NCBI GenBank assembly: GCA_963855995.1
Contig: OY979723.1
Location: forward strand, 10,297,013 to 10,361,012
Direction of reading: 5' to 3'
Length of the DNA: 64,000 bases
Origin: Muricea muricata
Lineage: Eukaryota > Cnidaria > Anthozoa > Malacalcyonacea > Plexauridae
Below the pieces are notes generated by a model. It had not been told where the DNA came from and did no database searches. It was given only the letters and a program-made list of their open reading frames with translations. This document shows positions 1 through 64,000 of this stretch, piece by piece. Both the position numbers and the translations under genes were made by a program. Every line of letters starts with the position of its first letter. Positions within the stretch are counted from its first letter, which is position 1.

Positions 1-153
1 ACAACCTGTGCACGCTTTCATTATGATTTGAATAATTTATAAAGTTGTTTTCTATGTAAACAGTGTATAACCTGAGAGCGTTGAGACTGCAGTTCAGCAG
101 CAAAGGCAAAGCATTTCGCCACTATATACGGAATTGTAAACAAGCTCATCGAA

Positions 154-1476
154 ATGGCAAACCACGACATCCACATCGACGATTGTCGCGACGTTTTCAC
201 GTTGTATGATCGTATGGGAGACAACAAAATACAAGTAGAAGAAGTGGGAGAAGTTTTGAGGGCATTGGGTTCAAACCCCACCGAAAGTGAATTGGCGAAG
301 CTCGCACAACAGTTCAAAGTCGGTAAAGATACGCGGATTTCGTTTGAGAAATTTTGGCCAATTTTTCAGGCCACAAAACCCAGGAAGTTGACAACAGGTG
401 AATCTCAGTTTCATTTTTGTTTCTATCGCTGGAGTGGTTTTGAAACAGTGCTTCAAATTTGCACGATTTCTTTGGCAAGTGAACGAATTGAGAAAACGGT
501 GGGCTAAGTAGGCATCACTAATCAATATGTTCAATTATGTCCAACTCTAAGCAGTTATCAGTAATTTGTGTTTGATTTCGTGTAAAAGTTTGTAATCGAT
601 TCAGCCAGTTTATGATGAAGCAATTGTTGTTATTATTGCCTTATCCATCGGTGCAACAGTTGTTTGTTCAGTTGTGATAATACAAATGTAATTGGTGATA
701 AAGATATTCTGACACAAAGCCCCCTTCAAACGGCTATCCCATTTACAAATTTAGAGTTTAATTTTGGATGTGCAGCCATCCAAAACCACGTGGCTGAGGT
801 CATTACATTGCATATTGGTAAAATTATTTGGAGTTAGACGGAATATAAACGTGTTGAAGAGCAAAATTCTGGTCAAAATGCATCTATTTCCTAGACAAAA
901 CCAGGAAGTAGTTCCTTTTGATATTTGTCCGCCGGAAAACCCGAGTGGAGAAGTCCAATATTGTACGCGTGAATGCCTTTCAAATGTCAAATTGTCGGAA
1001 GAAACTGTGTCTGTGGAATGAGACGCGAATTTGCGAGAGTTTGCACAAGCAGCTTAGCCCCCAGGACAAACAAGGACAAGAGTTGATGAAAGTTCACTAG
1101 ATATTGCTTCTAAAATGAGCTTTTGTTTTAGCTTGTGCTTACGTCACTAGTGAGGACTACACTTTTAAACGTCTTAAAAATTTGAAGCTCAGTGTTAATC
1201 AGAATAATCAAACTCGAGCGAAATTGGGGCTCGAACCTTCTAACGATCAATTTTTTCAAATTTCTTTCAGCTATGAAAGCATCATTTGTGGAATGCTTCA
1301 AAGTGTTCGACAGGAATTCAAACGGCACAATCAGCTCAGCAGAATTTCGACAGTTGCTTACAAATCTTGGAGACAAACTAAGCGAAGAAGAGGTCGATTT
1401 GCTTTTGGCCGGGCAAGAAGACCAAAATGGACAGATACATTATGAGAATCTCGTTGCTTCAATAACTTCGGTGTAA
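154..1476 (+). CDS. Myosin essential light chain (two exons, complete)
   Basis: Exons 154-397 and 1271-1476, joined in phase 1 (ACA G|CT), give 149 residues, the usual length of a non-muscle or muscle essential light chain (MYL6 type). The product would clamp the first IQ motif of a myosin heavy-chain lever arm in the cytoplasm. EF-hand loop 1 (residues 19-30) starts DRMGDNKIQVEE and lacks several acidic ligands, as in most myosin light chains. Loop 3 (residues 95-106, DRNSNGTISSAE) keeps D, N, N, T, S and E at the ligand positions and could still bind a divalent ion. The C-terminal EEVDLLLAGQEDQNGQIHYE block matches the family closely. The donor is AG|gtgaat and the acceptor tttctttcag. The start is the first ATG of the frame, about 40 bp after in-frame stops. 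Calmodulin or centrin are less likely because only one loop looks competent. Confidence 0.88.
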
Positions 1477-1977
1477 AAATGATGAAAGTAATCCGAATTG
1501 ATTGAGGCAATACATTATTGTAAATAATTCTCAATATACACATGCACAAACAAAAAGTTGTCAGCATCTCTTGTAAGATTAATTTCATTTGTGATCCCTA
1601 ATAAATCATCAGTATCACTAAAATTTGTAAAATTAATACGAAATCTTTCTGTTTTAATTTCAATTTTGACACGATTTCTTTCAATTCACATTATCAAGCT
1701 TAATTTACATAATGTAATATATTGGTCATTGTATAGTAGCAAAAGTAGCAATGAATACTTTATCTTTTTTGGTACACAACATCGGAGACATTTGGTATCA
1801 TCTCTGTCTACAGAGTTCTAAACGCCGTAAGTACGAATAGCTATTGCTAGAAACAAAGCTGAAACTGAAAATACGCGTTTTCTTGAAAACAAGGTAGAAA
1901 TTGAAAGTATGCGTTTTCTTGAAAACAAGGTAGAAATTGAAAGTATGCGTTTTCTTACTTTTCTATCTAACATAGGT
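1477..1977. other. Convergent intergenic gap
   Basis: This lies between the 3' ends of the light-chain gene and the SUI1 gene. It is AT-rich with AATAAA-like runs and no convincing reading frame. The only structure is the 36-bp repeat listed separately. Confidence 0.6.
1875..1956. repeat. 36-bp tandem repeat, about 2.3 copies
   Basis: The motif GCGTTTTCTTGAAAACAAGG begins at 1875 and 1911 and is cut short at 1947. The copies are nearly identical, so the duplication is recent. It sits just past the stop codon of the minus-strand SUI1 gene. Confidence 0.85.
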
Positions 1978-2433
1978 TTATTTTACACAGGGATGTTTAC
2001 TGAAAAATTCGTCCACAAATTTCTGTTGGTCTCCCTGCAGTTCTATAAACGTGCCACGCGAGACGCCTCCCACGCCCAAGCGTTTACGCAGCTCTGCCAG
2101 CAATAATTCGCCATTGCCACTGACGTTAGAAATAACAGTCACTTTTTTTCCTTTTGAGCGATTTTCGTAGCTTATTGGTAATTTTCCTTTCTTTGTACGC
2201 GTCACGGTATATTCCTGAATTTGTTCTGAACTTTGAGGAGCTTCCGTGGGAAAACTATCGTTGGCCGTTTGAGCCTGGGCATCTGTATTCGCTATTTCAT
2301 CATTTTCTTGTGAAAATATAGCTTGTGGTCCATTTCTAGCTTTCGGTAGAAAGGCACCAAATGTTAAATCAGCCGGTCGTCCTGCGTACTCTTCTCTTCC
2401 ATCGCCGGATTTCTTCTTGCCCCTTTTTGGCAT
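1978..2433 (-). CDS. Stand-alone SUI1/YciH-like translation-initiation-factor-family protein
   Basis: Single-exon frame of 151 residues. The N-terminus is basic (MPKRGKKKSGDGREEYAG) and is followed by a low-complexity, Q/T/E-rich linker. A SUI1 fold occupies roughly residues 75-148, with the typical signature of basic strand, V-x-V-I-S-N, L-L-A-E-L-R-K-R-L-G-V-G-G, then G-T-F-I-E-L-Q-G-D-Q and a C-terminal helix. The GGxxxxxxIELQGDQ element is shared by eIF1 and bacterial YciH. Family members bind the small ribosomal subunit and affect start-codon choice. Whether this protein does so is inference. It is not canonical eIF1, which is about 113 residues and ends differently. No intron or frame damage is visible. 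It diverges from ABTB1. Confidence 0.8.
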   Translation of the reverse strand: MPKRGKKKSGDGREEYAGRPADLTFGAFLPKARNGPQAIFSQENDEIANTDAQAQTANDSFPTEAPQSSEQIQEYTVTRTKKGKLPISYENRSKGKKVTVISNVSGNGELLLAELRKRLGVGGVSRGTFIELQGDQQKFVDEFFSKHPCVK

Positions 2434-2867
2434 GATTTATTTGACAAAACGATAAAATCCACTCCTACGAGGGAGCCATTTTGTTCTTATATATGCAGAA
2501 AAGAAAGATATCAGCATTCGGCGCATGCTATGCTATGTGGAAATATTGGCAGAACAAGAGTCGTGGGCTCATTTTTATGCAAAATAGTACGTGAAAATAT
2601 TTTAAAATTGTAAACAAAAAGAAATCAAACATATATACGTTCAAACAGGTCTCTCACGTACACGTATAATATACAGCCACACACGGCGATTTTGGTGGAA
2701 TTTCTGGAAAGTACCACTGTACTTGGAGGTGTATGATGTGTATGCTTTATGGCTGTCGTGGTTTTCTGCAGTATAAAGAATTGGGGCGAATGAGGGTGCT
2801 TGGAAAACGTACAGAAAGGGAATCGTTTTAAACCAAAAAGTCATAATTGCAGGGAGGGAATACGGAA
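2434..2867. promoter_or_regulatory. Divergent upstream region shared by SUI1-like gene and ABTB1
   Basis: 434 bp separate the two start codons on opposite strands. No TATA box or other firm motif is recognised. The promoter role rests only on the head-to-head arrangement. Confidence 0.4.
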
Positions 2868-5800
2868 ATGGATGTCGCAGAATTATTTCGCTGTTGCAGA
2901 ACGGGTGATATTGGGACACTCAGGTATTTGCTTTCAAGTAGAAATTCATCTCTACATGCAAATATTTTATATTGTATTTACAAAGTAGGCTTCCAAATAC
3001 GCCGTATACCGTCCGCACATAATTTTTGCACTGACTTCAAAAATGCCACAAGTCAGCAGTGATTATAAATGCTACAAGTGTCAAGAAATTCAGACGTTCA
3101 TGCTAAATTTAACACGACTGGCATAATGAGTGCGCACTTTATATAGTAGTTTTAGTGGGAGCTTATTGTCTGAATTTCTTCATTCTTGAGTGTCATTTGT
3201 TGACACTTGCAATAGACCTGTTATCAACATAGCAAGCAGTTATCAAGATATCTGTTGCAAGTTGTCAAAAGACTTGTCCAAAGTTGATTGTCGAAGCTTG
3301 TAATCCAGGGGTTTATTTGCAGCAAGTTATTTCAGCAACTTGTGAAAATTCTGCAAATGACAAGTTGCAACAAATCTGATCTTAAAAGACATCTTGCAGC
3401 TTAATGTTGTTGCAAGTTGTTGAAGAGTGGTAGAAAACTGGTGAAACTGACAGTCTGGCATTTTGGCATTTGTTATTGGTTAATTATTAACTACCGGTAC
3501 ATTTCAATCTCCTGTAATGTCAATTATCTCCAGTGAGTTCTGGCTAGACCTTTAAAATATTGGTTTAAGTGCATCCTTAGTTGGGGGAGGGGGAGGGGGA
3601 TATTCCTCTATGGACTTCTCAAATTGCCAACTATAAAAATTCTGGTAGCAAATTTACCAGTGATTTACAGCTGATTTACCTACAATTAGTCTCATTTTTG
3701 GTAATACTTCACCATAGCACTAATTATATTAATGTTAGAATGTTAATTAGAGGTGTGTATTTTCATGTATTCAGGTTGTGCAGGTACCTAACTAAACTTT
3801 TGAAATCTGTTGTTATTAGAGTTGATTTCAAAAGAAATTAGTCTGGCAGAACGAGAGGAATATACATCCCTCCCAATTAACATTCTAGTGCTGGCCTTGT
3901 CTCTCATCATATCACAGATATCATCTTAACCATCTGTTGTTTGAAGAAAAACATGTAAACGTTGTGATGTTTTGCACATGATATGTGTGTTTAACATGCA
4001 GACTTGACCTCAAATTAAATGGTAATTAAATATGATTTATAGGTACCTTATAGATGTAAAGGATATTGAAGTGAATGTTCGAGATAGCTGGGATAGCACT
4101 CCATTGTAAGAAGTTTTCTTGCCTACCTTTAGATTATAGATAAACCTAGCTGTTTATGTTTACCCAGGGGTGTTTGATACAAAATTATTCAGGCAGGGGG
4201 GGACACCTATCACAGTGGGCACATCGTTATTGTTGAATGCAGTTGAATTGAATCAAAATGAAAGCATGTTTTTGTACTATTTTGCTGTAAAGACTGTTGC
4301 AGGACTGAGTAACTAGTACGTATCAATCAAACATGATCCCTGAATGTTCACTACCTGAATGTTCACTGCTTGGCAGTGAAAGTAGAAGGGGGTGGGGGGA
4401 GCTAATATTCCTAATCCCCCCAAACTTATTGATCTTCCACTGGTACTATTCAACTTTCTTTTTAATATTTCTTGACTAGATACTATGCATGTTTATGTGG
4501 ACATGAAGAAATGGTTGAACTGCTCTTAAAGAATGGTGAGGGTGTTTTGATTTCATTTGAAAGTTTAAGCTTTATTTTTCCTATCAATACACTCAATTCA
4601 TAATTCAATAGGTTCTCGTTGCGAGGCAAATACGTTTGATGGAGAACGATGTCTTTATGGAGCACTGACTGATCGGATCAGAAGAATTTTACAGCAATAC
4701 AACGCAGTCAGTTCAGATTCCATGAGACGTGAGTCATACTCAGAGTTTCTGCGAAGGTAAAGCCACTACATTGATGAAATTTTTCTGAAAAAATTGATAA
4801 TTCACGAGGAAAACAGAAGATGCCTTTTCAAGCTATTTAAAACACTCACAGCTCGTGTTTTATCAAATGTAAAAAGCTCGCGCTTCGTTTACATCGGGAG
4901 CTCTTGTTACTTTTAAAGTTCTAAGGCCGTTATGGTATACTATGCTACGGAAGGCGAAAAACGCTATCAACCAGATGACATTTTTTCGGAACTGCCACAG
5001 AAAGGCATAAACAGCATGAATGAAGCCAGAGATATTGAACTTGCGAGCGATAAAAAGTGACTGTACTTCGAAAATGCTGAAATTTAATATGGGTTTTGAA
5101 CAAATTCTGTTTACTGTAGCATTTCCGGTACTAAAAAGTGAACTTATGTTTTTGTTTAAATGTGAGACGGATATTTGCTTTGCGTGTGAATTATAAAAAT
5201 TCTCATATGACAATGTTAAGAGTTAAACTACTCTCTTATTAAACAGATCATTTGAGCAAGGAATGTTTGCGGATATTTATTTTGTTGTGCACGGGGTCAC
5301 AATTCCTGCACATCGTGTGATCTTGGCCGCAAGGTCCGCCTATTTGTCACAAATGTTGCACACCAAATGGCAAGAGAAAATGGTATTTTTTCCAAGAACG
5401 ACCGAGGCAAGTGCTGGGGAAAATATATACTGCTGGGGCCGGTTGTACGAAAGGTGGATAAAGTTATCCACCGGATAGCGACTTTTTCAAACGTCCTAAA
5501 ATTGTTGATTTACTGGAATGGTCAAATCTAGTGTTTAGCATTTTAAAGTTGAAGAGGGAACTTATAATTTGGCTAAAGTATATTAAGTTTTATTGTACTT
5601 AAAATCATTTTTAAGACAGGATAAAAAATCACTATTCAGTGGATAGCATTATCCATCTTTCGTACAACCGACCCCAGAGCTCTATCATCAAAACGACTAC
5701 AATTAGGGAATGATGTACGTTACATATACAGAGTGTACGAAGAAAAAGTTTAGATTTTGAATTTTATTGTAAGATTTTGAATTCTTCACCAGCAGACAAA

Positions 5801-8800
5801 TTTCAGAAACATGAGGTGAAAAAATACTCCGAATTATAATGTCATCAGTAAACTCAAGATATGAGCTATGTAAATAGAATAAGACACAACTTTTAGCTGT
5901 GATATTTCAACCCTGAAATAGAGCCGAAATATTACCACAGACTCTAATTTGTGTCTTGTTGCATTTAAATAGCTCATATCCTGAGTTTACAAGACTTTTT
6001 TCATGCAAGAACTTGAATGCCTTGGCATTATACTAAACCCCTTCAATCTAACATACTTGCATTTTGTTTTTGTAGTTTAATCCTGGACAATTTCGAAACA
6101 TGCTCAAATACTTTTACACTGGTGAGTACATAGAACAAGATTAACAAACATATCTTAAGTTGACCATATTTTGAGTCAAAAAGCCTCTTTTTTAGGGAAG
6201 TTGGATGTTCGTTTTGAAGAGCACGAAGCCTATCTCAACCTCGCCCGACAGTTTGAACTGTGGCATCTGAAGAAATTGATTGAATTACGTCTGGATAAAG
6301 CGAAGATGTTTGGTAGGTGTATGTCGAAATCTAAATAGGAAACAATAGGGATGCCAGAAATGTGGTGAGGGGGAGGGGGGGCAAACATGTGCCTTTTCAT
6401 TGAAAAACTGTGTTGATCTAAACGACAGTGTTCTTTAGGAATAGAACTGTTTTTTATATCATGTGGTTTCATTTTTAGGTGCTTCCAAACGAGGTTTTGC
6501 ACGAGTGACCATGATTAATATTGATCCATCTTTGGAGGGGAGGAACGATAAAGAAGATTTTACCAAAATTGCTGAAGTCGCTTTACCCGAACCTTTTAGG
6601 TCACAGCAGCTTCCTGAGGAGTCTCTGTTTATTTCACATCTGCTAGGTGACTACACCATTTTAGAAACTTACTTTTGACAGGAGTGGATTTATTGGAGGT
6701 GGGGGTCGCACCCACGTAGGCCTTGTCAGATGGGGGGGGGAGTATTTTTCACGATGAAGTACAGATGATACACTACAGTAAATTTTGATTTTTGTTTTAG
6801 TCCTTTGGATGTATGATCCTATGATCCTCAATTACAGTATGGTTGCAAAAAATACTCACGTTTATTTTGAAGGGCGCGTGACACACATGACTAAGACTGG
6901 CACAACTCAGGTAGAGCAGACAGAACACCCCTTCCCCCACCAGATCATGGTAAATCCATCCCTGAATGTGTCTCAATTCCTTATCAAATCTTCATGCTAT
7001 ATTGAAAAGTTACATACATATAGTTTTATCTTTAGGTGATGTCGATTATGAACTTGATGACTTTTCTGATGTTTGTTTTGATGTTCAAGGTTACGAGTTT
7101 CATTGTAACAAGGTGAGGGCTATAGTGTCGGCGGTTGAAATGTTGCTGTTAGCGTGGTGCTATGATTCCGTGTCCCTGAAGTCATTCAAGGCAGTTCCAG
7201 GCTCAAATCTCAAACGCAGCTTAACTGCAAGCTGACACACCCGCCACAGTTGAATCGTTTCCCAACCGGTCAGCGATTACTCTACATATATTACCATTTC
7301 CTTATTACTTTGTTGCTGAAAAGTGGCATCGTAACATAAATTTTATCTTTCTTGCCAGGTATTTCTTTGTCATCGTAGTGATTATTTTAAAGCTTTGTTC
7401 GAGTTCTCTGACACTGCTGCGACCAATCAGAATCACTATCGTATTGCAATTCATGATGTCACACCGGCAGTCTTTGCAATCGTTGTCGCTTTTTTATACC
7501 TGGATGACGCTGTGGTAAGGATGAGTCTCAGAGGTTGTTTAAGGCCATTTTCCATTACGGTCGCGTTGCCCGCGTGGGTCAAGGGTGCATTGTTTTTGTA
7601 ACTCTTCACTCCCGCGTGAGCACATTTTCAATACAAAGCGGGGTGCGAAGTCCAGCAAGGATCGATCATCTCTTATATTGATCCAATGTTACTACAGGAG
7701 GAAACGTGAACTAAACTAACATTATGAAACTAATGTCTGCAAACTCAATTTTCCCCCAGCATGTTTGCCTTTGCCGCCAGTAACAAATTTTTGACAAGTT
7801 AGCCTTTACTCTGGCGGACATTAGCTCAGCTATTGGCTCCAATAGCTGACAAATTTTCCGTTTGGTTTCGGTTTTGAATCTCGATTTTTTACTCGCCACA
7901 AATCCGACGTGAATAGTTAACTCAGTTGATCTGTCACCATCGCTCATAATCACCCCGTCCAAATGGCATTATGGCTGTATCTCTGTAATAGCTTTTCATG
8001 TGTACCTGGGGTCCGGGACTGTAAGTAGCATACTTTTATCCACTTTGTTGAGCATTGTTGACGTTTCAAGCATGTCTTATCTACACTTGATACGTATACC
8101 TTACAAAAACCGCAAAACTTCCCTCCTTCATGCAGATACCGTACGATTTTGACGAAATCTGTAACGTGATTTGTGCCGCTGATATGTACCTGCTGGCCGG
8201 TCTGAAACGACTTTGTACCAATGCTATGATAAAAGTACTTGATGTCAGCAATGTTGTTGAGGCTGTTCGTATGAGCAAGACTTTTTCTATGCCCCGATTG
8301 GAGTGTGAGTGTTGCCGTTATATCGCTGAATACGTGGACGAGGTGAGGACAGAATTTTGATTAATTGTTTCAATGTACACGTGGAGCAAAACCCCGCGTA
8401 TAAGAACGTACATTTTAAGAATGTTTTAGGTTAAGATTGCGTTTTCCTAGCCATAGATTTGACTCAGAACATGCAAATTTGACTCAGTTAGACACTGCAT
8501 GTATGTCTTTACACAATGTCTTTATACACCGTATATAAAGGACATACGCTACCTCCGAACAAAAACAATATGCTATTGAGGCTAACTTGAAAAATTTAGG
8601 TTTTTACACGCGAGGTTTTACTGTACGACCAACACTGAAATAGTTGAGGGTAAATAGATTATGTTGCACTTTACTTGAAGTTGAAAAGCTAACACATTTA
8701 CTCGTTAGAAATTATTCAACATCTGAAGTGAGTGAGGTGGCACAAAATCATTTTTCAACTGCTGCAGAAAGGCATAAAAACAAACTCAGCCCCGAAAGTA

Positions 8801-9158
8801 GTCAACCTTGATGTGGGTTTTACCAGTTACTGAAGATGTTTAGAAAGTTTGAAAAAATCACTATCCGGTGGATCCACCTTGCGTACAATCGAACCCAAAG
8901 GCTTATGTAAAGCTCCTTTAACTTCTAAAATGTGTTTCCTAGATGGACAACGATCCCGGACTGATAGAGTTGATTTTAGAAGATGCGAGGGGCATTAAAG
9001 ACAGACAAGAAACCGACTCTATTCCTTTGGTCGATGACATCCGCTCTCATCTCTATAATTCACTGCTGCCTAACTATTCTGGTAACCAGACTACTTCCTC
9101 TGAGTACAGACTTGAAGTGCTGGAGAATTTGTTGAAAAATATCGGCCATGAATGTTAA
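2868..9158 (+). CDS. ABTB1: ABTB1/BPOZ orthologue: ankyrin repeats plus two BTB/POZ domains (12 exons, complete)
   Basis: Exons: 2868-2923, 4043-4105, 4480-4535, 4612-4756, 5247-5406, 6076-6121, 6196-6312, 6479-6646, 7036-7112, 7359-7514, 8136-8342, 8943-9158. All phases agree and give 488 residues against 478 in human. Residues 1-75 form two ankyrin repeats (NVRDSWDSTPLYYACLCGH, then RCEANTFDGERCLYGAL). BTB1 covers about residues 110-214 and BTB2 about 270-417. The C-terminus has the family block RQETDSIPLVDDIR and ends HEC. In mammals ABTB1 is linked to PTEN growth suppression, eEF1A and cullin-3-type ubiquitination; that role here is inferred from orthology. Exon 5 must end at a GC donor (GAG|gcaagt at 5407). 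This supplies eight residues (VFFPRTTE) otherwise missing from BTB1 and restores exact length agreement with human. Introns carry a MITE, a fold-back repeat and other dispersed repeats. Confidence 0.93.
4860..5215. repeat. Dispersed repeat in ABTB1 intron 4
   Basis: The stretch containing ACTGCCACAGAAAGGCATAA and ATATGGGTTTTGAACA recurs in degraded form at about 8750-8830 (ACTGCTGCAGAAAGGCATAA, ATGTGGGTTTTACCAG) in intron 11. It is probably an old element. The open frame across it on the minus strand shows no recognisable domain. Confidence 0.5.
5435..5675. mobile_element. Harbinger-type MITE in ABTB1 intron 5
   Basis: Terminal inverted repeats of about 45 bp: the left end reads GGGGCCGGTTGTACGAAAGG and the right end is its imperfect reverse complement (CTTTCGTACAACCGACCCC). 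The inner arms are built from GTGGATAAAGTTATCCAC-like palindromes. The outermost 13 bases (GGGGCCGGTTGTA) equal the ends of the two large Harbinger-like elements at 26.1 and 50.7 kb. No coding capacity. It starts 28 bp after the GC splice donor. Confidence 0.8.
5846..5990. repeat. Fold-back repeat in ABTB1 intron 5
   Basis: Arms near 5848-5890 and 5945-5990 are imperfect inverted copies (GATATGAGCTATGTAAATAG versus ATTTAAATAGCTCATATC, plus AAGACACAA versus TTGTGTCTT). Non-coding. Confidence 0.65.
8840..8896. mobile_element. Fragment of the ABTB1-intron-5 MITE
   Basis: AAAAATCACTATCCGGTGGA and TGCGTACAATCGAACCC resemble the right end of the MITE at 5435-5675. The rest of the element is degraded. 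Confidence 0.5.
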
Positions 9159-9304
9159 GTAGCTATGCCGAATGTTTTTTAGTCGTCAAGTCTGTATCTT
9201 TAGTCTATATATGCACCTTTAAACTATTTAGGCACCATGTATTTCATTTTTTTCTTATTCTCATTTGAATCTGTCGTCTATTATGCGGCCAGAATCGTAG
9301 CTAA

Positions 9305-9515
9305 TAATAATCGTAGGCATGTTTTCAGAAGGTTACCCTGGATCAGGGTTTTTTTTGGCCTCGCTGAACGTCTGAACTCAGGGTACCTGAAAGTAGACAA
9401 ACTTGGAAAAATTCTTAGCCATGTTTTCCTGAAGGCGGACAAACCAGGAAACATTGTTTCTTAGCCATGTTTCCTGAAGGTGGACGAAACAGAAAAAAAT
9501 ATTCTAGCCATTTTG
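9305..9515. repeat. Degenerate ~45-bp tandem repeat downstream of ABTB1
   Basis: Copies carry GGACAAACCAGGAAACATTG and TTAGCCATGTTTTCCTGAAG. The same repeat family forms a better-preserved array at 61.65-61.88 kb. The open frames across it follow from a period divisible by three. Confidence 0.7.
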
Positions 9516-12103
9516 TATTTGTACATGCATGTTTTGTATTTGTGCATGCGTGGTAGAGTGTATATTTGATATAAAATGTGTAACCGCGTTAAGTACAGTA
9601 TAGCATAAAATGCTCGCGGTTAAGTTAGTATAGGTGAATGTAGTCCTTAGTTGTCAGAGAGTTAATTTATTTTGTTATGGGAGTATAGATAATTGTAAAT
9701 AATGTTATCGCCTGACAGTAAATTTAATATATCAATATTACTACTGCAGTTCTATGTGTGCGTGAATTACACGGCGAAAAATTATAATTTCTTTAAAAAT
9801 TATAAGATGATGAAAGCATGCAGAGGTCGCTGATAACACTGATCATATTGTCAAATTTTTTCACCACCCAAAGTAATTGCATATATGTAATGGATCTATG
9901 CATGATGTGTTGCCTTGTTTATTGGTATTATTACTAGCTAGCGAAATGCAAATTTTTGTTCAGAAAATAGTTCTGCCAAGTTCTAATTATTGTCAAATAT
10001 ACATACTCTTGACACGCAAACATGTGCCAAGATAGTCTCCCTGTAGCCATCCAGCTGATCTGACCGTGAGTAAAAGGCCTGGAACGAGCTACCGAATAAA
10101 AATTTATCTTGCTGTTTTTAATCACTTATATCTTTTATTTTCCGTTATGAAACTTGTTGAAACTTTGTAATCATGTTCAGTAAAGAAAATTATAGGACAT
10201 CTAGGTACAAGTCCACCAGAAATTTGAAACCAAAGTAAAATTTGCTAGTTTGGCTCGAAAAATGGATTTCTTTTTGATAACTAGCGCCAGTACTTTTCCA
10301 TGTTTTCAGATCACTTAGATAGATTAAGGATATATAGATGTGTAAGTCGTGGTACTCTTGTCTAACGTGAATGGCTTTGTTACGTCACATGCGCTCGTTT
10401 CTGCCAAGTACACATACGATATTTTATAAGGAACTTTGGAAATGTTAAATAAACGGTGATTTTAAATAAGAAAACTTTGCGCTAGATTATCTTGGTTCAC
10501 AGAAATATATAATCATAAAAGCAAGTTGCCATGTATATTTCAGGCAACAAATGAAGTTATGTTTTTGTCCTGGTTGCTTATAAAAACGGAAGAAACCATT
10601 TTTCTGTAACACATTTATAATGAAATTCGAACAAATGTACTTGCCAGAAAAATTATGCGTGTGGATATGACGAAATCATAGGCAAACTATCCCCAGTTGC
10701 ACATGCATCTATGTATATGCTGTAGCTGCCTAGATTATGCTTATATCGGAAAGCATGCAGTCACGGAGGTTGGATGGGGGAAGGGGTCTTTCCAGTATGC
10801 TTCCATGATTTAAGTCATGATCATCATAAATAACATGTAGATTTAAAAATCTGGTATACTTAACCCAATGTAGGTAGTTTTTCACTGTCGCAGTTCTTTA
10901 TCTTGAATTTCATCAAAGCTGAAAAAATGAGTTAGTTATTATATTCTATCCTTCACTATTTTCAACGCAATGACATCATTGGCAATGTTCATTAATTGAA
11001 AACAATTCTGTCAAGTAACATGTTACAGATTTACAGTACTTACTTTGTATTAATTGGAACAACATTGTTTTCTGAGAGCCCATGCACATTTAACAGCTTA
11101 ATATATATATAATAACACGTTGCAGCTTTGTTTTCTCATAAGTCTTTCAACGAAACTAGAACATCACAGAGCTTTCTTTAGGCGTTGCGTTTTTTCTCCT
11201 GCTATCCACAAGCAAAATGGCGTCAGCTTCTTGTTCGATTTGATTTACACACGAGACCGAGAATTTGACATATTCTGCCTTCAAAGAAAACCCCTGAAAA
11301 ACGATAAATGGTTTTAAAATAATTAAAAACTAGTGTATATGTTTTTATTTAACGTTTTCTCGCAGTTAAAGCTGAAGTTTAATCGAAAGACAAAGTGAAG
11401 TTCAATGTCTTTTCAGGATATGAATGTCTTCGCAAGTTTATCGTGGTCGAAATTTACAACATTTCTTGTTCAGCTGAAAACGGGAGATGTTAAAACAAAT
11501 TTAGTTTCTCACCTTGTGTATTTTATCCATCCAAGACGAATTTAAACTAAAGAGGTACAAAACAAGACTCAATGCAACCGTTTTTTTTCCCAAAAGCAAT
11601 CACTTGAATGCGAAGTAACCCGAGAAATGACTTGTTGTTTTCAACTTCAACAAGATTTTTCAAACTTTTCTTAACGTTAAACTATTAACACAAAATGTAT
11701 ACCAATTTAAACACAAAATATATACCAAAAACACATGTAGTCCCTTGTGGTGGTCGAGAATTCACCATTTTCCCTTTAACTTTTGATTTTTCCATGAAGT
11801 TCAGATTAAAAACCTAGCTAACAATGCCCAACACCAACAAATCCACAAAAATATTTTAAATTTTAACACTTCGACAAGAGGTCACCTGATGCGAAACGGC
11901 TAATACTATTGGGCAAGTTTGGTATTGTTTTTGGAAAAGACGTTTTTCATTGGCTGCAATAGTGCCTTCACTTCCTTGCTATTGGCCGAATTTCAATTCC
12001 CAAGGGAACTCTGCCGAGACCGAATGGGTACTTTAAAGCCACGCAATTTGAAGTATTCGTTTTAAACTCTAAGTATGGCGGGCTCGGAAGTAAAATTTAA
12101 AAG
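9516..12103. other. Gene-free stretch
   Basis: About 2.6 kb of AT-rich DNA. I find no exon with splice support, no RNA gene and no clear repeat. The longest frames (for example at 9934-10125 minus and 11120-11317 plus) have no recognisable domain. Confidence 0.55.
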
Positions 12104-15100
12104 ATGGCGGCTGCGAAATGGGGCGATGAAAGTGTACAGAAATGTTTAATCGAGAAAAACAGCCCAGAAAGAAGTGTAAATAACAATTTGGCAGTGAAAG
12201 AGAATTGTAAAGATTTACTAAAAGTTGCCCCGAGACGAGGTTGGTAAATTTAGTACAGTGATACAGTCTAGAGATCGGATGGAATATATTAGTGCTCATT
12301 TAGATTTAGTCGTTTGACAATTTCATGCTGGATTCATTATTCTTATATACACTTTAGAATTTGATATATATCTACTGGATAAAAATAAAGCAGATACTCA
12401 GCGCAAGACATTTAAACCATCCACATGCCAGGGTAAGTGCAATGTGAACTGTGCAGTCAGTTTAACAGTATAGAGGAAATAAACAGTAGGACCACGTGCA
12501 GTGCCAGATTGGAAAATTTGTAAAATGCGTGGGTGAAATTGACGAAATTTAATACAAAATATATATAAGACATCAAAACTGCGTGGGCGATTTCTCGCCC
12601 GCACACTACAAACTTTCCAATCTGGCCACAGTGGTCAGACTGCATTCCATGCATTCAACGCCGAAGATCTTCGGCGTGGATTTATCAAAACCCAATTGTA
12701 AATATAGTAAATATTGGCGTATCTTTGGCATGGAGTTTACATGGAATGCACTCTGGCACAGTGGGCTTGCAAATTCAGCCAGACTGGAAAGTTTGCAAAT
12801 TGTGCGCCCGAGATAAAAAATTCACGTGAATTTTGCGTGCCCAGTTTTAGGGAACAAACAGACTAGCACACCCACCTATTTTTATGCAATTGACTGACCA
12901 AAACCTGCATAATGAACATGCGTAATGCGATATGCACGACTGCACTTCAAAGGTTCCAACTCGAGTGAGCCTTCTGTTTATTTTTTATTCTGTGTCAGTA
13001 CATATGTTAATCTCTCTCGTTGACTCAAAGTTGGCCAATTCATGTGGGAGTGTAGGAATTCCAGTCATTCCCAGTTCAACAAGCCAGTATGATGTCATAA
13101 TTGTTATGTCTTTGAGTGCACACATGTAGCAACTAACACGTCATACCCCTTAAGTTCTTTAATGATATGCATTTGTCAAAGTTATATCAAAACACAACAT
13201 TTATAGTGGACTATTTACAAATAATTGATAAAATCTTTGTTTAAAGATTATTTACACTTTGGCAATTTCACCACAAAAGGCCTACAATTTCTATTGCAAT
13301 TCTTGATTGATGTGAATGAGTGGATTAATAACAAATGTTCTGAGTTTATGACTCTCCACCAGAACATTTTGTGATTGGTTCACTTGTTCACATCTATCAA
13401 AAAGAGAAAAGTATAAAGAAGTCCATAATTATTATGTAGACCCGAGTAACAAAAATAATGTAGACTTTGTTAACCTATAGCCCATATTGTTTACTATTTA
13501 AGTCTCATTCCACAACTGTAACATCATTGTCTGTAGTTTTAGAAGTGTCTTTCTTTCTTGGCAACCGTAAATATTTGCATTTTTGGGCCATTGTTCCTTT
13601 AATTGCCTTGGGTTTAACGTCCGGAAACCTTTTTTGCACTGTTTCTGCAAAAGAAATATTTCAAAACTTAGTCCTAACTTTTGCAGATGTAAACAGACTT
13701 TTGGGTACATTGCTAGAATTATAAATCAGTTCCTATTTGCTTGAAAAGGATTGAGTCAGGGTTGTTTCTGAGACAATAGTTTTTGTGTATTATACTTTAT
13801 TTCTTATTCCCTTTGTGTGTACTTTACAAACTTTTATACGAAGTAAAATGTTTACCTACTATTTTTCATTGTTTACTATTTTTTTTATTTTCATGTATTA
13901 CTGTAGATGTCAAAAAATTATCACTTGTTCTCAAAGTTGATGAAAACATGATTGAACAATGTTTTAATTGCTCCACGTTGTTCATAATTGTTAACAATGT
14001 TGAACAAAATATGGCTGAGTATGAATCAGGTGTAACAATGCTGCACAATATTGTTGACCACCATTAACATTGTCATCAGGGAAACATTGTTCAATCCTGT
14101 TTTACCAATCTTGAATACCAGTCATGCACCCATCAAATGTTTTGGCAAAAATATAGAAAATATATTCTGTTCTTCAATATACAGTATTTACAAAATATCA
14201 GTGACTATTAAATATGTTCTATACATCTAGTACAGCAATTGCAAAGCTAAAAGTATTCATGTCTATCAATTTGTTCAGGTTTTACTATCATAGAACATAA
14301 AGCTTTTTTTCGCCTTGAATCTTTTAATTTTTGCGCCATCACCTGCTTAATATCTGTAGCTTTTGCATTTGGAAATTTGTAACAGACATAATCTACAAAC
14401 AATCAATGTATTTTAGAATAAATGGGCCAAAAGTGATAACAATTGGGTGTCCTACTACCATTTACATGGTCTGACCATGCAAAGAAACTGGCAAAATTCA
14501 AGAGTAAATTAGCTGTCATATTCAAGTGTAATGTTAAAATTAACTTTAGTACGTCTGAAAACGCCACTTTTGAATGATTTCTTTCTTTAAACTGCCATTC
14601 TTGCTTTTAAAATGCTGATCATAGTGGTCTGACTAGTAGATGGTAAATGCCTTTGAAAAGGCTTTTTTACACAAGTGCAGGGATTTTAGTTGGCTGGTGA
14701 ACTTCAAATTTTGCTACACTTTCATTCAATTCCACCCAAATTCACCAGAGGTTTAAGCTTCCACTATATGTAGAGGTTTAATCTTGCTTCATACAATAGC
14801 TATTAGTAAAACAAAAAGCCTGAAAACCCTGAAAAGTTACATATAAAGTTGTGTAGACCAGTTATACCTATAATGTAATCAACAATTGCCTTGTCCAGTG
14901 GTTGCCGTCCCTCTTTTGCTGCAGAACCTCCTGAACCAGTGACACTGGATACCTTGAGTGTTTCTTTGTCAAAGAAATGACACAGCAATGCCAATGTCAT
15001 CTTTCTGTATGTTGCTGCATATGACACCTCCAATGGTATCGTGAAAGGTGTACTTGTTTGTTCCTAAAATTGTGGGAAAACTATCTTGATATGCCTATTT

Positions 15101-18100
15101 CTCATGTATATGCAACCTACACTGAACAAGCATTGTCACAGAGTAGTATGATACAGAAAGTCATCTGAGCTATTGTATTTTATGTAAGCATTATTTGTCA
15201 TCAATTTGCACTGACTAAAGCCTAGTCATAACTCGTAGCGAAGTCATTCTGGATGATGCAATATAGTGTAGATTACCTTTTATTATGTGAGCTGTTTTTA
15301 ATTAGTCATACTATGTGTAGATTAGCATACATACTTTATCACATTGGTCACTTTGATCTATTCACAACATTCACAAGTGTAACCCCCCCCCCCCCCCCCC
15401 CCCCCCCGTTGAAAATATTTACAATTATAATGATGGATTATTGATATTTCCTATGCTGTAGCAATGTAATGTTATTGTTGATCTTAAAATATGACTGGTC
15501 TGGGAAGCAGACATGTAGTGATCTTAAAATTTTCCTTCATTTATCAAACACTGAGAAAATGTTTGAAGTGCTTTTTACTTACTGATGTAGAAGTTCCTGC
15601 TCTTGGTGTGAGCAATCTGCTGCTAGCTCTTGGGGTTAAAGAAAGTGGCCAATTTTTCCCATTTTCAGTTGCAGCAGCAGCCGATGTGTTCAGTGAGGTG
15701 TTGTCTGCATCAGAAGGTAGTGTCACTGAAAATTCAGTATCTGGTGTTGATGGTGGGCTACCAGCAAACGAATGAACACTAACTATGCTGGGGGATGTTA
15801 CCATGGATATATTTGAAGGTGTGTTAAGAGGGCTGGTGTGTGATGAACGGGCTTCCGAAGTGATTGTTGATATTGCTGGCATTGTGGTGACAGTTGCTAT
15901 GCTATTTGTGGTAGATGGTTCATCGTCTGCGGTCATGCTTGGTTCATCATCTATAATGGATGTATCAGCTTCGATATTCCCATATAACTGCTCACAATTC
16001 GGACATGTTCTCAGCTGTGTGATGACTTTACTTGATTGCATTGCATTTCGAAGTAATTGTGGAAGGCCTAGAAAATCAAGTTTAAATTGATAATGCGGAA
16101 GGTTATAATTAATGCAAAAAACTACACTATGCTAAATACTCACATTTTTGTAATGTTTGGTTTAACGTCTGTAATTCCCTCACTTTTGCTCTCTCAGATG
16201 ACAATTCCTCCATAAGTTTGGATACTTTCTGCCGTAATCCGGAAGCAGAGGACAAGTCTTCATGTCCATTAACTCCATTATCCAACCTTGGCCTCTTTAA
16301 GGGACTGCTTGAAGGCATAACTGCAATGTCATCCTCAACAAACTCGCTCTCTTCAGACAACAATAGGTTTTGATGTTCTTCAAGGAGCTTTCTGTCATCT
16401 GCAAAAACAAGGAAATCAATAACTATGGGCCTGTTTTTGAATGTTTTTATCTTGCTTTGGCGAGAAACTTTCCAAGAGTGTTTAAATAGGTGACAACAGA
16501 TGCCACAATCTCCCCAAGGTGGGATATTAGTGGAATCATATACACTCACTAGAGTTTACATGACCAAAGAATCTTCACTACTGCCCCATGCGAGTTAGGT
16601 GGGATCACATAAACAGATTCTAAGTGAAGAAGGGTTAATGGAATGGGCAAGTTTTTTACTGCCAGACTTGAAATTTTTGGAAAGCCTCCTGCATTGTGAC
16701 TGGAATATGGAAGTTTTTCAAAGTAACAAATTGTTAAATTAAAATATATATGGACTTGTAGAATGTAATTTTGTCACATGTTAATAATATACATACATGG
16801 ACCATATATGATACCTTGATAGCCTAATTGCTACAAATCATATGATACTAAACATATTTCTAGGATTTGAATGAGATAAAAACTACGAACCGCTAATGCA
16901 AGCGATACGGCCAAGTTTTCCTTTATTTTTGACGGTCGACACATCTCCACGTTGTACAGTCACAAAAGAAATAAGTCCTTCCTTCGTGCAGTCGTGGAGC
17001 ATACTTTTATCGCGCACATAGTTTTCTGTTAAAATACTGGATTTGATATTTCCTGAACTCCACTGGACAAGAACGTATTTCATTGCCACAGGTTAATGTA
17101 AAAAGTATGTTAAAAATATCGAAATAGTCGCTCGATCGTGGTGTTTTGATGTTGAGAATTAATTTCACACGCGTTCTTCTCACAAAGGCTCCACCATTGA
17201 AGTGAATAAAACTGGAACGCTAACTGCTATAGTTAAGCCCTATGATTGGTTGAAGCCAGTTTTCCCCAAATGGATTTTCACTCCCCCCCGGAAACGGGAA
17301 GGGAGCGTGCTCGAAGCGATCGAAACTGGCAAAATATGTTCGATGTAAAATAGTACAATTTTGCTGCCTTTTTCTTCCGTGTTTTGGATGATGTATGAAT
17401 TTAGAAAAGTCTTCAGCTTATAAGAAATGGGACGGAGTTGAAAGATTGTAAAAATGAGAACGATCTTTGTTATTTTAAACGGAATATAATTCAGAAAAGC
17501 GCGTGTCGGTTAAATATTAACAACGCCATATAAAGACAGCAAAACACACAAAGATAAGTGCAAATATTTATTATATTTTACTGGTTTTGAAACAAAATTA
17601 ATTTGGTTAAGTGAAATCTGTCGCTTTGTTTTCCATTTTCAACAACAGTTTGACAATAACGCTTGCCGTACGTAAACAGTCGGAGTGTGAAGTACTTGTC
17701 GGCAGTATACTTGATCAATTTCATCCTGTGGTCTTCATCGAAGCCAACTTCGTTCATTCCGGGATCATGATCTCCAAAGATATTCAAATGGCACGACTCA
17801 TTGACAACGAAATGATGACAGACTTGCATGATCATTTTACTGCGTAGCTTCTCGCTTGAATTGATGTGTCTCCCATCCTTGGCGACAAACGCTTTAAAAA
17901 TATGTTCAGCATATTTGACAACAGCGAAGACTGATTGCGAGGGAATGGTTAAACCGCCTCTGTTGATGAACAGTGTGAACGCCGAGGCTCTTGGAGCAGC
18001 AGAATGTTGTGTGGTTTTCATACCGCAGTAATCATGATCGAGTGATTGAGTTGACGTACTTGAAATTAAAGAACTTCTACAAGCTGTGCAGGAAATTAAT

Positions 18101-21100
18101 GTTATCAACTTGGTTACTATATATCCACTGATGTAAAACAGAATGTTTTCCATGAATTCTGAATGCCCTCTTTCCTCTAACTGTTCAACAAGCAGCTGCT
18201 CTTCTGGTGTGAAGCCGGAATCATTTTCTGGTGTTTCTTCGACAAGTGGAGATCTGTGTTTTCTCTTGTGGAAAATTGGAATTATTCCTGAGGTAAAACT
18301 TTCTGAAAAGTCTATGCAGTTAGAATTTTTCGAGGCTTTTACTGCATTCCTGAAAAGCATTTGTCTGAGGGTGTATTTCAACTGCATGCTGTTGGGATTG
18401 TTATTCCAACCACCCTTTGATCGTAGACAAGAAAACAGCAACTCTAAGTGATCTTGCGAGAACTTATAGGTTAGAAGATAGTGAAAAGGATTTTCTTTAA
18501 GTGAAAACATTTCATTTGCCATTTGGATTGTTGATTTTATTGTGGCAACAAAACCAATAATAAATGTTTTTCTCTTGTGAGTAGAAAGAAGCTTTTGCTT
18601 TTTATTTTTTCCTTTTTGTTTTGTAACCAGTGATAGTAGATATTCTGCTGCTGATTTCAGGTGATTTTCCCATGTGTCTTTTGATTTGGGTTGCAGAGGC
18701 TGCTTATATCCCTTTGCCTGAGGACATCTTGAATTTAGAATGTCAAATGTTCTGTCGATAACTCTTGTAAAGTTTACTGTTGGCCCACTATTTTTAAACT
18801 GTGGTAGCTTCATCGAAACATCCAGAAATTGGATTGCATCTGCCACTGATGAGCTAAGGGTTTGTGCAGCTAAACGCACATTCATCTTGTGTTTTTGATA
18901 TTCTAGGTGTTGTGCTGAGAATTTGTTCCCTAATTTCAACCCTTGTTCATCTTGAAGACTGTGAAGAAGATGAAAGAACTTCCATTGAATTTCACCCCCG
19001 TCTTCATCATGAAAAGAACCCATGCTGGCGAGGGCATTTCTGGCAAGTTTTAACATGTGGCATGGATCCAATATTATGTAGACATTGTAATTCTGTGATG
19101 GATGTTTGAATGTGGTCACCATAGAGTCATATGTTGTACTAAATATGCATCCTAATTGAGTAAATGTGCTGATATTGACACATGTTCCATCAGCAGTTAT
19201 TGACCATACCCTTAATCCTGCATCTGCTGCTTTTTCCAAGGCCAACCTGACCAGCTGTGCTTGGGTTTTGGCATTCATCTTATCTGATAAAAAATAACCA
19301 ATTGGACACTTCCACCGGGTTCTTGTTCCAACCAATATGAAAACTAACGATTCAGATGCAAGGGTTTCGGGATCTTCAGGTGGTACTGGGCCATAATTAA
19401 CAAAACCTGAGTATTTTTCTTTCTTTGGGTCCCACAATGTTTGTTTCCTTATTGACATGGCATCAATAATGAGACAACAATCTTTTTTGGATGGTATTTT
19501 TTCTGCCTCACTTTGCAGTGACTGGAAAGCCTCCTGTAGGAAACCTGGCTCGCAATCTACTGAGCTTGACCACTTACGAATTAAGGATGGGTTTGGCAAT
19601 GGTATGATCGACCTCACATATTCATATGCTTTGGGGGAGTAGAAGTATAATGTTAGTGAGAATTCTTTGATGTCGTCGGTGTATCGTCGACCACAAGGAG
19701 AGATGGTGGTGTTGTTTTTGGCATTGTTGAAAATGGATAGTTGCAACTTATCGAACGAAGCATGTAATCTGTCAGCAATTTCGGTTTTGACAATCAAATT
19801 CTGCTCTAAGCTGGTGATCAGATCTGACATGTTGGCAATTTTTGATTTGCATCGACGCAGTTGTTGTTGTAAGTTTCTAATTTTAGACTTCAATTGCCTT
19901 TTCGATATTTCTGTATCATTGCTTTTCGGCCTAGAGACTTTTTCATAATTCATGTTTATTTGTACTTTCGCTGGCTGTGAGGTGGTGTCTTGCTGCCTGG
20001 CTCGTTTCTGCCCGGTGTAAACCGGTGTGTTCTCACATTTTTGCAGTCGTTCTTTTGCTTCCTCTGAGATATGGATTGGTTCTTGTATCTTAAATAATGA
20101 GGGTATGGCATTCCTTTTAAGCCTGCATGAAAGTGAATCAGCTGTTGGTGGTTTAATGTAGTCATCCTTTTCAAAATGCTTGCTGCAAATAAAACTATGC
20201 TGTGTTGCTCTCCATTCATTTCCACCATTTCTTACTCTCTTGACCACTTTCTCCCATTTTTCTAACAGCTCCTTGTTCTTTAAGGGGAACCTTAAAATTT
20301 ATATATTACTATATTGTAAATGTAAATTGTCATGCTATACCATTATATGCATATATACACTGTGTGTGATGATTTTTTTTTTATCTATTTATAGGTATAT
20401 TTATGCACATATAGACTTACCTGTGATAGGCTACATGCCCTATTGGTTCTTCGTTTTCCTTATTTTTACTACCCCTGCTTCCACAAACAACACAATTGTA
20501 AGGCATACCCTATATACGTTGGTTTTATCTTTTTCCTCTGTATAATATAGCTTTTTAAGTTTTTTTATGAAAACTCGGACAAACTCTGACGTCAGCGTCC
20601 AATGTTTATATTATGTTTTTTAAACAATATTTCTGTAATTTTTTAAATGCATCTTATGTAAATGTTTAAAGTTCAATCTTCATGAAACTTGGCATACAGT
20701 TGTATTTTACATGGGTTTAAATAGTTCTTGAGGTTTGACGTCTTAATTTTATTTCAAACTTTCAAAAACTCAGAAAAAGGGCCCTAAAACGCGCGGTTTT
20801 GGGGACTTTTCATTCTTATGGTCGTGTTTTTTCGTGTTTTTTTGCTATTTTGTGCTTCGTTTGGTTTGCGATTATTAAGCTCGTTTGTCAAAGAACTGAT
20901 ATAAATCAAATTTTGCGTTCTATGTAATATTTTTGGGCAAGTTTTTTCTGATTATAAAATGTGTATATTTTGGAAAAAATTGTTCAAAAGGGACTGGGTC
21001 TACCTACAAAGAAAGCTTTAAACACGGCTTCAACTTCCCCCCCTGAGTTAGCGTTCCAGTTTTATTCACTTCAATGGGCTCCACACACAAAAAAAGAACA

Positions 21101-24100
21101 AAGAAGCTTGTGGCGAGCCCGCTATTTCCGAAAGCCAGCAGCGATTGCGAGGTTACTTTGTGTAGTGTGAAATTGTTGTAGATTTGTGATTATATCCTCA
21201 ATTTTGTAATGCGCCAATGGACCATTCCCCTTTTAGATAAACTTTTGAATTGGGAATATTCATTGGCACAGCTGAAAAGAGCATCCTAAACTTAGTAAAA
21301 CTGTGAAGTTTGGTTGCAAAACATTGTAAAATGTGGAAAATATAGTCCTGTGAAGTTTGCAAATTTTGTATACTTTTGTATTATGCGTGAGAAAGTGTAA
21401 TCGCATTTCGAAATGCAGTTTGCAAATAGCAAATAGCAATATCAAGTAGCAAATAACACGTTGTAACAAGTCTGAGTTTGACAGACACTTTGAGTATTTG
21501 ACTCACTTAATAAAATTCGCAAGTTTGTTGCAACTTGTTGACAAGTTTCAACAAGGTGGAAAAACTATCAAATTGCAAAAAGTCTGTGGCATTTCGGTTG
21601 TATATTTTAGCCACTTTCTAATTGAGCTTGAGACCCCACAGCATGCCTGGATCTTGTAGAGGGACAATGTGATAAAGAACACTAGTTAATTATGAAACAT
21701 GGAACGAATAATGCTGACAAACAACCTTTAAAGCTTTTTTTAGAGATGATGAGGCATCTTTTATATTTTCTTGCTCGAATTTTTAAAGTTTCCTGTGACT
21801 TCGCGCTGTCGCTCCAGAGAATCCGTAGATGCTGTATGGATCTGTATTGGGGAATGTCGAATTCTGTAGTCTAAGATATGCAAGCTATAGCAGTATGATA
21901 TTTACATAAAATTGAAGTATTTAAGATAAACGACCCAGATTTTTTTGAGCTAGCTATGGTCTTATGTTACCATTACCAAGTGTCATTTTCTCGTGGAACT
22001 AATTCATCAAATACAAAAGAATAGTAAGTCCGAACAACATTTTGATTGTTTTATTGAATCGACGTTTCGACTAAATTGTAGTCATCAATCCTGATGATGA
22101 CTACAATTTAATCGAAACGTCGATTCAATAAAACAATCAAAATGTTGTTCGGAGTTACTATTCTTTTGTATTTTATTAAAATACTGGGTGGCTCTCGTAA
22201 CTAATTCATGAAATGTTCATTTATACCAGTCTATGTTATTGAAACTGCCTATAATTTCTGATAGTTTCACTTTTACCGCAGTTAGAAACAATCATTCCAT
22301 CTTAACAAAAAAGGCAACATGAAGAAAAAAATTATCAATTCGCACATTATAGTTATCACCTGAAATTGATCATCACTACACATCAAAAAACTCCTTAGTT
22401 CAGGCTATTTGAAGTGGGTCCTGGGGGGGGGGGGCGTCCCTGTTCCTATTCGCACAAGGCCCACAATCCCAGTCGCTGTCATGCTTAAATCTTAATCTTA
22501 TCCTCATTCTCTATTTTTTGCCCAATGAATTCCAATCCCATTGCATAGAATCCTATCTTCCCAAGCCTTGAAATAGCGCCGGACATCGGACATTTGTCCA
22601 GTTGAAAAAGGCCAAAATTCAGTTTTGTCCGGCAAAACGTTCGATCTGCCGGACATTTCGTCCGGTGGAAGATTTTTATTGCCACAAAAAATGTCCGGCG
22701 ATAAAATGTTTATGTCTGGCAGGAATACCAGTGAAAACAACTTTTGTTCGCCTGATAAGCAACATGTGCAAAACCACGTCGGTCAAAATTTCCGAACAAA
22801 TCAAATTAATCTTGTAAATTTAAATGTAGAAGAACGCCAGAAAACCTCCAGAGTAAATAGCATTTTGTAAAAGCATAAATATCGAAACATTTTGGAGATC
22901 GCTGGCGCTCATAACTGGAACTGAAGAAGTTGACGGACAAAGTGTCCGTCAACTGAAAATATTTATTCAAGGCTTGCTTCCCAGCAAAAAGATAGACAAT
23001 TCTCAGCTTCCATTTTGCTCCTTCATGAACCTCTTTAAAGCTATTTTTCATCATGTCATAAATTTTAAAATCCAAATTCTTTCTAGCTCTAAAACAAGTG
23101 AAAGACTTTCTACCGATGATGAAACAAGCACAGGAAGAACTATCTAGTACAGCCGATCATAACATAGAGAATGTCGATGAAGATGGACCTTGTATTAATA
23201 TGGTAATATGAGAAGTATAGATCGCTATTCTAACATTCTAACGGATGGAGCATTAATTTTTGGTATTAGTAATAGATCTCATTTTAAATATGTGTCAGCA
23301 ACTCCAGTCTTATAGAAAAGTGATGAGAAATATGGAATGATAAGTTCCTTGTATGTTGGCATGGTGAATTTATGTGGTGTTTCCACAAAATTATATTTTA
23401 AATTTCTAAAATTAATAATTCATGAAGGGAATTCAAAAGAAATACATATTTAATTAGTGTTTTGAAACTAGAGGAAAAGTGTCTTAAAAGCAGGTGGTGG
23501 ATTTGAAATGTCTTAGGGGACAGCGGGGCTGATTAAGTATTCGTTTTCAAACTACTAGTAGTTTGAAATTTTTCAACGTACTAGTAGTTTGAAATTTTTC
23601 AAGGTACTAGTACTTTGAATTGCATAATTGATGAGTTTGAGGAGTCAGTCCTGAAATCCCGGTAAAGTCCTAAAGTCCTTTGCATGTACAGTATCTGAGT
23701 ATCATGTTTGATATTTTCATTATTGCTTCAGTCCTATACATGTATGATCATGAATTTTTTTAAACATATTTAATGAATGACGTTTACCCAAGAGCTCTCA
23801 AGTTCATCGAGGGGCTTACGTCACGAAACATTTACATAATTTTTTTAAAAAGGAAGCAAGAAGAAGTAGTGATGAAAATTTTGAACATGCAAGAAGCTGG
23901 CATAACATGAAAGGTTTCCTGCTTGTTTATCGAAAACGTTCGGATAACTTAATATATTGCTGAACATTTTTAAATAATTCTATATTATCATCTACATTTA
24001 AACTTGGGTCACCAAGCAATAAAAATTTTACTTTATGGGAAACCGACAAGCTACCCAGCCTCGACCATACACGTGAATATGAATATGAATAATGAATAAA

Positions 24101-24875
24101 TTTTACCACGTAACTAAAACACTCAATGATAATAATATACGTGGTGAGGAAGTCAAAAGGAAACCTAAAGGCTTATGAACTTGACTCCCTTACATAACTA
24201 CAAAATACAAAACAAAATAGATTTACACACTAACAAACAATAATTCGATGACCAATCAAGCTTTGCAACACCAATTAATACGATTGCAAATGGAATTTTT
24301 TAAGTTCATTCGAAAACGATTTCAATGTGAAACAACTTACTATCTCTTCTGGTAAAGAATTAAACAGTCTCGGAGCCTGGTAAATAACTGAAAATTGACG
24401 AATATTAGTTTTGCATAAAGGAAGTATAATTTTCCGAGCATTTCTAGTATTATTATTCTAGTATTATACACTTATGCAGCAACCAAGAGTAAGGACAACC
24501 TCAGAGCAGAATATCGGGACAGCCCGATTTTCATGCAAAGATTACTCCTGTATTTTGAAGGGCGGGTAACACAAATGATTAAGAGTAACAAGACTCAAGT
24601 GCACAACATATTGTCATTGCTGACAGCGCACCCCCCCCCCCTCCCATAAAATCTACTGGTCCATTTCTCAAGCCCATCCCTTGACTGTTTAATATGTCTG
24701 TGTTTTCATGTAGGATATACAATTGGTAGAACTGGATGATGGAGACAGTTTGTCTGACAGCGATTGCAAGGAAGAGTTTGATTCAGACATTGATTTGGAC
24801 GAGGTCAATGAAAGTAATTTGGTGTTAAAGAAACCAGAGAAGATTAAGAAACCATTGATTGAGGATATTACGTGA
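12104..24875 (+). CDS. NOPCHAP1: NOPCHAP1 (C12orf45) orthologue, box C/D snoRNP assembly cofactor
   Basis: Exons 23087-23202 and 24714-24875 are firm. They encode LKQVKDFLPMMKQAQEEL, then NIENVDEDGPCINMDIQLVE and an acidic tail ending EKIKKPLIEDIT. This follows human NOPCHAP1 (DQVQTFLPQMARANEKL, FNIENIDGP..VIQMDVALFE, acidic stretch). The family bridges NOP58 to the R2TP/RUVBL complex in the nucleus. Exon 2 must follow a phase-1 exon. The best candidate is 12104-12239, ATG in a GATGGCGGC context, encoding MAAAKWGDESVQK.. to KDLLKVAPRR with donor G|gttggt. The joined product is 137 residues (human about 185). The first intron would be 10.8 kb and hold the opposite-strand BEN gene and the P element. 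Exon 1 is inferred from phase and the KDLL-x-V motif. A better donor (gtaaat) lies 4 bp further but has the wrong phase. Confidence 0.68.
12240..14246. other. Intronic/intergenic stretch with fold-back repeats
   Basis: No exon supported. It contains an inverted-repeat cluster at 12495-12815 (listed separately). A dispersed repeat at about 13308-13420 (GATGTGAATGAGTGGATTAA) recurs at about 59635-59745. Confidence 0.5.
12495..12815. repeat. Inverted-repeat cluster (MITE-like)
   Basis: CAGTGCCAGATTGGAAAATTTG at 12500 is inverted near 12605-12632 (AAACTTTCCAATCTGGCCAC) and recurs as AGACTGGAAAGTTTGCAAAT near 12780. Probably overlapping fold-back elements. Confidence 0.55.
14247..17089 (-). CDS. 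BEN-domain protein (five exons, complete, 426 aa)
   Basis: Minus-strand exons 17089-16891, 16398-16144, 16067-15583, 15063-14868 and 14392-14247; phases agree throughout. Residues 1-66 form a compact N-terminal module (MKYVLVQWSSG..., ...GKLGRIACISG) seen at the start of other invertebrate BEN proteins. Residues 67-151 are acidic, with a KRPRLD basic patch, then a coiled coil (about 118-150). Residues 152-313 include CPNC at 173-176 followed by a long S/T/P-rich, presumably disordered segment. The BEN domain is split over the last two exons: YRKMTLALLCHFFDKETLKV..SVTG..., QPLDKAIVDYI, then CYKFPNAKATDIKQVMAQKL and DSRRKK. BEN domains bind DNA or chromatin proteins, usually in repression. The target is unknown. 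Exon-1 donor (G|gttcgt) is weak. The P element lies immediately upstream. Confidence 0.8.
15381..15407. repeat. Poly-C tract
   Basis: An uninterrupted run of about 27 C in intron 3 of the BEN gene. Length is likely unstable and error-prone in assemblies. Confidence 0.95.
17187..17194. repeat. 8-bp target-site duplication, left copy (P element)
   Basis: GGCTCCAC directly abuts the left terminal inverted repeat and is repeated exactly at 21077-21084. Eight bases is the diagnostic length for P elements. Confidence 0.93.
17195..17225 (+). repeat. Left terminal inverted repeat of P element (31 bp)
   Basis: Starts CATTGAAGTG and ends ACGCTAACT. It pairs perfectly with 21046-21076. Confidence 0.95.
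17578..20506 (-). CDS. THAP-domain P-element transposase (two exons, 932 aa, open)
   Basis: Exon 1 is 20506-20421 (MPYNCVVCGSRGSKNKENEE...) and exon 2 is 20290-17578, joined in phase 2 (CACAG|gtaagt; ttttaag|G). The intron splits a complete THAP zinc finger: C5 and C8 in exon 1, C64 and H67 (FICSKHF) in exon 2, a W in the RFPLKNKELLEKWEKVV helix, and AIPSLF at 90-95 (family AVPTIF). A coiled coil follows at about 150-190. The RNase-H-like core has IIDAMS (D305), ITADGT (D396) and SQDHLELLFSCLRSKGGWNN (E645), the DDE set expected for P/THAP9 transposases. DPCHMLKLARN lies between them. Drosophila P transposase is 751 residues; this one is longer at both linker and C-terminus. TAA at 17578 is followed within a few bases by AATAAA. 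Confidence 0.93.
21046..21076 (-). repeat. Right terminal inverted repeat of P element (31 bp)
   Basis: Starts AGTTAGCGTT and ends CACTTCAATG. It is the exact reverse complement of 17195-17225. Confidence 0.95.
21077..21084. repeat. 8-bp target-site duplication, right copy (P element)
   Basis: GGCTCCAC, identical to 17187-17194. Confidence 0.93.
21205..21420 (+). repeat. Dispersed fold-back-arm repeat, copy 1
   Basis: Contains AATGGACCATTCCCCTTTTA, GAGCATCCTAAACTTAGTAAA and TTTTGTATTATGCG. Related copies lie at 25870-26075 (+), 53245-53445 (-) and, as both arms of a fold-back, 54635-54835. Confidence 0.8.
22011..22172. repeat. Long palindrome with hammerhead-like core
   Basis: Arms of about 78 bp: 22011-22087 (AATACAAAAGAATAGTAAG...) and 22091-22172 (...TTACTATTCTTTTGTATT) are near-perfect inverted copies. 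The plus strand has CTGATGA at 22091-22097, a GACTA/TAATC hairpin at 22099-22113 and GAAACGTC at 22114-22121. AATC (22087-22090) can pair with GATT (22122-22125). A short direct repeat (CTCGTggAACTAATTCAT) flanks the insertion. Confidence 0.75.
22570..22700. repeat. Cluster of GTCCGGC-type short inverted motifs
   Basis: CGGACATCGGACATTTGTCC, TTGTCCGGCAAAACG, GCCGGACATTTCGTCCGG and TGTCCGGCG recur in both orientations within 130 bp. Probably a small degraded element. Function unknown. Confidence 0.5.
23203..24713. other. NOPCHAP1 intron 2
   Basis: 1.5 kb between two firm exons. It has a short direct repeat, TACTAGTAGTTTGAAATTTT, at about 23545-23615 and a C-rich run near 24630. No coding evidence. 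Confidence 0.6.
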
Positions 24876-25160
24876 TTGCCTTTTGTATTAAATTGTGTTG
24901 TCGTTTATCGTTGGCGATTTCGGACAGGCGGTAGATGAAATATTCGTCCAGCTTTCGTAAGATATGTTAAATAGGCGAAGTGATTTGCCTAATCAATCTT
25001 ATGAATATAATAGGAAGGCTGCAGCAGCAGCAATTAGTTCTGCGCTGACCAAATATGCGTGCAAGCACAAATTGAAATACACGTTGAAATAGAAAAGTAT
25101 GCAGCAAAAATGTTCAGCTAATTAGCTGGGTTGATGTCAGCTTGTCGTATACCACAACAG
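24876..25160. other. NOPCHAP1 3' flank
   Basis: No gene or repeat recognised before the 42-bp minisatellite. Confidence 0.5.
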
Positions 25161-25530
25161 CTCTGCTGACAGCCGTGTTGTACTACAGTATACTACTAGA
25201 GTCTTGGCTGGCAGCCATGTTGTACTACAGTATACTAATAGAGCCTTGGCTGGCAGCCGTGTTGTACTACAGTATACTACTAGAGTCTTGGCTGGCAGTT
25301 GTGTTGTACTACAGTATACTACCAGAGCCTTGGCTGGCAGCCGTGTTGTAGTACAGTATACTACTAGGGTCTTGGCTGGCAGCCATGTTGTACTACAGTA
25401 TACTAATAGAGCCTTGGCTGGCAGCCGTGTTGTAATACAGTATACTACTAGAGTCTTGGCTGGCAGCCTTGTTGTACTACAGTATACTACATGAGTTCGG
25501 TTGGCATCCGTGTTGTACTACAGTTTGCAT
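25160..25530. repeat. 42-bp minisatellite, about 8-9 copies
   Basis: The unit TTGGCTGGCAGCCATGTTGT plus ACTACAGTATACTACTAGAG repeats at 25204, 25246, 25288 and onward. Because 42 is divisible by three, frames stay open and give a repeated SWLAAVLYYSILLE peptide. I regard these frames as artefacts. Confidence 0.93.
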
Positions 25531-25549
25531 AATACGCGCATTAAGGTGC

Positions 25550-25660
25550 GGTGGCCTGCGCAAGAACTGGCTACATCTATTTGCGTTCAAGCACCAAGCG
25601 CAAACATTTTCCCGAGTTTTTTTACGCTTGTAACGTGACGTTTGGCCGTTTGAATCGGAA
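25550..25660. repeat. Dispersed repeat shared with 53455-53530
   Basis: ATTTGCGTTCAAGCACCAAG followed by CGCAAACATTTT appears in reverse complement at about 53470-53520. In both places it lies on the outer side of the fold-back-arm repeat that borders a Harbinger element. Confidence 0.75.
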
Positions 25661-25869
25661 GCCCTTTAGATGAAAAACCCGACGGTTCTGTAACTGCAAA
25701 TGTCATGTTATGTCATGTTTTGATGCACGTTTTATCATTTTCTTATAAAACATACCAATTTCGTGACGTAGAAGCTTGTTCAGGATTTCAAATGTACAAA
25801 AGCGGTAAAACTTGTAAATAGTCGTTTATTACACGTGAAACGGACTCAGTTTTGATCATTTTAAACAGT

Positions 25870-26075
25870 AACAATGGACCTTTCCCCTTTCAGACAAAAT
25901 TTTGAAAAAAATGGAAATAAGCAAAAATATCACCATAGCTTGAAAGAGCATCCCAAGTTTACTAAAGTTGCGAAGTTTGGTTGTGAAATGTTGTAAACTG
26001 TAGAAAATATAGCCTTGCAAATTTGGCAAATTTTGTATACCCTTGTATTACGCGTAGAAAAATGATAATCAAAAG
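25870..26075 (+). repeat. Dispersed fold-back-arm repeat, copy 2
   Basis: Same family as 21205-21420 (AATGGACCTTTCCCCTTTCA, GAGCATCCCAAGTTTACTAAA, TTTTGTATACCCTTGTATTACGCG). It ends 8 bp before the left end of the first Harbinger element. Confidence 0.82.
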
Positions 26076-27599
26076 TAACAACTGGGGCCGGTTGTATAAA
26101 AAAGTAGTTAAAGTTAATTGCAGTTAGCGTTAACTACCCTAGTTAAATCCCTAACCGTAGTTAGTTAACTACTGCACGACTTAACTGCGTTGCACAAAAC
26201 GCAGTTAGTCGGATAGTTAACTAACACGTAGTTAACTTGCGTGTGGCTCGCGTGGGGCAGTTGACATAAATTAAATTAAAACTAGAAGTTACTATCGCAA
26301 GGAAAGTGCTGCCGTACGATCTACGCCTTGATTACACTAATCTTTTAACATAATTTTACACACAGCCACACACTGTATGAATGAATTTAATTTGTTTAAA
26401 ATAGTTGAAATTACAACGTGCAATTACATAGTGCACTGTGAAGTACATTACTTTGTGTAATGTCATGTGATTCTTGGTGCCGATAATAATTCTAAACTGC
26501 CATTAAACATGAATAGAAGTCATACTATTATTTCAGTCTTCAAGACGTCATGAAGGAAATATGTCCTCCAAGGTGTTAGATAAGTTCTTTCTTGAAATAT
26601 TAGTTCTAGATAGTTTATGATAGTCCATTGTCTGATTTTTTGTGCAACATGTAGATGTTCCAAATTTATTTAACATGTAGTCATCATTAATGGCCATCAT
26701 TATTGTCTAATAACTTGTTAGGGTAACTTGTTAGGGTAAGCTTGGGATACAATGCTCCTGCTGGCATCCACGATGAAGGTTGAAAAGAAGTATGGTGATT
26801 TAACCATACTGTGCTTTGAAGATTCCATCCCATTGCATAATTTATGATAAACTGAATTCCATCCATTTGGTAGATTTAAAACATGTAGTGTCTTTTTAAC
26901 TTTATAATACAGCAAAATTTCACTCTTCAATTTTGACTTAGAACCATGTTCAAATAACTCAAATGTCTGTTAACAATTGTATTTATTTACAGTGAAATAA
27001 CAACAGCAATACATATGTGATACAGCTAGATACAATACAAATTGACTTCAACAGAAGACAGCCTCGTGCTGACTATTGCTCGAATATTAACCAATCAACT
27101 GAATCCTACTTGCATAAATTATTGAAAAATTAATTATTATATTCTAACAATGTCAACATAGGAACCTATTGCTGCTCTTTTCTAAGTTTTATTTTAAAGA
27201 TGTAGCTTTGTGCTATATTGTAAAAACTATAAAATATTTTTTTGTGTTGATATACAGTTGTACCATTACTAGTAGAGTTTGGAAGAACTCATTTTTCCAA
27301 TTTCCACTCATTTTGTCACAATAATTTTTTCTCAACATGGAAAATAGTTTATTTTTTGTAAATGGAAAGTTAACGTTACTTTAAAAAGTATTTGAAGAGT
27401 GAAATTAGTCAATACTTTTATTCATTAAATGTTTGCAAAGTTGAGTAAATTATGTACTTGTTGCAACAAGTGTGATTTTGGGCAACTGTCATGGGGAAAA
27501 TGTTTATATTTCATAAATAAAAAGTCATTATAAAGTATTTCAAGAGTGGAATCATTTAATATTTTTATGTATGTATTTTTATGTATTTTTATGAGGGGC

Positions 27600-28870
27600 T
27601 CTGCTGACATCAGGTTGATTTTTTAAAAGAAATTAATCGGGCAGAACATGAATATATGAATGGTTCTATAGCTGATGTGTTTGTAATATTTTTTACTTTG
27701 GGGTCCACAGCTGACATTTTAGAAAAAAAATTAATTGGGCAGAACATGAATATATGGACGGTTCTATAGCTGACGTGTTTGTAATATTTTTACTTTGAGG
27801 TCTACAGCTGACACTTTCTAAAAGAAATTAATTGCACAGAACTTGAATATTTAATCCCAACCCTAACAACTCTGAGTCCTCCAGATGGTGCTTTAATAGT
27901 TAATCCACAATTAAAATGGCAGCTGTATAGTTTCCGAATAATACATTGCAGTGCAAAATCTTTAATTTAAGAAACCAAATAGATGTCTTTTAAAAAATAG
28001 ACTTACATAGCCGGGGGCCAATTTGTGTTTATTACTTTATTCTGCTAAAATTTCTCATCTTGATTGTGTCATCTTTATTCAGTAATTTTCAATTGACATT
28101 GCCAATACATCCTAACCCTAGTAAAATGTGCATGTGGACATATTTTTCTGTAATCATGGACTGAAAATTTTCAATTGACATTGTCAATACATTCTAGCCC
28201 TAGGAAAATGTGCATGTGGACATATTTTTTTGTAATCGTAGACTGAAATTTTAATCAAAGTTATCCACATTTGAAATCAGACTTTGGAGATGGAAATTCA
28301 GTTATCAGTGTGTTCACTATCAAAAATGACCTTACCAAAATGAAATTTGGTGCACAGTTTTACACCAAAATCATACACATTTGTCGTCATTTGAAGTCAG
28401 ACTTTAGGGCCTAAAGGTGACACGTTTGTAATATTGCTTACTTTGCAGTCTGTATAGCTAACATTTTACAAAAGAATTAATTGGGCAGAATAACATGAGC
28501 ATATCAGTATACACACAAACACTCGTTGGGTCTATAGGTGACACGTTAGTAATAGTAATATTGCTTACTTTGGGGTCTATAGCTAACATTTTATAAAAGA
28601 ATTAATTGAGCAGAACAACATGAGTATATGAATATACACACTAACACTCGTTGCCATTTGAAGTCGGACCTTGGAGTCTATAGCTCAGGCGTTTGTAATA
28701 TTTCTTGAGCTTTAAGTTTTAATCGACATGTAATCAATTTGAATTGAAGTCGGACGCACAAACACTCGTTGCCATTTGAAGTCGGACTTTGTGGTCTATA
28801 GCTGAGGCGCTTGTAATGTCTTGTTGAGGCTATAGCTGACACGTTAGTAATATTTCTTCAGCTTTCAATT
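27600..28870. repeat. Degenerate ~100-130-bp tandem repeats inside Harbinger copy 1
   Basis: GGTTCTATAGCTGACGTGTT, TTTGTAATATTTTTACTTTG and AAATTAATTGGGCAGAACAT recur at least six times with drift, for example at 27661, 27759 and 28400-28640. Non-coding. Confidence 0.75.
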
Positions 28871-29762
28871 TGAATCGAGATTGATCAAATTTCCGAGTTT
28901 TTCCGACATACACCAGGCATATTTTAAGAAAATTCAACCTGAATACTTAATTTTCCGGGCCAACCCCCTCATTTTAAAAACCAACCTGAATACTTAATTT
29001 TCCCCCGGAATTGCTGACATCTCCACCGCAAAAATCGAGATTTCGACTAAATATAACTCGGCCGGGGAACTGGACACGAAAAAGCAAGAACTTCGTGTAA
29101 CGTCAAGAATAGTGTGCTGCCTCGCTGGCGCTCGGCAGCAATAAATTAAGTATTGTTTGTTTAAAAATGGCTAACAAATTCGATTCAAATAATTGCAGAA
29201 GAATGCGCCTCATCTGTGATAAAAGCAACCGTTATACATTTTTTCGTACAAATACAAACATTCACCATTATTGAAGAAAGTACTATTTCGTTGGTTTGTA
29301 AATTTCGACCTTAAAACTGGCCAAAACTTGTCTGGATCACTGGACGTCACATGTGCTAAATTGTGTAATTTGTTTGTGTGACTCACTGACTGTATCGAGA
29401 GTGCCAAGCAGATTTGTGTAAAGATATTAAAATGTTTAGTTTGCAAACATATGCTAATGAAGAAAAGCGAAGTCAAGACATGTACTGGAAATGGATTACT
29501 AGATATTGGGGGACTGGTCATTGTTTATAGTGTGGGTTACACTGTCACCTATTAATTAATTAAACAAGCAGTTATCAAACTCATGTCATAGAAGTTGTCA
29601 CAACTTAATGGTATCCTTTTGTAAAGCTTTTGGCTATAGGTGGCAGTTTGTTACAGAAACTACTTCAATATTTTAATGGTTTAATCAGCAAGTTTTTAGC
29701 AAGAGAAGACATTTCTGTTTGGTGCAAACTTCCACCATGAATAATGACTGGCCCTTACAGAG

Positions 29763-29980
29763 TCACAGGATGAAAAATCATATTTGCAATACATGTTCAA
29801 CCCAGTGCCAAAATGCAAATTCTGTGAAGGCAAAACATTTGCTATATAGTGCAAATTTGATCATTTGAAACACATACATAAAATGAAAAACCAGATTCAC
29901 ACAAAATTTGCACCTGCATGGCATTTGCATTTTGGCACTGGGTTGAAAATGTATTGTAAATCTGATTTTTCATCCTGTGA
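29763..29980. mobile_element. Fold-back MITE nested in Harbinger copy 1
   Basis: Arms of about 60 bp: TCACAGGATGAAAAATCATA and TTCAACCCAGTGCCAAAATG at the left are inverted at the right (CATTTTGGCACTGGGTTGAA; TGATTTTTCATCCTGTGA). Copy 2 keeps only the left half near 51500-51560, so the nested insertion predates the split of the two copies. Confidence 0.75.
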
Positions 29981-30584
29981 ATTGTACTATCCTTAGTTAC
30001 CAGACTGCAGAGTTGTTCAGAGTTGCCCCCAAGATTTTTTGGGGAAAAGTTTTTAGTACCCCTGGGAAGTGCTTCATTATTTAAGCAATTAAAACTTAAA
30101 TCTGCCCCAAATCTCTAAATTTTACTGTGTTTGGTACCTATTTGCATGGTTACTTTTGTACTGTTTTGCACCCCTGCCCCTAGATTTTACACCCCCAAGA
30201 TCTTGTAGAAAATTCTGCAGTGTGGATAAATTTATAAATAAACTCAAGTCATTTTCATCATGAAACCTAATCTGGGTTGGCCTAGATTAAAACCAACTTG
30301 GCTAATGTTGTTAAAGTTTAAATATTTCAATCTGTATGAGTTTATTCACTATTAGATGGTACACTATATTTTTCAATATTGTGTTATACACAAGAATCAA
30401 TATTTATTTGATGTGTTGTCAGATGTAACAAAAGTCAATATACAACTCATGTCACACTGTATGTATTTGTATCATGTCTAAGGTCATATTTTCCCATGTA
30501 ACCACAGTTGCCAAGCTTACAGGTATTTTGAGTTACTCAGTTACATTAAGTTGAATTATTCAATTACATATACACACAAATTCA

Positions 30585-30940
30585 AAATGTCTTCCCAAAA
30601 AGCAACTACTCTAAAATAAGGGAAGAAAAGAAAAGAAAACAAAATTTTAATTCAGAAGAATGCAACCTACTGGTTAATATAGTTGAACAAAATTTAGACA
30701 CATTACCGGGCCAATTTTCGAGCACAATAACAAATGCCAAAAAGCAAAAGTTGTGGGAAACTATTTACTTCCCAGATTAACAGCTATGAAAAACGTACAC
30801 CAATAGAAATTCGGGAAAATAGCAAAGCATGGCCCAAATTGACAAAAAAACCCAACAAATTCTGGGATAATGCAGTCTCAAAGGAAAACAGGTGGACGAC
30901 CTGCAGCAAGACCACCAACCACTACCACTGCTAAAATTAT
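30585..30940 (+). pseudogene. Myb/SANT-like second Harbinger protein, remnant (copy 1)
   Basis: Frame-shifted fragments read NSEECNLLVNIVEQN, MPKSKSCGKLFTSQINSYEKR and later ..KQVDDLQQDHQ. This is the layout of the small Myb/SANT-type protein carried by PIF/Harbinger elements, just opposite the transposase N-terminus. Several frame changes make it non-functional. Confidence 0.5.
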
Positions 30941-31165
30941 GAGTCTTAGGCGATGAGCCTGGTTTTGCTTTGTTAGTGGTCTCACTTCCTGGTCGATGAG
31001 TCACGCTGTAAAAAGCAAGGATTTTCCGCCAAATCTATAGCGTTTTAGGAGTTCTTCAACTGAGAAATCTTCCTAGGGAAGATGACAATTAAAAACTCTA
31101 GGTAAGCGTTGCCTTTCAGTATTATCTCGCTCATGAAAGTTGATCACTCTTAATACAGCCGCCAT
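30940..31165 (-). pseudogene. HARBI1-type transposase N-terminus, remnant (copy 1)
   Basis: Minus-strand MAAVLRVINFHERDNTERQR is followed by LPRVFNCHLP and a premature stop. It corresponds to the intact reading frame at 52836-53054 in copy 2. The DDE domain is missing. Confidence 0.65.
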
Positions 31166-31690
31166 ATTTAACTAGGTTTTGGGAAGTTAACTATGCCATT
31201 GAGGAAAGTTAACTTTAACTACTTTTTAACTGCAGTTAACACTAACTGCTTTTTTGTACAACCGACCTAACTACGTGGTTAACGTTAACCACTATTTAAC
31301 TACTTTTTGGGTAGTTAAAAAGCAGTTAAGAGCTTTATACAACCGGCCCCTGCATTTGAAGTTGTTGCATTTCAGTGTACAAAATATATTCGTGCCAAAT
31401 TCCTTGCACTGTGTTGTTTTGATTTTTTGTGGGGGGTTTTTTGGGGGGGAGGAGAGGGAGGTGGCAGGAATGAGATGGTTATGTAGGAGGGGGAGATAGG
31501 TGTTGAGATAATGATTTAGTTTGTAGCCTACATAGTTTTGTAATAATTTTGACCCATATCAAGGAATTAGAGGTTTAGATGGGAGATACAGTATTGAATA
31601 AGTTGGGCAAAGGTGGTGGGTTTGTAGTGGCAGTTCTAGTTAGGAAGGAGGTTGGAGGGAGGCGTGCAGTGTAATTGGAATTTGGAAGGA

Positions 31691-31802
<112 letters not shown>

Positions 31803-32779
31803 TTTTGATATAGAGAGATATAGGGTGAGATGGGACAGCCATATAATTGTGTTTAGCACTCTGTTTTGATGTTTTCATAGATATATTGGATAAATATTTG
31901 ACAGAAAATATTGTATTTAAAGCAAAGTGTAAAATTTTAGAGGTTTTGTGATTCAACATGAGGGGTACATAGACTTACTGGTATAGGGGAGGAGCAGTGA
32001 GGGTGTAAATTATTCATGGTCAGTTTGTTGCTTATCATAGCCTTGTAATAAATGAAATTTTGGAGAGTTATGGTGAAGTGTTCAAGAGTTATTTTTTATG
32101 AAAGGAAAGGAGACCTTTCCAGAGGGATTGAAGTCTGGATGGGTAGGGGTGGAGGTAGGGGGTGGGGTGCTAGATAGTAGTAAAATCTGGTCTGGAGAAG
32201 ACAGGGGAACATCGGTAAAATTTTAATTTTATTGGTTGATATTTTTTTTCATGAAATGAGACCTATTCAGGGGGAAGGAGGTTGGAATGAGGGTAGGGGG
32301 TAGGTGCTGGGTAAAGTCATAGCATAGTTCAATACTTCTAGGTTTATCAAACTTCATTTTGCAATGTTCAAAGTAACATTTGACTGATTAATTTAAAATA
32401 TAAATCAATTTTAATTAATATTTCATCATTTACACGTAATTGATCGTATTTCACATGAGCGAATATAGAAAAATATAGCTAATTAAGTTAAAATGTGAGT
32501 AACCAATCAACGGTCGATTTGAGCGCTGAAGCGGGAACAAGAAATAAGATTTTTGATGGCCACACGTCTAATTCAACCATCTGTGCCTTCAATCATAAAA
32601 AAAAACGGTAAAACAATCTTACAGAATGCGGAAAAAAACAAGAAAGAAGTGGTATAACAGGTGTTCCCCCATTAAAGGTAATAATTTATGAAAGTTGTTC
32701 TTTTTTTGTCAAATTTTGCGATTTTTGACACGTCAAAGCGGCCGTACCGAATTCACGAAGGCGGCCACATGTTTTCGCT

Positions 32780-33700
32780 TTGAAGACTTTTTAAACAAGG
32801 TTTATTAACAAGGTTTCGACTTTTTCCTTTCTTTTTATCGACTACAAGATGTTGGGAGTCTTATTTAGCGTAACCTAGCGAAATTTTGTATAACTTGGGT
32901 ATTTTTAGCGAATATTTTCTGGTTTTTCACAACCCAGTACTAGTTGAATGCACGAAGGAGGCCAAATGTATTAATTTTATAATTTTGACAACCAACATAT
33001 TAAAGCATTTCTGAACAACATTGGCCTTTTACTTTATTTTCAACGGCTAAAAAGCTTAGGAAATGGTTATTTAGCGTATTTTATCAAAAATTTGTACAAT
33101 TGAGGTATTTTTAGCGAGTTATTTTTGGTTTTTGACAGCCCGAAATCGAATACGAAGGTCGCAGATGTATATTATTAACAACTTTGACAACTGAGATTTA
33201 AGCATGCTTTATAACAAATATTTTGGCCTTTTACTTTATTTTCAAGGACTACAAAGCTTAGAAAATGGTTATTTAGCGTACATTAACGAAAATTTATACA
33301 ATTCATCCAGTAATTCAGTTATTTTAGTTGGTTTACATGTAAGCATATTTTAACAGATACTTAGTATCTTTCCTAGAGAACTACAAAGTTTAGAAAATGG
33401 TTATTTAATGTAATTTGACGAAAATTTCTTGATGCTTTTTTACAATATATTGGCCAATAATGAATATTCTTGCTTCTGACTGCAACCGAAGCGGCAGAAC
33501 TGGCCGAATGCAAACAGACGGCCAAATGCATTTATAACTTCGCCGACTGACTTTAATGCATACTTTAAGAATGACTTCAACAAATATTTTTGTACTTTTA
33601 CCTCTATTTGAAAAAAACTACAAACGTTAGGACTTAGGAAGGGGTTGTTTAGTCAAATTCAACCAAATTTGTACAATTAAGGTATTTTTGGGGAAGAATT
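32780..33700. repeat. Internal ~200-bp subrepeats within the 2.4-kb unit (unit 1)
   Basis: GACTACAAAGCTTAGAAAATGG, TTATTTAGCGTA and TTTGTACAATTGAGGTATTT recur four to five times with drift. The same series is repeated in unit 2 at 35170-36080, so the array is hierarchical. Confidence 0.8.
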
Positions 33701-34072
33701 GAAACTAGAGCCTTTGTCTTTGAAGTTCTGCATTTGAAGTTGTTGCATTTCAGTGTACAAAATATATTCGTGCCAAAGTCCTTGCACTGTGTTGTTTTGA
33801 TTTTTTGTGGGGTTTTTTTTTTTGGGGGGGAGGAGAGGGAGGTGGCAGGAATGAGATGGTTATGTAGGAGGGGGAGATAGGTGTTGAGATAGTAATTTAG
33901 TTTGTAGCCTACATAGTTTTGTAATAATTTTGACCCATATTCAAGGAATTAGAGGTTTAGATGGGAGATACAGTATTAAATAAGTTGGGCAAAGGTGGTG
34001 GGTTTGTAGTGGTAGTTGTAGTTAGGAAGGAGGTTGGAGGGAGGCGTGCAGTGTAATTGGAATTTGGAAGGA

Positions 34073-34178
<106 letters not shown>

Positions 34179-36451
34179 TTTTGATATAAAGAGATATAGG
34201 GTGAGATGGGACAGCCATATAATTGTGTTTAGCACTCTGTTTTGATGTTTTCATAGATATATTGGATAAATATTTGACAGAAAATATTGTATTTAAAGCA
34301 AAGTGTAAAATTTTAGAGGTTTTGTGATTCAACATGAGGGGTGCATAGACTTACTGGTATAGGGGAGGAGCAGTGAGGGTGTAAATTATTCATGGTCAGT
34401 TTGTTGCTTATCATAGCCCTGTAATAGATGAAATTTTGGAGAGTTATGATGAAGTGTTCAGAGTTATTTTTTATGAAAGGAAAGGAGACCTTTCCAGAGG
34501 GATTGAAGTCTAGATGGGTAGGGGTGGAGGTAGGGGGGGGGGGGTGCTAGATAGTAGTAAAATCTGGTCTGGAGAAGACAGGGGAACATTGGTAAAATTT
34601 TAATTTTATTGGTTGATATTTTTTTCATGAAGTGAGACCTATTCAGGGAAAAGGAGGTTGGAATGAGGGTAGGGGTAGGGGGTAGGTGCTGGGTAAAATC
34701 ATAGCATAGTTCAATACTTCTAGGTTTATCAAACTTCATTTTGCAATGTTCAAAGTAACATTTGACTGATTAATTTAAAATATAAATCAATTATAATTAA
34801 TATTTCATCATTTAGACGTAATTGACCGTATTTCACATGAGCGAATATAGAAAAATATAGCTAATTAAGTTATTAATGTGAGTAACCAATCAACGGTCGA
34901 TTTGAGCGCTGAAGCGGGAACAAGAAATAAGATTTTTGATGGCCACACGTCTAATTCAACTATCTCTGCCTTCAATCATAAAAAAAAAACGGTAAAACAA
35001 TCTTACAGAATGCGGAAAAAGACAAGAAAGAAGTGGTATAACAGGTGTTCCCCCATTACAGGTAATAATTTATGAAAGTTGTTCTTTTTTTGTCAAATTT
35101 TGCGATTTTTGACACGCCAAAGCGGCGGTACCGAATTCACGAAGACGGTCACATGTGTTCGCTTTGAAGACTTTTTAAACAAGGTTTATCAACAAGGTTT
35201 CGACTTTTTCCTTTCTTTTTATCGACTACAAGATGTTGGGAATGCTTATTTAGCGTAACCTAGCGAAATTTTGTATAACTTGGGTATTTTTAGCGAATAT
35301 TTTCTGGTTTTTCACAACCCAGTACTGGTTGAATGCACGAAGGAGGCCAAATGTATTAATTTTATAATTTTGACAACTAACATATTAAAGCATCCCTGAA
35401 CAACATTGGCCTTTTACTTTATTTTCAACGGCTAAAAAGCTTAGGAAATGGTTATTTAGCGTATTTTATCAAAAATTTGTACAATTGAGGTATTTTTAGC
35501 GAGTTATTTTTGGTTTTTGACAGCCCGAAATCGAATACGAAGGTCGCAGATGTATATTATTTATAACTTTGACAACTGAGATTTAAGCATGCTTTATAAC
35601 AAATATTTTGGCCTTTTATTTTATTTTCAAGGACTACAAAGCTTAGAAAATGGTTATTTAGCGTACATTAACGAAAATTTATACAATTCATTCAGTAATT
35701 CAGTTTTTCTGGGTTTTTTCTTTTGACAGACCGAAATTGCACGTTTACATGTAAGCATATTTTAACAAATATTTTGTACTTTTTAAATTAGTATCTTTTT
35801 TAAAGAACTACAAAGCTTAGAAAATGGTTATTTAATGTAATTTGACGAAAATTTGTAGATGTTTTTTTTACTGTATATTGGCCAATAATGAATATTCCGC
35901 TTGCTTTTGACTGCAACCGAAGCGGCAGAACTGGCCGAAAGCAAACAGACGACCAAATGTGTTTATAACTTTGCCGACTGACTTTAATGCATACTTTAAG
36001 AATGACTTTAACAAATATTTTTGTACTTTAACTACAAAGGTTAGGAAGGGGTTGTTTAGTCAAATTCAACCAAATTTGTACAATTAAGGTATTTTTAGCG
36101 AAGAATTGAAACTAGAGCCTTTGTCTTTGAAGTTCTGCATTTGAAGTTGTTGCATTTCAGTGTACAAAATATATTCGTGCCAAATTCCTTGCACTGTGTT
36201 GTTTTGATTTTTTGTGGGGTTTTGTTGGGGGGGAGGAGAGGGAGGTGGCAGGAATGAGATGGTTATGTAGGAGGGGGAGATAGGTGTTGAGATAATAATT
36301 TAGTTTGTAGCCTACATAGTTTTGTAATAATTTTGACCCATATTCAAGGAATTAGAAGTTTGGATGGGAGATACAGTATTTTATATATATATATATATAT
36401 ATAACAAACCCCTCTCCAAATAAGTTTAATAGCATTATCGATATAAATATA

Positions 36452-36665
36452 TCACAAACTAAACTTTGTAAATTCAAAATATTTTTTATTATATTCACAT
36501 CCCAACGTTTTGGGGCATGCCCCTTCTTCAAGGATGAATATCATCCTTGAAGAAGGGGCATGCCCCGAAACGTTGGGATCATCCTTGAAGAAGGGGCATG
36601 CCCCGAAACATTGGGATGTGAATATAATAAAAAATATTTTGAATTTACAAAGTTTAGTTTGTGAT
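36452..36665. repeat. Palindrome carrying three 38-bp hammerhead-like monomers
   Basis: Arms 36452-36538 and 36580-36668 are inverted copies (ATATATCACAAACTAAACTT... and ...AAGTTTAGTTTGTGATATAT). Monomers of 38 bp lie at 36542-36579 and 36580-36617 (+) and 36498-36536 (-). Each has CATCC, TTGAAGA, a GGGGC/GCCCC hairpin, GAAACG and GGGATG; the outer CATCC and GGATG pair. Only the middle copy has every core base; the minus copy has AAAAC and the last one ACATT. Confidence 0.8.
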
Positions 36666-36666
36666 A

Positions 36667-36799
<133 letters not shown>

Positions 36800-37480
36800 T
36801 CAGGATGGGTTGTATATATATTGTCAGGATGACCCATATTCAAGAGGTTAGAGATTGGGATGGGAGAGATAAGGTTGGGCAAAGGGAGTGACAGAGAGGC
36901 AGTGAGGTTACATGGACGGAGACCATGATTGTGCTGGCATAGATGTGGGTATATATTCATGGTATGAGCGGATATTCTTTTCTATATTATTTTCAATGTT
37001 GTTTGACTCAACTTCTCAAGCTTTGGTCATTTAGGGAATCCCCCCTGGAAATTGTTTTTTATTAAGCTGTATTATTAAGCTGTATTGTTTTTTATTAAGC
37101 TATTATTAAGCTCATAATATTCAATCAGTCATGTGACATTATACTATCAAGTGGGCAAAAATAGCCATTCATATTCTGGCAAGTAACCATCCTGCAGGAT
37201 GCAGTGGGACTAGCCAGGGCTGTGGGTTTAGGTAAGAAGGGGTAGTGGTGGAAGGGGGGCAAGTGGTTGTTTAAGGGAAATCATTCAGTATGTTGCCTAC
37301 TACGTTTGTGATAATTGTGGCCCATATTCAGAGAAATATAGGGTGGGATGGAGAGTGTTGGGTTGTATGCATGGGCAGGTAGGGGTGGTTAGGTTTTTAC
37401 CTACCATAGTTTAATAATACTTCTTGTCTGCATCTGTCTTTCAATAATTTATTAGTCATATCACATGATATAATCACATA

Positions 37481-37735
37481 GGGGCTTCAGTGGTGTAGTG
37501 GTCAGACCACTCGCCTTTCACCTCTAAGGTCATCCCCAGTAAGTTGGACTCGAACCCAGTCCTCATGTGAAAAGAGTATAGTCAACGCACTGCCGAAAGT
37601 CGTGGGTTTTCTTCGGGTACTCCGGTTTCCTCCCACAGGGAATGTTGACAGGGTGGGATAAGTAATATGGGTCTACAGTAATTGGCTCACGCTGTTGTGG
37701 TGACCCTGCCCTTGTGGCTTAGTTAATAAAAAAAA
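37481..37735 (+). mobile_element. tRNA-derived SINE
   Basis: The 5' tRNA-like head has an A box (TGGTGTAGTGG) and reads GGGGCTTCAGTGGTGTAGTG with a GACCACTCGCC anticodon-arm-like block. The B box is largely deleted here but visible as GAGTTTGATCC in the second copy. A conserved central block (GGTACTCCGGTTTCCTCCCA) of the type shared by many invertebrate SINEs follows, then an A-rich tail. ACATAG lies at both ends as a short target duplication. It is not a functional tRNA gene. Confidence 0.8.
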
Positions 37736-38326
37736 CATAGGAAATAGCAATTATATTATGACAAGCTTGTATGCAGTGCAAACCTAACTAACTGGGCTAG
37801 CTTACCAGCGTCGCTAGTCCAGGTAAAAGCGGAAAATGGGATCTTTCACTATCTGAAACTATATAAACAGAATTTGCCGTTTTGAGCAATTCACTGGAAT
37901 TCTAGGAATCCTGGTTTCAGGAACTTGTCAGTAATCCATTTGTCAGTAAACACTTTTTTTATATAAGATGTAAGAAAAAGTATTAAAGAGTACGGATATC
38001 AAGATGAAAATTGTTACAAATATCGGGGTCTCTCGATCCTCGTTTATCCAAATTATTTATTATATCAATCAAATCTATTTCATTTTTTTTGTGTTTATGT
38101 ACTGTAATTCACTGTACTATAATTTAATACTAATTTGTAATACTGTAATTTGTGTTTATGTACTGTAATTCAGAGAAATATAGGGTGGAATGGAGAGTGT
38201 TGGGTTGTATGCGTGGGCAGGTGGGGGTGGTTAGGTCAGTTTTTACCTACCATAGTTTAATAATACTTCTGGTCTGCATCTGTCTTTCAATAATTTATTA
38301 GTCATATCACATGATATAATCACATA

Positions 38327-38440
38327 GGGGCTTCGGTGGTGAAGTGGTCCGACCACTCGGCTTTCACCTCTAAGGTTCCGAGTTTGATCCCCAGTTAGTT
38401 GGACTCAAACCCAGTCCTCATGTGAAAAGAGTATAGTGAA
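38327..38440 (+). mobile_element. Truncated second copy of the SINE
   Basis: Matches the first 114 bp of the SINE at 37481 (GGGGCTTCGGTGGTGAAGTG...). It ends abruptly at AGAGTATAGTGAATG. Confidence 0.8.
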
Positions 38441-38834
38441 TGAAAATTGTTACAAATATCGGGGTCCCTCGATCCTCGTTTATCCAAATTATTTATTATA
38501 TCAATCAAATCGATTTCATTTTTTTTTTTTGTGTTTATGTACTGTAATGGATTACAGAAGACGTCATGGTCTGCGAAGGGCAAAAAGTCACCATATCTTC
38601 TTTTGCGCGTACTTTCTTATAGTTATCCTTTCATTTTACGAGTCACGAATTTTCCACATTTGATCTCATCACGAATTTAGGACTGGGATCAGAGAACGGA
38701 ACATTTGTGGTGATCAAAACGTAAAAGAATACCCTTTTTTATCTTGGCACGCTATGAACTGAAATCTGAATGAAAAATTGAAATGTATTTGTTATTAAAC
38801 AAGCAATAATTGTTTTCATCGTTATATTTTGTAG

Positions 38835-40013
38835 TGATATGAGAGCATTTGCACCTCACGATATGATGTCGAAGTACGTAATTCAGGAAATTAAAATTAG
38901 AAACTTTGACAAAATGGAACTTGCTAGCGAGAAAGGTATGAAGTCTGAATATAGTGTGTCTTAATAGGTCCTTCTTGTAATTACGTCACAACTATGTGGA
39001 AAGCGAGCCAGTGGTACTGCTGACTATTGGTGGGTCTGCCAGCCTTGTTGTTACCTGGGGATGACGTAATTAATAGAAAGGTCTTTTACGTGTTTGGAAT
39101 TATGTAAAATGTTACTAACCTTTGATAAAAAGACAGATTTGGCTCCTGAGTACTATAGGTATATCGACATTATTATTATTATTACAAATATCAAAACTAT
39201 AACAGATGAAAAGAAACTGAGACATGTTGAAATTAAATATTCTTGTGGTAAAACGAGGTCAAAATTGGCAATATTTTCTAGTGTACATAGAGGGGGTGGT
39301 GTGAAGTGGGTTTTTTAAAATCTGGTCGTCTTAGTGATTTGCCTATTAAAAATGTGACTGTACCGTTTACCAAGCTCCTCATGCGGAAAGTCGCGCTATG
39401 CATTGATAAAATATACCAAGAAAAAAGTACTTCAATAGACCATACCCATAATGACGTCATTTGGTAGTTAAGCATGTAAAACTATTTAAATGTGCCAATA
39501 TAATTGAATGGTTTAAGTAACAAAAAGATTATTTGTGAAACAAATATGTTAAATTATTTGTTTCATTTAATGTCCTGGACAAATAAGGACCTAAAAAATT
39601 AACAATATTGCCATATTTAAGTAGTTTTACTCGCTTAACTACTAAATGACGTCATTATGGGTAAGGTCTATTGTTTGATGTGTAAAAAGACGGTGCCAAA
39701 GTTAGCGGAGATGGTATTCATAAAAGCTATAAAGTGAATAATTGTTTGCATGTTGATTAAAAGTCACAGCATAATTTTGTGGAAACACTGCGTGAATCTA
39801 TTAGTCGCAATAATGTATTAGTACTGATGAAGATCTGAGCTTAGGGATCGAAAGCTTTGCAATAATAAGTTTTCGTGCTGTTACCACAAAACTAATAAAA
39901 CTGTTATTTTTCAAAGCATTAAAAACGAGTACAAAACAAGTGAAAACGGGTGTCATTTTCCATCATCTTTCGCTCCAACTTATGTTACTTTTCTTTCAGG
40001 TGCAAATATTTAG
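38835..40013 (+). CDS. Orphan 3'-terminal exon pair of an unidentified gene
   Basis: An exon at 38835-38935 follows atattttgtag and ends at AAAG|gtatga. It reads DMRAFAPHDMMSKYVIQEIK then IRNFDKMELASEK. The next acceptor, ttctttcag at 39999, adds GANI and a stop (40000-40013) in the matching phase. The composition and splice sites look real, but I do not recognise the family. No upstream exon was found; one would have to end in phase 2. It may be a gene end whose 5' part lies across the repeats, or a relic. Confidence 0.35.
39433..39673. mobile_element. Fold-back MITE with ~65-bp arms
   Basis: The left end CAATAGACCATACCCATAAT and the core TGACGTCATTTGGTAGTTAA are inverted at the right end (TTAACTACTAAATGACGTCA; ATTATGGGTAAGGTCTATTG). 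Non-coding. Confidence 0.85.
39816..39867 (+). ncRNA. Candidate hammerhead-like motif
   Basis: CTGATGA (39824-39830), one spacer base, stem GATCT/GGATC (832-836 with 845-849, one wobble), then GAAAGCTT (39850-39857). Flanks UAUUA (39816-39820) and UAAUA (39863-39867) can pair across an internal loop, giving stem I. The sequence is unrelated to the motifs at 22.1 and 36.5 kb apart from the core. In-vivo function is unknown. Confidence 0.4.
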
Positions 40014-40892
40014 CTGAGCAATTGTTTTGGAGGTTTACTTTCTCTGTACGCATTGATTTTTCGTCCTAAAATATTTTAGATAAGTGCATGTTTTGAAGGC
40101 ATTAAGTACTGGAACCCTGGGTCCCGGGCTCGTCAGATATTTAGGGTTAGAGGTAATAATAAAAAACATAAATGCATGATATGATAATAAAATAATAGCT
40201 AATCATGAACGGACAGCGAACAATAAAGAAAGACATACGATTCTTTAGAAGATTCTTATCGATGGTTTGAAGATGTCAATTAATTTCTTCGCTACTCGTT
40301 GGAAATTATCATCCATCAAGACGTATATCTGATTACCAAATGATTGCTTAACGTTACCATTATTGTTGCTGAAAGTCGTTTCTAAAGTCATAATTTAAAG
40401 TACACTTTTCCCGCATGATCAATAGTTCCTTATGGATTCATCGTTTTCTTCCTGATTTTGGACAAGTCAGTCAGAATTTTCATACGCAAACAATCATCTG
40501 CTATTTTGCTGTATCAATAACTCGCTAAAGTGGTTTACAACATTTTCCCTTTCTTCCGTATTAGCCGCGTCCTGACCCTTTCGTTAATTTCTTGTTCCTT
40601 TCTGAACGGCTGCTTTCTTCTCTTAAACACATAAAATTACCATGTACCAACACGTAATCTGGTTACCAAGTGATTACTTTACCTTGTCACATTTATTACC
40701 ACAATTTGTCTCTAAATTCCAAAATTAATTTTCCCAATCGATTGTTCCTGAATTCCTTCCTTTGTAACCGCGGTCAGTCAGAGTTTCCATACTTTGACAA
40801 TCATCTCCTATTTTACCATTTGCTTTACCAATAACTCTCCAAATTCTATTGTTGTATGATTGAAAGATGTCAAATTATCTTCGCTACACCAA

Positions 40893-40950
40893 AGGTTACC
40901 AAAGGATTACCAAAGGATTACCAAAGGTTACCAAAGGATTACTTCATGTT
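40893..40950. repeat. Short GGATTACCAAA tandem repeat
   Basis: ACCAAAGGATTACCAAAGGA and the shorter ACCAAAGGTT units alternate about four times. Confidence 0.8.
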
Positions 40951-41566
40951 ACCATATCTGTTACCGCAATTCGTCCCTCATTCTGATCAATGGTTCTTGA
41001 ATTAAAATACAATCTTATTTATTTATCATTTTCTTCCCGATTTTAAACCAGTCAGTCAGCGTTTTCCATACTCAGACAATAATGACTTATTTTCCCATTT
41101 TTTGCCAATAATTCGTTAAATTCAGTAGTGGTTCATCATCCTTTCACAGTTTCACTATCTTCTTTATTACTGCGTCCTATTTGTCAACGACGTCCCATAT
41201 TATCCTTTCACCGACACCTTGTTTCTTTCAACTCTAAACTCGTACTTCCTCAGTTGTACTATGATCTACCTGTGATTACATCCGTCATTATCGTTGTATT
41301 GATTGTTTGAATGCATCCTGGCTTTTTCTCTTTAAGAATAAAGAACTTGATGAATTTATGTTTCAATATATTCTCACTTCTACTTCTAAGATTTTCGATT
41401 TTCGAGATCTTTTATAGGACCAAAAATATTTTTACATATGGTTATATGAAAAAGTGATGTGCAGTATATTTTGTTGTTTATCGTTGTTGTATATTGTATA
41501 TTGCGCTACGCTGCGTCTGCGCTACCGTTCCATTGGCTTGTGTGGTGGTTGGTGTGGTTATGGTTT

Positions 41567-41798
41567 CATGTCTCGCTGTTTTAATGATACGGTCGTGAAT
41601 TCAGGCCATTTTCCATTTTGATCTATTTGCATGTACGGGCGAAGCCTGCGTTGTTTTGATGCCCGCACTAGGCGTGGCAGATATTCATAGCTCGCTCCGC
41701 ACATGCGGCAAAGCGATCGTAATGGAAAATGGCCTTTAGCTAGCTTAGACAGGCAGGTAGGCAGGCAGGTTTTTAATAATAAAACAGCGAGACATGAG
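41567..41798. mobile_element. Fold-back MITE
   Basis: The outer ends CATGTCTCGCTGTTTTA and TAAAACAGCGAGACATG are inverted copies. Inner blocks GGCCATTTTCCATT and AATGGAAAATGGCC are also inverted. An open minus-strand frame across it has no recognisable domain. Confidence 0.75.
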
Positions 41799-42184
41799 GG
41801 ATGAGGTTGTGGATGGGGTGACGTCACGGATTCACACTTACCCTGCGCGCGCTTGCGATCGTATTGTGTTGTGTTGTCATGTCTTCGTATTGTAACTGTC
41901 CTTTACAGCACTTTGTCATATACAATCATATGCACAAAATTATTTTTGGAATTTAAAGGTTTGCTTCGAGTACTCTGGCTTGCTTTATTAACTTAAGAGA
42001 ACACAGACCTCCCGTTCTTCCCTTCATTTTCTTTTGAACGTTTTCATGTCTTACTGGTAGCCTTGATGATATTCTGTCACTGATACCTTGTTCTTTCAAA
42101 TTCGGGCCCTGCCTTCAGTTGTATTCTAATCTATATGATCTTTGTTCACTTAACTCTTCTAGTACGTGTCTGCTTTAAAATTAT

Positions 42185-44480
42185 CAAACTTGGCTATGGA
42201 GCAAACTTGGTTGATAGAAGGTTGATTATGAGAGGGAAAACATTGGAAAAAAATATGATTATGAGAAGATGTCTGATAAACATTGGAAACATTGGTGAAG
42301 GAATGTGATAATGAGCAAATGTGATAATTAAGCAAGAAGATAACAAGACGGAAGATTGATTGTAAGAGGGAAACATTTGAAGAAAATTAGAATCATAAGA
42401 AGATACTGTCTGATGAACATTTGAAACATTAGTGAAGGAATGTGATAATGAGCAAATTGATAATCAATGATAATTAAGCAAGACGATAACAAGATGGGAG
42501 ATTGATTTAAAGAGGGAAAACATTTGAAGAAAATTAGAATCATGAGATGAATCTGTTGAACATGGAAACATTAATGGAGGAATGGCAATTAAAATGGGTA
42601 CTCCGGCTTCCATTATAAATGAATATCTAAATTTTCTTTTCTTCATTTGCCTTTGATTATTTACGTTTTCTTATCTCATTAGTAAGTACGTGACATGATA
42701 TTCCTTTACTTCATTCTTAAATTCTGATTATCAAACCCAACTACGGAGCAAAACGATAACAATTGTGGAAGATTGATTGTGAGCGGAAAATATTTGAAGA
42801 AAATTGATATGACGAAAAGGGTGCTACATGAACATTGGAAATACTAATGAAGGATTGACAATAAAGATGGAACATTTCATGTAACAGACAATAGCGATCG
42901 GACAGCTGATAATTTTAGATATGTAAATATTTTAATAAATAGTAAATAGTTAAGTCATAATAATAGTCAACAGTTACGTCCACGCATCAAACGTTACTAT
43001 GGAACAAACGATAATAATGGAAAATTGATTTTGAGAGGGAAAAGGATCATGAGAAGATAATGCCTGATGCACATTGGAAACATTAATGACGGAATGGCAA
43101 TTGAAATGGGTACTGCGCATTCCAGCATAGATGAGTATCTAAATCTTCCTTTCTTCATTTCTCTTTGATTATTTACGCTTTCTTATCTCGTTGGTAACTA
43201 CGTGAAATGTTATTCCATTTTTCATCTACTAAGTACCTTCTGTATAGTTTCTTTGTACTTCGAAATGGTTTTCAAACTTAACTATAGAGCAAAATGATTA
43301 AAAATTTGGAAGACTGTTTGTGAGAGGAAAACATTTGAAGAAAATTAGGATCATGAGAAGAGCGTGTATTGAACATTGGAAATACTAATGAAGGAATGAC
43401 AATAAAAGTGGACCATTTCATATTAACTCTTTACGGAACTTTAAAATTGTGGAAGAGACAATAGCGGCGGACAGCTGATAAACTTTAGATAGTATAATAA
43501 TGATTAAACATAAGTAAATATTTTAATAAATAGTAAATAAGTTTTGAAGTCCACGCATCAAACATTACTATGGAGCAAACGTTAATAATGGAAGATTGAT
43601 TGTGAGAGGGAAAATTTAAAGAAAATTTGGACCATTTGAAGATAATGCCTGATGAACATTGGAGACATTAATGAAGGATTGCAATTAAAATGGGTACTGC
43701 GCCTTCCAGTATAAATGAATATCTAAATTTTCTTTTTTTTTTCATTTTCCTTTGGTTATTTACGCTTTCTTATCTCGTTGGTAACTACGTGACATGGTAT
43801 TCCATTTTTCCTGTACTAAGTACCTTCTGTATAGTTTCTTTGTACTTCGAAATGGTTGTCAAACTTAGCTATGGAGGAAAACGATTACAATTATGGAAGA
43901 CTGTTTGTGAGAGGAAAACATTTGAAGAAAATTAATATCATGGGAAGAATCAGTTTAAACATTGGAAACATTAATGAAGCAATGTCAATTAAAACTGGTA
44001 CTCCAGTCTCCACTATAAATGAATATTTAAATTTTCTTTTCTTTATTTTCCTCATAATATTTACGTTTTCTTATCTCGTTGGTAGCTGTGTAACACGATA
44101 TTCCTTTGCACAATTCTTCTTCTAAATACCGCTTTAGAGTTTGTTTGAATTTCGAGTTGATTATCCCTTACTATGGAGCAATACAATTACAAATACGGAA
44201 GATTGATAGCAAGAGGACAACATTTGAAGAAAATTAATATCATGAGAAGATAATATTCGATGAACATTATTAACGACAAAATGACAATCAAAATGAGACA
44301 TTTCAAAATGACTCTATATAACATGGCAACCGTGGAACAGACAACAGCAATCGGACAGCTGATAAATTTTCTATAGTTTATTATTAAATTAAATATATTA
44401 AACCAGTTTTTAAGGCCATCCATCCCATCGCTCTTGCCTTTCCGTTGCTTAATGCTTTCAGTTAGCATATATAATTTCGA
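42185..44480. repeat. Degenerate tandem array of ~0.25-0.3-kb units
   Basis: ACTATGGAGCAAAACGATTA, AGATTGATTGTGAGAGGGAA, GAACATTGGAAACATTAATG, AAATGGGTACTGCGCCTTCC and TTACGCTTTCTTATCTCGTT recur in the same order at least six times (near 42340, 42590, 42740, 43000, 43570, 43860, 44170). Several units contain a short frame with a hydrophobic stretch (INEYLNFLFFFIFLWLFTLS at 43690-43935), but frames are interrupted in most units. Confidence 0.8.
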
Positions 44481-44529
44481 TTTCATGCATGATCTAAAAC
44501 GTGTACGGGGAGGAAAATCGTCAAAACGA

Positions 44530-45372
44530 GAGCCAGATGCCCGGTCACCAGTGCCAGATGACCAGATGTCAGGCGACTAGTTCCAGATGTCAGGCGACCA
44601 GTGCCAGATGTCAGATGACCAGTTCCAGATGACCAGATGTCAGATGACCAGTTCCAGATGACCAGATGTCAGATGACCAGTGCCAGATGACCAGATACCA
44701 GACGACCAGGGCAGATGACCAGATGTCAGACGACCAGTGCCAGATGACCAGATGTCAGACGACCAGTGCCAGATGACCAGATACCAGACGACCAGGGCAG
44801 ATGACCAGATGTCAGACGACCAGTGCCAGATGACCAGATGTCAGATGACCAGTTCCAGATTCAAGACGACCAGTGCCAGCTGTCAGACGACCAGTGCCAG
44901 ATGACCAGACGACCAGTGCCAGATGACCAGATGTCAGACGGCCAGTGCCAGATGACCAGATGCCAGACGACCAGGGCAGATGACTAGATGTCAGACGACC
45001 AGTGCCAGATGACCAGATGACCAGACGACCAGTGCCAGATGCCAGATGACCAGATGTCAGGCGACCAGTGCCAGACCGATGCCAGACGACCAGTGCCAGC
45101 TGTCAGACGACCAGTGCCAGCTGTCAGACGACCAGTGATGCCAGACGACCAGTGCCAGATGACCAGACGACCAGTGCCAGATGACCAGATGTAAGACGAC
45201 CAGTGCCAGATGACCAGATTCCAGACAGCAAGTACCAGATGTCGGACGACCAGGGAAGATAACCAGATGTCAGACGACCAGTACCAGACGACTAGATGCC
45301 AGACGTACAGTACCAGATGACCAAATGCCAGATAAGCAGTGCCAGATGACCAGATGCCTGACGAATGACAGC
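44530..45372. repeat. Minisatellite of CCAGATGACCAGATGTCAGACGACCAGTG type
   Basis: About 840 bp built from two short modules, GATGACCAGATGTCA and GACGACCAGTGCCA, in shuffled order with variable unit length. The 132-codon minus-strand frame (GIWSSGTAYLAFG, HLVLYVWHLVVWYWSS) is a by-product of the repeat. Confidence 0.93.
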
Positions 45373-46399
45373 AAGGTGACACAAATGGTAAAAGGTAATT
45401 AGTATAGAATCCTGGTGGTCAGAATTAAAGTTGAATAACTAAGCTGAATTTAAGTGGATTTTATCTGGAAAACGGTTAGATTAAGTTAGTCATTAATGTC
45501 TTTCGTCGAGAGCAACCGGTTAAAGAATCGGATATAAGTCTATGATATTTATTAACTTTCCGACAAAGGGCCTTGAAGGGCTTTCGCTTAAAGCGCTCGA
45601 AACGGAGTTGTATAAAGGTTTTATGTTATGGAGGTTGCATAATATTCGATTACAAAACTAATATATGCTGCTCATTAGATATTAGTTCAGACAATTGGCA
45701 AAATTTAGGGGTTGTGCTTGAAGCAACTGGAGGAAAGAGAGTTTTTCTCTATTTCCTAAGGTTCTCTTCCAGGCAACCGTGCTCAACCACCAGGATTTGC
45801 CTGCTTTAACATAGGTTATTATAATTATAGTGCATGATTTACCTCAGTATGTACATGTGTTGAAGTCATTCAGTAACATTACTCAGGAATGTCTCGAGTG
45901 ATATAAGATGGAAGTAATTCAGGCTTGGTAAAAATTAAATAAGAAATGTGAGAAATACATGCATAGTTATACTCCTCATCAAATTAGGTCATTACACACT
46001 AGGACGTAATGTTAATTAATAACCTTCATACACATAGCTACTCCTCAAATGCACGACATACGTACATTCTCGCATAAATCATGTTAAAAACAGTCACATA
46101 AATATGCATTGCTACTCTTAAAATGCACATATCAAGAACATATAGTGATGATGTAAAATGAAATAACAAAATGAAAATGCACGCGCAGAAACCAAGCCTG
46201 GTAGAAAAGAAAGGACTATTGAAATGATATAGAGGAGTGAATGGCAAACATGGCGGATTTTGATGAATAAAAAAGTAAAACAGCAATGACTGCGCGGCAT
46301 CCATGAACTTCTATATATTAACATTTCAATAACGACAGAGGTCGCTTATATTGAATTTGATATATGCTGATATTCTGTCGTAGGTTTTTATATTTGGCA
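45373..46399. other. Gene-free stretch with one weak hammerhead-like motif
   Basis: No exon supported. At 45571-45606 CTTGAAGGGCTTTCGCTTAA followed by AGCGCTCGAAACGG has a CUUGAAG / GCUUU-AAAGC hairpin / GAAACG layout similar to the 36.5-kb monomers. Confidence 0.4.
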
Positions 46400-46582
46400 T
46401 TATAAACCCTTCAAACAAGTTTAAGCTATCATTTTGATTTTGTGCTCTCCTTGCTTGTATGAATTTGATTATAACTGAAAAAATTGCATTACTAAAATGA
46501 ACATGACATTATAATCTGATTAAAAAATCAACGCCATCACTGGCAAAAAAATAGTAGGATTAAACTTATGAAGGGTTTATAA
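46400..46582. mobile_element. Small fold-back element
   Basis: TTATAAACCCTTCAAACAAG and TTTAAG at the left are inverted as AAACTTATGAAGGGTTTATAA at the right. The interior is AT-rich. Confidence 0.65.
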
Positions 46583-47940
46583 GGTTTGTTGGAGATAAGG
46601 TCATAGACTGGCTGTTGGTATATAATTTTAGAAAACGTTAACGAAATACCTCTTATATTTCAATCCAGTTGATTCATTTTGTATTCTTTTTGAGAAAATT
46701 CGAATCAAACTTGACAAATTCAGAAACAACAAAACCCAACAAGAAAGATACCTAACCTTATTTTATTACAAAAAGAGTCAGAAATGCATGATATCATTTT
46801 ACTTTGGCAAGCAATGTCTCATATGATATGACCTCATTAGACAAATCTCCTCAAACCGAAAAATTCCTTGAGCATGACTACGTTACTGACTGACTTACAT
46901 GTCCATACGTTAATGACTGATGAACAATTTAAATCATTACTTGCGTTCGGTCTGTATATCTAATGACTTTCAGGATTGCTGAAAGGGTAAAAAAATTAAA
47001 CGCAAGCGTACGTTCAATGAACGTATGGGGTCAACAGGGAAAAAGGGAATTTAAATTAAGATGAACAACAAGGGTCTGAAAGGGTAGAATGGGCATAAAA
47101 CAAGGTGCATGAAAAAAGGTGTACATCAATAGTTTAATAATGAATGGAGGAGCTTCTGATTGAGAAAAATGGAACTACCTGAAAATGAATGTAAAAGCTT
47201 CTGAGAAAAGGTCCTTTGTCGGGAAGTTACAGGTAGTTGTATGTTTCTCAATCAAGTATAGCTTTCTTTTTATTGCGGCTAATTACACCTTTCAGAAGAA
47301 TCTTGGTGGTGAGGGTTAAAGCTGAGTAATGTCAACACGACTTAAGCAGTTCAATTTTTACCACCAAATTTTCATTAGAATTACAAAGAGCATACCATTT
47401 CGTTGATGAACAATTTTGAAAGAACAAATTACGTTACTCAGCTTAAATCTTAAGCTTATTTTGATTTTTGAACAAAAATGCATGTTAGCAGTGCATGAAT
47501 TAGGAGTGCATGTTATAATGTAAGCGGTACAAATGGTACCTAGGTTAAGTTTCAGGTACGCGAGTGTTGGACACAGAAGGATTGGTGGACGTCTTTTTTG
47601 GTAACGTATATGGGCCCGGGTGGGGGCCCCAACCCTTAAGTCCCAATTCGGTCGGGTACTAACATTGCCTTTCAGGTTTCGACAACGACAGTTCATCGTC
47701 AGGTGATCAGAATCGAAAAATACTAAGAGATCAGTTAGGATTTTTATAACTATAAAATACATGACTTAAAAAACTATGTATGGTCGGTTTCTATTTAGTC
47801 GAAACTTTCGTGTTTACGGCGACCGTTAGAACTAAATCGAAACCAGGCTACATTGCACACACCACCAAGATTAGTGAGCTCCATATATATCTGGAGTAGG
47901 AATTCTAGTCAGTCGGCCTTAAGAAAGGTAAAGTCAAAGA
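46583..47940. other. Gene-free stretch
   Basis: Nothing coding is convincing; the 134-codon minus frame at 47358-47762 has no domain. On the minus strand at about 47709-47659, CTGACGATGAACTGTCGTTG followed by TCGAAACC is a weak hammerhead-like core. Confidence 0.45.
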
Positions 47941-47954
47941 TGGCGGAAATTAAA

Positions 47955-48058
47955 AGAGCTATAGGGCGCCAATCTCAGTCCTCTGCGCGGTTAACATAGC
48001 AACATATCTCTATTTTGATCGCGCAGAGGATTAAGATTGACGTCTTATAGCTCCTTTC
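47955..48058. mobile_element. Fold-back MITE
   Basis: AGAGCTATAGGGCGCCAATC and AGTCCTCTGCGCG at the left are inverted as CGCGCAGAGGATTAAGATTG and ACGTCTTATAGCTC at the right. Confidence 0.65.
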
Positions 48059-50710
48059 TACCATCTTCGGCTTTTGCACTGGCTTGAGTTCTTATTCATG
48101 GTATATATGGAGCTTATGCTAACAAGTATATATGGTCAGCACTTGTTTCCATCTACCAAAGTCCAAACTGACCGTGTCGTCTATTTGGTAGATAGATAGC
48201 GTAAATAATTTTAATATGTAGACTATTTTAGTATAATTAGATAATTATCGATAATTTTTGCTTATTAATACGTAATTAGACAAATTAGATATTGCCGGAA
48301 CACCCTTCGGGGAATATTATAATAATAAATGTAATATGTAGTGTGTATCTCTACAAGTGCTGACCATAGTATTATAGAACGCGGATCAGATATACAGACC
48401 ATCAGGCTATATGGAATTCTGGGATTAAACAAATATAGAGTAAAAACAAAATGGCGAATCCGGAAAAAGAACAATAAAATAGAATGTGCGTGTTCGTTTA
48501 AGACCAGTTTTCTGAGCCTGAATGTTTCTATGTTGAGTTAAATGTTAGCTCAACATAGTATTATTGAAAGTTATATGTAAAAAATATAAAAAAGAAATAG
48601 AAAAAAAGAAATCCGTGATTCTTCACATATACTTTCAGAATTCGGCAAACATTAATCTTCGACTCAATCCAAGTAAGGAGCACTTCTTGCGTCATTCTTA
48701 GGCTGTTGAGAAAAACAAATTATTATTTATCCGGCGTATAAGCTACACCATACAGGCATACTGTCTTTGAAAAAAAAATGGACGGAAAAAAAAATGACAC
48801 AAATTTACTGACATCAACAACAAATAGCAACAGAAGAGAAGCCATATGACCCAACCCTGATCATCTAACAAACCGATGCAAGACCTCCTCATACCAGGTA
48901 CCCTGTAAATGGTCTATACGTATGTACTATTTCTGTATGTAATGTGTTGTTTCTTCATTGGCAAATTTATATAAATAAATAAATAGATAAATAATTGCAT
49001 GTATCGAGGGTTTTTACCGTAATTAGGGCCTGACAATTTAAACAATACACAATGAGGCAAGTCGTCTAGCTAGTATATTGTTTGAATTGCATTCCGCATG
49101 ACTGAAATGTACGTACAGTATATATAAATCAGGCCTTAGTTTAGGTTTCCCGCGTTAAAAAAAAAGGGTGGCCATGTTTGGGACCATGCATTTTAGTTCA
49201 CAAATTACACGAATTCTCATTGGACAGGCCTAGGTATAAAAACTTTGCATCAGTGATGAATGGTGATCAATGGTTCCAATTTCACCATCCACATCTACAC
49301 ATCAGGCTTAATTTATTGTTTAGCCTGCGTATCAAGCCATAATGATTATCATTTCTGTAAAAGTTCTTATGCTTGTGCAGTTGTGCAGCCATGAGCGTGT
49401 GACCAAATAGGTTTTAATGGTTACCTGGTTAGATTCCTGGTCCACCCGAAGACAAGAATATTATATTGACGTGGAGGTGATGGAGCATAAAATGTGTAAT
49501 TATCACCTATCATTTATCAATGATATATGATGTTATATAACAAGAAAATATCAATACATATAGTGCTGCTAACATTTCCTAAGTTTAATTTAATAACTTT
49601 TTTTATAAATAGTTCAGCAACGTTTGTTCGATGATGATTTGACGGGTTTAGCCATTCTATGAATGATAAAGAAACTTCAGTCAAAATCTGAAAACGTCAG
49701 CTTCAATTTATGTAGCATAATTTTGCATGGTTCTTATAAAAGAAATATATGAAACTATTTTGTTTAAGTATTTTCTATCTAATAAGTCATTTGTCTTTAT
49801 GCAGATAATCCTCATTGACATTTACCCGTGGGTTTTTTGAAGTCAAATTTAGCTTTGGCGGAAATCATATATATTGGTCAAAGAAGATGCGGGCGTTTGC
49901 GGGCTAGACTTTGATTTGAGGGTGAAATTTATAGCACAGTCACAGTTGCACAGTGCATGCAGTGATACAGTATTTTTTTTTATTTGTGATTTTACAAGAT
50001 TGCATTGTATTTTGTAAGGCGATATCATAGAATGTGTGATTTCCGTGTATTATCTATTCAAAGCCATGTTGTACATGGATATGTTGCAAATAAATCTGCA
50101 ACATTTCCTCTGCAGGTAAAATATATTATATATACCGGTAAAAAACATTAAATGCTACAGAATTTATTTTTATACATGTAGAGTATAAAGCATTAGTGGG
50201 TCGTAGATATTAGTAATGTAGTATTTGAAATGTCATACATGAAATATCCACACTACATATATGTATCTCCAAGGTTTAAAATCTGTATCTTCAATGATTA
50301 GCATATAATAAAATAATTAAAAGAGCCCTATTCAACAACAGGGTGTAGTAGGCTGGATCTGCTATAAGTGTAGTTAGACAGGCTGTCGTGTTAGGCAGAG
50401 TTAAAACCTTTGGCTATCTCTGTGGTCGATGCTGTCTCACTAATATCTTCAGCATAATTCTAATCTTCAAATTTTCCACATTAATGCATGCTCAAGGTGC
50501 TAGAATAAAATGAACATTATTTTAGCAAATGATTAGTGGCCAAAATTGATCTTGGGTGGTATATGACATTGGTATACAACTTTCATTTTTATGATTAATT
50601 TTATAAACTAGGTCCATGGTTTTGAAGTAGATGCAATAAATTCAGTCCAGTTCTCAAATCATACAGGTACATAAATATGGAAACTATAAAATTCAAATAT
50701 TTATGCATCA
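48059..50710. other. Gene-free stretch
   Basis: About 2.65 kb. I see only small AT-rich repeats and no exon, RNA gene or large element with support. Confidence 0.5.
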
Positions 50711-51969
50711 GGGGCCGGTTGTATAAAAAAGTAGTTAAAGTTAACTGCAGTTGGCGTTAACTACCCTAGTTAAATCCTTAACCGTAGTTAGTTAACTGCA
50801 CGACTTAACTGCGTTGCACAAAACGCAGTTAGTCGGATTAGTTAACTAATCACGTAGTTAACTTGCGTGGGGCTCGCGTGGTGCAGTTAACATAGATTAA
50901 AATGAATTAAGTCTTGTTTATTTAACAGTGGCTAACAAATTCGATTCAAATAATTGCAGAAGAATGCGCCTGATCTGTGATAAAAGCAATCATACTTTTT
51001 TTCGTACAAATACAAACATTCACCATTATTGAAGAAAGTACTAATTCGTTGGTTTGTAAATTTCAAATGATTTGTCTGGATCACTGGACGTCACATGTGC
51101 TAAATTGTGTAATTTGTTTGTCTGACTCGCTGACTGTATCGGGAGTGCCAAGCAGATTTGTGTAAAGATGTTAAAATGTTTATTTTGCAAACATATGCTA
51201 ATGAAGAAAAGCGAAGTCAAGACATGTACTGGAAATGGATTACTGGATATTTTGGGACTGGTCATACTGGTCATTGTTTAAAACAAGCAGTTATCAAACT
51301 CATGTCATACTCAGTCATAGAAGTGGTGAAATACACGTGTGACAACTTAATGGTATCCTTTTGTAAAGTTTTTGGCTATAGGTGGCAGTTTGTTACAGAA
51401 ACTACTTCAATATTTTAATGGTTTAATCAGCAAGGTTTTAGCAAGAGACATTTCTCTTTGGTGCAAACCTCCACCATGAATAATGACTGGCCCTTACAGA
51501 ATCACAGGATGAAAAATTAGATTTGTAATACATGTTCAACCCATTGCCAAAATGTAAATGCTGTGAGAGCAAAACATTTGCTACAGTGCAAATTTGATTA
51601 TTTGAAACCCATAAATAAAATGAAAAACCAGATTCACATTAAATTTGCACCTGGGTGCCAAAATGCAAATGCATCAAATGTGCACAAATCATTCAAATGT
51701 GTGGCAAATTGTCGAAGCAATATCTGTCTAAAAGAAGAATATATGAGTTTATATAAGTATATGAAGAATATATGAATTTCAAATGATCAAATTTGCAATA
51801 TATAATTGCAAATTTGTTGCCTTCAATTCTGCAGTATGGATAAATTTATAAATAAACTCAAGTCATTTTCATCATGAAACCTAATCTGGGTTAGCCTAGA
51901 TTAAAACCAACTTGGCTAATGTTGTTAAAGTTTAAATATTTCAATCTGTATGAGTTTATTCACTATTAG

Positions 51970-52260
51970 TAGAATCATACTAGTATACTATTGCAAATGC
52001 TGCAATTTGATTGGTTACTCTACTCACTATCTATTCCTCGATAGATAGCGAGTAGCAAAACAATCATCTTCCTATAGAGATTTCTTTTAAAAAATTGCCT
52101 GAAAATCAAATTTTTTGTTGAATATTCCATGTTTGACCTCTGATTCTACTAAAACAATTAGATTACGAGCTCGAGATTTCTATGCGGTGATAGTTGATTC
52201 GGGCTTTGCCCTCATCAACTATCACCGCATAGAAATCTCGAGCTCGTAATCTAATGGTTA
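51970..52260. mobile_element. 291-bp insertion with a perfect 42-bp hairpin, nested in Harbinger copy 2
   Basis: Compared with the empty site in copy 1 (ATTAG at 30351-30355), 291 bp are inserted and ATTAG is duplicated (51965-51969 and 52261-52265). Arms 52157-52198 and 52214-52255 are perfect 42-bp inverted repeats around a 15-base loop containing GGGC TTT GCCC. The left part holds TTGATTGGTTACTCTACTCA and a CTATCTAttcctcgATAGATAG palindrome. No coding capacity. Confidence 0.85.
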
Positions 52261-52489
52261 ATTAGAAGGTACACTATATGTTTCAATATTGTGTTATACA
52301 CAATAATCAATATTTGTTTGATGGGTTGTCAGATGTAACAAAAATCAATATACAACTCATGTCATATATACTGTATGTATTTGTATCATGTCTGAGGTCA
52401 TATTTTCCCATGTAACCACAGTTGCCAAGCTTACAGGTATTTTTCAAGTTGAATTACTAATTACATGTACACAAATTCAAAATGTCTGC

Positions 52490-52830
52490 CCATAAAGCAA
52501 CTAATCCAAAACAAGGGAAGAAAACCAAAACAAAATTTTAATTCAGTAGAATGCAACCTACTGGTAAATATAGTTGAACAAAATTTAGACACATTACGGG
52601 GCCAATTTTCAAGCACAATAACATATGCCTAAAAGCAAAAGTTGTGTGAAACTATTTACTTCCCAGATTAACAGCTATGAAAAACGTACACCAATAGAAA
52701 TACGGGAAAATTGCAAAACATGGCCCAAATTGACAAAAAAAAAACAAATTCTGGGGTAATGCAGTCTCAATGGAAAACTGGTGGACGTCCTGCAGCAAGA
52801 CCACCAACCACTACCACTGCTAAAATTATA
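52490..52830 (+). pseudogene. Myb/SANT-like Harbinger protein, remnant (copy 2)
   Basis: Begins MSAHKATNPKQGKKTKTK and continues after a frame break as NSVECNLLVNIVEQN and LDTLRGQFSSTIT. It is homologous to 30585-30940. Frame breaks and an A-run make it non-functional. Confidence 0.5.
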
Positions 52831-52835
52831 AGTCT

Positions 52836-53054
52836 TTAGTGATGAGCCTGGTTTCGAATTGTTAGTGGTCTCACTTCGCCGTCGATGAGTCGCGCTATAA
52901 AAAGCAAAGATTCTCCGCCAAATCTATAGCGTTTTAGGAGTTCTTTATCTGAGAAATCTTCCCAGGGAAGTTGACGATTAAAAACTCTAAGTAAGAGTTG
53001 CCTTTCAGTATTATCTCTCTCATAAAAGTTGTTCACTCTTAATACAGCCGCCAT
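52836..53054 (-). pseudogene. HARBI1-type transposase N-terminal fragment (copy 2)
   Basis: A 72-residue open fragment, MAAVLRVNNFYERDNTERQL, LLRVFNRQLPWEDFSDKELL, KRYRFGGESLLFIARLI. The pattern R-x-x-x-x-R-x-F-x-R-x-L-P-x-x-x-x-S-D-x-E-L-x-x-R-Y-R-F matches the N-terminus of animal Harbinger transposases. The catalytic domain is absent. Confidence 0.75.
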
Positions 53055-53244
53055 ATTTAACTAGGTTTTGAGAAGTTAACTATGCCATTGAGGATAGTTA
53101 ACTTTAACTACTTTTTAACTGCAGTTAACGCTAACTGCCTTTTTGTACAACCGGCCTAACTACGTGATTAAAGTTAACCACTATTTAACTACTTTTTGGG
53201 TAGTTAAAAAGCAGTTAAGAGCTTTATACAACCGGCCCCTGATT

Positions 53245-53445
53245 GTCACTTTTCCGCCCGTAGTACAAATATATAGAAAATTTGCCAACTTCGCAAGGCT
53301 ATATTTTCTACATTTTACAACATTTCACAGCCGAACTTTGCAATCTTACTAAACTTAGGATGCTCTTTCAAGCTGTGGTGATATTTTTGCCTATTTTGAA
53401 CTTTCTCAAAATTTCATGTAAAAGGGGAAAGGTCCATTATACAAA
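53245..53445 (-). repeat. Dispersed fold-back-arm repeat, copy 3
   Basis: Reverse complement of the family at 21205 and 25870 (AAACTTAGGATGCTCTTTCA, AAGGGGAAAGGTCCATT). It starts 6 bp after the right end of Harbinger copy 2. Confidence 0.82.
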
Positions 53446-53942
53446 CAGTAACAAGCGTCACGTTTCAAACGTAAAAAAACTCGCAAAAATGTTTGCGCTT
53501 GGTGCTTGAACGCAAATAGCTGTAAGTTTGCGCGCGCTTTGTGGTCGCGCAATGGTAAAAGTCTCCTGCTCTGCGAGTCAATCGATTGGCAAAGTTATTT
53601 GCAAATTTTAGTTTTTGTCCTTTGCTACTTTTTCTCGATTATTTATATATTTTTAGCTGGATTTAAAACAATTTAGGTGGTTTTTTATTGGAAAATATTC
53701 TAGAATCAGTTCCCTAACGTGCGCGCAAATTATAGAGCGACAGAATATACCACTCTCCTCCCAAAAATTGTCAGGCGGCGAAACCTGGTTGTGATCTCAG
53801 GCTGCCACTGACTGGAGACCATGCTGGAGACTGCCAGCCATATGTGCCAGCCGACGTCAACGTGACAACATCATAATCGGGTGAAAATGTTTTAAAAAAT
53901 TAATTTCGAAGTTTCCATTTTCTGAGCATTTTTTGCTTTACT
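53446..53942. other. SLC35B4 upstream region
   Basis: 53455-53530 is the inverted partner of the 25550-25660 repeat. The remainder is AT-rich 5' flank of SLC35B4 with no firm promoter motif. Confidence 0.5.
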
Positions 53943-56900
53943 ATGGAAGCCTACAAAGTAGTTGCTGTGCTGTTGGTGTTCGGTGGCTGCATAGCAAATA
54001 ATGTGTTTTTAGAAGCTATTGTGCGGTAAGGGAATCGAGTGTATTCATTATGCATTGTTAATATATGTCTTAAATTTAAAATGGTTTTTGTTCTGTGTAT
54101 CTAGCATGAAATCAAGTTAACTTCGGACATAATATTACATTGTACCAATACTATTAATATGTTGAATTGCATCAATTTTAGTAATGAATATAAAAATCCT
54201 TTTGAAAGTTTTATATTGATTGTATGACCCTGGATTAATTTACAGCCAATGGGCGATTGACAAGTTTGAACACATGTTTCGTTTTTCCGCAGGGAAGTTC
54301 CAAGTTCGGGGAATATTGTCACATTTTTCCAGTTTCTCTTGATTTCTGTTCATGGATTTTTCTCTACTACAAAATGTCTGTCAGTAAAACCTGCTATACC
54401 AATTAGGTGAGATTATGTATCAATGAAATAAATTATATATGTAGGTAGGTAGGAATAAATTATATATGTAGGTAGGTAGAGGGGTATACATCTGCTCCGG
54501 AGGGATATTGCAACAGCATGCAGCAGTCAAAAGACATTGAATGAATATGTAGTATTTGGGCTTTTCTTGTCCAGACCAATTACATTAATAGACAATTCCA
54601 GCTATTGACTAAACTTTGAGCAAGGCACAATGACAAGTGGTTGCAAAATTCTGTAAACTGTGAAAGATATTGCCTTGCAAATTTGTCACTTTTTAATATT
54701 TTTGTATTATGTGTGGGAAAACTAACCATTTTCAGCTCGAAAATGGTTACGTTTGCCACAGGTAATACACAGAGATACAAAATTTCCCAACTTTACAAGG
54801 CAATATCTTCCACAGTTTATGACATTTTTACTTGTCAATTTAACTTGGTTCAATTTTCTTTTGCAGATGTTATGGTACAATGGTGTCATATTTCATTGTT
54901 GTCAGTCTATTAAATAACATTGCCCCAAATTTCCACATACCAATGCCGTTGCACATGATTTTTAGATCTGTAAGTTGCTACTGATGCCAGTATGTACCAG
55001 TCCTGTAATTCTGTTTCTGTAATTCTCTAATTCTGTTTCTCTGATTGAGAAAAGGATTAATTTTTAAGCTTGAACAAAAGTTTATTGTTTCTTTCCACAG
55101 GGTTCACTGGTGGCAAGTCTAGTATTAGGGATAATAATTTTAGAGAAAAGGTAAATAAAATATGTGTACAGGTATTATAATTTATATTAAGGATTACATC
55201 TTCTTACCCAAGTTGCCTTGTAGGATGCTCAAATTGTTCCAAATGTATTATTGTCAAATGAAAGATTTTTGAATTAGTATATATATTGACATTGGCTATT
55301 TTGAACTGCTGTAACTACATGTAGTGATGCCTTGAATTCCTTAGCGTAAGTTGGTTCAATTTTCAATTTATTCATTTCGCCCTTAATAGCTAATTACATG
55401 TTTTTTTTTCTTTTCGATTATAATTACAAGATAGGGCTAGGAGACTACTAGAAACCTCTTAAGGCTTTTTATTTTAGTCCCCTAACTTATATTAATATAG
55501 ATTATATTTAATATAGTTTTTGTCAGTTCAAAACTTGTTGGTTGAAACTGTGGAATGAATCAGATTCTTGCATCCCTTTGTATGTACCTCAGTTGACTGT
55601 GGTCATCAATGGTGTGTTCCCTGACATACACTCCTTCCCCTTGGCCACCTATTCTAAAATCACTAGTTGTACAGTACAATGTTTTTTTATATAGCTACAA
55701 GTTAAGCACATACTTGTCTGTGGTTATGATTACAATAGGAATTTCAATTGCAACTATAGTTTCTGCAAAGAATTTAGTAAGTTATAAATTGCATAATATA
55801 TGTACTAGGTGAAAGACTGTCTAGCAAAAACTGAATCTTATTCAATATGCATCTTGTAGGATAGTACCAGTTTGGTCGGATCTTCTGGGGACAGTGCTGT
55901 TGATATCATGTGGATGGGAGTTGGTAAGAGCAGGCTATGAAACTATATACCAAGGTCTTTCACTACCAAGCTTAGCAGAAACTCAACAGCAGAAACAAGT
56001 AGGAATTCAGCTTAGTCAAGACATGATAAAAATAATACTGTGTACCTATAATTGTGTTTGTGGAACTAATTGACTCAAGCTCCAGCCTCAGTCTACGTGT
56101 AAATAAATCAGAAGCCATAGTCCAGACTAGGTTATTTGTTGACAATCAAACATTTGATTTCTGCTTGAATGGTTTATAATTGGTAGTGAAAAATGTGCTT
56201 CATAATATACTGTTAATGCCAGTATGCGTAATATTATTTTCCAAAAAGAGTTGGTAAAATATGAATCATTCATTTATGATCATGGTGTTATTTTACAGAG
56301 TGTTTTACTATAATTATTATATTCTTTCAGGGGTGATGATACTGGTTGTAGCTTTAGTGACGACATCAAGACTGGGAATTTATCAGGTTAGACATTTTGC
56401 CGAGGGTCTTTAATTCATTCCATCTTTCTTCAATTTATTGCATTTTTTTGCTTTACCATGAACCCCTCCCTTGTACTTCATCTGGCTAGGGTGTGTCTCT
56501 GCCCCTTGCACCACCCTCCCCTAGGAATCCATCTAAGTCTGTATTTTCAATATTTTAGGAGGTACTTTATAAAGAGTATGGAAAGCACCCAAGTGAAGCT
56601 TTGTTTTATTCAGTAAGTTTTATGCTATATAAATTTTGCACCACTTTTAACATACTGCAAACTTTGAATTGTTCTAAATTTTCTTTACTTCAGCATTGCT
56701 TACCATTGCCAGTCTTTTTGCTACTTATTGGAGATATCTATAGACATGTTTCAATATATAATGCTTCAGGTATGTTATGTATGCTTGTATGTGGAGTTAG
56801 TGTGCATGGCAAACTTAAAAGTTTACATGGTAAACTGTAATCTGAGTCCTTTTCATTGTGTTAGAAATACCAGAAAGATCTAGTTTTAATTCAGTTTAAT

Positions 56901-57550
56901 TTGGGTGTGTAAATTAAGTATGAGTGAACATCTATGTCAGGATAAATCTTTTGTGGTACTTTTAGTTGATGTTGGATATTCATGATTGTACATGTTACAT
57001 TTACAAAAACAGTTGAAAAAATTGATTAACTATACTGCAATCAAAACTCTGACATTGCAACAGGAGTCCATGGCATGTTTTGACCACATAGCTGTACACT
57101 TTCCACTTAAGATTAAGAAAGATCAAACATTTTCCTTCCCCATCCATATCTCTGTCTGCTACCTGTAGCTGTCCTTTTATCCACAATAGAATTCTGATTT
57201 ATTTTTCAAAAATCTTTCTTTTGTTAGAATACTTAGTGTATCAAGGTATAACACTATACATTCCACGATTATGGTTTTACATGATTGGTAATTGCATTAC
57301 CCAATTCATATGCATACGGAGTGTGTTTGTGCTGACAACGGAATTCTCATCTCTCTCTGTGACACTGGTTGTCACACTTAGAAAATTTGTGAGTTTGATG
57401 ATTTCAATATTTTTCTTTAAAAATCCATTCACGGTGTATCATTGGATATCGACAGTTCTAGTTTTCTCTGGGACTTTCATATTTCTTGACCTGCACAATC
57501 GGTTGCTTCAAATTTGGACACCAGAGAAAGAGGAAAAGAAGACACAATAA
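53943..57550 (+). CDS. SLC35B4: SLC35B4 orthologue, UDP-xylose/UDP-GlcNAc transporter (10 exons, complete)
   Basis: Exons 53943-54025, 54293-54406, 54867-54969, 55101-55150, 55695-55776, 55860-55923, 56331-56386, 56559-56612, 56694-56769, 57228-57550. All phases agree and give 334 residues (human 331). About ten hydrophobic segments are visible. Family blocks include FGGCIANNVFLEAIV, SGNIVTFFQFLLISVHGF, the nearly invariant MPLHMIFRSGSL (about 92-103), LGIIILEKRYKLSTYLSV, YKEYGKHPSEALFYSH, and RSVFVLTTEFSSLSVTLVVT with LRKFVSLMIS. The C-terminus is cytosolic and lysine/glutamate-rich. SLC35B4 exchanges UDP-xylose and UDP-GlcNAc for UMP across ER/Golgi membranes for glycan synthesis. A fold-back repeat in intron 2 ends about 30 bp before the exon-3 acceptor. 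Confidence 0.95.
54635..54835. repeat. Fold-back element in SLC35B4 intron 2
   Basis: Two arms related to the 21205 repeat face each other: GATATTGCCTTGCAAATTTG...TTTTGTATTATGTG, and its inverse GTAATACACAGAGATACAAAA...ACAAGGCAATATC. This suggests the single-arm copies elsewhere are halves of this element. Confidence 0.75.
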
Positions 57551-58395
57551 ACAATCATAAACATGATATATCTTGAACTAAAGTTGGTAGTGCATTGAAA
57601 AGCACACAAAACCATTGGATCTTTCAATGTCCAAGAGGCTTTTTAAGTGGAGGTGAGTTGTGTGGCTAAGCAAGTTGAAAAGTGCATAAGATCAAAGGCT
57701 TGTGCTCATTAGCTTTTATTATATGCAGGTTTCAACTCGCTATGGATGCGTAACTTGCCTCCAATAAGCACCTAAATGATAGAAGCAGGTCTTCAAGGGA
57801 AGCTAGGCCTTTATTGCCAAGAAGTTGGTACCAATTGTTTTGGCCATTGAATGATTAGATGCTTTTGTAGACATAATACTGCCCAGGATGATACTTGAAA
57901 TTATTTGTTCACATTTTAATAGTACTTTTGAAATAAACCTTGTGGTAGAATCTACCACAGTGTGAAGCTGGCTAGTTTACATTCATGACAGTTTCTATAT
58001 CATTTGATCAATCTGATCTGATCAAAGTAGTTTTGAACAGCATATCCAAACGATGTATGATGCCCATTTATATGGTCACAAACAGTTTTTGGTACAGTTT
58101 GATCAAATTCAATGTGTAGGGCTCGCACATACGTTTGTAATTTGATAAAACTATACTCTAAATTATGAATCTTTGATGCTGTAAACATAAAATCAGACAA
58201 TACATCCATCCATGTATCAGATTTTTGAACTTTTAACCTAATTTAATATATATATTGCACAATAATTACAATGCTGAAAGCGTATAATTTTAGTGATGAA
58301 ATTACATGGTTAATGTATATATTTCATGCAACACACACACAATAAAATACAACAAGACAAAAACTACAAAACTTGCTAAACTTTAGTTAGCAATC
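57551..58395. other. Convergent intergenic region SLC35B4/Dlish-like
   Basis: 845 bp between the two stop codons. AATAAA-like signals occur on both strands (for example AATAAACC near 57932, and TTTATT-type sequences for the minus gene). No other feature is seen. Confidence 0.55.
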
Positions 58396-60710
58396 TTATA
58401 AGAATGTTGTATTCTGAGCCCAACGCATATGAGTCCTTGGCACAAACCCCCTCTGTCTAGTTCTGGGAGAATACACCCAAATCCATGTCAGGTTATTGAG
58501 ATTTTTATCGTCTGTAAATAAGTGCTCTCCCTCATGCACAGTTAGTTCATATTGACCTTGGGCAACAAAGCTTCTGATTGCATTGAGCTGTTTTACACCA
58601 CATTTCACATTTTCTCCATCACCGAAGAAGGCTGGGAGTGACAAACAAGAATCTTCGTTCCTGTTTTGCTCCCTTAGAAGATGTGGTTCTGAAAGATTTT
58701 GTGCAGAAGTTATTGAGACACATGACCATATTTGTGTTAAACAAACCTCATCTATCCATTTTCATACAGACACTACTGTGATAGAGCGATAAAAACCTAC
58801 CAGATTTTGAGCTTGGTGAGATGTGTCTCAAATATTCTCTTGGGGCAAAGCCTTCTTTGCCATCTTGAGTTTTGACCCAATACCAGTCAACATCATCTTT
58901 GTTTAACACTGTCACTCTGTCACCTTGTCGAACAGCAATGTCATCCTCCTGAACTGCCTTGAAATCAAACAGCACGGTATACTGCCCATGATTTCTTTTT
59001 ATAAATTCCTGGTAAGACTCGCTGTTCAATGTCTGAACACTTGCACTGTTGCTGGTGTTTTCTGGGAAAGGTTTATTAGAGCCAATCAATCAACATTGTA
59101 GCATGCTGGTGATTTCAAAACCAAAGGAAAATTTTGATTTGTTACAGAGCTAGAAATGCCACAGACTTGATGCAAGGTTGTCATCAAGTTGCATGCATTA
59201 AGCCTGTTAACTTAATCAACTTGCATCAAGCCTGTTGACAACTTGAAGCAGACTTGTCAACATCAATCCAGAGCAAGGGATGTGAACATATCCTGATATT
59301 GCAACTATGACCATAGGCGGCCCAATTCAGTGTGTAGTTTCATATAGAGATCAGTGTGTAAACACACTTCATACATTATATAATGTAACAAGCCAATATC
59401 AGACTTGTTGCTGCTTGTGTGTGTTTGGCTGTGTATAACATTTCAGAAATTAGGAAACACTTAGAAAAGAGTATATTAATGCTAAAACAGTGCATGTATG
59501 TAAGGTATATACTGCCGAGGATATTAGTTGCCTGTCCAAAGATACTAATTGCATACATATTTTCAAGTGTTGTCAAGGCCTGTTTACATCTGCAAGTTTT
59601 GCTGCAACTTCTAATGTGATTTTCTCCTTCACAGAGATGTGAATAAGTGGATTGATAATGAATGTCTCAAGTATGTGATTCCTGACCTGAACATTTAAGA
59701 CTAGCACATTCATTCGCAACTGTCAAAAAGAGAAATGCGGTTGAAACAGGCCTTCACAAGGCAAATGTAAAACAAGTGAGAAATCCCGCCGTAGTTCATG
59801 ACAACTTGAACAAATATTCATATCGTAAAAGCAGTGATTTAATGTCAGTTTAATGTTCATGATAAAATATCGGGGTTTTTTTAATAGCACTGACATCATT
59901 GGTACTGGCAAAGACACAGTAGCATACTGAGGCCACTTTTTCAGGGGGCAGGGGGGGATAACTTCATACTGGCAAAGACACAGTAGCATACTGTGGGCAC
60001 TTCTTCAGGGGGGATAACTTCATACTAGCAAAGACACAGTAGCATACTGAGGCCACTCCTTGGGGGGGGGGGGGGTTACATGCATGCTCCACATCTTACT
60101 GACAAATTAAATTTCCCCCCCTCCCTCCATGCCTCCTTTCAGTATGTCAGTGCATACAATCTATTTGTGTAGCTACCTGTAGTATTACCAGGCTGTGTCA
60201 AAAATTGCTGACCATGTTTTTTATGTTCCACTGTTGATTCTTCGATTGGTATGCAAAAGGTATAAGGTATAAATCCTTCACGACCGTCCTCCGCCACAAC
60301 AAACCTCCATTCGTTCTCTTGATACAGAGCTTTGACCTTTTGCCCTCGTTTTACCCGAAGTTCATCCTCCACACACGGAGTGAAGTCTTGAACAACAATC
60401 ATTTTTGTCGGTTCAAATTCTATTTCCTCTTGTCTCGCTAGTTCTTGGCTTCTCGTGACATTCTGGTCTTGCGTGCCACCTTTAATCCAAAAAAGTTAGT
60501 ACCTCGTGTTATTCACGACTGGCAGTTCATATAACTTTAGAGTTGAGCACTTATGGAATGTGTTCAATCATATATTTGTCAAAATGTCAATATACACTCT
60601 GCCAGTAACAACTAGTTCGTAAGCTATTAACGTGAACTATGTTATTTCCATTTGAACTCACGTTTTCGCCGTCTGTGACTTAGAAAACCTGTTGGACACA
60701 GAAAAGCCAT
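58396..60710 (-). CDS. Dlish-like protein with three SH3 domains (four exons, complete)
   Basis: Minus-strand exons 60710-60662, 60479-60177, 59061-58801 and 58688-58396, all joined in phase 1, give 301 residues. The start MAFLCPTGFLSHRRRK resembles the basic N-terminus of Drosophila Dlish (Vamana). SH3-1 lies at about 43-92 (MIVVQDFTPCVEDELRVKRG, EWRFVVAEDGREGFIP). SH3-2 lies at about 145-195 (YTVLFDFKAVQEDDIAVRQG, DWYWVKTQDGKEGFAPREYL). SH3-3 lies at about 241-292 (GQYELTVHEGEHL, WIWVYSPRTRQRGFVPRTHM). The ALYDF-type and WW/W-x-V plus G-x-x-P-x-x-Y signatures are clear in the first two; the third is more divergent, with TH replacing the final Y. In flies Dlish links Fat/Dachsous signalling to Dachs and Hippo growth control at the cortex. 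The role here is inferred from domain layout. Confidence 0.85.
59160..59330. repeat. Dispersed AAGTTGCATCAAGCCTGTTG-type repeat
   Basis: Located in Dlish intron 2. The same motif series (CATCAAGTTGCAT, AAGCCTGTT, CAGAGCAAGGGATGTGAACA, TATCCTGATAT) recurs at about 63430-63600 in the SLC16 gene as CATCAAGTTGCAT, AAACCTGTTG, GGAGCAAGCGGTGCGAACGC. Confidence 0.65.
59895..60070. repeat. Three ~55-75-bp tandem copies in Dlish intron 2
   Basis: GGCAAAGACACAGTAGCATA plus CTGAGGCCACTTTT recurs three times, separated by G-rich runs including one of about 16 G near 60063. Confidence 0.85.
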
Positions 60711-61213
60711 TGCAAAGATTCTATAACGTTTTATCAAAGTGCTATAAAAGAAAATTAAATCGCACCATTTTGCTTTGCGAAGTACAGTTTGAGCTTTGAA
60801 TTAAGTTTGTTTACATTTTGATAATTAATTGCGCAACTTTTTGACGTGCACCCAAGAAATTATCCCGAGTTTCACTTACAAACGCTTCGGGAGGGAATTA
60901 TTTTAATTGTAAAGAACGAAGTATGGTTTGTTTCTCGCTGTTGTAAATGCCATTTGAAAACCATTTTCTGCATGATATTACAGAATGTCCCTAATCTGCG
61001 TCCATAATAAGAGCTTAAAATTCGATCGCGCAATTTATTCCAAATTAGTAGCTAATTAGGAATTACTGCGCGTCATAACGAGGTTTCGTGCGCGTTGCCA
61101 GCGATGATGGCGCGTGGTGGAGGGACAGTTAAGACTGATCAAAATCATTAAAATGATCCGTTTGAAAAAAAATATCATAGTCCATAAGGTCGAAGCTCTG
61201 TGAGCATCGAAGG
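60711..61213. promoter_or_regulatory. Divergent upstream region of Dlish-like and SLC16-like genes
   Basis: 503 bp separate the opposite-strand start codons. No repeat is seen, in contrast with neighbouring introns. No defined core element was recognised; the promoter role is inferred from layout. Confidence 0.45.
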
Positions 61214-64000
61214 ATGTTACGTGGTGGTTATAATGTGCAGTTCGAAGGTACTGTTGTAAGGAGTACCCCGGAGCCAACCTTACTGACCAGAGAGAACGAT
61301 GTTCAGCGTGATCAAGGATGGTCTTGGATCGTGTTGTTCGCAGCATTTTTAACATTGTTCATAACTAATGGCATGCACGCATCGTTTGGCATCTTGTACG
61401 CGGCGCTGATCTCTCATTTCAATTCTGGACGCGAGGAGACGGGTACGTCACAAATGAATTGGTAAACTGGAAACTTAATGACTGCGACAAACCTGAAAAC
61501 ATAATTTAATAACATTTCTGAAAGATAGCAAAACCAGGACACATTGTTTCCTAGCCAAGTTTGTGCCTGAGAGCAAATAAATCAAGAAAATTTCGCGTGC
61601 GAAATTCTGTCTAGTTGAAAACAACAGACAAAACTGGAATTAAACATTGCTTCTTAGCTATATTTCCTAAAAGTTGACAAACCAGGAAACATTGTTTCCT
61701 AGCCATGTTTTCTGAAGGTAGACAAACCAGGAAACATTTTTTCCTAAACATGTTTCATGAAAGTGGACTAACCAGTAAACATTTTTTCCAAACCATGTTT
61801 CGTGAAGGTGGACTAACAGGTAAACATTGTTTTCAAGCCATGTTTTCTGAGGGTGGACAAACCAGGAAATGCATGGCAAGTAGCGTTTGAATACTTCAAT
61901 AAAAAATTTATGTCAGCAAAAATGCTTTAACGATATTTTAAAAAATATCGGTTTTTAAATTATATTTTACAGCTTGGATTGGTTCGATATCTCTTGGTTT
62001 ACTGTGCTTCTTCAGTCCTGTGGCCAGTGTTCTCATCGAACAGATCGGATGTCGTGCTACGAGCATTATCGGAGCGTTTCTCTGTTCCCTGGGTTTCCTC
62101 ATAACATCGTTTGCGACCGGTATAGCTTTGCTTTATTTCTCTCACGGCTTGCTCTTCGGCTTGGGCACGAGTCTCACCTACACAGCTGCGATGACGGTGG
62201 TTTCGAGAAGTTTTGAAAGACGAAGAAATATTGCTACAGGTTAGTTACTGTTGAATACACCTTTCTCATTGGCTGAAAATTTTTCCCCAAGCCAATCATA
62301 TTTCATGTAACATCTCGAATCCCGCATTTGACGTCATTACGAGAAACGTCTAATAGAACTTTCGCGTTCTTCACAAAATGAGATTTTATACTGCTCTTTT
62401 GAACCTGGTTAAGTTGATTAGATTGGCAAAGTGAGAGTTCGCAGAAAAGTCTGAAATTTTCCTCAACTCTCATGTCCGTTGAAACGAGCCTGCAAACATG
62501 TTGTAACAAGTGTAGTTTGACTTGTTTCACCAGCACTTACCACAGTATTAGCATTTACAACCGGCTATATAAGTATACCAAAGTTTTTTGCTTATTTCAG
62601 ACATTTATTTCCAGGCCTCTGCACATCAGGAAGTCAGTTCGGAGGAATTTCTCTGGCACCGCTCTCGCAGGTTCTCTTCGATCGTCTGGGCTATGCTAAT
62701 ACATTCCGAACTTTTGCCGGTCTCTTACTGGTGGTTGCAATATCCAGTTTGGCATACAGATCAGAGCTTAGCGGAAATTCATCACGTTCCAGCTCGACCA
62801 AGAAGTCACCTAGGGAGATGCTGAGTGTTTGGAAGAGCAAGGCATACATCGTCTGGGTGTTGGCAACCACTCTGGTGATATTGGGCTACAACATTCCACG
62901 TTACACGTTGGTAAGTTGCATCATAGACATAAGGCCCTGTCACACGGTGCAATTTTTCTTGCAACTTGCAATGCAATTCTACTCTTAAGAGATGTAAAAT
63001 TGGTAAATACATGTTTCCATCACAGTTGGCCAATATATTTTTACATTTGTCACAAATTTACATCCGTTAAGAGTAGAATTGCGTTGCAAGTTGCAAGAAA
63101 AATTGCACCGTGTGACAGGGTCTATAGTCGTAGATAAGCAAAGGAATAATATAGAAACGCAGTAGTACACTCAAAACGCGGTAGAAACGCCACATACTTT
63201 GACTATGTGCACACGAGGTCGTTTCCGAGCGTTTTCACAACAGTCAAAATGAAAACGTTATGAGCTATAAAATTTCTCATCTTATGGGGTTTTCGGTTTT
63301 TGTCCTTAGTCGTGGTTTGTGCTGGTTTTCATTAAATTGTGTAAACAAGTCGGGAGCGTTTTGAAATAATTTGCAATGAAAACGCTCGGAAACGACCTCG
63401 TGTGTGTACGTAGCCTTTGATGCATGTTTTTCATCAAGTTGCATCAAACCTGTTGTTAGCTTCATCAAATTGCATTACCTCTGTGAATTCAGGCATCAAC
63501 TCTCTAAAAATGTTGCCATTAAGCCGGAGCAAGCGGTGCGAACGCATCCTGGTATCGGCTTGATAACTGCCAGGTAACAAGCCTGCAGCAGACGTGCTGA
63601 ATCCAGTGTGTCTTTAGCTGTATATTCATGAGTACTGTTTGCACTCCCAGGCAAAATATGCGAGCGACCAAGGGATTTCAAAAGACGCATCAGCCTGGCT
63701 CGTGTCGTATCTTTGTGCTTCCTCCGCCATCGGTCGGATCACGTTCGGGCGTTTGTGTGAATGGATACCAAATCTTTACTTGTGTCAAGTATGCATCGTA
63801 GGTTGTGCTGTATCCACGTTGCTCTACCCGTTTCTCAAGTCATACTTGGGCCTGGTTATCACAGCTATCGTATTCGGTCTTCCTGATGGTGGTTTTGTTG
63901 CCTCTCTCTCTGTCATTACCACCGAAATTGTTGGTCCGGAAAAGATGGTGGAAGGTTTTGGATTCATGCTGTTTTGCCAGTCGTATTCTAATGTTCTGGG
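61214..64000 (+). CDS. SLC16/monocarboxylate-transporter-family protein (5' four exons, truncated by window end)
   Basis: Exons 61214-61442, 61973-62239, 62615-62910 and 63651 to beyond 64000. Phases agree and 380 residues are visible. A cytosolic N-terminus is followed by DQGWSWIVLFAAFLTLF (33-49), the family motif [D/E]G[G/S][F/W]GW at TM1. The second MCT signature before TM5 reads SRSFERRRNIATGLCTSGSQ (155 onward). TM segments 1-6 are followed by a serine/lysine-rich loop (SELSGNSSRSSSTKKSPREM) and TM7-10 (WLVSYLCASSAIGRITFGRL, GLPDGGFVASLSVITTEIVG). MCTs are major-facilitator transporters of lactate, pyruvate, ketone bodies or other small organic acids. Substrate cannot be told from this part. 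The 3' end is missing. Confidence 0.88.
61640..61880. repeat. 45-bp tandem repeat in SLC16 intron 1, about five copies
   Basis: Units start AAACCAGGAAACATTGTTTC at 61679 and 61724 and continue at 45-bp spacing with drift, each ending CATGTTTTCTGAAGGTAGAC or similar. It is the same family as 9305-9515. The two 60-70-codon frames over it are repeat artefacts. Confidence 0.9.
62935..63120. mobile_element. Fold-back MITE 1 in SLC16 intron 3
   Basis: Ends CCCTGTCACACGGTGCAATT and AATTGCACCGTGTGACAGGG are perfect inverses. The arms continue for about 65 bp through TTGCAACTTGCAA and TCTACTCTTAA. Non-coding. Confidence 0.9.
63203..63413. mobile_element. Fold-back MITE 2 in SLC16 intron 3
   Basis: CACACGAGGTCGTTTCCGAG then CGTTTTCA at the left is inverted as TGAAAACG then CTCGGAAACGACCTCGTGTG at the right. 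The arms are about 33 bp. Confidence 0.9.

Follow-up and report, generated by a model that had tools for sequence, protein, structure and literature searches.

The window, a stretch of 64,000 nucleotides from the octocoral Muricea muricata, holds what is very probably an autonomous P-superfamily DNA transposon, one that has moved very recently by cut and paste and whose movement would pair an end with a short subterminal spacer and an end with a long one. The element occupies positions 17195-21076 (3882 bp) and its ends are perfect 31-bp inverted repeats, 17195-17225 being the reverse complement of 21046-21076 at 31/31 bases. It is flanked by an 8-bp target-site duplication, GGCTCCAC, assigned to no strand (left copy 17187-17194, right copy 21077-21084); other copies of the element lie between other 8-mers. 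An inverted-repeat scan returns a 32-nt perfect pair, since the duplication begins with G and ends with C and these two bases are by coincidence complementary. The initial annotation had described these repeats and this duplication, exactly to the base.

On the side facing the 3' end of the transposase gene, the terminal repeat (17195-17225, plus strand) is followed by a 23-bp spacer (17226-17248, plus) and by the 9-mer GTTGAAGCC (17249-17257, plus). On the 5', promoter side, the repeat (21046-21076, minus) is followed by an 11-bp spacer, CAGGGGGGGAA (21035-21045, minus), and by the same 9-mer (21026-21034, minus). The 9-mer is kept across families and is a candidate binding site for the THAP domain of the transposase. 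Eleven sequences in the window loosely match a P end, and the motif follows in just two of them, both ends of this element. A second subterminal inverted repeat, like the 11-bp one of Drosophila, was sought in the first 400 bp of both ends and no convincing one was found, only scattered shared 8-10-mers; such 11-bp repeats are a Drosophila-type trait that is not general to the P superfamily.

The predicted transposase gene lies on the minus strand and encodes 932 amino acids in two exons. Exon 1 (20506-20421) carries the ATG and the first two THAP zinc ligands, a predicted 130-bp GT-AG intron follows (20291-20420, GTAAGT...TTTAAG), and exon 2 (20290-17578, stop included) supplies the rest of the THAP domain, a coiled coil, the HTH, the RNase H with its GTP-binding insertion domain and a C-terminal domain. 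The Pfam profiles that score above cut-off are THAP (PF05485, E 2e-14), the Tnp_P_element HTH, and the TNP-like RNase H N, GTP-binding and RNase H C domains (PF21787, PF21788 and PF21789), which together point to a DDE RNase H carrying a GTP-binding insertion. The zinc ligands are C5, C8, C64 and H67, and P31, W41, F68 and P92 are also present, in line with the eight-residue list (C2CH ligands plus P, W, F and P) in the retrieved part of PMC4168063. The Drosophila P transposase structure 6p5a is matched at E 8e-24, and the catalytic residues D305, D396 and E645, invariant in 6/6 aligned families, align with fly D230, D303 and E531 (residue roles from PMC7776569). The open two-exon frame, the full set of zinc ligands and the positions of the D/D/E triad all agree with the initial annotation. 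Read off the alignment, 7/8 of the fly residues that contact GTP or DNA (D528, K385, K400, V401, S409, F443, D444, N447) are kept; the exception is K400, a lysine in contact with the transferred strand (PMC7776569), which is N499 here. The window protein shares this N with 4/5 aligned relatives, and it also has a private F148S change. Between five families pN is 0.20-0.33 against a saturated pS of 0.77-0.85, and the transposase protein is therefore under selection. Judged by these sequence features, membership of the P superfamily is firm.

The 31-mer end, with up to three mismatches, occurs at 24 places in the genome and its reversed control at 0, which, together with the recurrence of the same ends between different 8-bp duplications, excludes a chance origin of the inverted ends. 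Two further loci differ from the window element by 2 and 4 bases over 3882 bp (99.9% identity), with intact frames and 8-bp duplications of their own; the three intact copies (L001, L002, L003) are 2-4/3882 bases apart, a divergence of 0.05-0.1%, and lie on two contigs. One of them, L003, sits within a 0.9-kb element, and its flanks, when joined, align gap-free over 120 bp, at 98-99%, with two sister elements (L069/L070 and L071), which show the empty site. The search thus bears out the proposal of a recently inserted P element: the further copies, differing duplications and empty site that the initial annotation had suggested looking for all exist, and the absence of any other genomic copy, which it had named as a refutation, is contradicted. 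On this degree of identity the window element was inserted very recently.

The initial annotation had also named as a refutation that the two inverted repeats prove to be an assembly artefact. We give almost no credence to such an artefact, whether a single element multiplied on paper or ends inverted by mis-joining, because L001, L002 and L003 differ in surroundings and duplications, and L001 and L003 carry substitutions of their own. In its favour, L007 and L008 share a duplication and differ by 3 bases, as a segmental duplicate or an artefact would. These two belong to the six older near-full-length copies that we fetched, which are 1.8-2.8% diverged and all broken, and one of which is probably a segmental duplicate. 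The 8-bp duplication is perfect in 8/9 near-full-length copies (L007 and L008 sharing one site) and has one mismatch in L009. Target sites carry G at position 1 in 14/20 cases and C at position 8 in 13/20, a palindromic preference.

A domesticated THAP9-type host gene that keeps terminal repeats by chance would likewise have an intact transposase frame constrained between families, but such a gene is hardly credible when the same ends recur in several copies between differing target duplications and a paralogous empty site exists for one of these copies. Domesticated THAP9 itself, a gene that has no terminal repeats or mobile copies, is ruled out by the 31-bp ends and the further copies. The initial annotation had considered a complete copy notable; the copy is indeed complete, but complete P elements outside flies were already known, namely zebrafish Pdre2 and those of Anopheles (PMC7776569, PMC1562414).

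The suggestion that the element may be mobile holds as a possibility, near-identical copies and an empty site being consistent with present activity. It could instead be intact in sequence and no longer moving, after one past burst followed by silencing or by small disabling changes, a reading that we find rather doubtful. It would account for our finding three intact family copies and no more beside six broken ones, and both the private F148S and the N at the K400 position could be such disabling changes. However, a divergence of 0.05-0.1% leaves little time, and N at the K400 position occurs in 5/6 aligned families, all five with an open exon-2 frame. We therefore retain a very recent, autonomous mover as the preferred reading.

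The family of the window element has few copies and branches from a large P assemblage. A search with one exact end motif gives 1,560 matches in the genome and 1 in the reversed control, which corresponds to about 800 elements if each contributes at most two matches. Among 63 transposase matches, 14 are stop-free across nearly all of exon 2. The related families that were measured have terminal repeats of mostly 32 bp, compared with 31 bp in the window element, and short elements of about 340, 437 and 905-932 bp form families. For L074, a 36% relative, element ends were looked for and not found. Viral contigs gave 0 relatives by exact pattern and 0/112 stretches confirmed by protein, and bacterial and archaeal genome contigs gave 0 relatives by exact pattern. 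This large related family and the unequal subterminal spacers were both absent from the initial annotation.

Measured inwards from the terminal repeat, the 9-bp subterminal motif, NNTGAAGCC, is reached after 11 bp at one end and after 22-23 bp at the other (11 and 23 bp in the window element). By itself the 9-mer is weak, because 5.6% of Markov shuffles also yield a common 9-mer in the 69 bases behind both end repeats, and 2.4% do so with a similar offset; we retained it as a candidate site on the support of other families and of the genome count. One short and one long spacer were found in 21/21 duplication-verified elements measured, and in 26/26 facing pairs among the 100 of 1,560 matches listed; the inequality is preserved between diverged families. 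Of those 100 listed matches, 81 have a spacer of exactly 11, 22 or 23 and 19 another length, 7 of the latter having no long G run. The short spacer is 9, 13, 14, 15 or 17 in 5/21 verified elements, all of the poly-G type, and in family C (L016) the motif at the short end is degenerate, with 2/7 core mismatches.

The short-plus-long pattern might reflect common descent only and no functional rule, an explanation that we consider unlikely. Descent may still explain part of the pattern. Because the short elements fall into families, the 26 pairs lack independence; short elements that arose by internal deletion carry both parental ends, and copies within one family are likewise not independent. 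Yet the spacer sequences CAGGGGGGGAA and TGGCCGCCATC are unrelated and both 11 bp, so that length is what has been held; among the 100 matches listed, each of the two common types of short end occurs with several types of long end, always short with long; and the Drosophila spacers also differ, by 12 bp (PMC7776569). By analogy, we read the unequal spacers as the same unequal-end pairing rule as in Drosophila P. The 9-bp motif and its unequal spacers are a new finding here: the titles and abstracts listed for open-licence PMC papers yielded nothing on spacer lengths outside Drosophila, and open-licence PMC papers yielded no matching literature on cnidarian or octocoral P elements.

The window element resembles the Drosophila melanogaster P element (6p5a/6pe2) in its 31-bp perfect ends, 8-bp duplication, THAP domain, HTH and DDE RNase H with GTP-binding insertion, and, in anatomy, in its unequal spacers of 11 and 23 bp, those of the fly being 9 bp (5') and 21 bp (3') (PMC7776569). 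It differs in length (3.9 kb versus 2.9 kb), in its 932-aa transposase, in having two predicted exons where the fly joins four reading frames by splicing, in its N at the K400 position and its motif sequence, and in the lack of a clear 11-bp second inverted repeat. The original Drosophila footprints reportedly give the 9 and 21 spacers in the reverse orientation, and the comparison made here concerns spacer lengths without regard to which end carries which. As far as the retrieved part of PMC1562414 goes, the Anopheles gambiae P families and P-MITEs are similar in their 8-bp duplications, in several families coexisting and in short derivatives, one of them composite, with TIRs of 27-31 bp and transposases of 876-895 aa; spacer lengths are not given there, and the present genome stands apart with 1,560 matches to one exact end motif. 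Zebrafish Pdre2/zfTHAP9 is likewise a complete element with a THAP9-type transposase, ends, an 8-bp duplication and deleted copies, but has 13-bp TIRs, remote 12-bp subterminal repeats and one described full-length gene, and its transposase showed excision and no transposition in assays (PMC10983969, PMC7776569). Galileo, in the retrieved part of PMC4168063, shares a THAP-bearing P superfamily transposase and a palindromic target preference, but has long TIRs and mostly 7-bp duplications; identity with Galileo is ruled out by the 31-bp TIR and 8-bp duplications.

In canonical Drosophila-type P elements, the transposase binds an internal site and cuts in a GTP-dependent manner with a 17-nt stagger. 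Here, the spliced transposase would bind the 9-bp motif at each end through its THAP domain and pair the 11-bp-spacer end with the 23-bp-spacer end, a short and a long end presumably both being needed. Cleavage would be carried out by the DDE RNase H site with its GTP-binding insertion domain, probably using GTP, and joining to a palindrome-like target would leave the 8-bp duplication. We are evenly divided on a broader proposition, that P elements of distant animals share one structural rule for pairing their ends, resembling the rule of V(D)J recombination, with a 31-32 bp repeat and a fixed spacer that is about one helical turn longer at the other end (11 and 22-23 bp in this genome, against 9 and 21 bp in Drosophila). 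Under it only short-plus-long combinations would be mobile, and the genome's own ends, roughly 1,560 of them in several pairings, would record the rule.

Detailed work on P elements has centred on flies and mosquitoes, and in humans the relative is a domesticated one. With a young element present in an octocoral as three near-identical intact copies, the transposase and its ends become open to testing far from flies, and the surrounding family offers natural data on which arrangements of the ends can transpose. The unequal spacers, an idea so far argued from Drosophila, are extended to a distant animal; they tie in with the comparison to the 12- and 23-bp V(D)J recombination signals and with the old question of how P transposase pairs two unequal ends.

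The P element in the window spans 17195-21076 (3882 bp), is flanked on both sides by GGCTCCAC and ends in perfect inverted repeats of 31 bp. Its transposase gene lies on the minus strand, with exon 1 at 20506-20421, a predicted GT-AG intron of 130 bp and exon 2 at 20290-17578; the predicted protein has 932 amino acids. The features described in the initial annotation (perfect 31-bp ends, a flanking duplication, and a two-exon THAP/P transposase with D305, D396 and E645) were all recovered. Pfam identified, every one above cut-off, a THAP domain (residues 5-95), a P-element HTH (189-269), RNase H N (275-409), a GTP-binding insertion domain (439-560) and RNase H C (637-667). The closest solved structure is the Drosophila P transposase (6p5a, E 8e-24); when the two are aligned, D305, D396 and E645 stand opposite Drosophila D230, D303 and E531. 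Eight GTP or DNA contact residues are named in PMC7776569, and seven read as retained in this alignment, the exception being Drosophila K400, which is N499 here. The same position is N in five of six aligned families and, according to PMC10983969, K400 is retained in zebrafish. The window also contains tandem arrays of 42-bp units (25165-25524), 29/86-bp units (44604-45364) and 45-bp units (61642-61869).

The assembly comprises 74 contigs and 453 Mb, in which the window occupies C8:10297013-10361012. Searching it returned 67 DNA matches to the element, and we fetched nine near-full-length copies and nine fragments or relatives. Of the 3882 bases, 2 to 4 differ among the window copy (L001) and copies L002 and L003, all three of which keep an intact transposase frame and have perfect, distinct duplications (GGCTCCAC, CCTGTGTA and GTGTTCAC). 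The window copy carries two private changes, F148S among them. Copies L004 to L009 are 1.8-2.8% diverged from it, and the frame is broken in all six. L007 and L008 share a duplication and differ by only 3 bases, and are thus apparently one insertion copied with its flanks; the duplication of L009 has one mismatch. Searching the assembly with the 31-bp terminus, as had been proposed initially, revealed further copies: 24 places with up to three mismatches, including 16 perfect matches, against none for the reversed control. The family is therefore low in copy number, without a swarm of its own short derivatives.

Copy L003 (about 1437-6249, right boundary approximate) lies within a non-autonomous element, 0.9 kb long, that belongs to a related P family. 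When joined, the flanks of L003 align gap-free over 120 bp with L071 (98.3%) and with L069/L070 (99.2%), which are a single element seen twice; other members of the host family match at 94-95% with gaps. The gap-free matches are a paralogous empty site for L003.

The element is part of a larger assemblage. A protein search of the genome found at least 63 transposase matches, a lower bound as 51 of 897 candidates were scored. Fourteen are stop-free across nearly all of exon 2 (exon 2 only), at identities of 100% (three), 66-67% (three), 53-57% (six) and 35-37% (two); further matches are stop-free but partial. Among five families, pN is 0.20-0.33 and pS 0.77-0.85 (saturated), which reflects selection on the protein. 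Besides the window family (A), families B (L075, 4264 bp), C (L016, 4692 bp) and D (L073, 4113 bp) each have complete ends and a perfect 8-bp duplication; L017, L018 and L076, whose ends are visible only in part, were left out of the counts. The distant transposases with open exon 2 (35-37% identity) lie at G000:C45:11926-14418 and C2:20183368-20185905 (L074), and ends of known type were looked for at L074 and not found. Two P families adjoin at the young copy L002: some 1.3 kb away is a stop-free P transposase frame of 55% identity (G000:C3:55337282-55339933). Since PMC1562414 describes several P families with short derivatives, one of them composite, in Anopheles, the window element belongs to an already known kind. 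We found no report of a cnidarian P element in the accessible open-licence literature.

Among 20 insertion sites, the first base of the duplication is G in 14 and the last is C in 13; the GC content of the duplication is 52% versus 39.5% in the flanks. The symmetric pattern extends past the duplication, roughly A.TGA[G......C]TCA.T; palindromic targets are described for P, 1360 and Galileo in PMC4168063. Some 100 bp downstream of the window insertion on the minus strand is a possible ATG (17083), in an open frame at 16886-17092, beyond which a BEN domain is encoded on the minus strand (14806-15063). At a guess, frame and domain belong to one gene.

Contig C74 is mitochondrial, and AGA and AGG in its COX1 fall at what we take to be conserved arginines. 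ARAGORN with the bacterial code found no tRNA in 4.3 kb of this contig. By eye, nad1 and COX1 are on one strand and cox2, atp8 and atp6 on the opposite one, an order that fits the ancestral octocoral order in PMC6953674. The host is thus probably an octocoral. Another COX1 match, containing one TAA, lies on a nuclear contig (G000:C1:38414782-38416095) and probably represents mitochondrial DNA copied into the nucleus.

GTTGAAGCC occurs at each end of the window element, oriented alike relative to the end; its distance from the inner edge of the repeat is 23 bp at the left end and 11 bp at the right end. With this spacing left free, the pattern GAACGMTAAST-N(5 to 34)-TGAAGCC has 1,560 exact matches (799 and 761) in the whole genome (reversed control, 1). 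We scored spacers in 100 of these 1,560 matches, all from the first part of contig C1. Among the 100 matches listed, the spacer is 11 in 40, 22 in 21 and 23 in 20; the other 19 have spacers of 9, 10, 12, 14-18, 21, 25, 26 or 28, and 12 of these 19 contain G runs of eight or more. We defined a short end by a spacer of at most 14 or by such a run of G. Among the matches listed, 52 of the 100 group into 26 facing pairs separated by less than 6 kb, and every pair combines one short and one long end.

Of 30 loci around the first matches, 17, representing 11 elements, show a perfect 8-bp duplication together with the two ends in a span of 2.6 kb, a combination not obtained for the other 13 loci. Together with seven window-family copies (omitting L008, a duplicate of L007, and L009, with its imperfect duplication) and a single copy from each of families B, C and D, this gives 21 duplication-verified elements, in which the spacer at each end was chosen by the best match to the motif. 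In all 21, the long spacer measures 22 or 23. The short one measures 11 in 16 elements; the five others, every one of the poly-G type, have 9, 13, 14, 15 or 17. The poly-G tract of this short-end type differs between copies (e.g., L056, L045 and L047), with spacers of 9 to 17 in verified elements, perhaps through slippage after insertion. In the four autonomous families in which this was visible (A to D), the short end is the one next to the transposase promoter.

The short spacers CAGGGGGGGAA and TGGCCGCCATC are unrelated in sequence and equal in length, and among the matches listed each stands opposite several long-end types and in no case opposite a short end. Because lengths are held while sequences differ, we argue that the spacers have a function. 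The main weakness of this argument is that a short element derives its two ends from its parent. In the Drosophila P element the two spacers are 9 and 21 bp (PMC7776569), compared with 11 and 22-23 bp here. The simplest reading of these sequences is functional: the 9-mer would be the THAP site, and the transposase would pair unlike ends. In the open-licence literature accessible, we found no report of spacer measurements outside Drosophila. We put the chance that unequal-end pairing is a general rule in P elements at about even.
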